In this document: positions 1 to 44,229 of the stretch, piece after piece | Layout of the letters: each line of letters opens with the position of its first letter | Position numbering within the stretch: position 1 is the stretch's first letter | Assembly: GCA_025055115.1 (NCBI GenBank) | Contig: JANWYJ010000008.1 | Coordinates: 1-44,229, forward strand | Source of the DNA: Gemmata sp. | GTDB lineage: Bacteria > Planctomycetota > Planctomycetia > Gemmatales > Gemmataceae | Reading direction: 5' to 3' | DNA: 44,229 nt | The notes under the pieces: generated by a model | The model's database searches: none | Seen by the model: the letters and a program-made list of their open reading frames with translations, nothing else | Told to the model about the DNA's origin: nothing | Translations under genes and position numbers: made by a program

Positions 1-362
1 GCGGGTCGGTGTTGACCAGGTGGATGGACGCTCCTTCGAGCAGCCGGTCCACGTCCTCCACCTTGCCGCTGTCGCCGCAGAGGAGCCGATGATCACCCAG
101 AACCCACAGGTCGCCCGGTCGGGTGACTGGCTCGTCGGGAGGTTCCGAGACTTCGTCGGGGTCGCACAGGCCGTCCTTGACCCCGGGGTCGAGCAGCTTA
201 GCCAATTCGTCCGGGTCGAAGCCAAGCAAGGCCAGGTCGTAGTTGAACACCGTGGGCTAGCACCCACGGCTCGCCATCTGGTTCGATCGGCAGCAGGTCG
301 TCATTCCAGGTCGCCAGCGACGCGGTCTGGTTGTCGGCGATTCCCTTGCCCTGGGTCGGTCC
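1..362 (-). pseudogene. ParB-like / DNA methyltransferase remnant, broken and running off the left edge
   Basis: Translating the minus strand gives two pieces of one recognisable protein type in different frames. From 362 to about 265 it reads PTQGKGIADNQTASLATWND, which resembles the end of a ParB-like nuclease domain. From 250 to 1 another frame reads FNYDLALLGFDPDELAKLL and then GDLWVLGDHRLLCGDS and NTDP. That is the linker and start of the N4/N6-adenine methyltransferase domain found in phage-type ParB-methylase fusions. A TGA (363-365) lies before the first piece and a TAG breaks the frame just upstream of the second. The N-terminus is therefore missing and there is at least one frameshift. 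The catalytic DPPY region would lie beyond base 1. I infer a decayed prophage or restriction-modification gene. The second piece could also be read as a short ORF starting at the GTG at 250. Confidence 0.6.
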
Positions 363-397
363 TCACGTTTCCGTTGGACTTGATGATTGCGGGCCAA

Positions 398-2689
398 TCA
401 CTTCCCCTGGCGAAATTGGATCGCGTACAGGTCGCCGTCGGAAATTACGAAGCGCAGTCGCACCATTCGCCCGGCGAGGCGGGAGAGGTCGGGGTTGGTC
501 TTCCAACGCACTGGCTGCTGAATCGAATCGCCAATGAGTGAGACGCACTCGTCCAAGCGGAAGCCGGGAATTGGCTTGCCGGACTCGTCCTGGACTTCCA
601 CCTGCAAGCTGCCTCCTGCACTGGTGGAGTAGTTGACGACTAACTCGTTGCCCGAGAAACGCAACAATCGCGTCAGCATCTCGCCCGCATCGGCCCCGGC
701 ACGCACCGACGCGAATCCGTCGGTCCGCAAGGTAAACCGGCGGAACGGGGAAACGTAAATCGACATCTCCGCCGGTCCCGTGGGCACAACGTTCCAGGCG
801 GCGTAGTTGGCCCGGTTGCCCCAGCGGGCTGGGTCCAAGCCCGGTCGCAGAAACGCCTGCCGGAACGTGCGGTCGAATGGGCCGTCCCCGCGAGCCGTCA
901 TGAACAAAATGTCGGTACTCTCCCCACGGGTCGGGTGGAAGCGGGTCGGCAAAGCAATGTAGATGTGCGGCGCGTTGAAGTACGGATGCGTCATCGTGGT
1001 GTATAGGTGCTCGCCGGGGAAGTTCGGCTTCAGGGGCACCGGCTCGGTCCAGTTCACGAAGTCGGTCGAGGTCGTCCGGCAAACCGAGCGGAGTTGCTTA
1101 TCGAGGAAGTGTCGGAAGTAGCAGACGTAGCACCCTTCCGCCTCGGACCAGAACGACACGTTCTGCGAGTCGAAGGCATACTCCTTGGTGTAGGTAATCA
1201 CTGGCTTGTCTTGGAGCTTTCGCCAGCGAATGCCATCGGTGGAGACGAATGCATATAGTCCGGATTGGACCGTTCCGGCCAGGGCCTTGAACCGTTGCTC
1301 CGCAGGAACGCCCGGCCGGGTATCGAGAAACGGCGAGAAATTGTGGCAGAACGGGGCCTCGTGCAAAATGACGTTGTTCTCCTTGGAGCCGTCGATCGCG
1401 AAGAGGCCAAGCTTGGGTTTAGTCCAGTGGATGCCGTCCTTGCTCTCGCAATAACGGGTCACTTCGGCCGGGTCGCCATCGACTTTAGCCCCGCGGCCGT
1501 CGCGGGTGTAAAAGCGGTAGAGGTCGCCATCCTTGATGACCGTGCCGTATTCGATGTTATCCGCGGGCTGAGTCGTGGGCGGGGCGGGGCAAGGCTCGTG
1601 GAGTTTCAAGGTGAGATTGTCCAATCGCTCAATCAGATAATGATCGACGAACAACTCACGGCGTGAGCCGATGTCGCGGACCGGTCGCTCAATCGGCATG
1701 CGGGCCAGGTAGATGTTCGTCTTGCCTTCGTGGGAGGAGTAGTAGCTGATCCATAATTCGTCCCGATACACCACCAGGCCGGGATAGCTGGTGTCCCCCC
1801 CCGAGGGCAGCGGGAGGAACTCCGTGAGCTTCCCCGCCACAGGATCAAGGCGGCACAAGGAGGTGCGTTCCTTTTTGTCGTAGAGTCGCACGGCGGCGAT
1901 GAATTGGCCATCGGGCAGCCGGATCATGTGCGGCCCACCGATCCGTACGCCGAGATCCTTCCACTCCCATTTGGTAAACGGGGGCTGAGCAATGCCCAGC
2001 ATCGCGTTTGAGTTACCCGCCCCTTCACCGTCGCGGCGGAGCAGACAGTAAGCCGTGTCGCCAACGAAGACGATGGACGTTTCATTGGGATAGCCCTTGT
2101 CGAAGAGCCGCTCGACTAGTCGGTCGAACTTTTTGCCGTCCTGGCTGACGTAAAGTCGAATCAATCCCTCTTTGCCGCAACTGTAGCCGATGCTGTATGC
2201 CTGGCCCTTGTGCCAAGTGACACGCCAGAGCCAGAAGTCGGGGTCGCCGATGGGGTGCGGGTCGCTCCAACTTCGGCCGTCGCGGGAGAACCAGACGAGG
2301 GATTGGCACTGGTATTTTGAGCGGTTCTGAGGCCATTCGGCCGCGCAGAGCATCAAGCGACCGTCGGGCGTCACCGTGAGCTTAGGGTCGCGTAAGTCGG
2401 AATTCTTCGAGGTGATGAGGGCGGCGGATTCCCACTGCATCCCGTCCGTCGAGGTGATGATCCGCAACGCCCCGTCGGTTGAGACGTGGTCTTTGCCCTC
2501 GCGGAATGTGCAGAACCAACGCCCTCCGAAGCGGATCAGGTCCGTGAAGGCGTTGTGCGGGGCCTGATCCCAAATCTTGGCGACGGCGATCGGTGGATGG
2601 GTTTTCGAGCCGGGCGGCTCTTCTGCACAAGCTACGTTCGCAAGGAAAAACACGCCCACCCAGATCAGAAGTTTCCGCAGCAGCAACAT
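398..2689 (-). CDS. Secreted sialidase-like protein with a second glycosidase-like propeller
   Basis: This is a 763-residue exported protein. Residues 1-22 form a signal peptide (MLLLRKLL, hydrophobic core, ANVACA). Residues about 35-335 carry repeated Ser/Asp-box-like strands (STDGMQWES, SRDGRSWSD, SQDGKKFD) typical of BNR/sialidase beta-propellers. Residues about 340-763 look like a second propeller related to the GH32/GH43-like N-terminal fold (RRELFVDHYLIERL, SKDGIHWTK, STDGIRWRK, STDFVNWTE). A strong ribosome site (GGGAGGAGGGG) lies just upstream of the ATG. It is the last gene of a same-strand run with the DUF1501 and DUF1549/DUF1553 genes, 89 bp behind the former. This fits extracellular or periplasmic glycan use, but the substrate cannot be read from sequence. 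The two halves may be a fusion of two usually separate proteins. Confidence 0.85.
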   Translation of the reverse strand: MLLLRKLLIWVGVFFLANVACAEEPPGSKTHPPIAVAKIWDQAPHNAFTDLIRFGGRWFCTFREGKDHVSTDGALRIITSTDGMQWESAALITSKNSDLRDPKLTVTPDGRLMLCAAEWPQNRSKYQCQSLVWFSRDGRSWSDPHPIGDPDFWLWRVTWHKGQAYSIGYSCGKEGLIRLYVSQDGKKFDRLVERLFDKGYPNETSIVFVGDTAYCLLRRDGEGAGNSNAMLGIAQPPFTKWEWKDLGVRIGGPHMIRLPDGQFIAAVRLYDKKERTSLCRLDPVAGKLTEFLPLPSGGDTSYPGLVVYRDELWISYYSSHEGKTNIYLARMPIERPVRDIGSRRELFVDHYLIERLDNLTLKLHEPCPAPPTTQPADNIEYGTVIKDGDLYRFYTRDGRGAKVDGDPAEVTRYCESKDGIHWTKPKLGLFAIDGSKENNVILHEAPFCHNFSPFLDTRPGVPAEQRFKALAGTVQSGLYAFVSTDGIRWRKLQDKPVITYTKEYAFDSQNVSFWSEAEGCYVCYFRHFLDKQLRSVCRTTSTDFVNWTEPVPLKPNFPGEHLYTTMTHPYFNAPHIYIALPTRFHPTRGESTDILFMTARGDGPFDRTFRQAFLRPGLDPARWGNRANYAAWNVVPTGPAEMSIYVSPFRRFTLRTDGFASVRAGADAGEMLTRLLRFSGNELVVNYSTSAGGSLQVEVQDESGKPIPGFRLDECVSLIGDSIQQPVRWKTNPDLSRLAGRMVRLRFVISDGDLYAIQFRQGK

Positions 2690-2778
2690 CAGTTCCCCTC
2701 CTCCCTATTTTTCATCTTGGCCGCTCTTGGGGTGATGCGCAGGGATGCGTTGCCCTGGAGCATTGCCAGTTGAGTGTC

Positions 2779-4206
2779 TCAGGCCAGAATTTCGTGGATG
2801 GGTTGGCCGTGGTCGATATCGAGGCGTTTGCGGCCGGGAATCTCCAATCGGCGGGAGTCCAGTCCGAGTTGTTTCAAGATCGTGGCGTGAATGTCGGTGA
2901 CATAATGCCGGTGTTCCACCGCATGGAAGCCGATTTCGTCGGTGGCCCCGTGGACAACGCCCCCTTTGATACCGCCGCCAGCCATCCACACACTGAAGCC
3001 GTAGATATGGTGATCTCGGCCATCGGAGCCTTGCGAACCGGGCGTTCGACCGAATTCGGTCGCGAACAACACAATCGTCTCCTTTAACAAACCCCGGCGA
3101 TGCAAGTCTTCCAAAAGGGCACCGATTGGCTGATCGACAGCGAGGGCGTTTTTCTGGTGATTGCCTTTCAGGCCGCTGTGAGCGTCCCAAGCCCCGGCTC
3201 CACCGGCGCCATGCTGAACTTGGATGAAGCGCACGCCGCGTTCCACGAGGCGTCGCGCCGCGAGCATCTGCATGCCGAATTCGCGACAATGCGGTAAGTC
3301 CAAACCGTAGAGTTTCTTTGTTTCCTCCGTCTCTTGGGTGAAATCGACCGCCTCGGGGATGGAGCGCTGCATCCGGAAGGCCAGCTCGTATGAGGCGATC
3401 CGGGCCGAGACTGTCGCATCGGCGGGCGTCTCAGCTAACCGCTGCTCGTTGAGCTTGTGGAGTAAATCAATGCCGATCGAACGGGCTTCGCGCGAGACGG
3501 GACGTTCGGGTTGGCTGAAATCCAAGGGGTTTTGGGGATCGACACGCAACGGCACAGCATCGTGCGCGGGCCCTAGATAATGGCCATCCCGTTTGTTCCA
3601 ATACTCGCGGTTGCCAAAGGAGATATACTGCGGCAGATTGTCGTTCAACGAGGCCAGGCCATAGTGAACCCACGCCCCGAGGTTGGGGAACTGGCCATCG
3701 TTCTGATGTCGGCCCGAATGAAACTGGACCTGCGCCCCATGATTGCTGTCGGTGGTCCACATCGAACGAATGACGGCAATGCGGTCGATCTGCCGGGCAA
3801 TGTGGGGGAACCAATCACTGACTTCGATGCCGCTTTGACCATGTTTTTTGAAACCCACCTGCATGGGGAAAAGGGTGTGGCGTTGGTTGCCGTTGGCGTC
3901 GGGAACGACCAGCCGTTCGATCGCCAGTTTCTTCGGGTCTTGCACGTCGGCGAAGGGCGTTTCCCGAATGGTTTTCCCGGCGTATTTGTTGAGCATCGGT
4001 TTGGGGTCGAAGCTTTCGAGGTGGCTGAGTCCACCGTTCATGAAAAGCCAGATGACGCTTTTGGCTTTGGGCGGAAAGTGCGGCTGGCCATTGGGAGGCG
4101 ACCACTTTCCCCCCCGACTGTAACCGTCGCGGTGGAGCATGGCCGCGGCCGCAATAGCGGCAAACCCGGATAGGAACTGGCGTCGGGTGGAATATCCCAC
4201 CATCAT
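2779..4206 (-). CDS. DUF1501 family protein with Tat signal
   Basis: This 475-residue protein belongs to the planctomycete DUF1501 family, whose fold is related to sulfatases and alkaline phosphatases. It starts with a twin-arginine signal ([12 protein letters not shown]), so it is probably exported folded. Family landmarks are the early [18 protein letters not shown] stretch, the [11 protein letters not shown] segment, and the late [19 protein letters not shown] metal-site-like motif. An AAGGAG ribosome site lies 8 bp before the first of two consecutive ATG codons. It sits 13 bp downstream of the DUF1549/DUF1553 gene, the standard planctomycete pairing, so the two are almost surely co-transcribed. 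Its substrate is unknown; a role in polysaccharide breakdown together with the partner haem protein is inferred from how often the pair neighbours glycosidases and sulfatases. Confidence 0.93.
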
Positions 4207-4219
4207 TGTTGGATTCTCC

Positions 4220-7200
4220 TTAGCGAATCATGATAAAGTCGTTGTGATTGAGGAGCACCCAGATCAGCTGCGCGTACGCGAAGTTCGTGGCGGTCTCATC
4301 GCGGCCGGCTTCGGGCAACTTGCGCCACGCGGCCAGGGCCTGCAGGCAAGCTTGGAGTTCCCGCTCAGTGGGCGTGTGGGCCAATAGCACAAGGAACGCA
4401 GCGCGCACAAACGCCGCATCGCTTTCGGCCGATGGCTGGGTCCGCAACCACTGGCTGAGGCGTTCGGCGATCGGCCGGCAAACATCAAGAACCCATCGGC
4501 TGTTGGTCATCGCCAAGGCCTGCTGGGGAACGATACTCTGTTCCCGTCGGTAACAATCGGTCACCAAGGCCTCATCGAAGGTTGTGAGGAACAGATTGCG
4601 TTCGTTGTTCGAATGGAAAAAGTAGATGCTCCGCCGTTTCGACTGCGCTTGCTCCGCCGGCGGCACGGGAGGCCCACCCATCTGGGGGTCGAGCTGACCG
4701 GCTAACGACAGCAAGCTATCGCGCACCACCTGCGATTCCATACGAACGGGCGTGCGCCGCCACAGGTAGACGTTATCGGGATCGCGGCTGCGGTTTTCAG
4801 ACGCATGGGTCGAACTGGCCAGGCGATAGGTCGCCGATTGGACGATCAACCGGTGCAGATGCTTCATGCTCCAGCCCTTGGCAACCAACTCACTGGCGAG
4901 CCAATCGAGCAACTCGGGGTGCGTCGGGGGCTGCCCTTTGCGGCCGAAATCAAAAACGGTGGGGACCAAGGGTGTACCGAAGTGGCGATTCCAGATGTGA
5001 TTGACCGCCACCCGCGCCGTCAGGGGGTTGCGGGGATCAGTGATCCACTGGGCCAAGGCGGTGCGACGACCGGTACTGCGGGGCAGAAAGGCTGGTGCCG
5101 GATCATCGGCGGTCGAGCTGAGGAAGCGGGTTGGTGTCCAGCGGGCGCCGACGAACTCTTCAAGCTTTTCCGTCGGTGCGATCGCCGCGGACACGGCCGC
5201 TTGGGCGTGCTGGAGGGCCGTTTGAGCGGATTCGACCGCCTTCGCCGCGGCGGCCTGTTGGTCGGCGGGTGCCCGCCTCAGGTTCCGTTGCGCCACGGCC
5301 AGAGCGTGTTGAGCTTGGGCTACCTTCAATTCCCGCGCCGCCCGGATGGCCGCGGCGTGGGCCGTGCGTTGCTCATTGTCCCCCGCTTGCGACCAAATCG
5401 CTTGCCAGGCTTGGCCGCGCCGCTCGATGGCTTTCACCTCCGCGCGGGCCACCGCCACAGCGGCAGCCGCGACCGCCCGTTCGGCGCGCACATCGTCCAC
5501 CTCGAAGAGGGGTTCACCTTGGAGCTGGGGGCTATCCGGATCAAGAAGCACCCACTTGGGATCGAGTGCTTGCAGACGGAATTCGTGCACAACCGCGCGG
5601 GCATCAAAGGTGACGATCTGCAAATGTCCTGCGCGACGAGCCTGCGATGTCTGACACGCCAGAACTGGTACGCCGTTGATAGAGGCATTGATCGTTCGAT
5701 CCCGAACTTGGATGCGAAGCGTATATTCGCGATGCAATTGAATCGGTAGCGGCCGCATCGCCGGCGCTGGCGGGTAGTGCCACTGCCCGGCAACGTTATA
5801 GGCGGCATGGATTTTGGGGCCGTCGGCAAATGCACTGACATACACCAACTGCTCATGATATGTCGCCGCGGTATCCTGCGTGGGGTCACCGTCGGCGGCA
5901 TCGAAGCTCAGCCCCAGGCTGCGCCATTGGCGGCCGCCCTGTAGGGTGAAGCGCACGGTGGCATCGAAATCCCGTGGGGCTTTCTCAAGCAGGCGCAGGA
6001 CCGCCCGTTGCGAACCGTCGTGCTTCTGCTCGATGCTTTCCCCCTGCTGTTGCCATTCGCCACCGTATTTCTGCCAGCGTTTCGGATCGAGCTTGGCAAA
6101 TGTGTCAAACACTCCGGTCTGGTTCGTCCCCGCGGCAGACGGGGGGGGAGGGGGTGGGGAGGATCGATCGGCCGAGGCTTCCTGGAGGCGGGCCAGTTGC
6201 GCGTCGATTTTGGCCAATGTCTTCTCGGCCAGCATCAGTTGGTGTTGGGCTTGGTTCAGGTAGGCCGGGATCACCCACGCGCGCCGCTGCGGTTGCCAGG
6301 CATCCGGGGGCAGATCAACCGGTTGGATTTTGGGCAGTTCCGGTGTCAACACTTTTGGAAGCCCCGGGGCGATGGTTTGCGACTTATCAGGATTCTTCTC
6401 ATCGCCGCGGATGAAGCGATACGTGGGGGCGTCAGGCCACGCGTCAAAGACGCGAGGGATGCCATTGCGTTCCAAGTTCGGCTCGCCGGGAACCACATCG
6501 AGGCGAACGTGGTATGGTTCAAAAAACGCCCGCAGTTGATAGTAGCTGATTTGGGGGAAAGGGTCGTATTTATGGTCGTGACAGCGGACACAGTTCATCG
6601 TCAGGCCGAGGAAGGCCTTGCTGACATGTTCGACGGTTTCATCCATCCACTGATGGCGGTTGAACAGGAAGTAGTTCCGTGCCAGGAAACCAGTGGCCCG
6701 CAGCTTGCTGAGGTCGTGTGGATACAGTTCATCCGCTGCCAGCATCTGCCGGATCATTTCATCGTAAGGGACATCTTTATTGAGTGATTCGATAATCCAG
6801 TCGCGCCAGTGCCAGATATGCTTTTGACTATTCCGCAGTTCGTTACCTAGCCCCCACCAATCGCTGTAACGCCAGATATCCATCCAGTGGCGGCCCCAGC
6901 GTTCGCCGTAGCGCGGATCATTGAGGAGACGATCGACCAAACGTTCATACCAATCCGGGCGTTGGTCGGCTTGAATCGCGGCGATCTCCTCGGGGGTGGG
7001 CGGCACCCCGAGCAGGTCGAGGGACAGCCGCCGTAATAGAATTTCCCGGTTTGCCTCGGGCTGCGGAGTCAATCCGCGTCGTTCGTGCTGCTGTGCGACA
7101 AACGCATCAATCGGATTGCGTACCCACGCTGCGTTGTTCACCTTGGGAACGGGCGGACGTTGGATGGGTTGGAATGCCCAATGCTGGCGCGGATCGGGTT

Positions 7201-7591
7201 CGGGCTTCTCATCCGCCGGATGGGGAGCGCCGGCCTGAATCCACTGCCGCAACAGGTTGATTTCTGCAGCCGTCAGCGGCGATCCTTCATGTTCGGGGGG
7301 CATCCGCTCGGCGGGGTCTTGGGCCGACACGCGCGCGATCAGTTCGCTCTGGTCCGGCTTCCCCTTCACAATCGCCGGCCCGGACGAGCCGCCCGTCAGG
7401 GCCGCGGCGACCGTGTCCAGACGGAGCTTGCCGTTTTGTTTGAGTGCTCCGTGGCAGGCATAACAGCGGGCTTCGAGGAGCGGTTTGACCTGTTTGAGAT
7501 AGTCTACCTCGTCCGCACGACCCACCGCCGGAAGCAAAACCCAACCGGCGATAGCGACGAGTCCCCGGATACTCGGTATGAACGTTGTCAC
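4220..7591 (-). CDS. PSCyt1/DUF1549/DUF1553 cytochrome-type protein with inserted glycosidase-like domain
   Basis: This is a large exported planctomycete protein of about 1,123 residues from the chosen GTG start. That start has GGGAG 8 bp upstream and opens directly onto a signal peptide ([20 protein letters not shown]), whereas the longer frame to 7663 adds a hydrophilic tail. Residues 43-47 are CYACH, a c-type haem site, with the family's downstream RMPP, so it is a PSCyt1 domain. DUF1549 follows (about 135-350, [25 protein letters not shown]). DUF1553 lies near the C-terminus ([13 protein letters not shown], ending NHNDFIMIR). Between them sit a proline-rich linker (seven P around a PPPPPPP run), a concanavalin/3-keto-disaccharide-hydrolase-like segment (about 490-640) and an Ala-rich coiled coil. 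The DUF1501 partner follows 13 bp downstream. Confidence 0.93.
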
Positions 7592-7682
7592 GACACAGGC
7601 TCCCGGATCAGATCGTTCGCAATGCACGTCCCAATATGGCATTCCATCTGGAATCGCAAGCAATCGGTTGGGGATAAGACCG

Positions 7683-7734
7683 ATTCATCACACCCCAGCT
7701 ATTGCTGAATTCATCACACCCCAGCGATTGCTGA
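7683..7734. repeat. 26-bp tandem duplication
   Basis: Two back-to-back copies of ATTCATCACACCCCAGCTAT plus TGCTGA occupy 7683-7708 and 7709-7734 and differ at one base (T/G). The second copy can pair with AGCAATCGGTTGGGG at 7660-7674, so a hairpin is possible upstream of the minus-strand secreted cluster. No function can be assigned. Confidence 0.85.
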
Positions 7735-7928
7735 TCGGAAAGGTGGGCCGCACACGGCTTCTCTCCGATCGCAGGGATGACACCCCGCGGTTAGCTCCCG
7801 CATATACTTCGCGGCATCTCCACGGAAACGAAACACCAGGGGTCAAGTCTGCACAGACTGTACCCAGTTAGTTCTTCTTCTGTAACCGGTCTGGCTGGCC
7901 CAAACAACCAGGGTACGAGGACATTTCC

Positions 7929-8168
7929 TCAACGAGCCTGTCCCTCATGGTGTGGAATGACCAGACGCAGTGGTGATTTTTCGATGACCTCCACGCTCAG
8001 GGATGGATAGCCCATTCGGTTGGGGATGGTCTGGATGCCGCCTGTTAGCGTGAGTGATAGCTTGGGCAGCGTTGGGGTCAGCGTGATTGTGGTGGGAGTA
8101 ACTGTTCTTGGAAAAATAGGGCGGGTTGTTCCCAAAGACCATCTGAGCTCTAATTTATTGCTCTTCAT
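7929..8168 (-). CDS. Doubtful small ORF, 79 codons
   Basis: An open frame starts at ATG 8168 (MKSNKLELRWSL) and ends at TGA 7929. It has a Thr/Leu/Pro-rich middle (TITLTPTLPKLSLTLTGG) and an ordinary-looking end (VEVIEKSPLRLVIPHHEG). It matches no family I know. I see no ribosome site before the ATG, and its codon choice (TTA, AGA, ACA, CTA) is unlike that of neighbouring genes. It could be a transferred fragment, a decayed gene or chance. The frame extends to 8261, but that would overlap the HEAT-repeat gene. Confidence 0.2.
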   Translation of the reverse strand: MKSNKLELRWSLGTTRPIFPRTVTPTTITLTPTLPKLSLTLTGGIQTIPNRMGYPSLSVEVIEKSPLRLVIPHHEGQAR

Positions 8169-8223
8169 CGGATTGTCAAGACCTGGCCCATCGATTGCGA
8201 TCAGGAAAGGATGGCAGGTTGGA

Positions 8224-10503
8224 TCATTTCTTCTTCGGGCGTTCGATCTGCTCGATGGCACGGCGGGCGGCCCGTCCGACGAGGGGATCGTCGCGCAGTT
8301 CTGTCAGTCGCGTCAGAGCGGGCCGGGCGGCTGCGCCGATCTGACCCAGGGCTTCGGCCGCGGCGATGCGTTGTTCGGCGTCGGCGTCGTCGAGCAGGCG
8401 GCGCAGTTGTGGCACGGCCTCGCGTGCGGCCGGGCCGAGCCGAGCGAGGGCTTTGGCGGCGGCGGTGCGGGTGGCTGTGTTCGGGTCGCGGAGCAATTGG
8501 AGCAGAACGGGTTGATCGGCGGGTGTGGGGCCGAGGAGAAGCAGGATTTCGGCCGCGGCGGTGCGGGTGGCGGTGTTGCGGTCGGTCAGTCCAGCGCGGA
8601 TGGTCGGGGCGGCGCGGCTGATGTCGCCGGCGATGGCGGCACGGGCGGCTTGGGCCCACAGGCTCATCCCTGGTTGTTGGCTGGTGGTGAGGGCGTCGAC
8701 TTCCGCGTGGGCGGCTTTGGCACGCGGGCCGGCTGTAGCCAAAGCACGAATCGCCGCCGCGCGCGGACCGGTATGCCGATCGGATTGGGCGAGTTTGACC
8801 AACGTCGCAACCGCTTCGGCTGGAAGCGGATTCAGACGCCCCAGCGCTTCGGCGGCGGCGGCGCGGAGCGTGGGTTCGGCATCGGTGGCGGCTTTCACCA
8901 ACGCTTTGGCGACCGCGGGCGATGCCGGGTCGGCGCGGGCGAGAGCCTGTGCGATTTGGGCCCGTTGGGTGACAGTGAGCTGGGGATCGGCCAGAAGTGG
9001 CAGCAGGGCCGCTACGGCGGGCTGGGCCGCGGCTTCCATGGTGATGAGAGCGTCTATGAACACGGCGCGGATGTCGGATTCTTCCTCGGTGGCTAAGGCC
9101 TGGCCGAGGGCTTCGGCGGCGGCCGCACCGGCCGGACCCAGTTGCACCAACACATATCCGGCCAGGCGGCGAATTTCCGGTTCCGTGTCGGTCAGGCGCG
9201 GGGCCAGCGCGGTGGCGGCTTTGGTTGCGGTGGCCAGGGGGATTTGACCGACCAGCCACACGGCCGCGGCGCGGGTGTTGGGGTTGGCATCATCCATTTT
9301 GGCCAAAGCCAATGGAATCAACGATTCTTTGGCGGCGCCCATTCGGGGAAGGCCTTCAATGGCGGTGGCGGCGACGCCGCCGTTGGGGGTGTCGAGGGCC
9401 CGTTTCATCAGGTCAACAACGTCGTCGGGGAATGCACCGAGGGAATCGAGTGTGACGGCGGCTTCCACCGCGACTTCGACGAAGGTATCGCTGAGGGCCT
9501 TCTTCAGAGCGTCTTTGGCGGTCTGGGCGGGGGGGCCGATGTCGCCGAGCGTCCGGGCCGCGAGCATGCGCACCAGCGGGTTGGTGTGGTCGAGCAGTTG
9601 GGCGGTGGGTGCCACGGCCGCCTCGCCGATGTGGGCCAGCGCTTTCCAGAAGGTCCGCTGCGGTCCAAAGAGGGAGGCGGTACGCGGGTCGAACTTCTCC
9701 GGGTACGCTTGGGTGATCGCGGCAACGAGCTGGGGCGTGGCCGGGGCCGCCAACGGGCCGGCGCGAGCCAAGCCTTCCGCGGCGGCGGCTTGAATGTTCG
9801 AGTTATTGCTGGCCAGGGCTTTGGCCAAGGGGGCGACCGCTGCCGCGGGCATCGTGGCGACTTCGGGAATCAACTGCGCCGCCAGACGCACAATGTCTTC
9901 TTCCTCGTGCAGCAACAATTCGGCCAGGGCCACAGGGTCGGCCACACCCACCACCCGCAGTGTATCGAATGCCAGGCCGCGAACGTGGGGATCGGGGTCG
10001 CTGCACAATTTTTGAACATCCGCGGCCAGGGGTTGTGCGAGGTTACCCAGCAGACTGATGGTGTAGAGGGTGTGTTCACGAATGACCGCTGAGGTATCTT
10101 TCAGTTCGTTGCGGAGAATGGCCAGGCCGCGATCTTTCATCACTTTCTCACCATCAGTGCATCGCAGAATGGCCCGCGCCGCGGCTTCGCGTGTGCTATT
10201 GATTTGATGGGGGAGTGTGCGGCCGGGTCCGGCGGTTTGTTGATCCTTGAGAAGCTCGACGAGAGCCGGCAGCACCTCGGGGTCGGTTTCCGCCAACCAG
10301 GCCAGTTCTTCGATGGCGGCTTGCCGTGTGGCGTGTTTGGGGCTTTTGAGGGCGTTGAGGTACTTGGTTCGTTCCGCGGCTGTCGTCGCGGCTGACGCGG
10401 ATGGCGGGGCCGGAGAAGGCGGGGGTTCTTCGGGGGCCGGCTTGCCACAACTGGCCACGACAACCCCGCCAACGAATAGGACGCCCTGCAAGAAACGCTT
10501 CAT
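8224..10503 (-). CDS. HEAT-repeat lipoprotein
   Basis: This 759-residue protein begins with a lipoprotein signal (MKRFLQGVLFVGGVVVASC); Cys19 is the likely lipidated residue and a Pro/Ala-rich linker follows. The rest is an almost unbroken array of HEAT or PBS-lyase-like helical repeats of about 35-40 residues. The recurring pattern is like TRTAAAEILLLLGP, TRTAAAKALARLGP and QRIAAAEALGQIGA. Such solenoids mediate protein-protein contacts and are very common in planctomycetes. It is probably anchored in a membrane facing the periplasm and acts as a scaffold; no catalytic motif is visible. The C-terminus is basic (IEQIERPKKK). It is transcribed away from the DUF454 gene, whose start lies 22 bp upstream. 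The highly GC-biased repeats generate several long false ORFs on the opposite strand. Confidence 0.93.
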   Translation of the reverse strand: MKRFLQGVLFVGGVVVASCGKPAPEEPPPSPAPPSASAATTAAERTKYLNALKSPKHATRQAAIEELAWLAETDPEVLPALVELLKDQQTAGPGRTLPHQINSTREAAARAILRCTDGEKVMKDRGLAILRNELKDTSAVIREHTLYTISLLGNLAQPLAADVQKLCSDPDPHVRGLAFDTLRVVGVADPVALAELLLHEEEDIVRLAAQLIPEVATMPAAAVAPLAKALASNNSNIQAAAAEGLARAGPLAAPATPQLVAAITQAYPEKFDPRTASLFGPQRTFWKALAHIGEAAVAPTAQLLDHTNPLVRMLAARTLGDIGPPAQTAKDALKKALSDTFVEVAVEAAVTLDSLGAFPDDVVDLMKRALDTPNGGVAATAIEGLPRMGAAKESLIPLALAKMDDANPNTRAAAVWLVGQIPLATATKAATALAPRLTDTEPEIRRLAGYVLVQLGPAGAAAAEALGQALATEEESDIRAVFIDALITMEAAAQPAVAALLPLLADPQLTVTQRAQIAQALARADPASPAVAKALVKAATDAEPTLRAAAAEALGRLNPLPAEAVATLVKLAQSDRHTGPRAAAIRALATAGPRAKAAHAEVDALTTSQQPGMSLWAQAARAAIAGDISRAAPTIRAGLTDRNTATRTAAAEILLLLGPTPADQPVLLQLLRDPNTATRTAAAKALARLGPAAREAVPQLRRLLDDADAEQRIAAAEALGQIGAAARPALTRLTELRDDPLVGRAARRAIEQIERPKKK

Positions 10504-10525
10504 ATTACCGCGGGTGTTGAGAATA

Positions 10526-11098
10526 ATGGCTACCTGGATATCATCGTACTACAAATTCTTTCGACGAGTCAGCCGTGTGAAGGGTTCCGAGATTCCACAG
10601 GTGGTTGTGACTCCGTCGCCGTCCACCCCCCCTCGGGCGACGGGGGTGAAGCGGTTGCTCCTCGTCGTCGCGGGGTTGGCCAGTGTGGGCATGGCCTACC
10701 TGGGGGCGATTCTACCGGGGTTGCCCACCACGCCGTGGGTGCTTCTGGCCAGTTATTGCTTTGCCCGGTCGTCGCCGCGATTGCAGCGCTGGCTGAAGCG
10801 TTCGCCGGTGTTTGGCCGCTTGCTGCACGATTGGGAAGAACATCGTGGCATTCGCAAGCCGGTGAAAGTCTTTGCAGTGGTTGTGGTCGTTGTGGTGGTG
10901 ACGCTGAGTATCGCGCTCAGTTCCTTACCGGTGTGGGTGAAGTGCGTGATCGGAGGGCTGGCATTGGTGGGTATCAGCGTGATTGTGTTCGTTGTCCCGA
11001 CGATCCGCACACCTGGGGGCGCTGGCGGTGGTGAGGCGGGAACATGCCGGAGCACCCCCCCAGGAATGGCCCCGGGGGGAGCGGACACAAGTGCCTGA
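10526..11098 (+). CDS. DUF454 (YbaN-like) inner-membrane protein
   Basis: The start is placed at ATG 10526 (MATWISSYYKFF), because the longer open frame upstream lies inside the divergent HEAT-repeat gene. The product is about 190 residues. After a hydrophilic N-terminal stretch comes a first hydrophobic segment (LLLVVAGLASVGMAYLGAIL), then the family signature LPGLPTTPWVLLASYCFARSSPRLQRWL with HDWEEHRGI following it. Two further membrane helices rich in Val and Ile complete the DUF454 pattern. The first hydrophobic helix, the PGLPTTP turn and the WL...F..W segment are what identify the family. Function is unknown in any organism I can name. The protein is longer than typical family members (about 120-130 residues) at both ends. 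A GTG at 10577 is a possible later start. It converges on the DUF1559 gene with only 5 bp between stops. Confidence 0.85.
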   Translation: MATWISSYYKFFRRVSRVKGSEIPQVVVTPSPSTPPRATGVKRLLLVVAGLASVGMAYLGAILPGLPTTPWVLLASYCFARSSPRLQRWLKRSPVFGRLLHDWEEHRGIRKPVKVFAVVVVVVVVTLSIALSSLPVWVKCVIGGLALVGISVIVFVVPTIRTPGGAGGGEAGTCRSTPPGMAPGGADTSA

Positions 11099-11103
11099 GC
11101 GAA

Positions 11104-12129
11104 TTACCAATCGTTGCCGAGAATATCGCGGCCATTGCGGGTGCAAGCGGCCCACCACGTCGCCGGGCTGATCGAACTATTGACAATGCGGACGCTGCCA
11201 TCGCACATTCCCAGCACCATGATTTGTGTGTGGGGCGACGACGGTTGGCCGCGATCACAGGGGCCATTCACGGTGTTAATCTCCGGTTCGCCGAAGATTG
11301 TCGGCTTCGAATCCGGACCCACATACCAGCGGGTGCCGTCGCGCCCGATTCCGCCACCGAAGACCGCCGAGACGCGATCCCCTGGGTAGCTGTCGGCTCC
11401 GCCACTGGGTGTGCCGGTGCCGGTGAAGGTTCCCGAGCGGAAAATACCCCGCATCCACCAGGAGCCGCCGTGGGGATTGCTGCTATTGCGGACGTTGGGG
11501 GCACTGACGGCATTGGGTGTTTGCCCCGGACAGTACGACATCTTCTCGGCAATCGCGATGGTGTTCGATGTGCCGTCTCGGATGAAGCTGAGTTTGGTCT
11601 GCCCATCCCAATCGTTCATGTTCATACTGCCAGTGTTGAAACCGGGATTCCCAAACACCTGGAAGTTGGGGGCATAGGAGGTTTCGCCGGGTGTCCAGTC
11701 GGTGGCCAGATTGCGACCAATCGTGCTATCCACCGGGCAGCGGTAAATGTTGATCCGTGTCTGGCGCAGGAATTGGGTTCCTTGCCCCGGGGTATCCCAC
11801 AACGGGATAACGCCGCCGCCGCTGACCGGGGTGGCCGCTTGGTAAACCGCTTGTTGTTCGATGTACGGCAGCAGGTGGAAGAAAAACGGGGCATAATACG
11901 CGCCGCCGTAGCGGAAGGCCGCCATCGGCGGCAGCGTTCCGTTGGCGTCGTGGGCATTGTGGATGGCCAGCGCAATCTGTTTGATGTTGTTACTGCACGA
12001 CATCCGGTCGGCAGCATCGCGGACCTTCTGCACAGCCGGTAATAACAATCCAATCAAGATCGCGATGATCGCGATAACCACCAGAAGCTCAATGAGCGTG
12101 AATCCACGCCTACGTTGAGAGAGGAACAT
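11104..12129 (-). CDS. DUF1559 pseudopilin-like protein
   Basis: This 341-residue protein has a type II secretion/pilin-type leader ([28 protein letters not shown]). The processing site is expected between Gly and Phe, followed by the hydrophobic assembly helix. The helix leads into the family's conserved stretch [25 protein letters not shown]1559 proteins are an expanded planctomycete family that end in an H-x9-DG motif, here visible as [12 protein letters not shown]. They are thought to form or decorate pilus-like or cell-surface structures, though function is unproven. The upstream region (12130-12792) is gene-free and must hold its promoter. No sorting or methylase gene is adjacent, consistent with these genes being scattered as orphans. 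Confidence 0.95.
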
Positions 12130-12226
12130 CGTTAGCCCTGCCTGATCGATGTGGAGGATGTGGTGGTTGCGAGACGATCCACCCTATCCCCGCGTGAAGA
12201 TGAGAAATTACACCCGTAGCTATTGG

Positions 12227-12284
12227 AATGCCATGGCAGTGAGTTTGTCAAGCAAAATGCCATGGCAGTGAGTTTGTCAAGCAA
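12227..12284. repeat. 29-bp perfect tandem duplication
   Basis: The unit AATGCCATGGCAGTGAGTTT plus GTCAAGCAA occurs twice with no mismatch at 12227-12255 and 12256-12284. Each copy carries the palindrome TGCCATGGCA. It lies about 100 bp upstream of the DUF1559 start, so duplicated regulator sites are conceivable. Confidence 0.9.
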
Positions 12285-12366
12285 AATATGCGCTTTGGCC
12301 CCAATCGTGACGTGTCTGGGTCGCTGGCGCCAGTTGTTCTCGGCACTGTTCGTGGGCGCTTGGGCC

Positions 12367-12497
12367 GGTGAACAACCGATTGAATGAACAACCGATGGAA
12401 ATTGCGGTTCATCCGCGGTGCCGTTATCCATCATTTTTTCTTCGCGCAAGATGGGAGGTGAACAACCGATTGAAATTGCGGTTCATCCGCGGTCCGG
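12367..12497. repeat. Imperfect direct repeat pair
   Basis: The block GGTGAACAACCGATTGAA...ATTGCGGTTCATCCGCGGT appears at 12367-12419 and 12457-12493. The first copy contains an extra internal duplication of GAACAACCGAT. Each copy also carries TGAAC and GTTCA ends in opposite orientation. No ORF explains it. Confidence 0.7.
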
Positions 12498-12537
12498 TGG
12501 TTCTCGGGGCCGTTTGTTTGTGGGCGGTTTGGCGGGG

Positions 12538-12559
12538 GGTGCCCCAGAGGGATTCGAAC
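12538..12559 (-). other. tRNA 3'-end-like fragment
   Basis: On the minus strand the 22 bases GTTCGAATCCCTCTGGGGCA plus CC look like a tRNA T-loop, the 3' half of the T-stem and the 3' acceptor strand. The bases before the T-loop (GGCC) do not pair with CCCTC, and no D-arm, anticodon arm or matching 5' acceptor strand is visible. This is therefore not a working tRNA. A leftover attachment site from an integrating element is one explanation; chance similarity is another. Confidence 0.3.
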
Positions 12560-12660
12560 GGCCGGGTGCGCGGAATACAACACTGGCTACACGCGATCAT
12601 AATCGCCGCATCATCGCCGCCGCGATCGTAATCCCCATCGCGACGCGCTGGCTGGCCGAC

Positions 12661-12769
12661 GCCACCGATGCCACATGACCACACGCGCCACACGCTCCTG
12701 GGAGGAGGGTTACTGGCCCTCCTCCTCGTCCGGGCGCCACCGATGCCACATGATCACACACGCCACACG
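12661..12769. repeat. 34-bp direct repeat pair flanking a hairpin
   Basis: The blocks at 12661-12694 and 12736-12769 both read GCCACCGATGCCACATGA.CACAC.CGCCACACG and differ at two positions. The 41 bp between them contain a perfect 9-bp inverted repeat (see the hairpin entry). The arrangement suggests duplication around a stem-loop. Confidence 0.8.
12700..12726. terminator. Stem-loop downstream of ruvB
   Basis: GGAGGAGGG at 12701-12709 pairs perfectly with CCCTCCTCC at 12717-12725 around a 7-nt loop, and a G-U pair can be added at the base. It lies about 70 bp beyond the ruvB stop on the transcript. No T-run follows on either strand, so it is a weak or Rho-assisted terminator, or a transcript-stabilising structure. 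Confidence 0.45.
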
Positions 12770-12792
12770 GGATTATAGTCACCCACCCCGAG

Positions 12793-13830
12793 TTATTCGA
12801 ACAGGGCGGCTTGTGGGTTGTCGGGTTTGGTTTTGGGGGGAAGTTTGCCGAGGGCCTGATATGCCCGCGGCATGGCCAGGCGGCCTCGGGGCGAGCGGGT
12901 GATGTACTGTTCGCGGAGCAGATACGGTTCGATTTCGTCGGAGAGGGTGTCGGCGGCCAGGTTGATGGTCGCTGCCAGGGCTTCGACGCCGGTGGGGCCA
13001 CCGCCGTAGAGGTCGATGAGCGTTTCGAGATACTTGCGGTCGTTTTTGTCGAGTCCTTCGCGATCGACTTCGGCTTTGTCGAGTGCAGCCCGGGCAATCG
13101 CTTCGGTGATCACACCGTCGTGCAGGGCGGCGGCGTAATTGCGCGTCCAATACAACCGGGCGTTGGCGATCCGCGGTGTGCCGCGGCTGCGGCGGGCTAA
13201 TTCCAACGCGGCTTCGTCGGTGATGGGGGTATTCAACTTCGCCGCATTGACGCGAATAATCTGCGCCAGCTCCTGCACACTGTAAAATTCCAGATGTTCG
13301 TGCATTTTGAAGCGGTCGCGCATCGGCCCGGAGAGCATACCGCTGCGCGTGGTGGCACCAATGAGGGTGAACCGCTTCAGGTTCATGGAAATGGTGCGAG
13401 CGGCGAGGCCTTCGCCCAACACAATGTCGATACGGAAATCTTCCATCGCCGGGTAGATGAACTCTTCCACCACCCGCGGCAGGCGGTGGATTTCGTCGAT
13501 AAACAGGATCGAGCCTTCATCAAGATTGGTCAGAAAGGGCAGCAGATCGGCGGGTTTGGCCAGGGCTGGTCCGCTGGTCATCTGGATCGACGTGCCCAGC
13601 TCGTTGGGCAGCACGGTGGCGAAGGTGGTTTTGCCCAGGCCAGGTGGACCATCGAAGAGGATATGGCCTAGCGGCTCGCCGAGTTTTTTCGCCGCGCAAA
13701 CGGCAATTTCCAGCCGCTCGGCGACTTTCCGCTGGCCGATGACTTCCCGCAGCAATTTCGGGCGCAGGGCGGCGTCCTGCTTTCGGGCTTCGTCGGCGGG
13801 GGAAGTACGGATGACCGTTTCGCGGGCCAT
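12793..13830 (-). CDS. ruvB: Holliday junction branch-migration ATPase RuvB
   Basis: RuvB is the hexameric motor that, with RuvA, drives branch migration at Holliday junctions in recombination and repair. The 345-residue protein has the conserved RP..L.EVIGQ start (residues 23-33), Walker A GPPGLGKTT (61-69), Walker B LFIDEIHR, sensor 1 GATTRSGMLSGPMRDRF including the arginine-finger region, and the C-terminal winged helix (YGGGPTGVEALAATI, IEPYLLREQYITRSPRGR). Length is normal. The catalytic motifs are intact; small departures are MRDRFKM where most RuvB proteins read LRDRFGI. It is the last gene of a minus-strand group ruvC-ruvA-TIGR03067-ruvB. The preceding gene ends 19 bp upstream of its ATG. 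Confidence 0.98.
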   Translation of the reverse strand: MARETVIRTSPADEARKQDAALRPKLLREVIGQRKVAERLEIAVCAAKKLGEPLGHILFDGPPGLGKTTFATVLPNELGTSIQMTSGPALAKPADLLPFLTNLDEGSILFIDEIHRLPRVVEEFIYPAMEDFRIDIVLGEGLAARTISMNLKRFTLIGATTRSGMLSGPMRDRFKMHEHLEFYSVQELAQIIRVNAAKLNTPITDEAALELARRSRGTPRIANARLYWTRNYAAALHDGVITEAIARAALDKAEVDREGLDKNDRKYLETLIDLYGGGPTGVEALAATINLAADTLSDEIEPYLLREQYITRSPRGRLAMPRAYQALGKLPPKTKPDNPQAALFE

Positions 13831-13849
13831 GGTGGAGTTCCTGGGGCGG

Positions 13850-14302
13850 TTATTGTTTCTCGGGGCGTTGGAAGGTGAGTAGCATCAGTGGCGTTTTCTC
13901 GGGCGCTTCAAACTTCGTGGGCCGTTCGGGTTTTTCGGAATTCAGGCATAGGCGGATACGCTGGCCGTGGAATTCGTAGATGCCCGGCAGTGTGCGGCCT
14001 TTGAACGGTCCATCGGGGCGTGTGGTCAGGTCGATGTGTTTGGGGGTTTTGGTGCCATCGACGGTGATCGTACCTTTGTCGGAATTATCGCCGAAGTCGA
14101 TGACATAGGTGTTGCCGGTGATGGTCAGTTTCATGCCGTGGAAGTCGTCGCGATGGTCGCGGCCGGCCAGATGGGCTTCCGCAATCACCCAGACGCCTTG
14201 AAACGGTTTCAGCTCGTCACAGGGGTCGGCGGCCACCGCCACCCCAGCGCACAACGGTATGGCCACGACTATGCGGAGCAAGGGTGTGATCGGGAAGTTC
14301 AT
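13850..14302 (-). CDS. TIGR03067-type small exported protein
   Basis: This 150-residue protein has a signal peptide (residues 1-24, ending GVAVAADPC). Its body matches the planctomycete TIGR03067 pattern: DELKPFQGVWVIAEAHLAGR near the start, then LTITGNTYVIDFG, and later GIYEFHGQRIRLCLN and a closing LLTFQRPEK. These proteins resemble lipocalin-like beta barrels and their function is unknown. Its ATG overlaps the ruvA stop by four bases (ATGA), so it should be translationally coupled to ruvA, and it ends 19 bp before ruvB. An exported protein embedded in a DNA-repair operon is odd. I infer a lineage-specific insertion rather than a role in recombination. Confidence 0.85.
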   Translation of the reverse strand: MNFPITPLLRIVVAIPLCAGVAVAADPCDELKPFQGVWVIAEAHLAGRDHRDDFHGMKLTITGNTYVIDFGDNSDKGTITVDGTKTPKHIDLTTRPDGPFKGRTLPGIYEFHGQRIRLCLNSEKPERPTKFEAPEKTPLMLLTFQRPEKQ

Positions 14303-15009
14303 GATGACCCTCTGTGGGCGAAGATGAGGGCGAGGGCCTCGGCCACGTTGGCAAATGGTTGGCCGCCGGTCAGCAAGCGGTCGATCTGCCCGCGGGCTTC
14401 CATGGGGTTGAGGCCCAGCCCCATCAGTGCCAGATAGACGTCTTCAATCAGTTGGCCATGGCTTTCGTTCACGACCGAGGCCGGAGCTTCTTCGGCGGCT
14501 TTCTTGCTATTGGGCTTGCCTTTCTTACCGCCGGCGGGTTCGCTGGCCGGGGGGGCCGAGGTGTCCGTTGCGGCGGGCAGCATCACGAATTTCGTCACTT
14601 TGCGCTTGAGCGTGGTGACAATCTGCTCGGCGGTGGTCGCACCGATGCCAGGCAGCAGCGATAGCCATTTGGTATCCTGCCGGCTGATGGCATCGGCAAT
14701 CGATTTAACCGGATGGGCCATCGCTTTCAGAGCTTTCTTGACGCCGATTTTCTCCACGGTGCAAAACAGTTCGAAGAATTCCAACTCCCATTCATTATTA
14801 AAACCAATACGTCGCGGGACGAATTTGCTGCCCGCGGAGTTGCCTTCGATGTACTCCGTAATGTGCAAGGTGATTTCCTGGCCGACGCGCAGTTGAATCT
14901 GCCGCCGTACGGCTTCGGGTACCAACACCTGATACTCGAACGGCCCCACTTGCAGGCGCACTTCCTCATCGAGCACCCGCGTCAGCAGGCCGGTCATTTT
15001 GGTGATCAT
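14299..15009 (-). CDS. ruvA: Holliday junction DNA-binding protein RuvA
   Basis: RuvA binds Holliday junctions as a tetramer and loads RuvB. This protein is 236 residues. It has the N-terminal OB-fold (ITKMTGLLTRVLDEEVRLQVGPFEYQVLVPE), tandem helix-hairpin-helix elements (FFELFCTVEKIGVKKALKAM and LSLLPGIGATTAEQIVTTLK) and a C-terminal domain III that contacts RuvB (DVYLALMGLGLNPMEARGQID). It is longer than the usual about 200 residues because of a charged, Ala/Pro/Lys-rich linker (about 155-190) between domains II and III. Segment GIGVKTA of standard RuvA is here KIGVKKA. It lies 24 bp downstream of ruvC and overlaps the next gene by four bases. Confidence 0.95.
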   Translation of the reverse strand: MITKMTGLLTRVLDEEVRLQVGPFEYQVLVPEAVRRQIQLRVGQEITLHITEYIEGNSAGSKFVPRRIGFNNEWELEFFELFCTVEKIGVKKALKAMAHPVKSIADAISRQDTKWLSLLPGIGATTAEQIVTTLKRKVTKFVMLPAATDTSAPPASEPAGGKKGKPNSKKAAEEAPASVVNESHGQLIEDVYLALMGLGLNPMEARGQIDRLLTGGQPFANVAEALALIFAHRGSS

Positions 15010-15033
15010 GTCCGATCCTACGGGGCGTTGTCG

Positions 15034-15645
15034 TCATGTGGTTTCGTCAAGAAGCTCCGGGTTCTCGCCGAAAAGCACGCGGCGGTTCACGCCCGTGAAG
15101 CTCGCCGAACGGGTGCCACCCAGGAGGTTGGGGCCGCCGTGGGTGACGTAATAATGACACAGGGCCACCGCGAGTGCATCGGCTACATCGTGGGGTTGCG
15201 GTGGTTGGGTCAAACCCAGTTCATGAGCGATGGCGTGTTGCATCTGTTCTTTGCTGGCCCGGCCACTACCCGTGATCGTTTTCTTCACTTGGGTTGCGGC
15301 GTAACTGATCACCGGCAAATTCCGTTGGGCCGCGGCCAGAAAGAAAACACCGCGGGCATGCGCCATCAGAATCGCCGTCCGGGGATGGTCGTAGTGGGCG
15401 TAGAGTTGCTCCACGGCCACCGCCGCCGGGGCGCACTGTTCGATCACTTCCCACAAACCGTCGTAAAGCGTTTGGAGTCGCTTGGCCATGTCGGCCGTGG
15501 CGCGGTTTTCGGCGGAGCGAATCACGCCCGCTTCGACGATCCGGGGGCCGCGTTCCGCGGCTTCGACAACCCCGTAGCCGGTGGTTTGCAAGCCGGGGTC
15601 CAACCCCAGAATGCGCAGTGGACGGGTTGAGCCGCGGGAATTCAT
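15034..15645 (-). CDS. ruvC: Holliday junction resolvase RuvC
   Basis: RuvC is the endonuclease that cuts Holliday junctions. All four acidic catalytic residues can be placed in the 203-residue protein: Asp16 (LGLDPG), Glu79 (AVEQLY), and Asp153 and Asp156 (PHDVADALAVA). The central KKTITGSGRASKEQMQ segment is also typical. A C-terminal extension of about 35 residues (GGPNLLGGTRSASFTGVNRR...) goes beyond the E. coli protein length. It is the first gene of the ruv group; ruvA starts 24 bp downstream of it. The upstream gap to cysS is about 100 bp and carries an AT-rich stretch, the likely promoter region. An alternative start at 15679 in another frame is a shadow. Confidence 0.97.
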   Translation of the reverse strand: MNSRGSTRPLRILGLDPGLQTTGYGVVEAAERGPRIVEAGVIRSAENRATADMAKRLQTLYDGLWEVIEQCAPAAVAVEQLYAHYDHPRTAILMAHARGVFFLAAAQRNLPVISYAATQVKKTITGSGRASKEQMQHAIAHELGLTQPPQPHDVADALAVALCHYYVTHGGPNLLGGTRSASFTGVNRRVLFGENPELLDETT

Positions 15646-15742
15646 ACCCTATTCCCCAAAAGCCAGCCCCCTTATCCACTTATGCATTATGGGGGGGCGT
15701 GGGCCAATGTCGGTAGTGAGGAAATTCCGGACTTTGGGGCGA

Positions 15743-17338
15743 TTACTCGACTCGCCAGGTGGTTTTGTCCGGGTGATCTTCCAGTATGACGCCCAAGCCC
15801 CCCAAGCGCTGACGGATGAGGTCGGCGTGTTCGAACAACGCTTTGCGCAGTGGGTTATCCTTGGCCGCTTCTTTGGCCGTTTTGCGGAGCTGGTTGCGGA
15901 GGTCTAAGAGAAGTTGCATCAGCCCGGCCACCAGTTCATCGCCGCCGCTGATGTCTTTTGAGGGCGGCGGGACCAGAAACAAGCCCAGGATAGAGCACAA
16001 TTCCCGCAACACCGCAACGGCGCGGTCCAAGGCCAGCGCGTTCTGCGTGTTTTGTGCGCTGGATTCCAAGCCGCTTTTGTCAATGAAGCGGTTGAGCAGC
16101 GACACGAATTCGTACAGCACCCCCACGGCGCCGCCGGTATTGAAGTCGTCTTGCATGTAGTCGTGGAAGCGGCCCCACAGGAGGGGAATCGACTCGGCCA
16201 GTTCGGCTACCGGCCAGCCTGTGGCGATGTCGGAGGCGGGGGGCCATCGTGCGCTCATCGGCGCGGGGAGCGTGTAGAAGCTTTCGCTGCGGAGCCGTTC
16301 GTAGCGTTCAAAGAAACGGTAGAAGGTCTGAAGGGACTCGGCGGCTTCAACCAGCCCTTGCGGCAGTGGGGTCTTGGGGTTGTTCCAATCCCAAATGCCC
16401 AGGTCGATCGGTGTGCGGTAGTGGGTTTTGAGAATGAAAAAGCGCAGCACTTCCCCGGAAACGTGCCGCAGGGCATCGGCGACGTTGAGCACATTGCCTA
16501 GCGACCCGGCCATTTTGGCCTCTTTGCCGTCTTTGTCTTTGAGCTTCAACAGTCCGTTGTGCATCCAGATGCGGGCGAAGGGCTTACCCGTCCAGCTTTC
16601 GCTTTGGGCCAGTTCGTTTTCGTGGTGCGGGAATTGCAGGTCAAGCCCGCCGCCGTGGATATCGAGGGTTTCCCCCAATTCGTGGATCGCCATACAAGTG
16701 CATTCGATGTGCCAACCGGGGCGGCCACGACCGCATTGGAAAGGGCTGTCGAACTGCACTTCCGGGGGTTCATCCGGCTTGGATTTCCACAGGGCAAAAT
16801 CACCCGGGTTACGTTTCTTGGGATTGGGTTCCAAACGGGCGCCGGCTTCCATTTGCTCCGGGTCGCGATGTGTCAGCTTGCCGTAATCGTCGTCTTTGCT
16901 GACATCAAAATAGACACCATCATCGACTTCATACGCGACGTCTTTGCGGATCAGGTCTTGGATAATTTCGATCATGCCGCGAATGTACTGCGTCGCCCGA
17001 GGAAAGCGGTCGATACCGGTGACGTTGAGGGCTTGGAGGCAGGCGAAGTAATCGTGCGTCATCTGTTCGGCCAGTGCCGCAACCGTGGTCCCCAGTTCCT
17101 GGGCCCGAGCGATCAGCTTATCGTCGACATCCGTGATGTTAACCACCCACTTGACCGAATAACCCAGATAGGTGAGGTAGCGTTTGACAGTGTCGAAGAT
17201 GACCGGGCCGACCATGTGGCCAATGTGGCTCGGCTTGTAAACCGTCGGGCCACAGACGTACATCGTGACCGGTTCGCCCGGACGCTTGGGAAACGGCTCC
17301 TTCTTCCGCGAAAGCGTGTTGTACACTTGCAACGCCAT
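15743..17338 (-). CDS. cysS: Cysteinyl-tRNA synthetase
   Basis: CysRS charges tRNA-Cys. The 531-residue protein is a class I synthetase with YVCGPTVY near the start, the HIGH signature at residues 38-41 (SHIGHMVG), and zinc ligands that line up as Cys29, Cys213, His238 and Glu242. Substrate-pocket segments GWHIECT and DIHGGGLDLQFPHHENELAQSE are intact. The second class I signature is unusual: residues 275-279 read KMAGS instead of KMSKS, still followed by LGN. The second lysine, which helps stabilise the adenylate transition state, is therefore replaced. The C-terminal half is longer than in E. coli (461 residues), with an insertion after GIWDWNN. Transcription runs toward ruvC. Confidence 0.97.
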   Translation of the reverse strand: MALQVYNTLSRKKEPFPKRPGEPVTMYVCGPTVYKPSHIGHMVGPVIFDTVKRYLTYLGYSVKWVVNITDVDDKLIARAQELGTTVAALAEQMTHDYFACLQALNVTGIDRFPRATQYIRGMIEIIQDLIRKDVAYEVDDGVYFDVSKDDDYGKLTHRDPEQMEAGARLEPNPKKRNPGDFALWKSKPDEPPEVQFDSPFQCGRGRPGWHIECTCMAIHELGETLDIHGGGLDLQFPHHENELAQSESWTGKPFARIWMHNGLLKLKDKDGKEAKMAGSLGNVLNVADALRHVSGEVLRFFILKTHYRTPIDLGIWDWNNPKTPLPQGLVEAAESLQTFYRFFERYERLRSESFYTLPAPMSARWPPASDIATGWPVAELAESIPLLWGRFHDYMQDDFNTGGAVGVLYEFVSLLNRFIDKSGLESSAQNTQNALALDRAVAVLRELCSILGLFLVPPPSKDISGGDELVAGLMQLLLDLRNQLRKTAKEAAKDNPLRKALFEHADLIRQRLGGLGVILEDHPDKTTWRVE

Positions 17339-17650
17339 AGGGAAAATCCTTCCTCACATCATCGCACCGCGCAGGGATCGCGGCTGGACAGCCCATCGCT
17401 GGACGGCCCATCGTGGGGTCACCCCTGCGGTCCACCGCCATCCCACCGTTTGACCAACGATCGACCGCAATTACCAATGCCCTTGCTGAGGGCCGCATCC
17501 GCCGATGGTCAGGTCACGAGTCGTTGGTCAAACCAAGCGTTGTGAGCGCCTCGGTGCGTGCCGTTGTCATCTTGTAGGGGTGAACGTTTCCGAGTTTGTG
17601 GACTCCGTCGGTCTTTCGTGGCCTCGTATCGTGTTACGAATCTGTGCGTG
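17339..17650. other. Intergenic region with structured repeats
   Basis: The 312 bp between ispF and cysS contain no gene. They hold a 15-bp tandem duplication (GCTGGACAGCCCATC, 17383-17412), a 12-bp direct repeat (GTGTTACGAATC at 17631 and 17648) and a long inverted repeat described separately. The cysS promoter should lie here. Confidence 0.6.
17448..17533. repeat. 13-bp perfect inverted repeat with 60-nt loop
   Basis: GTTTGACCAACGA at 17448-17460 is the exact reverse complement of TCGTTGGTCAAAC at 17521-17533. The 60 nt between them include a smaller stem (CCCTTGCTGAGGG). This could fold as a stem with an internal hairpin on either strand, act as an ispF terminator, or be the ends of a very small mobile repeat. 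Confidence 0.7.
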
Positions 17651-18172
17651 TTACGAATCAGTCCTCGGGCCAACGTGATCCGTGGCAGCAGCGGCCAGTC
17701 GCGTCACCAAGACGACCGCGTGGCAGCCGATGGCCTCACCGCGGCCAATATGGCCGACGTGTTCGCCAGTTTTGGCTTTGACATTCACGCATTCGGTCGG
17801 CCGTTGCAGGAGGCGGGCCAGATTGTTCCGAATGGCCGCTTTGACCGGCCCCAGTTTGGGTTCTTGGGCGAAAATGGTGATGTCGGCATTGACCGTTTGC
17901 CAGCCCCGGCGCTGGAGCTGCGCCAGGGTTTCGCGGAGGAAACGCTCCGAGGCCACGTCTTTCCACTGCGGGTCCGTATCGGGGTAAGCGTCGCCAATGT
18001 CGCCCAGACCCACCGCGCCCAGCAAGGCATCGGTGAGGGCATGCAGGACGACATCGGCATCAGAATGGCCAACCAATCCGCGCGGATGGGCAATGCGGAT
18101 GCCGCCGAGGATCAACGGCCGTCCTTCGGCCAAGCGGTGGGTGTCGTGACCACTTCCGATGCGGATTTCCAC
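17651..18172 (-). CDS. ispF: 2-C-methyl-D-erythritol 2,4-cyclodiphosphate synthase
   Basis: IspF forms the cyclic diphosphate in the MEP route to isoprenoids. From the GTG at 18172 the product is about 173 residues, close to the family's 157-160. I prefer this start because GAGGA lies 4-5 bp upstream; the longer frame to 18247 adds 25 residues with no family match. The metal ligands Asp10 and His12 are in RIGSGHDTHRL, and the third ligand is in LVGHSDADVVLHALTDALLGA. The GDIGDAYPDTDPQWK segment and the CMP-contacting NVKAKTGEHVGHIGRGEAI are typical. The Phe normally seen before the DxH (GxGxDxH-x-F) is absent. It is divergent from the sigma-factor gene with a gap of 184 bp. Confidence 0.95.
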   Translation of the reverse strand: MEIRIGSGHDTHRLAEGRPLILGGIRIAHPRGLVGHSDADVVLHALTDALLGAVGLGDIGDAYPDTDPQWKDVASERFLRETLAQLQRRGWQTVNADITIFAQEPKLGPVKAAIRNNLARLLQRPTECVNVKAKTGEHVGHIGRGEAIGCHAVVLVTRLAAAATDHVGPRTDS

Positions 18173-18356
18173 AAGTTCCTCACACACAGCGGGGCGATGA
18201 CCATTCGCCGCACGCAACAATTGTACCGCGGAGTCACCCCCTGGCACAATGCAGACCGGCGGGAAGCGTCGGGAGAGCCGCCATCGGAGATGGAAATGAA
18301 GAAAATGTGGGAATTCTGTCAGGATTCTCCGGTTCTGTTCGTGGGATAATTAGAAG

Positions 18357-18908
18357 GTGAACCGCTTTATGGCTCTCCCGGCGGATGTCATCGTGCAAAT
18401 TCTTTTGCGTGAACGCCTTCGGGTGACCACGCTCGCGGCGGCCATTGCCCGTGATGGGCATGTGGCCGATGATATTTTCCAGCAAGTCGTTCTGGCGGCG
18501 TTGGAAAATGGCTCGCATTTCAAAGGGCACGATCACGTTTTGCCGTGGGCGCTCCGGGCCGCCCGCCACCGGGCCTTAGATTACGCCAAAAGCAAACAAC
18601 TCCGGCCCTTCCCCGACGAAGTGCTGGATTTGCTCGAAGCGCCGGCGGAGGGCGACAGCCCCTGGAGCGATCAGGGTGAGGCGCTGCATCACTGCCTCAA
18701 CCGCCTGACGTCCTCAGCCCGTACTCTGTTACAACTCAAGTACGGCGAAGGACTTACGGCTGCCGCGATCGCCGCGCGACTCAATCGCACCGCCGACGCT
18801 GTCTACCAGAGCCTGTCGCGGATTCACAAACTGTTGCGCGAATGTGTGCAAACACGGTTGGGACTCGCACCAACCGCGGCCAACGCCGGTCGTGAGGGAG
18901 AAGGGTGA
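18357..18908 (+). CDS. ECF-like sigma-70 family RNA polymerase sigma factor
   Basis: This is a small alternative sigma factor of 183 residues. Region 2 is seen at about 30-80 (VADDIFQQVVLAALENG, LPWALRAARHRALDYAKSKQ) and matches the DDxxQ..F/W core of ECF factors. Region 4 lies at about 105-165 (LNRLTSSARTLLQLKYGEGLTAAAIAARLNRTADAVYQSLSRIHKLLRECVQ), a clear helix-turn-helix. It resembles the planctomycete/verrucomicrobial subgroup that pairs with a FecR-like membrane protein. A GTG at 18357 and an ATG at 18369 are both possible; the ATG has AAGGTG about 9 bp upstream. The stop overlaps the start of the FecR-like gene (GTGA), so the two are translationally coupled, the usual sign of a sigma/regulator pair. 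Confidence 0.9.
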   Translation: MNRFMALPADVIVQILLRERLRVTTLAAAIARDGHVADDIFQQVVLAALENGSHFKGHDHVLPWALRAARHRALDYAKSKQLRPFPDEVLDLLEAPAEGDSPWSDQGEALHHCLNRLTSSARTLLQLKYGEGLTAAAIAARLNRTADAVYQSLSRIHKLLRECVQTRLGLAPTAANAGREGEG

Positions 18909-20239
18909 AGTCGCATCTGGCGTCCATCGACGAACTGTTTGTTCGCTACTGGGATGGGACGTTATCTCCGGAGCAACAGGATCAGCTCGCCGACCTTCTG
19001 GCGAGTGCGCCGGCCGCGCGCGCTCAGTTTCAACTCCTTTGCCACCAAGCTCTTGCGGCTGCGGAACTGCCGGCCTGGCAAGAGCCAATCGGCTCCCTGT
19101 CGGCTATTGCGAACCAACCGTTGGTTCCTGCCACACCGGGTTGCCCCCCTTCCCCGTCAGGGTGGTCACGGCGACGGGTGCTGGGGTGGGTTGGCGGGGG
19201 CTTAGCTGCGGGCATCGCCGGGGTTGCCGCGTACCGGTGGTGGGGCAGCGAGGCCGGCGACCCTCTGCGGCTCCAGCATGTGCGGGGAACCGTCCACCTC
19301 CGGGATAGCCGTGGACGAACCCGATCCGTCGAGAAACCCTTGCCGCCGAATGCCACGGTGGCGACTATCGGCCTGGAATCGACCGCGACCCTCGCCTATC
19401 CCGACGGAACCCGGATCACGCTCAATGGTGATTCGGTCATCCTGCTGCGCGGCTCAACACGTTGGCTGCATTTGACGCAAGGTGTTGTCAGTGCTGTCGT
19501 TCTGCCGCAGCCGCTGGCAGCAGCGCCGCTGGTACTGTCAACCCCGCAAGTGGTGCTGCCCGGGTTGAGCGGGGTGGCCCTCTCGTTGGGTGAGGTGGCC
19601 CGCGCAACCGAAGTGGGAGTTCACCAAGGGGTGATCCAAGCTCAGCGACCCAACGGCGACGCCCTGGCAGATTTCCGGCCGGGTGAACTCCATGTCGTTC
19701 ATGCCGATGGCCGCCATACGAAAGAACCGCTGCCCACCACACCGACCGATTACCGCCGCGATTTCGCCGAACCATTGCCCGAAGATTGGTCTGTGGGCAT
19801 CCGCGAATGGTGGGAAACGGACTTCGTCGTTCGCCCCGAATGGTGGCCCGATCCCTACCACAACTTCACCGTGATGCACCAAATCCGCTCGGATAAGCAA
19901 TGGAATCGTGGCTTCTTCACCCTGTATCCGACGTCGGAAATCCATGTGCGCTACTGGATCGACCGCCCCGGTGCCGGGCAGTTGTGCGTCTGCGTGCGGA
20001 CCTCGCGCACGGTGTCGTCGCCCACCGGCGTGTTGGAAGTCAACGATGCCTTTGTCGATGCTCGGTCGCGGGAATGGCAGTGGCTGAAAGTTCGTGCCGC
20101 CAACATGCTGGCCAACAAAGAAGCGCCGCGGTTCCGCGATCCGTGGGTGGCGTTTTTGCTGGTGTTCAACACCTACGAAGAAGACCTGGGCCTGAAAGTG
20201 GCCGAAATCCGCGTCGTCGGTCCCCGACCAGCGGATTGA
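18905..20239 (+). CDS. FecR-like membrane protein, probable sigma-factor regulator
   Basis: This 444-residue protein has three parts. Residues about 1-50 are a cytoplasmic helical segment (LFVRYWDGTLSPEQQDQLADLLA) like the anti-sigma/FecR N-terminus. One membrane helix follows at about 85-105 (VLGWVGGGLAAGIAGVAAYRWW). A periplasmic FecR-type beta domain (about 120-270) carries VRGTVHLRDSRG, ATIGLESTATLAYPDGTRITLNGDS and LTQGVVSAVV. The C-terminal portion (about 285-444) is a beta-rich, Trp-rich domain, probably jelly-roll-like. The start overlaps the sigma-factor stop by four bases. I infer that it transmits an outside signal to the sigma factor; whether it inhibits or activates cannot be seen. 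The DUF1559 gene begins 78 bp downstream on the same strand. Confidence 0.85.
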   Translation: MKSHLASIDELFVRYWDGTLSPEQQDQLADLLASAPAARAQFQLLCHQALAAAELPAWQEPIGSLSAIANQPLVPATPGCPPSPSGWSRRRVLGWVGGGLAAGIAGVAAYRWWGSEAGDPLRLQHVRGTVHLRDSRGRTRSVEKPLPPNATVATIGLESTATLAYPDGTRITLNGDSVILLRGSTRWLHLTQGVVSAVVLPQPLAAAPLVLSTPQVVLPGLSGVALSLGEVARATEVGVHQGVIQAQRPNGDALADFRPGELHVVHADGRHTKEPLPTTPTDYRRDFAEPLPEDWSVGIREWWETDFVVRPEWWPDPYHNFTVMHQIRSDKQWNRGFFTLYPTSEIHVRYWIDRPGAGQLCVCVRTSRTVSSPTGVLEVNDAFVDARSREWQWLKVRAANMLANKEAPRFRDPWVAFLLVFNTYEEDLGLKVAEIRVVGPRPAD

Positions 20240-20317
20240 ACCGACAGCCAAGGATTCTCTGAGATGATCCGATTGTTCCCAAACTGTTCCTTTTCCTGTG
20301 TTGTTGAGGACTCTCCC

Positions 20318-21376
20318 ATGGTCCGACGAAGAACGAATGGTTTTACTCTGATTGAACTTTTAGTCGTGATTGCCATTATCGCGGTGCTGATCGGATTGCT
20401 TCTGCCCGCGGTGCAAAAAGTCCGACAAGCAGCCGCCCGGACGCAATCGTCCAACAACCTCAAGCAGATCGCCCTGGCCATGCACAGCTACCAAGACGCA
20501 GTCGGCATGTTGCCCCACAACGGCACCTGGGAATATACCTGGTGGGCGTTTGGTCCGCCCTGGCAACTCAACCCCCCGCGGCCGCAAATGGCCGAAGGCT
20601 GTAGCTGGGCCTACAAGATTTTGCCCTATATCGAACAGCAAAACCTGTACAACACCTGGAGCTTTACTGTTCCGATCAAGACCTTCCTAGACCCCGGGCG
20701 AGGTGGCTCGGGCTTGGCGGCGGATACATTCAATCCGAGCGATCTGCAATCGATTCGCCGCGCCGGCCCAGTCACGGATTATGCCGCGAATGGTATGGTG
20801 ATCGACTCGGGAGCCAATACCGTGGCTCCCAACACGGTCGACCCGAACTGGACAAGCTCCCCCGCCAACTGGCGGCTAAGCCGGCGGCGCCTCGAAACCA
20901 TCGCCGATGGGACTTCAAACACCGTGCTTTTGGGACAAAAAGCCTTGGCCACACAAGTGTACAACAACCGTGGCGTGGGGAACTTCACCATGACCAACGG
21001 GGCCACCCGCGGCAAAAACGACGAACCGATCACCGAAGGCGGCCCGTGCGTGATGGGGCTGACACGCGCCAACGGCCCCGACACCATGTGGTATGCCGCG
21101 GGCGACAATCCCAACAACGTCATCTTTGTCGATGTGATCCCCGGTCAGCGGTTCAAAGTCCGCACCGATTGGACCTCGTGGTATCGCTTCATCTTTGAAG
21201 TGGTCCAAGACCGCCCCGACCTCGACTCATGGAACCGGTGGGGGGGGCCGTACCCCGGCGGCGCACTGATGGCCATGGCCGATGGAAGTATCCGCACCAT
21301 TCGCTATGGCGTACCGGTCGAAACCGTCATCATGGCCTGTACGCCCAACGGTGGCGAAGTTTACAACCTGGATTGA
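20318..21376 (+). CDS. DUF1559 pseudopilin-like protein
   Basis: The start is taken at ATG 20318 ([15 protein letters not shown]), with GAGGA 7-8 bp upstream; the longer frame from 20264 adds 18 residues before the prepilin leader and is unlikely. The 352-residue product has the type II pilin processing site and helix ([26 protein letters not shown]), then [28 protein letters not shown], diagnostic for DUF1559. The terminal motif is altered: the H of H-x9-DG is a Tyr ([12 protein letters not shown]). Its place behind a sigma/FecR pair suggests that it and the following lipoprotein are the pair's targets. A strong intrinsic terminator follows 16 bp after the stop. Confidence 0.95.
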
Positions 21377-21392
21377 TCACGTTGGTGGTGGC

Positions 21393-21426
21393 AACACCGC
21401 TCCCGGTTCGCGGGCGCGGTGTTTTT
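21393..21426 (+). terminator. Rho-independent terminator
   Basis: AACACCGC (21393-21400) pairs with GCGGTGTT (21416-21423). An inner CCCG/CGGG stem sits around GTTCG, and a T-run closes the element. It stands right after the DUF1559 stop. The small lipoprotein gene begins 32 bp later, so its expression depends on readthrough or on a separate start. Confidence 0.9.
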
Positions 21427-21457
21427 CATTCCCTCCGAACATCCTGGAGATGATCCG

Positions 21458-21850
21458 ATGCGTTGTTCTGCTGCGGTGCTGCTGATCGTCATGCTTGTGG
21501 GGGTCACCGGTTGCGGTGAACAGAAACCCTTTGATGGCCCCACGGTCGATGCCTTCACGGGTCGGTTGGTGCATGAGGGCAATCCGGTGTCCTTCCCACC
21601 GTCGGAAACGGTTCAGCTCAAGTTGATCCTCCACGAAAAGCCCGAATCGTTCGGTATTCCCATCAAATCCGATGGCACGTTCCAAATCGGCTGGATGCCG
21701 ATTGGCAAATATTCGGCCACCCTGATCCGGGAGCGGAACGAAGGCGGGAAGAAGGCCGCGCCCATCATGTACAACGTCCCTGGGGGCCTGGAGATTAAAA
21801 ACGGCCAAACCGAATACCTCGTGGAATTGGGCAAAGGCTGGAAGCTGTAG
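21458..21850 (+). CDS. Small lipoprotein, carboxypeptidase-regulatory-like
   Basis: The start is at ATG 21458 with GGAGA about 7 bp upstream; the frame back to 21419 overlaps the terminator and is less likely. The 130-residue product has a lipobox (LVGVTGCG, Cys19 lipidated). Its body is beta-rich and resembles short planctomycete proteins placed after DUF1559 genes. These carry a transthyretin/carboxypeptidase-regulatory-like fold (TGRLVHEGNPVSFP, LKLILHEK, IKSDGTFQIGWMPIGKYSATL). It is presumably attached to a membrane and exposed to the periplasm. Function is unknown. The DUF1559-plus-lipoprotein pair recurs widely in planctomycetes, which supports a joint surface role. Confidence 0.85.
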   Translation: MRCSAAVLLIVMLVGVTGCGEQKPFDGPTVDAFTGRLVHEGNPVSFPPSETVQLKLILHEKPESFGIPIKSDGTFQIGWMPIGKYSATLIRERNEGGKKAAPIMYNVPGGLEIKNGQTEYLVELGKGWKL

Positions 21851-21968
21851 AGCCAACGCTCGTTTGGCGTTACGGAGAGACTGCCCCCCTTCGCCGAACC
21901 GAATTCACTCATAGGATGACCGGGGGGCGGCCGTTCACAGCCCCCAGGTCTGCCTCCGGAGCGATGTC

Positions 21969-22328
21969 ATGCCGAAGTTGACCGTCGAAGGGGTGGGTGA
22001 ATTCGACGTACCAGCGGGCAAACGCCTGGTACTGGCGCTGGTTGACGAAGCCGGGATCGATCAACTGCACGCCTGCGGCGGCCATGCTCGCTGTACGACG
22101 TGCCGCGTCGAGTTCCTCCACGGGGAACCAGCGCTGATGACCGAAGCGGAAAAGCAAGTTCTCGCCGCCCGCGGCCTGACCGGTGTCCGCCTCAGCTGCC
22201 AAATTCTCTGCGACGCCGATATGACCGTGCGCTGCATCAGCCGTCTGGCTGGCAGTGGCCGGGCCAACGCCGGCAGCCGCCCCGCCGACACCATCACCCC
22301 GCCTCCGGTCTGGGTTCCCAAAGGGTAA
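21969..22328 (+). CDS. 2Fe-2S ferredoxin
   Basis: This 119-residue protein is a plant/adrenodoxin-type ferredoxin that carries one [2Fe-2S] cluster as an electron carrier. The four ligands are Cys36, Cys42, Cys45 and Cys77, in the patterns HACGGHARCTTCRV and LSCQILC. The N-terminal beta-grasp strand (KLTVEGVGEFDVPAGKRLVLAL) and the MTEAEKQVLAARGL helix fit the family. Two further cysteines (81, 89) are extra. A short Pro-rich tail follows the domain. CGGAG lies about 9 bp upstream of the ATG. It stands alone, with no oxidoreductase next to it, so its partner cannot be named. The 270 bp after it contain only short repeats. Confidence 0.93.
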   Translation: MPKLTVEGVGEFDVPAGKRLVLALVDEAGIDQLHACGGHARCTTCRVEFLHGEPALMTEAEKQVLAARGLTGVRLSCQILCDADMTVRCISRLAGSGRANAGSRPADTITPPPVWVPKG

Positions 22329-22378
22329 TCCTGGCCATAGCAGGCCAACGACCCATGACCCGGCCTGCGAATCCCTCA

Positions 22379-22524
22379 GCCGGGTTTGTCCCCAGCGCTC
22401 GGTGTGGCCGGCGCAATCAGCGCCACCTTCAATTGGTGTGGAGTCGACCCAGCTGGTGTGGAGCCGACCCAGCTGGTGTGGAGTCGACCCGGCCGGGTTT
22501 GTCCCCAGCCCTCGGTGTGGCCGG
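22379..22524. repeat. Nested repeats: 33-bp direct repeats around three 20-bp units
   Basis: A 33-bp block beginning GCCGGGTTTGTCCCCAGC occurs at 22379-22411 and 22492-22524 with one mismatch. Between the copies, the unit TGGTGTGGAGTCGACCCAGC occurs three times head to tail (22434-22453, 22454-22473, 22474-22493), with single-base changes in copies 2 and 3. It lies in the 270-bp gap before sbcD. There are no spacers, so it is not a CRISPR array. Confidence 0.9.
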
Positions 22525-22599
22525 AGTGGCCCGTTGCCCGCGGTTTTCCTCCGCAACTGACCTTCAGTTCCTGACCAGTTCCCGGCACAATACCGGGGT

Positions 22600-23844
22600 A
22601 TGAGAATTCTTCATACCGCTGATTGGCATTTGGGCGACCGATTAGGCCGAATTGACCGCACCGACGATCTCCGAACCGCGGTCGAACGCATCGCGGCGTA
22701 TTGCCAGGAACACGCTGTGGATGTCCTGGTGGTCGCCGGTGATTTATTCAGCGAATTGTCGCGCCCCGATGGGCTACGCGACAGCATCCGCCATTGGCGT
22801 GAGGTTTTTCACAACTTCCTCGCCGGTGGTGGGACCATTCTCACCCTCACCGGCAATCACGATAACGAGAACTTCTGCCAAACGCTTGTCAGCGCGATGA
22901 CGCTGGCCTCGCCCACCATCGGTCAGCCCGGTGAGGTAGTACCGCCGGGGCGGTTGTATCTGGCGACGCAACCGATGTTTTTGCGGCTGGAAGACCGCCG
23001 GCGAGGTTTCCCCGTGCAGTTTGTTCTCATGCCCTACCCGACGCCGCACCGTTTTCTCAAGGGGGATAGCAAATTCCGCTACGCCAGCCCCGAGGAGAAA
23101 AACCGCGTTTTGGTGCAAGCCTGGGCCGAGGAATTGCGCGCGATTCGCCAACATCCCCGCTACGACGCGCAGGCCCCCGCCGTGTTGGCCGCCCACATTC
23201 ACCTGCACGGCTGCAACATCGGCCCGGGCCTTTTCCGGATGGCCCCAGAAGACGACGTGGTGATTGAAGGATCCGAACTGGCCGAGCAGTATGATTACGT
23301 CGCCCTCGGCCACATTCACAAGCCGCAGTGGGTGCAAGCCGCGCATGTGCGTTACTCCGGCAGTATCGAGACGATGGATTTGGGCGAACAAAACGACCAC
23401 AAAGGGGTGGTTTTGGTCGAAGTCGGTCGGCAGGGGCGGAACAAAGAACCGGAAGTGCTGCCGCTGCCATCGACGGCCATCTACGAAGTGGTCGTCTTAG
23501 AACCAAGCGAAGACCTACCGCGGCTGAAGCGCGAATACCCCCATGCCAAAAACGATTTGGTCAAATTACAGATTCGCTATACCGCGGGCAAAGACCAACT
23601 GGAGGAAGTTTTACGCGAACTGGAGCGGATTTTCCCGCGGTGGTATGCCCGGGATTGGAAAGAAACCGGGGCGTTAATGGCCGGCTCGCTGGTCAGCGAA
23701 AGCAGCCCCACCAACCGGGGGTTCCGTGAAACGGTTCGCGACTACCTGCAGCAAGAGTTGGTACAGCACGAGGCGGAGGAGCGTGACGCAATTCTTCAAA
23801 TCGTCGAGCAATTGATGGAAGACGAGGATACGTCTCGGTCCTAG
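22600..23844 (+). CDS. sbcD: DNA double-strand-break nuclease SbcD/Mre11
   Basis: SbcD is the manganese-dependent nuclease half of the SbcCD complex, which opens DNA hairpins and protein-blocked ends. The 414-residue protein shows the calcineurin-like metallophosphoesterase motifs in order: ADWHLG (Asp8, His10), VVAGDLFSE, LTGNHDNE, AAHIHLHG and GHIHKPQ. A capping domain and C-terminal SbcC-binding region fill residues about 290-414. Length is typical. The start is ATG at 22600 with a weak ribosome site; the protein motif begins at residue 2, which fixes the start. sbcC follows after 9 bp, so the two are one transcription unit. Confidence 0.96.
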   Translation: MRILHTADWHLGDRLGRIDRTDDLRTAVERIAAYCQEHAVDVLVVAGDLFSELSRPDGLRDSIRHWREVFHNFLAGGGTILTLTGNHDNENFCQTLVSAMTLASPTIGQPGEVVPPGRLYLATQPMFLRLEDRRRGFPVQFVLMPYPTPHRFLKGDSKFRYASPEEKNRVLVQAWAEELRAIRQHPRYDAQAPAVLAAHIHLHGCNIGPGLFRMAPEDDVVIEGSELAEQYDYVALGHIHKPQWVQAAHVRYSGSIETMDLGEQNDHKGVVLVEVGRQGRNKEPEVLPLPSTAIYEVVVLEPSEDLPRLKREYPHAKNDLVKLQIRYTAGKDQLEEVLRELERIFPRWYARDWKETGALMAGSLVSESSPTNRGFRETVRDYLQQELVQHEAEERDAILQIVEQLMEDEDTSRS

Positions 23845-23853
23845 GGGGGATTT

Positions 23854-26800
23854 ATGATCCCGCAACGCATCAAAATCGCCGGTTTTCTCTCCTACAAAGA
23901 CGAACAAGAAATTTGCTTTGACGGTTCGCCCCTGTGGATGCTTTCGGGCAGCAACGGCAGCGGCAAATCCAGTGTTTTCGATGCCGTGACGTTCGCCCTC
24001 TTCGGCCATCACCGCGGCGGGAGCCAAAATCTCAGTGAACTGATCAACAAAGACTCCCGCGAACTGAGTGTGGAATTCGATTTCACCTGCGACCAGCAAC
24101 GCTACCGGATTCAACGGACCATCAAACGGCAGAGAAACGACAAGGTTCAAAGCACCCAACAAATCCTCCGCTACGACAGCACCCACTCCGGCGGTGACCC
24201 CTGGCAAGCCATTCCCGATACCCATTCCAAAAAAGAATTCGACCGCTGGGTCCGCGATCATGTCGGGCTGGACTATGAAACGTTCACCTCCAGTGTGCTG
24301 CTCTTACAAGGCAAAGCGGAGAAGCTGCTCGATAGCACGCCGGCGGGCCGGGCCAGCGTTCTCAGCCGCATTGTCGACCTGGAACGCTACCAAAAACTGC
24401 ACGCCAAAGCCGACGAACGACGCAAAGAGTTGAAAGGCCAACTCGAGGTGATTGCCAACCAATTGGCGGCGATTCCCGAAGTCAGCGAGGAGGAGTTCGA
24501 GAAAGTCCAAGCCCGCATCGCCCAGGCCCAAACCGCGTATCAGCAAGCGGTTCAAACGGAGCAGCAACTCCGGGCCCTCGAACAGCGCGCCCGGCACTGG
24601 ACCGACATCCACCGTCGGCTGGCCAGCAAGCGGCAACAACTGGCTGAAACCGAAAAACTCCTCGGTGCGGCGGCGGCCGTTGAGAAAGACTATCAGAGGT
24701 TCAGTGAACTCAAAAGTGTACTGCCCTTGGTCGGTACCATTGTGAGCCAACGCAGCAGCATCAGAAAATCGGAATGCGAAACGGAGAAATTGAAGGCGCA
24801 ACAAACGGAGGTTGAGGACCAGCTTCGCCGCATTCGCAATCGGCTGGAACAAGAACGCAAAAACCTTGACGACCAGAAAAAAACCCTCGCCGACAATCAA
24901 GAGAAAAAATCCCAACTCGAAAAGCGCCTACGCGAACTGGGCATCATCGTCACCCTTCTCAATCAGTTGGCCGACGCGCAAGCCAAAGAGCAACAGTTCG
25001 TTGACGAATTGAATCAGCTTCCATCTCAGCCCGAAGAGAGGGTGCAGGAACTCCAAAGGGAATTCGACCGCCTCCAACGGCTTCAACAGGATGTGACGCT
25101 GCTGGAGCGGCTTCACGACGATCGCGTGCGACTCATCCAGAAGCAGCATGAATATCAACGCGATCAGGAACGTGCTCAACAACTTCGAAAAGAGGGATTG
25201 TGCGCCAAAAGTACCGTTGAAGAACTGGAGAGACAATACCAAGCCGCACAGAAAGCCCGCGCGGAGAAGGATAAGGCGGTTGCGGAAGCCGGAGCCTTGG
25301 CGCGGCAAGCCTGGGCCGGAGTCGAGGAATTGCGGAAGATGCGCGGCCACGCAACATGCCGCACCTGCGGGCAGAAACTCACCCCCGAACATCTGGCCGC
25401 CGAGAAAAAACACCGCGAAGCGGCCGCCGCGGCGGCGGAAGAAAAACTGCAACAGCTCCGCCAAGAAGCCGAAACGGCCCAACGCCGCGAAAAGGAACTT
25501 GCCGATCAGCTCCAACGCGCCCAAAATCGGCTCAACCAACTCCGCGACGAATGGAAAGAGGCCGATGCCGCCATCAAACAGGCGCAGGCCATGATTGACA
25601 ACCACACGGATGCATGCCGGCGAACTTACCTCGCGCTGCCCCAGGAGTACAAAGACCGCCTTGGCCCGACCGAACCAGCCGATTGGACGCAAACTCGCTA
25701 TCCCGATCGGTACGACATCAGCACCCTGGCCCAACAGGCCCACGATCTTTCCATTGTCGAGCAGAAACTCAAGAACGCCCGCGCTGAGTTAACAAAGGTT
25801 CAGTTACTACAGGCCAACCTGGCATTGGTCCGTACACAACTCGACAAACTGCGCCAGTCCCTGGCCGGTGACGATCCCATTCTGCTCCGGCAAGAACACC
25901 TCACCAAACAGCAGGAAGAGAAAACCCTCACCCAGACCATCCGCGCCAACAAAATCGCGATCGACACGCTTGAAAAGACCATCGAGCAGCACCAACGCAA
26001 ACAATCCGATGCTGAACGCACACTCACAGAAATCGCTGGCAAACTCGCGGCCGAACAACAGAGCCGCGAACAGAGTACCAAGACGATCGAACAGGCCAAG
26101 CGGTCACTTCCCGCAGCCTGGCAGAAAGCGCTGGAAACGGTGGGAATGGCCGACGACGCGCTGTGGAAGCAGGAATACGAAGCACTGATAGCCAAAGATG
26201 TGGAGGGCCAGTACAAGAGATTGGAAATAGCCCGTGGTGCCCTCCTTGCGCTGCGCGCTGAGATCGACCAACTCGCCCGGGACGAAGCGGCGTTTCGCCC
26301 CGAGGAACGGCGCTGCCTGGAGGACGTGCAAGCTGAGTTGGTCGCGGCCCGGCAGCAAGTCGAACGGCTTCAACGCGAACAACTGGAGGCCGAAAACGAC
26401 AAACGACGGCTCGACGAGCGCCACCAAAGCCGCTCCCAACTCGAGCAGAAGTACCGGCAACTCGATACGCAACACAATCGCTACAAATTGTTGGCCGAAT
26501 TGCTCGGCCGCGACCGGCTGCAACGCCATCTGGTTCGCCAAGCCGAACGGCAGATCGTCGATTACGCCAACGGAATTCTCGACCGGCTCAGCGGCGGTCA
26601 ACTGTTCCTCAAACTCGTGGAATCGGAAACCGGTACCGATAAAGCCCTCGACCTGGAATGCGCCAACCGTGTGACTGGTGGCACGCCGATCAACGTCGCC
26701 TTTCTCAGCGGCAGTCAGCGTTTCCGCGTTGCGGTGGCCCTGGCGCTAGGGATTGGCCAATACGCCAGCAAGCAACACCGGCCGATTGAAAGTGTCATCA

Positions 26801-26991
26801 TCGATGAAGGCTTTGGTTGTCTCGACCGCGCCGGCCGCCAAGTGATGATCCAAGAATTGCAAAACCTCCGCGGCCATCTCCATTGCATCCTGCTGGTCAG
26901 TCACCAAGAGGAATTCGCCGACGCCTTCCCCGATGGCTACCGCTTCGAGCTGCACAATGGAGCTACCCGCGTCAGCCGCTTTGAACGCTGA
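23854..26991 (+). CDS. sbcC: DNA repair ATPase SbcC/Rad50
   Basis: SbcC is the SMC-like ATPase partner of SbcD. The 1,045-residue protein has the N-terminal half-ATPase with Walker A GSNGSGKS (residues 32-39) and a long first coiled coil. The zinc hook CRTC (Cys502 and Cys505) joins two molecules, and the second coil returns to the C-terminal half-ATPase. There the signature FLSGSQRFRVAVALALGIG and Walker B SVIIDEGFGCLD are seen, with the His-loop VSHQEEF. All key residues are intact. A G-rich ribosome site lies just before the ATG. Gln- and Arg-rich coils explain the many false ORFs in other frames. It converges on the BatA/VWA gene, with a shared hairpin between. Confidence 0.96.
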   Translation: MIPQRIKIAGFLSYKDEQEICFDGSPLWMLSGSNGSGKSSVFDAVTFALFGHHRGGSQNLSELINKDSRELSVEFDFTCDQQRYRIQRTIKRQRNDKVQSTQQILRYDSTHSGGDPWQAIPDTHSKKEFDRWVRDHVGLDYETFTSSVLLLQGKAEKLLDSTPAGRASVLSRIVDLERYQKLHAKADERRKELKGQLEVIANQLAAIPEVSEEEFEKVQARIAQAQTAYQQAVQTEQQLRALEQRARHWTDIHRRLASKRQQLAETEKLLGAAAAVEKDYQRFSELKSVLPLVGTIVSQRSSIRKSECETEKLKAQQTEVEDQLRRIRNRLEQERKNLDDQKKTLADNQEKKSQLEKRLRELGIIVTLLNQLADAQAKEQQFVDELNQLPSQPEERVQELQREFDRLQRLQQDVTLLERLHDDRVRLIQKQHEYQRDQERAQQLRKEGLCAKSTVEELERQYQAAQKARAEKDKAVAEAGALARQAWAGVEELRKMRGHATCRTCGQKLTPEHLAAEKKHREAAAAAAEEKLQQLRQEAETAQRREKELADQLQRAQNRLNQLRDEWKEADAAIKQAQAMIDNHTDACRRTYLALPQEYKDRLGPTEPADWTQTRYPDRYDISTLAQQAHDLSIVEQKLKNARAELTKVQLLQANLALVRTQLDKLRQSLAGDDPILLRQEHLTKQQEEKTLTQTIRANKIAIDTLEKTIEQHQRKQSDAERTLTEIAGKLAAEQQSREQSTKTIEQAKRSLPAAWQKALETVGMADDALWKQEYEALIAKDVEGQYKRLEIARGALLALRAEIDQLARDEAAFRPEERRCLEDVQAELVAARQQVERLQREQLEAENDKRRLDERHQSRSQLEQKYRQLDTQHNRYKLLAELLGRDRLQRHLVRQAERQIVDYANGILDRLSGGQLFLKLVESETGTDKALDLECANRVTGGTPINVAFLSGSQRFRVAVALALGIGQYASKQHRPIESVIIDEGFGCLDRAGRQVMIQELQNLRGHLHCILLVSHQEEFADAFPDGYRFELHNGATRVSRFER

Positions 26992-26999
26992 AGGATGGC

Positions 27000-27029
27000 T
27001 GGCCCCACGGAGACGCAGGCCGTGGGCCA
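27000..27029. terminator. Hairpin between convergent genes
   Basis: TGGCCCCACGG (27000-27010) pairs with CCGTGGGCCA (27020-27029), with one bulged C and a 9-nt loop. It fills the 38-bp gap between the sbcC stop and the BatA/VWA stop and could end transcription from both sides. No long T-run is present. Confidence 0.6.
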
Positions 27030-29408
27030 TCACCGCTTCGGTTGGCGGTAGAAACGGTTGGCGGCCAGGCCCTCCACCACAAACAGAATCAAAACCGCGA
27101 TCAGCAACCACGGGAATAGATCGATCGGTTGGCCCAACGCCACGTTCAACCAATCGCGCAGCGTCGATTGCCGCTCGATGGCAAAGACACGCTCGGGACC
27201 GACGAGTTCTTCGATGGCTTCCAGTGGTACTTTCTGCAAGTGGCTTTCTTCGGCCGGAACATTCACACTGAAGCCATCACGCCACAGCACGCGGCGGTCG
27301 TCCGTTGTCACCGACAGTAAGAAGTTCCCCGGCAGGTTGGTTTTCGGCGGACCGATGGTCAATTCCAACTGATCACTCCCAGGTAGGATGAGGGCATCTT
27401 TGCCGGTGATGCCCGGTCCATCGAGTACGACAGGCAGTTTGGCGTGTTCGGGGTTGCGGACAATGCGGCCGCGGGGGAATGGAACGCGGACGGTGGCCCC
27501 AGTGAGGTAGTTGAAGTTCGCGTCGGCGCTATCGCCCGCCAGATAGCGGACCAGCAGATACGGGAACGCCGCAAACCAGGTGGAATCGTCTTTCCAGTAG
27601 TCGTGCCATTCTTCACCGGCCGGTGGAATGTCCATGCGCGTGGTCAGCAGGAGCACTTTCCCGGCAGGCTTGTTGTCGTTGTCGAGGATGGGGCGTTCAA
27701 GAATGGCCGGGTGGCGGTCAGCAGGTTTCTCGGCATCAAGATAATAGACAATGGCACTGGCCGAGCGGTCCTGATCGGTGACTTCCCAGAATTTTCGGGT
27801 TGTCCGCGGATTGGCCAGCACATCGACGCGGTCGGTTTTCTGCTGACGCCAATCAGCGATAGGTTGGAGCATGGGGTGTTTGAGTGCGGCATCGTTGATG
27901 GCCCAGATGACACCGTTTTTCCCATCGCGGGGGGCGGGCCAGCTCGATGCCGTTTGCGGCGGCGGATTCAAGTTTTTCGTTTCCAGAACGCGGCCCAGCT
28001 TCCCAGGCATGATGTCGGTGGCGACGTTGTAACCGTCGCGATCCGTGGCGGTATCGGGGCCGGGGATGATGATGAGCTTGCCCCCACTGCGCAGATAGGG
28101 CCGCAGCCGGTCCCAGAGTGTGCCGTGGGTGGGGTGTGCTTGCTGCGGGTTGCTGACGTTGAGCAAGCACACAACCTCGAAGGAGCGCAGATCATCGGTC
28201 ACGGTTTCGCTGGGCGGGTCGGCATCGGGGGGATACGTCACGATCGTTCCCCCAGGGCTACGGACCAGTTGATCGGGTGTGACCACCAAGCAGCTGAATT
28301 CGTCGCGAACCATGTGCGCGGCTTGCCAGAACGTGGCGGCGCGCGGATCGTCGGTGATGGTGAGAATCCGTCGCGTTTCACCGACGTAGAAGGTCAGGTA
28401 GCGGCTGTTGTCGAAGGCCAGTTTGTCCGGCGTTTTCAGAGTGAATTCGACCTGATGCAGGCCGGTTTTCAGGTCGCGGAACTCAAAAACCACCTCCCGG
28501 GTTTGGCCGGCTGCAAGCGCAACGTCCCGGGTAGCCACAAAACTTTCCGGTTTGGCGTTCCACCAGGGTTTGGCCTGTACTGTGGCTTGGACGGTGGTGC
28601 CGTCACCCCCGATGGCCCCCAGGCGGACCGTCACGATGGCCGGGCGGTCCCGGCCGATCACCTGCGGCTTCATCTCGACCGCGACAATCCCGACATTGGT
28701 CGGCGAATCGGAGCCGAAGTCGATAACCACATGCACCGGTTTGGGATCAGCAATGGTTTCGCGCAGCTGGAGAAGATCCTCGGTCCGCGAACGGTCCCAG
28801 CAGGCCGCGGTGCGATCGGTCAGAACGACGACCAGTTTGGGCAAGGGATCGGGGGAATCCGTCTCTTGTTCGACTTTCGCCAGCAACTGATAGGCTACGG
28901 CCAAAGCCGAAGTGACCGGTTGGCCGGCCGTGGTTTCCTTCCGTTCGTCGAGGCGGCGGCGGGCGGCGCTGAGGTCAGGCAGCCAATGGCCGATCAGCTC
29001 CGCGGTGTCCACAATCGCCACCGGCGATTTTTCCGGAAGTTCGTCGAGCAATTCGCGGGCGCGACGCTGTGCTTCGGCCAGGCGGGTTTCGTTATTGACC
29101 AGATAGCCCATACTCGGTGTGGTGTCGAGGATAATGACCGTGGCGATGGGCTGTTCACCGCGAATGTTGAGTCGGTCGCTTTTGAAGGTGGGTTGATACA
29201 GTGTCAGGCAGAACAAGGCAATCAGCAGCATCCGCAAAGCGAGCAACAGAAAATGGCGCAAGCGGAGTTTGCGCTGATTGGTTTTGAGCTTCTGTTTGAG
29301 AAACCGGAAGGCCGGGAACGTGAGCCGCTTCGGCTCTTGCTTCATAATCAGGTGCAACAGAATCGGCAGGCCGACGAGGGCCGCCCCAGTGATCAGAATC
29401 GTATTCAT
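27030..29408 (-). CDS. BatA/VWA domain membrane protein
   Basis: From ATG 29408 (MNTILITGAALVGLPILLHLIM) the protein is about 792 residues; the track back to 29465 adds 19 residues without membrane or family character. Residues 1-90 match the BatA N-terminal domain with two membrane helices (HLIMKQEPKRLTFPAFRFLKQ and RHFLLLALRMLLIALFCLTLYQP). A von Willebrand A domain follows (VIILDTTPSMGYL), with a metal-site motif DTTPS in place of DxSxS. Middle parts resemble a CARDB-like fold and a glutamine-amidotransferase-like domain (LLNVSNPQQAHPTHGTLWDRLRPYLRSGG). A final helix lies near the C-terminus (PWLLIAVLILFVVEGLAA). It is one of the common planctomycete BatA paralogues. No MoxR ATPase or DUF58 gene is adjacent, which is unusual since these normally cluster. 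Confidence 0.9.
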   Translation of the reverse strand: MNTILITGAALVGLPILLHLIMKQEPKRLTFPAFRFLKQKLKTNQRKLRLRHFLLLALRMLLIALFCLTLYQPTFKSDRLNIRGEQPIATVIILDTTPSMGYLVNNETRLAEAQRRARELLDELPEKSPVAIVDTAELIGHWLPDLSAARRRLDERKETTAGQPVTSALAVAYQLLAKVEQETDSPDPLPKLVVVLTDRTAACWDRSRTEDLLQLRETIADPKPVHVVIDFGSDSPTNVGIVAVEMKPQVIGRDRPAIVTVRLGAIGGDGTTVQATVQAKPWWNAKPESFVATRDVALAAGQTREVVFEFRDLKTGLHQVEFTLKTPDKLAFDNSRYLTFYVGETRRILTITDDPRAATFWQAAHMVRDEFSCLVVTPDQLVRSPGGTIVTYPPDADPPSETVTDDLRSFEVVCLLNVSNPQQAHPTHGTLWDRLRPYLRSGGKLIIIPGPDTATDRDGYNVATDIMPGKLGRVLETKNLNPPPQTASSWPAPRDGKNGVIWAINDAALKHPMLQPIADWRQQKTDRVDVLANPRTTRKFWEVTDQDRSASAIVYYLDAEKPADRHPAILERPILDNDNKPAGKVLLLTTRMDIPPAGEEWHDYWKDDSTWFAAFPYLLVRYLAGDSADANFNYLTGATVRVPFPRGRIVRNPEHAKLPVVLDGPGITGKDALILPGSDQLELTIGPPKTNLPGNFLLSVTTDDRRVLWRDGFSVNVPAEESHLQKVPLEAIEELVGPERVFAIERQSTLRDWLNVALGQPIDLFPWLLIAVLILFVVEGLAANRFYRQPKR

Positions 29409-29702
29409 ACTGCTATTGTAAGGCCCACCCTGTAAACCGATGGACAATGCCCCCGCCCAACCCACACGCTACGGCCTATCACTGAGCGCAGGCCTATCGG
29501 GTTGAGTCCGCCGAACTCGGCGCGTCATCCGACAGCCCATGGTACGCTCCACCACATGGTACGTTCCTGGGCGGGGCCTCTGGGGGCTATCTGTGGGTCC
29601 GAACGGGCGGGCAGAAGCGGTGGGTTGGTCCGGTTTCGCGCTTGCTCTTGGGGGAGGAGCCGGCGATCATACGTTTTCGTGTCGCGGATAGGAGGCTTCA
29701 CC

Positions 29703-31040
29703 ATGATGATGCGAAAGCGAAGGGAACTGGTCGTAGCGGTCTTCAGTCTCGTTGCCGGGGTGATTGGTCCGCAGCCCATCAGCGCCGACGACTGGCCGCA
29801 GTGGATGGGTCCGCAACGGGATAACCACTGGCGCGAAACCGGCATCCTCGAGCGCTTCCCCGAAAGTGGGGCGAAAATTCTCTGGCGAACACCGATCCAC
29901 GGCGGTTATGCCGGCCCCGCGGTCGCCCACGGGAAAGTGTTCGTCATGGATCGAGTGCTGGCTAAAGGAGCTTCCAATCCCGATGATCCCTTCGATGTGT
30001 CCCAGAAAATCAATAGTGTCGAGCGGGTGCTGTGCCTGAATGCCAAAACCGGCCAGGAGATTTGGAAACACCAATACGATTGCCCCTATCAGATCAGCTA
30101 TCCGGCCGGGCCGCGTTGCACCCCCCTGGTTCACGAGGGCAAAGTCTACACGCTGGGGGCGATGGGCAACCTTTTCTGCTTCGAGGCCGATACCGGCAAA
30201 ATTCTGTGGAAAAAAGACTTCAAAATCGACTACCAAACCAAACCGGCCTTGTGGGGCTATGCCGCCCACCCGCTCATCGATGGCCAAAAACTCATCACCC
30301 TCGTCGGTGGCGAGGGTAGCCATGTCGTCGCCTTCGACAAAGACACTGGCAAAGAACTGTGGAAAGCCGGCACGCAACGAGAAACCGGCTACTCCCCCGT
30401 GCTGATCATCGAAGCCGCCGGCCGGCGCCAATTGATCGTGGCCGCGCCCAAGGCTCTCTATTCCGTCAACCCCGAAACTGGCAAGCTATACTGGACTACC
30501 CCCTTCAACGCGGATAGCGGCTGCGTCGTCATGACGCCTGTGCGCTTTGGCGATTATCTGTTCGTCGGGGGTTATCAGCACAAAAGCCTGATGGTGAAGC
30601 TGACCGCCGACAAACCCGGCGTCGAAGTGGTTTGGAATGGTAACAAAGACCTCGGGATGTCCCCCATCAACGTCCAACCATTCTGGCACGACAACATCTT
30701 GTACGGCTACGATGAAGAACAGGGGCTGATTGCGATGGAATGGCCTACCGGCAAACGCTTGTGGCAATCCAACGGGCCGCTCGGCGAGGAACCGAAAGGC
30801 TCGGATACCGCGTTCATCGTCAAAAATGGCGACCGCTTCTTCTTTTTCGCCGAAACCGGCCACCTCGTGATCGGTCGGCTGACGCGCAAAGGCTACGAAG
30901 AGATCAGCCGGGCGAAAGTCCTCGAACCGACCAACAGCGCCTTTGGGCGTAAAGTTGTGTGGTGCGCCCCGGCCTACGCCGACAAAAAAGCCTTCATTCG
31001 CAACGATCGGGAAATCGTCTGTGTCGATTTGGCAAAATGA
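29703..31040 (+). CDS. Exported PQQ-like beta-propeller protein
   Basis: The start is ATG 29703 (MMMRKRRELVVAVFSL), with AGGAGG 7 bp upstream; the frame extends back to 29502 but without a signal peptide or ribosome site. The 445-residue product has a signal peptide ending PQPISA and then DDWPQWMGPQRDNHWRETG, the standard start of planctomycete PQQ-like propellers. Blade repeats are seen as GKVFVMD, VLCLNAKTGQEIWKHQYD, LFCFEADTGKILWKKDF, VVAFDKDTGKELWKAG and LYSVNPETGKLYWTTPF. These proteins usually do not bind PQQ and act in the periplasm in unknown roles. The cyanophycinase-like gene starts 43 bp downstream on the same strand, so they may be co-transcribed. Confidence 0.93.
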   Translation: MMMRKRRELVVAVFSLVAGVIGPQPISADDWPQWMGPQRDNHWRETGILERFPESGAKILWRTPIHGGYAGPAVAHGKVFVMDRVLAKGASNPDDPFDVSQKINSVERVLCLNAKTGQEIWKHQYDCPYQISYPAGPRCTPLVHEGKVYTLGAMGNLFCFEADTGKILWKKDFKIDYQTKPALWGYAAHPLIDGQKLITLVGGEGSHVVAFDKDTGKELWKAGTQRETGYSPVLIIEAAGRRQLIVAAPKALYSVNPETGKLYWTTPFNADSGCVVMTPVRFGDYLFVGGYQHKSLMVKLTADKPGVEVVWNGNKDLGMSPINVQPFWHDNILYGYDEEQGLIAMEWPTGKRLWQSNGPLGEEPKGSDTAFIVKNGDRFFFFAETGHLVIGRLTRKGYEEISRAKVLEPTNSAFGRKVVWCAPAYADKKAFIRNDREIVCVDLAK

Positions 31041-31083
31041 GACGCAAGGTGTTGATTCTTAAAAACTTGCGGAGAAAGTGCCA

Positions 31084-32709
31084 ATGGGGCCAGGGTTGAT
31101 GCGCCGCGGTGGGTGGATCGTTGTTGGCATTTGGGCTGCCGTCGTGCCGGCCGCAGCGGCGGAACCGCCGTCATGGGACCCCCGGGGGCTGCCTGGCCCG
31201 TTGGTCATCGTCGGCGGTGGTCGCATGCCGGCCGCGGCGCGCGACGCCTTCGTTACCTTGGCCGGTCAGACGAAAGCCAAGATCGTCGTCATTCCCACCG
31301 CCAGTGCCGATGCCGACGATCAGAACGCTCATCCCCGCTTCCTGAAACCCTGGGAGGAACTGCAACCAGCATCGGTGGTGCTGCTCCATACCCGGGATGT
31401 CCAAAAAGCGAACAGCCCAGCTTTCGTCCGACCGCTGACCGAAGCAACGGGTGTCTGGTTCAGCGGGGGCGACCAGAACCGGTTGGTGGCCGCTTATCGT
31501 GGAACGTTGGTGGAGAAGGAACTGAAGAAACTCCAGGCTCGTGGGGGGGTGATCGGGGGGACTTCGGCAGGAGCCGCGATCATGAGCGATGTGATGATCA
31601 CTGGCGGAACCGAGACCGCCAAACTCGGCCCGGGGTTTGGCTTTTTGCCGGGTTTTATCGTGGATCAGCACTTCAGCGCACGGCGGCGGGAAAAACGCTT
31701 GCAAGGGGCGATTGCCGCCCATCCGCAGTATGTCGGATTGGGTTTGGATGAAGCAACGGGGATCATCGTTCGCGGACGGTTGGTGCGCGTTGTGGGCGAG
31801 GCGAATCTGACGGTGTGCCTGGCGGCTGGGGCCGGCCGACCGGCGGCCCAGGATACCTATTCGGCCGGGTCGCTGCTCGATTTATGCCAGCTCCAACGAG
31901 CGGCGTTGAACCGTGCGGCGAAAAACCCCTTCCCACCGGCCAAAGCGCCCGAACCGGTCGTGACAAACGGTTCCCTCGTCATCGTCGGCGGCGGCGGGTC
32001 CACTCCTGAAATCTGGCAACAATTCATCACCCAGGCGGGCGGCCCGGATGCCCTGATCGTCGTTGTTCCCACGGCGCTGGAAGACCCGTTGCCCAAGGTC
32101 TGCCCGGAAGAACGCCTTCTCAAGCAATACGGGGCGAAAAACGTCGTGATTCTTCATACGCGCGATCGCCAGCAGGCCAACGATCCCCGATTCAGTGACG
32201 TTCTGACAAAAGCCGGCGGCGTGTGGTTCGGCGGTGGCCGCCAGTGGCGCTTCGTCGATGCCTACGAGGGTACACTCACCCACAAGCGGTTCCACGAAGT
32301 GCTGGCCCGCGGGGGGGTGATCGGGGGTAGCTCCGCGGGGGCCAGTATCCAAGGGGAATACATGCCCCGCGGTCACCCTCTGGGTAATACCGTGATGGCC
32401 GCCGAAGGCTACGAACGCGGTTTCGGCTTCCTGCCAGGTTGTGCCATCGACCAACACTTCTTCGCCCGCCAACGCATGGCCGACATGACCGGGTTGATGA
32501 AGAAATACCCCCAGTATCTGGGCATCGGAATTGACGAAGCCACCGCGATCGTCGTCCGCGGCAGTGTCGCCGAGGTCATCGGCCGGGGCAAAGTGGCTTT
32601 CTACGACACGACCCGGCAACTCCCCGGCGAGAAAGACTATGAGGAGGTCTGGCCTGCGGAAAAGTACGACTTAAAGCAACGCCGAAAAATCGCCACTCCG
32701 AAGCCCTAA
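31084..32709 (+). CDS. Tandem cyanophycinase-like (peptidase S51) protein
   Basis: The start is ATG 31084, 9 bp after GGAG. The product has about 541 residues with a signal peptide (residues 1-24, VVPAAAAEPP). It carries two full cyanophycinase-like domains in tandem (about 40-285 and 297-541). Each has the opening strand (LVIVGGGRMPAAARDAF; LVIVGGGGSTPEIWQQF), VVIPTA/VVVPTA and LHTRD. Each also has GVWFSGG/GVWFGGG and the nucleophile elbow GGTSAGA (Ser161) or GGSSAGA (Ser417). The distal DQHF and GLDEATGIIVRG / GIDEATAIVVRG elements are present in both. Both active sites look intact. Such enzymes cut isoaspartyl or cyanophycin-type bonds outside the cytoplasm. Most relatives have one domain, so this is a fusion or internal duplication. 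It converges on the deacylase gene. Confidence 0.92.
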   Translation: MGPGLMRRGGWIVVGIWAAVVPAAAAEPPSWDPRGLPGPLVIVGGGRMPAAARDAFVTLAGQTKAKIVVIPTASADADDQNAHPRFLKPWEELQPASVVLLHTRDVQKANSPAFVRPLTEATGVWFSGGDQNRLVAAYRGTLVEKELKKLQARGGVIGGTSAGAAIMSDVMITGGTETAKLGPGFGFLPGFIVDQHFSARRREKRLQGAIAAHPQYVGLGLDEATGIIVRGRLVRVVGEANLTVCLAAGAGRPAAQDTYSAGSLLDLCQLQRAALNRAAKNPFPPAKAPEPVVTNGSLVIVGGGGSTPEIWQQFITQAGGPDALIVVVPTALEDPLPKVCPEERLLKQYGAKNVVILHTRDRQQANDPRFSDVLTKAGGVWFGGGRQWRFVDAYEGTLTHKRFHEVLARGGVIGGSSAGASIQGEYMPRGHPLGNTVMAAEGYERGFGFLPGCAIDQHFFARQRMADMTGLMKKYPQYLGIGIDEATAIVVRGSVAEVIGRGKVAFYDTTRQLPGEKDYEEVWPAEKYDLKQRRKIATPKP

Positions 32710-32741
32710 TGAGCCGGCACAGCCGCGCCGCCGTCGCACCC

Positions 32742-34328
32742 TCATCGAAGGCCGGGATGCCGTAAGACACGACCACCCAACACGTTCTGATATTCACCAT
32801 CCTTCACGGCCACGAAGCCGTTGACCAGCACCCATTTGACCCCGGTGGGGTATTGGTGCGGTTTGTCGAAGGTGGCCGTGTCGCGATAGGTCTTGGGATC
32901 GAAGACGACCACATCGGCGAAGTAACCCGGCTTGAGATAGCCGCGATCCTTCAGCCGCAGGATGTCGGCCGGCAGACCGCTGGCGCTGCGAATCGCTGCC
33001 GGAAGCGTGACGATTTGCTCCTCAATCGCGTAGAAACCGATCTTCCGCGGGAACGTCCCGTAGCTGCGGGGGTGAGGCACCGTGGGGCCGGGGCTTTGGA
33101 CGCCGCCGTCGCTGGCGGTTGCGACCCAGGGTTGTTTCATGTAAATGCGCACATCATCTTCCCGCATCCCGAAGTGGACAATCTGCGCCCCGCCGTTGCG
33201 CTCGATTTCCAGCACAATGTCGAGAGGCTTTTTCTTCTCCGCCGCAGCAATGGCGGCGATGGTCTGGCCCTGCCACTTGGGATTGTAACTGCAGCGGGCG
33301 ATTTGCAGACGGCGGCCATCGTCATCCAAATTCCGCTCGATATCCGCGCGAATCTTTGGACCTGTTTGCGGATCGTCGAGCCGGGCGACGAAATCTTTGT
33401 CCGAACCTTCACGATACCGCGCTGGCACAACCGTGGCCCGCAAGGAAGTCGAACTGGCGATGTAGGGGTACTGGTCGGCGGTCACCTCCTGCCCTTTCTG
33501 ACGCGCCGTCTCGATGAGGGCCACCGCCCGGCCCGAAGTGCCCCACGCGGCCCGGCCACTGGCCTTGATGTGGGAAATATGCACCCGGCAGCCCGACTCA
33601 CGACCAATGGTCAACGCTTCTTCAATCGCATCGAGCAACCCCGCCGACTCGTTGCGAATGTGGCTGGCGTAAAGGCCGCCGTATTGATGGACCACTTTCG
33701 CCAAGGCGATGATCTCATCGGTCTTGGCGTAGGTGCCTGGGTTGTAGATCAACCCGGTGGAGAGGCCGAAGGTACCGTCTTTCATGGCCTTCTCGACCAA
33801 CTGTTGCATTTTTTTCAACTCGTCGGCGGTCGGTGCCCGGTTGGTGTTGCCCATCACTTGCTGGCGGATGCTGTTGTGCGTGGCCAGGTGAATGACGTTG
33901 GTACCGATGCCACCGTTTTCCAGCGTCTGGAAGAAGGCCCCGGCATCGACCGGACCCGAACCACAATTCCCCGTGACCACGGTGGTACATCCTTGCCAAA
34001 CGTAATTCTTGTTGGCGCGCCCGCTTTTGCTCGTCAGCCCACTGTCGCAGTGGGTGTGCAGGTCGATGAAGCCGGGAGCGATCACCCAGCCGTGGGCGTT
34101 CACCTCGGTGGCTCCCTCAACCTTGCCGACCTGGCCCACCGCGACAATTTTCTCACCGCGGAGATGCACATCGCCGACGAAGGGCTGGCCCCCGGTGCCA
34201 TCGCAGATGGTCGCGCCACGGAAGATGATGTTCGTGTCCGGGCGGTTCGGCTCAGCCGCGACAAGGCCAACAACCGGACCGGAGATACTCACGACGGTGA
34301 TCATGAGAAGCCGCAGGCAGGTCGGCAT
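32742..34328 (-). CDS. N-acyl-D-amino-acid deacylase family amidohydrolase
   Basis: The start is ATG 34328 (MPTCLRLLMITVVSISG), with GGAGA 8 bp upstream; residues before it in the longer frame have no family match. The 528-residue product has a signal peptide ending VGLVAAEP. The amidohydrolase motifs are present: GATICDGTGG, the metal site APGFIDLHTHCDSG, TVVTGNCGSGP, GLSTGLIYNPG (the family lysine is not retained there), YASHIRNES, HISHIKASG and VATASDGGVQSPG. The C-terminal beta barrel includes LKDRGYLKPGYFADVVVFDP. Members hydrolyse N-acyl-D-amino acids or related dihydropyrimidinase-like substrates. It stands next to the tandem cyanophycinase gene, so both may handle unusual amide bonds, but they are convergent and not one operon. 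Confidence 0.93.
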   Translation of the reverse strand: MPTCLRLLMITVVSISGPVVGLVAAEPNRPDTNIIFRGATICDGTGGQPFVGDVHLRGEKIVAVGQVGKVEGATEVNAHGWVIAPGFIDLHTHCDSGLTSKSGRANKNYVWQGCTTVVTGNCGSGPVDAGAFFQTLENGGIGTNVIHLATHNSIRQQVMGNTNRAPTADELKKMQQLVEKAMKDGTFGLSTGLIYNPGTYAKTDEIIALAKVVHQYGGLYASHIRNESAGLLDAIEEALTIGRESGCRVHISHIKASGRAAWGTSGRAVALIETARQKGQEVTADQYPYIASSTSLRATVVPARYREGSDKDFVARLDDPQTGPKIRADIERNLDDDGRRLQIARCSYNPKWQGQTIAAIAAAEKKKPLDIVLEIERNGGAQIVHFGMREDDVRIYMKQPWVATASDGGVQSPGPTVPHPRSYGTFPRKIGFYAIEEQIVTLPAAIRSASGLPADILRLKDRGYLKPGYFADVVVFDPKTYRDTATFDKPHQYPTGVKWVLVNGFVAVKDGEYQNVLGGRVLRHPGLR

Positions 34329-34515
34329 GACAGGTTCTCCGCGAGGTCTTTTGGCGTCAGTGTATGCACCACAACCACCCCTGGGCACTGCGGATCGCAG
34401 CGACCAACCGCGATTGTGGACGAATTTCTGATCGCTCTATGGGCTGACTTCCGCGTGGCGATTGGTACGATAACTCCGATGGCCGCGTATCGTGGTCATC
34501 CGCGGGAGACTCTCC

Positions 34516-34971
34516 ATGATCCGCGTTCAGAAGATTCTCTATCCCACGGATTTCTCCACTTACTCGAATCTCGCATACTTCCATGCGGTGAGTTTGGCGG
34601 AGTTGCACGGGGCGAGCCTGACGGTGGTTTATGTTCATGCCCCCGGTTCGCCGGGGGATGTGTCGCATTGGCGGAACCTGTTGGAACAAGTTCGCCCGAA
34701 CAACCCGCAAATTCCCGTGCAGCATGTGTTGCTCGAAGGCGACCCGGCCAGCGAGATCACCCGCTACGCCACCGCTGCTGGGATTGACCTGATCGTGATT
34801 GGAACGCAAGGGCGCACCGGTGTCGATCGGCTGGTCCTGGGCAGTGTCGCGGAACGGGTGATGCGGGAAGCCCCCTGTACGGTGCTGGTGGTCAAACTGC
34901 CCCAAGGGACCGGCTGTGGCCCGACGCCCCAGCCTGGTTCGGCTCCTTCCCCGGGTTCCTCGGAGGCCTGA
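34516..34971 (+). CDS. Universal stress protein (UspA family)
   Basis: The start is ATG 34516 (MIRVQKILYPTDFST), with GGGAG 7 bp upstream. The 151-residue product has the Usp fold: first strand KILYPTDFS, a VYVHAP strand, and the nucleotide-binding loop GTQGRTGVDRLVLGSVAE, which fits G-x2-G-x9-G-S. The final strand is PCTVLVVKLP. It is therefore the ATP-binding type. A Pro/Ser-rich tail of about 20 residues follows the domain. UspA proteins help cells survive starvation and stress by unclear means. The stop shares one base with the ATG of the next gene (TGATG), so the two are translationally coupled. Confidence 0.95.
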   Translation: MIRVQKILYPTDFSTYSNLAYFHAVSLAELHGASLTVVYVHAPGSPGDVSHWRNLLEQVRPNNPQIPVQHVLLEGDPASEITRYATAAGIDLIVIGTQGRTGVDRLVLGSVAERVMREAPCTVLVVKLPQGTGCGPTPQPGSAPSPGSSEA

Positions 34972-35837
34972 TGTCTGCATCGGATGATGAATCGGGGTGG
35001 CCCTTACCAGGGCATTTCCGGATGGTCGTCGCCGCCGAGTTAGCGGCTGCCGGCTACTCGATCATCGCCTGGGACGAACACGGCGTGGCTCTGCGCAGCG
35101 TGTCGGGCGATGAACAATACATTGGCCTGACCAATCTTTATCGCCGCGCACGCCCCGTGCCTCCGGACGAATGGCCCGCGCTGGTGCGTGAATTCCTCAA
35201 CCGGCTCACCCGCGTCCAAACTCACGACATTCCGACCGATCTCACGACCGTGGCCGATCGTTTACGGCCGCGCTTAGGCCGGCCCTTCGACCGCCAGCAA
35301 GCGCATCCGTGGGGCATGCCGCTGGCCGGCACGCCCTTGGAAATCACCTTGGTCATCGACTTTCCGCACACCATGGCCTACATCACCGCGGATATGCTGG
35401 CCCGAAGTCGCCAGCGCGGTGAGGATTTGCTTGACATCGCCCTCCACAATTTGCGGAACATCACGCCCCCGGATTACCTCGAGCGTGTCTCAGACGAACT
35501 CGATATCTCGGTGGGCAGTTTGGGCGATGGCTACGACGCCGCCCGGGCCTTGATCATCGAGGCACTTCTGCCCGATACCCCTGCGGGGCATTGGCTGGTC
35601 ATTCCCAGCCGCGATGAACTGGCGGTCTGGCCGGTGTCGTTGGCGGGGCTGGGCCGCATTCACATTCTCAAGATGTTCGCCGAAGAAAACTTCCGCGAAC
35701 ACGCCTACCCCATCGCCAACGACGTTTTCTGGGTGTGGCGCGGCCGTTGGTACCCCTTTGGGGTGACCCTCCGAGGCAACGACGTGGTTATCGACGCCCC
35801 CGAACCCTTTGGCGAAGCCCTCGCCGCACTCCGCTAA
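34971..35837 (+). CDS. DUF1444-like cytoplasmic protein
   Basis: This 288-residue protein has no signal peptide or membrane helix. It resembles the DUF1444 (UPF0354) family in its order of blocks: LPGHFRMVVAAELAAAGY, YIGLTNLYRRARPV, the central LRPRLGRPFD, ITLVIDFPHTMAYITADML, LHNLRNITPPDYLERV and a late LVIPSRDELAVWP. Function in that family is unknown to me. It is co-translated with the universal stress gene upstream. The pair therefore suggests a stress-related cytoplasmic role, which is inference from position only. It ends 34 bp before an 18-bp GC-only palindrome. Confidence 0.75.
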   Translation: MSASDDESGWPLPGHFRMVVAAELAAAGYSIIAWDEHGVALRSVSGDEQYIGLTNLYRRARPVPPDEWPALVREFLNRLTRVQTHDIPTDLTTVADRLRPRLGRPFDRQQAHPWGMPLAGTPLEITLVIDFPHTMAYITADMLARSRQRGEDLLDIALHNLRNITPPDYLERVSDELDISVGSLGDGYDAARALIIEALLPDTPAGHWLVIPSRDELAVWPVSLAGLGRIHILKMFAEENFREHAYPIANDVFWVWRGRWYPFGVTLRGNDVVIDAPEPFGEALAALR

Positions 35838-35871
35838 CCACCAACGACTGGCATCGGTTGGCAATCCCGAG

Positions 35872-35889
35872 GCGGCCGCATGCGGCCGC
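35872..35889. repeat. 18-bp perfect palindrome
   Basis: GCGGCCGCATGCGGCCGC is exactly self-complementary. It lies in the 179-bp gap between the convergent DUF1444-like gene and the zinc-ribbon gene. It could form a tight stem in RNA from both strands and so act as a two-way terminator, or be a protein-binding site. No T-run follows. Confidence 0.85.
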
Positions 35890-36016
35890 GGTGGCGTTGT
35901 GTCGGTTCGCCCGTACACGATCACGCCGGGAACTGAGTTCGACACTTCGTAGTCCGCCGCGGCGGCTGGGTGCTGGTCCGTAGGGGTGGCAGAAGCGCAT
36001 CGGAGTGGGAGGGGGG

Positions 36017-37258
36017 TTACTTCGCATCGGCCAGGAAACGCTGGAGGAGGCGGGCACTGGTGGCCGGATCGAAGGGGGCCACGAAGTGTGCGAACGGACC
36101 GTCACCGCCGGCCTGGGCCGTAGCGATTTCGGCCGCCCGGGCGTGGAAATAGGTTCGGACACGCTGGGCGATGGTGTCGTCGGCCGCCCGGACCATCAAT
36201 TGCAGCCGGGGTGGGGGGGCAAGGCAGAGCGCCAGGTAGGCACCGCGGCCGTCCCGTACCACCGGGAGCCATTCTTGGACGTTCGGGGGAGCCAGCAGCT
36301 TCACCAGGGGTTTTTGGGTCCAATCGCTGGCGTCGTCGGCGATGGCCCACAGAGCAGCGTCCGCGGGTAGCTCGTCGAACAGCCGGCCGAGGCGCAGTTG
36401 CGGGCCGCCGGGGCCGTGATGCGTCTTGGTCGCCATCACCACACTCTCGACCCAGCCGACAACCCAGACCGTGGCCGAGAGCCGAGCTAAGCCGAGCGGC
36501 AGGGGGGAATCCTTCCATTGAATGTTGTAGTGCGGTGCTTTTCCCGGGGCCGGCTTGGCCTGGAGCCGGGCCAGGAAATGCTCTTCATCCGCGATCGGTT
36601 GCTGCAACACCACGACGACCAGGGCTTGCGGTGGCTCGCCCGCATCCCCGAGGAACGCTCCACCGACCAAGTGGTGAATCTGCGGCAACGGAATCCCCAG
36701 TTGATCGAGGAACGAAAACAGCTGTGGCGGAATGCCGGCTTCGGTCAAAAGTTCGCGGATCGGCTGCTGACGGCGTTCGGCGAAGGCTAGAGCTGGCCCG
36801 GGTTGGAAGGCAAATACCACGTTGCAGCGTTCGGGCAGGAAACCCAGCCCGCTCAATTCCCGGGGCGGTACGACGGTTGCAGCCGGGCGTTCCGCCGTGG
36901 GGGGATGGGGCCGGGGGGTGAAGTAGACGGCTAAACCGATCACGACTGCCCCAACGGCAAGGAGGGCGAGCCACTGGCGACGGGATGAGGAGCGGTGGGT
37001 GGGTGAGGGGGCCGCCAGGGCGTCAACGGTGCGAGGGGCGGGCTTGAGGGCGGGCGATGACGCAGCTGGGGAGTCCAGGGTCGCGGGTGAGGGCTTGAGG
37101 GCAGCGGTGGCCGAAGAGGGCAACGCCGCGGTGGCGTCGGGCTGACCCCGGAGGGGAACACGGTCGCCACAGCGGGGACAGATCACCCGGCGATCGGCGG
37201 GCAGGATAGCCAGGGTGAATTGCGTATTGCACGATGGACACGCCAGGCACACACTCAT
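36017..37258 (-). CDS. Zinc-ribbon membrane protein, function unknown
   Basis: The start is ATG 37258, with GAGG 7 bp upstream; a GTG at 37264 is too close to that site. The 413-residue product opens with a zinc ribbon (CPSC...CPRC, in CLACPSCNTQF and VICPRCGDRVPL), as in MJ0042-type N-terminal fingers. A Pro/Ala/Ser-rich linker follows, then one membrane helix (WLALLAVGAVVIGLAVYF, about 97-114). The periplasmic C-terminal part (about 140-413) begins LGFLPERCNVVFAFQPGPAL. It matches a common planctomycete pattern of unknown function that resembles DUF3352-like proteins (RFL and LPADAALWAIADD segments). It is divergent from fabI by 156 bp. No enzymatic motif is seen. Confidence 0.8.
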   Translation of the reverse strand: MSVCLACPSCNTQFTLAILPADRRVICPRCGDRVPLRGQPDATAALPSSATAALKPSPATLDSPAASSPALKPAPRTVDALAAPSPTHRSSSRRQWLALLAVGAVVIGLAVYFTPRPHPPTAERPAATVVPPRELSGLGFLPERCNVVFAFQPGPALAFAERRQQPIRELLTEAGIPPQLFSFLDQLGIPLPQIHHLVGGAFLGDAGEPPQALVVVVLQQPIADEEHFLARLQAKPAPGKAPHYNIQWKDSPLPLGLARLSATVWVVGWVESVVMATKTHHGPGGPQLRLGRLFDELPADAALWAIADDASDWTQKPLVKLLAPPNVQEWLPVVRDGRGAYLALCLAPPPRLQLMVRAADDTIAQRVRTYFHARAAEIATAQAGGDGPFAHFVAPFDPATSARLLQRFLADAK

Positions 37259-37414
37259 GCTCACGCCTCGCGGAAAAGAGTCTGCGGTTATTGTCGGTCG
37301 CTTGTCTGGCGGCGGCTATACCGCCGCTGCGGTTGCCCTGGAGCGAACCGGCAGATATACGAGTGGAAAAGCGTTGTCGCAAAACCGCAGTTCACTTTCA
37401 CAAAGGATAGAACA

Positions 37415-38314
37415 ATGATCCCGATCGATTTTTCCGGCAAGGTGGCCCTCGTGACGGGTGTGGGCGACAACAAAAGCTTCGCCTGGTATATCGGCAAAGC
37501 CCTGCAACACGCCGGGGCCACGATTGTGTTGGCTGTTCATCCGCGGATGCTCAACATTGTGGAGAATCTGCTCACTTCGACGGATGCCGACGACGTGGCC
37601 CGGCGGAAGCTCCCGGATGGCTCGGAATTCCGGCCTGTGAAAATGTTCCGCTGCGATGTCAGTTACGACACCATGGCCGATGTCCGACTCGAGGCGATGC
37701 CCGAAGCGCAACGGCGGCATTACGCCAAGTATACCGAGGATTACAGCGTCAGCGGCGTGGTGAACGCCGTTGGCCAGGAATTCGGCGGCATCGACATTCT
37801 CATCCACTCGGTGGCTTTTAGCCGGGAGGTGACCAAACCACTGATCGACACCAGCCGTTCCGCGTATCACGAAGCGATGAGTATTTCTGCCTATTCGCTG
37901 GTCAGCTTGGTGCGGGCCGCTGTGCCGTACATGGCCAACCGGCCGGGTGGGGCCAGCGTGGTGGGGCTGACGTATGTCGCGGCCGAACGGGTGGTGCCGC
38001 ACTACGGTGGCGGTATGGCGACCTGCAAAGCGGCCCTGCAGAGCGACGCCAAGCAACTGGCGTGGTTTGTGGGCGATAAGAACATTCGTGTGAATCTGAT
38101 CTCCGCCGGACCCTATGCCAGCCGGGCGGCCCGGGCCATCAATCCCGATTTCGACAAGCTCATTGCCCATGCTGCGGAGCATTCGCCGCTGCGCCGCCCC
38201 ATCGAACCGGAAGAAGTCGCCAACGCTACCGTCTACCTATGCAGCCCGCTGGCTAGCGCGGTCACCGGGCAAATCCTCTACGTCGATTGTGGCTATAACA
38301 TCATGGGCACTTAG
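37415..38314 (+). CDS. fabI: Enoyl-ACP reductase FabI, plant/chlamydial type
   Basis: FabI carries out the last, NAD(P)H-dependent reduction of each fatty-acid elongation round. The start is ATG 37415, with AAGGA 8 bp upstream; the longer frame overlaps the divergent zinc-ribbon gene. The 299-residue protein has the nucleotide loop TGVGDNKSFAWYIGKAL and the catalytic pair Tyr197 and Lys205 (HYGGGMATCKAALQSD), with a second Tyr ten residues before. The end is SPLASAVTGQILYVDCGYNIMG. The Tyr-x7-Lys spacing and the YGGGM..(A/C)KAAL sequence match plant, apicomplexan and Chlamydia ENR rather than E. coli FabI (Tyr-x6-Lys, 262 residues). The inserted stretches, including RKLPDGSEFRPVKMF, agree. 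Confidence 0.95.
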   Translation: MIPIDFSGKVALVTGVGDNKSFAWYIGKALQHAGATIVLAVHPRMLNIVENLLTSTDADDVARRKLPDGSEFRPVKMFRCDVSYDTMADVRLEAMPEAQRRHYAKYTEDYSVSGVVNAVGQEFGGIDILIHSVAFSREVTKPLIDTSRSAYHEAMSISAYSLVSLVRAAVPYMANRPGGASVVGLTYVAAERVVPHYGGGMATCKAALQSDAKQLAWFVGDKNIRVNLISAGPYASRAARAINPDFDKLIAHAAEHSPLRRPIEPEEVANATVYLCSPLASAVTGQILYVDCGYNIMGT

Positions 38315-38347
38315 CATTTTATGATAGGAACTTAGCATTTTATGGGA
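38309..38347. repeat. AT-rich partial tandem repeat after fabI
   Basis: ACTTAGCATTTTATGATAGGA (38309-38329) is followed directly by ACTTAGCATTTTATGGGA (38330-38347), and a weaker third piece (ATTTAACATTT) comes next. The first copy overlaps the fabI stop codon. Its low GC content stands out from the surroundings. It may be a downstream regulatory or terminator-like region, or the promoter region of the following gene. Confidence 0.8.
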
Positions 38348-38412
38348 ATTTAACATTTCTTGCTGTATCATTGCTCCGGTCTTCTCTTCACCACCCGATT
38401 TGAGGGATTCCT

Positions 38413-38988
38413 GTGTCAATTCCGATCGTGTGTTCGGGCTGTCAAGCCAAGCTGAATGCGCCTGACACGGCCGCGGGCAAAAAAGTGAAGTGCCCCAAGT
38501 GCGGAACCGTTGTTCCCGTCGCGGCCTTTGTCGGCTTTGAAGTGGTGGAGGAAGAACCGCCGCCGCCCGCGGTGGCCCCCGCCACGGCCACGCCGGCAGT
38601 CAGAGCGGCTGCAAAACCGGTTGTTGTGTCACTCGACGATGACGACGACGAGCCGCCGTCGCGGCCGAAAGCCCGTGCCCGACAACGCGCTGCGGACGAC
38701 GATTTCGACGATGACGTTAAACCCAAAAGGAAGAAAAAGACCGCCGATCAGGCAGGCGGCGTCTCACTGGCCCGGCACATCATCGGGGCGGTAGTGCTCG
38801 TCATTCTTCTGGGAGTTGCCGGCTACATTTTCTATGACAAATTCGGGAAAAAAGACGACGCTGAAACCACGCCGGCCTCCAGTAATACCAATCCGTCACC
38901 TCCGCGTCCGAATCCGCCCTCACCCCCGGGTGGGAACTTCCCCCAGCCCGGCCCGGTCATGCCCCCAGTCATGCCCGGACCGCGCTAA
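38413..38988 (+). CDS. Zinc-ribbon single-pass membrane protein
   Basis: This 191-residue protein starts at GTG 38413, with GAGGG 7 bp upstream. An N-terminal zinc ribbon (residues about 5-35, CSGCQAKLNAP and KCPKCGTVVPV) is followed by a disordered, strongly acidic and then basic linker (DDDDDEPPSRPKARAR, KPKRKKKT). One membrane helix lies at about 120-140 (HIIGAVVLVILLGVAGYIFY), and a Pro/Asn-rich tail ends in repeated PPRPNPPSPPG and MPPVMPG. No enzyme is suggested. It is the kind of membrane-anchored zinc-ribbon protein abundant in planctomycetes. It is 98 bp behind fabI, separated by AT-rich repeats, and may have its own promoter. Confidence 0.85.
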   Translation: MSIPIVCSGCQAKLNAPDTAAGKKVKCPKCGTVVPVAAFVGFEVVEEEPPPPAVAPATATPAVRAAAKPVVVSLDDDDDEPPSRPKARARQRAADDDFDDDVKPKRKKKTADQAGGVSLARHIIGAVVLVILLGVAGYIFYDKFGKKDDAETTPASSNTNPSPPRPNPPSPPGGNFPQPGPVMPPVMPGPR

Positions 38989-39329
38989 CCTAACCCCACG
39001 ATCCCCCTGCCACCGGGGCCTAAGCCCACTTTCCCCGAAACATCCACGGCCATCCGGTGACCGATACCGATCGGCAAAGGGTGAAAAAAGTTATCGCAAT
39101 CATCGACCAATTCCGCGGCTTTGTGGGAAGGGGTCACCCCTCAGCTGCGGAGTGTGACCGATCAGCTGCGGAGTGTGACCGATCTCGAATCGCTAAGGAG
39201 GTCCTAGGTGCCCGGGGCGAAAAATTTCCGGACAATTCCTGTTGCCGAATTGGCCCGGGCGACGTAATTCTTTACTAACTCGCTGTGCCTGCGAAGGCTG
39301 CGGGTTACTGACAACTAATTATCGGTGAG
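38989..39329. other. Intergenic region upstream of the riboswitch
   Basis: This stretch of 341 bp contains no credible gene. A 73-codon frame at 39057-39278 merely translates the 21-bp tandem repeat and has no ribosome site. A candidate promoter for the downstream operon is TTGCCG (39242-39247), 17 bp from TAATTC (39265-39270). This is weak evidence, but the start would fall shortly before the aptamer. A small inverted pair CCCC/GGGG at about 39005-39018 may end the zinc-ribbon transcript. Confidence 0.45.
39141..39182. repeat. 21-bp perfect tandem duplication
   Basis: TCAGCTGCGGAGTGTGACCG plus A occurs twice without mismatch (39141-39161, 39162-39182). It lies about 150 bp upstream of the SAM riboswitch. 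Because the unit is 21 bp it keeps frame in a false ORF. Confidence 0.9.
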
Positions 39330-39556
39330 CATCTTATCCAGAGTGGCCGAGGGTCCAGGCCCGACGACGCCACAGCAACCGGGTGAGAAAGCGCGACCGG
39401 GGATTTGTGATACTTCACCCACCGACCGTATCCCGATTCTCGGGATGAGTCACGAATCGCCAGTCTCTCTTTCCGCTGCTGGTGCTAACTCCTGCCCGGC
39501 CCATACCACCGCGGCGTCGATCCGCCGCGACGGTCAGACCGGGGAAGATAAGATCT
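39330..39556 (+). promoter_or_regulatory. SAM-I (S-box) riboswitch with expanded P3
   Basis: The aptamer core is complete. P1 is ATCTTATC (39331-39338) paired with GATAAGAT (39547-39554). The P2/kink-turn region reads AGAGTGGCCGAGGG then GGCCCGACGACGCCAC, with GTGG/CCAC pairing. The invariant GCAACC is at 39375-39380. The invariant GGTGCTAACTCC is at 39481-39492. P4 closes with CCCGG/CCGGG (39495-39499 with 39539-39543) around a GCGGCG/CGCCGC hairpin. Between GCAACC and GGTGCTAA lie 100 nt instead of the usual short P3; they hold stems GGGTGA/TCACCC and ATCCCG/CGGGAT. It senses S-adenosylmethionine in the leader of the thrC-like operon. Confidence 0.92.
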
Positions 39557-39590
39557 CGCGTGGGGCACTTCCTCCACCGTTCTCTTATCT
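39546..39590 (+). promoter_or_regulatory. Putative expression-platform helix competing with P1
   Basis: AGATAAGA (39546-39553) contains most of the 3' strand of aptamer P1 and can pair instead with TCTTATCT (39583-39590). GTGG (39560-39563) with CCAC (39574-39577) extends the alternative hairpin. The two folds are mutually exclusive, as expected of a riboswitch switch. There is no T-run after it, and the thrC start is 140 nt further on. The mode (termination, Rho or translation) therefore cannot be settled by eye. Confidence 0.55.
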
Positions 39591-39731
39591 CGCCGCACAC
39601 CGCCCGACCCGGTGGTGCCACCCTGGCTCAGAACCGCTCCCGATCGGCCACACGCCACAATGGCTGGGCTATCCCCACCACCAGCCACCGGCGTGTGCGT
39701 GAACCACCGACCGATTCCGAGGAGGATTTCC

Positions 39732-41006
39732 GTGGCCAGTAACGACTTCGTCTTAGGGTTGAAGTGTCGTGTCTGTGGCAAGTTATATCCGAAAACCGCG
39801 GCCCGATTCTATTGCGACGACGACACCGGACCGCTCGAAGTCGCTTACGATTATGAGAAAGTTGCGCCCCACGTCAGCCGGGCAAAATTCCAGGCACGTC
39901 CGCGTAACATGTGGCGTTACAAGGAGTTACTGCCGCTAGAGGGCGAACCGACCGTCGGTCCGCAGGTGGGGGGCACGCCCTTGGTGCGGGCCGATCGCCT
40001 CGCGGAAGCCCTCGGTGTTGAACGATTGTGGATCAAAAACGATGCGGTCAACTTCCCCACGTTGTCGTTCAAAGATCGTGTTGTGTCGGTTGCGTTGTCC
40101 AAAGCCCGCGAATTCGGTATGCGGATGGTCGGTTGTGCCAGTACCGGCAATCTGGCCAATAGTGTCGCGGCTCTGGGCTCTTCGGCCGGCTTGGAGACGA
40201 TTATTCTCGTTCCGGCGGACCTGGAGAAAACGAAAATCTACGGCACCGCGGTGTACGGGGCCAGAGTCATCAAAGTCGCCGGCACCTACGATCAAGTCAA
40301 CCGGTTGTGTACACAAATTGTTCAGGAGTTCGGCTGGGGTTTCGTCAACGTCAACCTGCGGCCGTTTTACGCGGAAGGCTCCAAAACCGTCGGTTTCGAG
40401 ATCGCTGAAGACCTCGGTTGGCGTTTCCCGCAGCATGTCGTCTGCCCCATGGCCGGTGGGGCCTTGATTGGCAAGATTTACAAAGCCTTTCAAGAACTTC
40501 ATGCCACCGGGATTGTCCACCATCAAGTGACCACCAAAATGTACGGAGCGCAAGCCAGCGGGTGCAACCCCATCAGCGAGTGTGTCAAAAGCGGCCGTGA
40601 ACGGCACAAACCGATCCGCACCCCCCATACCATCTGCAAGAGCCTGGCGATTGGCGATCCGGCCGATGGCTACTTCGCCGCCCAATTGATCCGCAACACC
40701 GGCGGCTGGGCCGAAGATGTAAGCGATGCGGAAATCGTTGAGGCCATGCTGCTGTTGGCCCGCACCGAAGGGATTTTCGCAGAAACAGCCGGCGGCACCA
40801 CTTTAGCCGTGACCAAAAAGCTCATCGAGCAAGGCCGTATCCCGCGGAACGAAGAAATCGTTGTCTGCATCACCGGCAACGGTCTGAAAACCCAAGACGC
40901 GGTCTTCGAAGCCCTCGAAGAACCCATCACCATCAAACCCACTCTCGCCGAGTTCAAAGCCCTCACCGGGCTGGATGAACCGGTCGCAGAACCTGCGTTG
41001 GTGTGA
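39732..41006 (+). CDS. Threonine-synthase-like PLP enzyme under SAM riboswitch control
   Basis: The start is GTG 39732, with GAGGAGG 7-8 bp upstream; the frame from 39612 runs through the leader and is not coding. The 424-residue fold-type II PLP enzyme has an N-terminal zinc-ribbon-like segment (Cys12, Cys15, Cys28), VGGTPLVRADRL, the PLP lysine at 114 (LSFKDR), the phosphate-binding loop CASTGN at 135-140 and the ending CITGNGLKT. Threonine synthases convert O-phosphohomoserine to threonine. The loop continues LANS rather than the common T.AS, so the subfamily is distinct. Its leader is a SAM-I riboswitch and the CysO-like and MoeB-like genes follow. A role in homocysteine formation is therefore possible; the usual annotation would be thrC. 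Confidence 0.85.
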   Translation: MASNDFVLGLKCRVCGKLYPKTAARFYCDDDTGPLEVAYDYEKVAPHVSRAKFQARPRNMWRYKELLPLEGEPTVGPQVGGTPLVRADRLAEALGVERLWIKNDAVNFPTLSFKDRVVSVALSKAREFGMRMVGCASTGNLANSVAALGSSAGLETIILVPADLEKTKIYGTAVYGARVIKVAGTYDQVNRLCTQIVQEFGWGFVNVNLRPFYAEGSKTVGFEIAEDLGWRFPQHVVCPMAGGALIGKIYKAFQELHATGIVHHQVTTKMYGAQASGCNPISECVKSGRERHKPIRTPHTICKSLAIGDPADGYFAAQLIRNTGGWAEDVSDAEIVEAMLLLARTEGIFAETAGGTTLAVTKKLIEQGRIPRNEEIVVCITGNGLKTQDAVFEALEEPITIKPTLAEFKALTGLDEPVAEPALV

Positions 41007-41046
41007 CCGCGAGGAAGCCACCACCCCGCTGACACCCCAGATCACC

Positions 41047-41086
41047 CAGTCGGGCTGGGCGCTACTCAGTCGGGCGGAGCGCTACC
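41047..41086. repeat. 20-bp imperfect tandem duplication
   Basis: CAGTCGGGCTGGGCGCTACT (41047-41066) is followed by CAGTCGGGCGGAGCGCTACC (41067-41086), three differences. It lies in the 240-bp gap between the thrC-like and CysO-like genes. Downstream in the same gap, GAGCG/CGCTC forms a small stem around GAAAA (41160-41174). Confidence 0.8.
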
Positions 41087-41246
41087 TCCGGGGCGTGTGA
41101 TGGAGAAGCCCCGGCCGTTGGGGCGATGGTGTTTCCGGGGATGGGAAGCGTGTGGATATGAGCGGAAAACGCTCGCGGTGGCCTTGGCGGCTCACGATTT
41201 CGCCTCAATTGTCTGAAAAGGCTCTCATTGATGACGAGGAGATAGT

Positions 41247-41519
41247 ATGGCCATCACAATTCAAATTCCGCCGCCGCTGCGGGAGCAAACCGGGGGCCGG
41301 GCCGAGGTGGAAGTGAGCGGGGCCACCGTCCAAGCCGCGCTGGCCGATCTGATCCGGCAATACCCCGGTACGGCCACCAAGATATTCGACAATGGCCAAA
41401 TCCGCCCGTATATCAACGTCTTTGTCAACGATGAAGACATCCGCTACCTCGACGAGCTGAACACCCAGTTGACCGATGGTGTGGTGGTGGCACTGATTCC
41501 TGCGGTCGCGGGAGGCTGA
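41247..41519 (+). CDS. CysO/MoaD/ThiS-family sulfur-carrier protein
   Basis: This 90-residue beta-grasp (ubiquitin-like) protein ends in the Gly-Gly tail that is adenylated and turned into a thiocarboxylate. GAGGAG lies 5-6 bp before the ATG. Among carriers it resembles mycobacterial CysO most, from memory: both share VNDED(V/I)R around residues 58-65 and the exact ending PAVAGG, and both begin with PP/P..LR..TGG. MoaD and ThiS lack these. In mycobacteria CysO-COSH delivers sulfur to CysM, a fold-type II PLP enzyme, for cysteine synthesis. Here the neighbouring PLP enzyme is threonine-synthase-like. The next gene begins 3 bp after its stop. Confidence 0.9.
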   Translation: MAITIQIPPPLREQTGGRAEVEVSGATVQAALADLIRQYPGTATKIFDNGQIRPYINVFVNDEDIRYLDELNTQLTDGVVVALIPAVAGG

Positions 41520-41522
41520 GGC

Positions 41523-41858
41523 GTGCCGGAACCGTCGCCATCACCGTCCGAAGCACCCGAAGGAGCCGCCGTCTTCCCGTTGATCCCGGCGGAGCTGGGC
41601 GTTCACCCGTTGTTGCTGGCGGCCTTGCATGCCTATGTGTTCCTCAACGGCTCCGATCCGGCTATCGTGCACCCTGCGGCCGCGGAGGAAGCCCTGCATT
41701 ACCTTGTCACGTATTTCCAACGGCTCCACGGCCCCGAACTGCGCCGCGTCCGCGAAGATATGGCCACCCTCGCCGCCTTCGCCAAAGCCGAAAAATGGCC
41801 CGCACAACAAGTTCGTTTCCTGCGCGAATTTCTCGCGGAGCATGGTATCGGCCAGTAA
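41523..41858 (+). CDS. Unknown small protein of the sulfur-carrier operon
   Basis: I do not recognise this 111-residue protein. It starts at GTG 41523, with GGGAGG about 5 bp upstream, only 3 bp after the sulfur-carrier stop, so it is part of the operon. It begins with a Pro/Ser/Glu-rich stretch and is then mainly helical (HPLLLAALHAYVFLNG, EEALHYLVTYFQRLHG, RREDMATLAAFAKAEKWP, VRFLREFLAEHGIG). It has no Cys, so it cannot be a thiol relay itself. It has no membrane helix or signal. A role as adaptor between the carrier, the adenylyltransferase and the PLP enzyme is possible from position only. Codon use resembles its neighbours. Confidence 0.8.
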   Translation: MPEPSPSPSEAPEGAAVFPLIPAELGVHPLLLAALHAYVFLNGSDPAIVHPAAAEEALHYLVTYFQRLHGPELRRVREDMATLAAFAKAEKWPAQQVRFLREFLAEHGIGQ

Positions 41859-41885
41859 GGCTGGGCCACCGCGGGGTGAAAACCG

Positions 41886-42023
41886 ATGGCGGCTATCCTC
41901 CCGTGGCCACCGCGCAGGGCGAAATCCACCCCGGTTGGCGTGCGGCCGGAACTGGCCCGGCACGCAGCCGCAGTGTCCGATAACCTGGAACTGATCGCTG
42001 GCCTGGACCTCCAACAACCATGA
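41886..42023 (+). CDS. Possible 45-residue ORF coupled to the MoeB-like gene
   Basis: ATG 41886 has GGGGTG about 7 bp upstream and opens a 45-codon frame (MAAILPWPPRRAKS...VSDNLELIAGLDLQQP). Its TGA overlaps the ATG of the MoeB-like gene (ATGA), a typical coupling arrangement. It fills an otherwise empty 161-bp gap and its C-terminal half looks like a short helix. There is no family match. It may be a real small protein or just a leader that drives translation of the next gene. Confidence 0.4.
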   Translation: MAAILPWPPRRAKSTPVGVRPELARHAAAVSDNLELIAGLDLQQP

Positions 42024-43075
42024 TCGACACCCCTTCCCTCGAACGCTATTCCCGGCAAATGCGCTTCCCCCCTCTGGGGAAAGCCGGACAAGAGAAATTG
42101 CTGGCCGCGCGCGTCACGCTGTGTGGTTGTGGCGCGCTGGGCACGGTGCTGGCGAACATCCTGGTGCGGGCTGGCGTGGGTTTCTTGCGCGTCATCGACC
42201 GCGACTTCGTCGAACCCTCGAACTTGCAGCGGCAAGTGCTCTTCGATGAATCTGATGTCGCGAACAATCTACCCAAAGCGGAAGCCGCGGCGGCCAAACT
42301 CCGCCAGATCAACTCCACCGTCACCATCGAGCCGATTGTCGCGGACATCAACCGAACCAATATCGAAGATTTCTGCCAGGGTGCCGACCTGATTCTCGAT
42401 GGCAGCGACAACTTCGAAATTCGCTACCTCATCAACGATGTGGCGATCAAGCACAATATCCCGTGGGTTTACGGCGGGGCGGTCGGCAGCCAGGGCATGA
42501 CGATGACCATCATTCCCGGACAAACTCCGTGTTTGCGCTGTGTGTTTGAGGCCGCGCCGGCTCCGGGGGAAACCGGAACATGCGAAACCGCCGGCGTTCT
42601 GGCCCCTGCGGTCCAGATTGTGGCCAGTTATCAGGCCACGGAAGCGATCAAGCTGCTCACCGGTCATTCCGCGGCGATCAACCGCGAGCTACTGATTCTT
42701 GATGTGTGGGAAAACACACAGCGGCGAGTGAAAATCGCCCCCCTGGCCGGTCGCAAAGGCGCGTGCCCCTGCTGTGCCCAACGGAACTTCGCGTGGCTCG
42801 ATGGTGAACATGGCACGCAAACCACGGCTTTGTGCGGTCGGAATGCCGTGCAAGTCAGTCACCGCGTCCAAGGTAAACTCGACTTCGCTGAACTGGCCCG
42901 CGTGCTCCAGCATTCGGGAACCGTTACCTACAACAAGTTCCTGCTGAAGTTCCACCTGGTCGAAAATGGCTCCCCGTACGAATTCACCATCTTTGAAGAT
43001 GGTCGCGCCATCATCAAAGGAACCGACGAACCGGAAAAAGCCCGCACGCTCTACGCCAAGTACGTTGGCCACTGA
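42020..43075 (+). CDS. MoeB/ThiF-family sulfur-carrier adenylyltransferase
   Basis: This 351-residue protein activates the C-terminal glycine of a sulfur-carrier protein with ATP. Its E1-like domain (1-245) shows ERYSRQMRFPPLG, the nucleotide loop GCGALG (36-41), DRDFVEPSNLQRQ, DGSDNFEIRYLIND and two zinc CxxC pairs (CLRC and CPCC). The conserved Cys before AGVL (GTCETAGVLAP) may form the acyl-disulfide intermediate. There is no rhodanese domain, unlike MoeZ. Instead the last about 90 residues form a separate domain with TTALCGRNAVQVS and FTIFEDGRAIIKGTDEPEKARTLYAKYVG, known from some ThiF/HcyF-like proteins. Its Cys could relay sulfur. The start overlaps a small ORF upstream. Confidence 0.93.
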   Translation: MIDTPSLERYSRQMRFPPLGKAGQEKLLAARVTLCGCGALGTVLANILVRAGVGFLRVIDRDFVEPSNLQRQVLFDESDVANNLPKAEAAAAKLRQINSTVTIEPIVADINRTNIEDFCQGADLILDGSDNFEIRYLINDVAIKHNIPWVYGGAVGSQGMTMTIIPGQTPCLRCVFEAAPAPGETGTCETAGVLAPAVQIVASYQATEAIKLLTGHSAAINRELLILDVWENTQRRVKIAPLAGRKGACPCCAQRNFAWLDGEHGTQTTALCGRNAVQVSHRVQGKLDFAELARVLQHSGTVTYNKFLLKFHLVENGSPYEFTIFEDGRAIIKGTDEPEKARTLYAKYVGH

Positions 43076-43437
43076 TGCGGCGATACGATGGAAGAAAAAC
43101 CACACTATCCCCTCGAATCATGAATTCCCGACAAACCCCATGGGGTGGCCTGACCAACAACGACCGCGTCGATCTCCGCCTGGGTCGGATCAGCCCCGCG
43201 AACCTCTGTGGACACCACCCCTCCGCTGTCACCGCGCGTCGGCAGACGCTTTGTGCTTTGGTCGGTGCTATCGCTACGGTCCGTTTCCCCCCCCGATCAC
43301 AACCGCCGAGCGCGAATCGGCCTCTGAGGGTCTTCAGGCCCTCTGTTCTCAGAACTCCTCCACAACCTGAACTACAGACTCACAAAGGCTTTGCGTCGCA
43401 ATCAACTCGCGCCGCGGGCACAGGCTGACCAACACCC
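43076..43437. other. Gap between the MoeB-like and desulfurase genes
   Basis: These 362 bp include a 12-bp palindrome ACCCCATGGGGT (43135-43146). The 117-codon frame from 43075 is Arg/Pro/Ser-rich, matches nothing and lacks a ribosome site, so I do not call it a gene. Whether the desulfurase gene is part of the upstream transcript is not certain. Confidence 0.5.
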
Positions 43438-44229
43438 ATGATTTACCTCGATAATGCAGCGACGAGTTTTCCCAAGCCCGAAGGTGTCTATGCGGCTATG
43501 GACCGCTTCGCCCGGCATTCCCTGGCGAACCCAGGTCGCTCCGGGCATAAAATGGCTTTGGCTTCCGAACATGCCCTCGCCGATGCCCGCCACCGCCTCA
43601 ACCGCTTCTTCCACGGCAAAAACCCCGACCGCTGGGCCTTCACCCTCAACTGCACCGATGCCCTCAACATGGCCTTCAAGGGTATCTTGCAAGAAGGCGA
43701 TCACGTCATCACGACCAATCTGGAACACAACAGTGTTTCGCGGCCGTTGGTGGCGTTGGCCGAAGCCCGGCACATCACGCTGACGCGGATCGCCGCCGAT
43801 GCCGGCGGCACGATCGACCCCGACGCGATTCGGGCCGCGATCACGCCCAAAACCCGACTCATTGCCCTGACCCATGCCAGCAATGTTCTGGGAACCATTC
43901 AACCGGTGGCTGAAGTGGGCCGGATCGCCCGCGAACACGATCGGCTCTTTCTGGTCGATGCCGCCCAAACCGCCGGTGTCGTGCCGATCGACATTCAGAG
44001 TATGTGTATCGACTTATTGGCCTTGCCGGGGCACAAGTCGCTGTTCGGCCCCACCGGCACCGGGGCGCTGTATGTCGGCAGCCGGGTTCATCTACGACCG
44101 TGGCGAGAAGGGGGCACCGGTGGCGATTCACTGACCCCCACGCAACCGACCGATTATCCGTATTATCTCGAAGGTGGTACACCCAACATCTTGGGCATTG
44201 TCGGGCTGACCGCCGGGCTGGATTTTGTC
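43438..44229 (+). CDS. Cysteine desulfurase family protein, cut by the window edge
   Basis: The open frame from ATG 43438 runs to the window end without a stop (264 codons), so the C-terminus is missing. It is a class V aminotransferase-fold PLP enzyme of the cysteine-desulfurase group: MIYLDNAATSFPKPEGVYAAM, GRSGHKMA, FTLNCTDALNMAFKG, TTNLEHNSVSRPL, THASNVLGTIQPV and VDAAQTAGVVPID. The PLP lysine lies in LPGHKSLFGPTGTGALYV. It resembles the TIGR01977 subgroup. The mobile loop with the sulfur-accepting Cys would be beyond base 44229, so activity cannot be judged. Being downstream of the sulfur-carrier and MoeB-like genes, it could supply their sulfur from cysteine. Confidence 0.9.
   Translation, partial: MIYLDNAATSFPKPEGVYAAMDRFARHSLANPGRSGHKMALASEHALADARHRLNRFFHGKNPDRWAFTLNCTDALNMAFKGILQEGDHVITTNLEHNSVSRPLVALAEARHITLTRIAADAGGTIDPDAIRAAITPKTRLIALTHASNVLGTIQPVAEVGRIAREHDRLFLVDAAQTAGVVPIDIQSMCIDLLALPGHKSLFGPTGTGALYVGSRVHLRPWREGGTGGDSLTPTQPTDYPYYLEGGTPNILGIVGLTAGLDFV

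Follow-up and report, generated by a model that had tools for sequence, protein, structure and literature searches.

A SAM-I riboswitch with a 100-nt P3 arm in a Gemmata-like planctomycete, and palindromic repeats in the P3 inserts of related lineages

Stem-loop-forming "variable insertions" are known in riboswitches (Barrick and Breaker 2007, PMC2258182), and a pneumococcal BOX repeat has been described between two T boxes (PMC3049150). The SAM-I riboswitch analysed here lies in a window of 44,229 nt, which is the whole stretch of DNA under study, and its P3 segment answers to the description of a variable insertion, since it is nonconserved, forms a stem-loop and spares the core. As in the earlier collection, a long, nonconserved and stable stem-loop is found at a tolerated site. 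The accessible parts of that paper (PMC2258182) give no source for the insertions, whereas in the present case the inserts of related lineages were traced to dispersed palindromic repeats. The likeness to the BOX case (PMC3049150) is that a repeat element has been made part of a composite riboswitch leader; in the available portions of that report, however, BOX is placed between aptamers, whereas inserts of the window type are located inside a single one. With REP/MITE-like repeats the comparison is mixed. Inserts from two relatives (genomes G028 and G016) are members of multicopy families whose self-complementary units measure about 60-100 nt, but the window's own insert falls in no multicopy family found. 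In the open-access literature (titles and the beginnings of abstracts, with few subscription papers) no account of repeats inside a riboswitch aptamer was found, which is weak evidence of absence, and the accessible parts of PMC3049150, PMC12452182, PMC2864571, PMC10969869, PMC2267715, PMC5764234, PMC2258182, PMC3110155, PMC3088659 and PMC1590033 contain no such case. The tracing of variable insertions to repeats may be new.

The aptamer (Table 1) matched the Rfam family RF00162 over all 108 model positions on the forward strand, with a score of 62.8 bits and an E value of 2.2e-12 (gathering cut-off 44.4). This covariance-model search had been named as a check in the original prediction, and the SAM-I assignment made there was borne out. 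The match was the sole one above the gathering score in the 44-kb window, and a nested second aptamer or another known RNA inside the insert was rejected on this basis. In the host genome (G000; 4.93 Mb, 100 contigs) no RF00162 match was found beyond that of the window. All the core S-box elements that had been recognised by eye, namely P1, the kink-turn with P2, GCAACC, GGTGCTAACTCC and P4, were present, and when the 224 nt were folded without constraints, the minimum-energy structure contained P1, P2 and P4 along with the P3 arm. The locus resembles other SAM-I (S-box) riboswitches in its full-length match, its conserved core and the aspartate-family gene downstream; it differs from them in the 100-nt P3 and in a P4 arm extended to 50 nt. 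Judged by its sequence, the element is a genuine SAM-I riboswitch of a Gemmata-like planctomycete, for which the sensing of SAM itself is predicted.

Compensatory changes among relatives had been proposed as a further check on the core, and they were found in P1 and P2a. Depending on the position, P1 was paired in 74 to 86 of the 87 family aptamers, with two-sided changes at pairs 1 and 5. All four pairs of P2a were formed in 87/87 aptamers, and two of these pairs showed two-sided changes (TA replaced by CG in three aptamers, GC by AT in three). P4 pairing was parsed in 73/87 aptamers in a partly wrong register (one assumed pair never paired).

Table 1. Features of the SAM-I locus and of the downstream genes (positions in the window)
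Feature	Position	Strand	Basis
SAM-I (S-box) aptamer	39331..39554	+	RF00162, 62.8 bits, model positions 1-108
P1, 5' strand (partner 39547-39554)	39331..39338	+	RF00162 alignment; 8 pairs
P2 with kink-turn side	39344..39372	+	RF00162 alignment; P2a pairing
GCAACC, P3 base, 5' strand	39375..39380	+	sequence and RF00162 alignment
P3 segment, one long imperfect hairpin, 100 nt	39381..39480	+	fold, shuffles, family lengths
P3 arm stem GAAAG (partner CTTTC, 39469-39473)	39387..39391	+	pair probability >=0.997; kept in G023
P3 arm stem GATTTGTGA (partner TCACGAATC, 39450-39458)	39402..39410	+	pair probability 0.93-1.0
Apical hairpin ATCCCG/CGGGAT	39430..39446	+	pair probability 0.88-0.98
GGTGCTAACTCC, P3 base, 3' strand, and J3/4	39481..39492	+	sequence and RF00162 alignment
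P4 arm, 50 nt	39495..39544	+	family comparison
Candidate anti-P1 element: GATAAGA (39547-39553), complementary to TCTTATC (39583-39589), with a G+C hairpin (39560-39577) between them	39547..39589	+	fold
AGGAGG, likely ribosome-binding site	39720..39725	+	read in sequence
Threonine-synthase-like PLP enzyme, 424 aa, GTG start assumed	39732..41006	+	PF00291, 3.3e-72; TIGR00260, 283.1 bits (cut-off 167.1)
ThiS/MoaD-like sulfur-carrier protein ending in GG	41247..41519	+	PF02597, 9.6e-15; NF041918, 62 bits (cut-off 60)
111-aa ORF between ThiS and ThiF	41523..41858	+	no Pfam or NCBIfam match
ThiF/MoeB-like adenylyltransferase	42020..43075	+	PF00899, 1.1e-76

The fold points to a candidate mode of switching. 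Binding of SAM would fix P1, by which GATAAGA would be withheld from the downstream TCTTATC and expression would be lowered; when SAM is missing, the anti-P1 helix would form. Repression by SAM is expected here because it is the known behaviour of the SAM-I family. The word CTTATC occurred at most 110 nt downstream in all 17 genus loci whose sequence extended far enough and in 23 of the 68 remaining loci. Its distance within the genus was 29-44 nt in 16 loci and 78 nt in G018. A terminator-like match, consisting of the hairpin at 39560-39577 followed by CGTTCTCTTA, was found once with 0.7 expected, i.e. at chance level. A sigma-70-type promoter was looked for at the locus and was not found. 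Two adjacent 21-nt units with 86% identity (GTCACCCCTCAGCTGCGGAGT and GTGACCGATCAGCTGCGGAGT) were observed at 39133-39174, some 160 nt ahead of the aptamer.

The P4 arm deserved attention as well. A conserved internal loop (GGCAAACGCC...GGTATGGCC) was present in P4 of 18/87 parsed aptamers, unlike the freely varying P3. Most genus relatives have the CAAACG/GGTATGG internal loop, which is absent from the window. The 5' side of the window's P4 carries CCATACC in its place, a weak hint that the arm might be inverted. When the P4 arm of the sister genome G023 was aligned to that of the window, the reverse complement scored 20.0 and the direct strand 15.5; none of 2000 shuffles reached 20.0 and 66 of 2000 reached the difference. 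Among 13 relatives, nine gave a higher score for the reverse complement, three a lower one and one the same. An inversion of the arm between the window and G023 was not established.

The P3 segment comprises exactly 100 nt from GCAACC to GGTGCTAA (from 39481; GGTGC), as had been counted at the outset, and self-complementary sequence appears to have extended it by about 60 bases. The stretch 39374-39487 was more stable than 200/200 of its dinucleotide shuffles (z = -4.58). The predicted fold is a single long arm, built from GAAAG/CTTTC and GATTTGTGA/TCACGAATC (every pair >0.92) and capped by ATCCCG/CGGGAT. The original prediction had instead described at least two extra stems. One of them, ATCCCG/CGGGAT, was recovered as the cap, with a counterpart (CCCC/GGGG, about 0.86) in the G023 arm. 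The other, GGGTGA (39381-39386) with TCACCC (39415-39420), had a pair probability of 0.0 and had to be given up; TCACCC is missing from the G023 segment. It is true that the complementary words of both stems occur in the sequence, but the pairing of GGGTGA with TCACCC would exclude the stronger long arm, and a multi-branched P3 domain with two separate inserted stems is scarcely credible.

A homologous P3 segment of 99 nt was found in G023, with 80% identity to that of the window. Its presence in a second genome makes an assembly artefact unlikely. The first 50 aptamer positions differed at only two places, against 20 of the 100 P3 columns. The G023 segment forms a similar arm, with a shifted GTGATTCGTG/CACGAATCAC stem at pair probabilities of 0.64-1.0. 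When the 39 P3 pairs of the window fold were followed in G023, 31 were unchanged, one was kept by a one-sided change, six were broken and one was gapped. No pair had changed on both sides, so a conserved function of the inserted stems is unsupported by covariation. The search for covariation in these stems had been part of the original prediction; G023 holds the sole homologue of the arm, and it brought no two-sided compensatory change. The comparison shows an arm that was retained as a predicted hairpin, without compensatory evolution between the two genomes.

In order to place the arm among its relatives, P3 lengths were compared across the family, where RF00162 was present in 87/95 genomes. 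From 92 matches 91 were taken, the second match of G013 (29.5 bits) being left out, and 87 could be parsed. Outside the parse remained L007, L064, L090 and L091, the last two of which scored under the cut-off; the P3 of L007 was read separately and measures 34 nt. Across the 87 parsed aptamers P3 ranged from 15 to 110 nt, and in 10/87 it measured at least 59 nt, a limit for "long" that was chosen after the lengths were seen (the next lower value is 54). In the window's genus, P3 was 37-42 nt in 14 of the 18 parsed aptamers and 95, 99, 100 and 110 nt in the other four. The original view of the long P3 as abnormal is correct in that the segment is greatly lengthened for its genus; as a long P3, however, it is a recurrent type within the family. 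All 87 P3 segments folded better than the mean of their own mononucleotide shuffles (median z = -2.15) despite widely differing sequences, and the turnover of sequence was wide even among relatives with 37-42 nt. The stretch after J3/4, with P4 included, varied from 28 to 65 nt in the family.

The ten long-P3 aptamers require eight changes of length when placed on a maximum-likelihood tree of 83 regulated proteins; these may be gains or losses, as the tree does not tell which. The number was also eight at the 5% and 95% bootstrap points, and the starred branches force eight. The changes fall on G000 with G023 (one event), G016 (110 nt), G022 (95 nt), G028, G027, G049, G040, and G038 with G039. 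G018, the nearest relative of G000 and G023, has a P3 of 41 nt; by parsimony, the 100-nt arm would have arisen after the split from the G018 lineage and before the split from G023. Relatives of the regulated protein occur in Gemmata, Fimbriiglobus, Zavarzinella and further Gemmataceae, among others. Twenty further loci, mostly outside the genus and family, were picked from 80 relatives found with this protein; 19 of them carry RF00162, and L249 does not. P3 measured 19-30 nt in the 13 of these 19 loci that were parsed (L238, among them, was read too long), and six were left unparsed, including L241 and L243 with aptamers 168-170 nt long. An insert at another site was seen in L061 and L062 (from G038 and G039): a hairpin-forming sequence of about 31 nt that separates GAG from GGGATCAGGCCC on the kink-turn side of P2. 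P3 is also long in these two aptamers.

The source of the inserts was sought with the long P3 inserts of the window and G023, G028, G016, G027, G038/G039, G022 and G049 as queries. The insert of G028 matched 30 further places in its own genome at E<=1e-5; 20 of these 30 copies were read, and all but one were near-perfect palindromes. The insert of G016 recurred at 13 other places of its own genome (E<=0.01) and gave 33 matches, both strands counted, in G017. It scored 66.7 bits (E 1.2e-13) against a covariance model built from eight other copies, from which the P3 copy was excluded, and the same model had matches in 16/19 genus genomes at E<=0.1. For G027, 26 matches were obtained in the own genome (both strands and the query itself counted), the best other one at E 4.3e-10. 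The case of G038/G039 is weaker: counted in the same way there were 27 and 7 matches, which were mostly stretches of 21-28 nt with E values from 6e-4 to 7e-3. The four matches of the G022 insert were only partial (best E 6.4e-4), which makes a weak case for a repeat copy, and for the G049 insert no copies were found in its own genome at E<=0.01. As far as sequence comparison goes, P3 inserts can be recognised in three or four lineages as copies of palindromic repeats that are scattered through the respective genome. In G016 and G022 even the outer P3 stem was replaced, so that the pattern in these two does not by itself indicate a simple insertion into the loop. At L255-L258 and at many places in G015-G018 and G020, a dispersed palindromic family (GATTGCAGATTTGTGATTGATGATTGAAAGACAGG with its complement) was noticed; model matches numbered as many as 133, both strands counted, in one genome (G017).

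The insert of the window is self-complementary, but the multicopy test was negative in the host and in near genomes. No dispersed copy of it was found in the 95 family genomes, where G000 and G023 alone stood above noise and the other matches among the best candidates (at most nine per genome) were short and had E values of at least 0.0077. With the G023 copy as query and all candidates scored in the 19 genus genomes, there was again no dispersed copy (best other E 0.042). Membership in the GATT palindrome family of the genus was considered and was not established. The profile of the GATT element did not match the insert, and the covariance model gave 15.8 bits (E 0.19), which reflects hairpin shape only, because an unrelated palindrome in G028 scored higher (23.4 bits). 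Copies of the GATT family were found in neither G000 nor G023 among the 150 candidates scored in each. The insert shares with this family a 10-of-10 match, GATTTGTGAT, in the matching half-arm. Its single-arm score was reached by 7/1000 shuffles and its joint score by 1/1000, the arm being chosen post hoc and the shuffles not preserving palindromes; the corresponding counts per 1000 were 164 and 42 for the G023 copy, not far from the 384 and 57 of the unrelated G022 insert.

The reading that we favour, with moderate confidence, is an intact SAM-I switch that would control the threonine-synthase-like gene through anti-P1 pairing and whose P3 carries a passive, decayed insertion of a palindromic repeat. 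A palindromic repeat element would have landed in P3; it could be tolerated since it folds back on itself and leaves both the base of P3 and the SAM pocket unaltered, and it would then have decayed. The insert shared by the window and G023 is, on the pattern of the other lineages, probably a decayed palindrome. Growth of P3 by ordinary drift, i.e. by small duplications and template switches in a hairpin that evolves fast, without participation of a mobile element in the window's lineage, is less likely, though the strongest of the alternatives. It would agree with the rapid turnover of P3 sequence among the short-armed relatives, the lack of dispersed copies of the window/G023 insert, the replacement of the outer stem and the variable stretch that contains P4. 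Against it stand the inserts of G016 and G028, which are demonstrable repeats, and the lengths within the genus, which are discontinuous and leap from 42 to 95 nt.

The insertion reading takes the arm as probably a passive extension with no part in switching. That the arm was selected for a function, be it as a hairpin bound by a protein or through tertiary contact with the extended P4, appears improbable by comparison. Such an arm might be expected to be kept in two genomes and to be highly stable, as this one is, and the conserved P4 internal loop of the genus could make the contact. The window, however, lacks that P4 motif, sister lineages have unrelated P3 sequences, and between the window and G023 the arm diverged far more than the start of the aptamer, with pairs broken and none exchanged on both sides. 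It is very unlikely that the insertion broke a once functional aptamer and left a pseudo-riboswitch. The score of the window is lower than that of most relatives (up to 89.6 bits), but two genomes retain the core elements, P1, the anti-P1 element and the gene intact.

With regard to the family as a whole, it is suggested tentatively, at somewhat less than even chances, that P3 of the Gemmataceae SAM-I riboswitch is a recurrent safe landing site for putative mobile palindromic repeats. These would enter the aptamer, lengthen P3 while leaving SAM sensing unharmed, and then decay into lineage-specific variable insertions, the arm of the window being a late stage of decay, and repeats could quite generally give rise to the peripheral domains of riboswitches. 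What draws interest is the broader pattern of independent captures; for the window's own copy a decayed insertion is the most likely origin. With traced and untraced inserts side by side, possible stages from fresh insertion to decay may be compared in one RNA before one gene. For annotation, repeat masking could hide aptamers, and long inserts do not necessarily imply new regulation.

The downstream gene was the same in nearly all loci: among the 84 parsed aptamers for which the downstream sequence sufficed, 83 are followed by a relative of the threonine-synthase-like gene. The arrangement extends beyond the phylum, since SAM-I was found upstream of a thrC-like gene in 19 of the 20 further loci tested, Verrucomicrobiota included. 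Three genes of G000 scored above the cut-off of the thrC model, the third barely. A relative of ThiS followed the gene in 46/47 nearer and 17/18 farther loci that offered at least 2 kb of sequence, and a relative of ThiF in 44/47 and 6/18. Relatives of the 111-aa ORF were found downstream of thrC in 44/47 nearer loci and in 0/18 farther ones. We infer a link of this gene to methionine, and its product may be a thiocarboxylate-dependent homocysteine synthase that uses O-phosphohomoserine rather than a threonine synthase. The succession of a threonine-synthase-like enzyme and a ThiS-like protein across phyla is the more surprising neighbour of the finding. The second SAM-I aptamer of G039 (L005) has no thrC-like gene within 1500 nt downstream.
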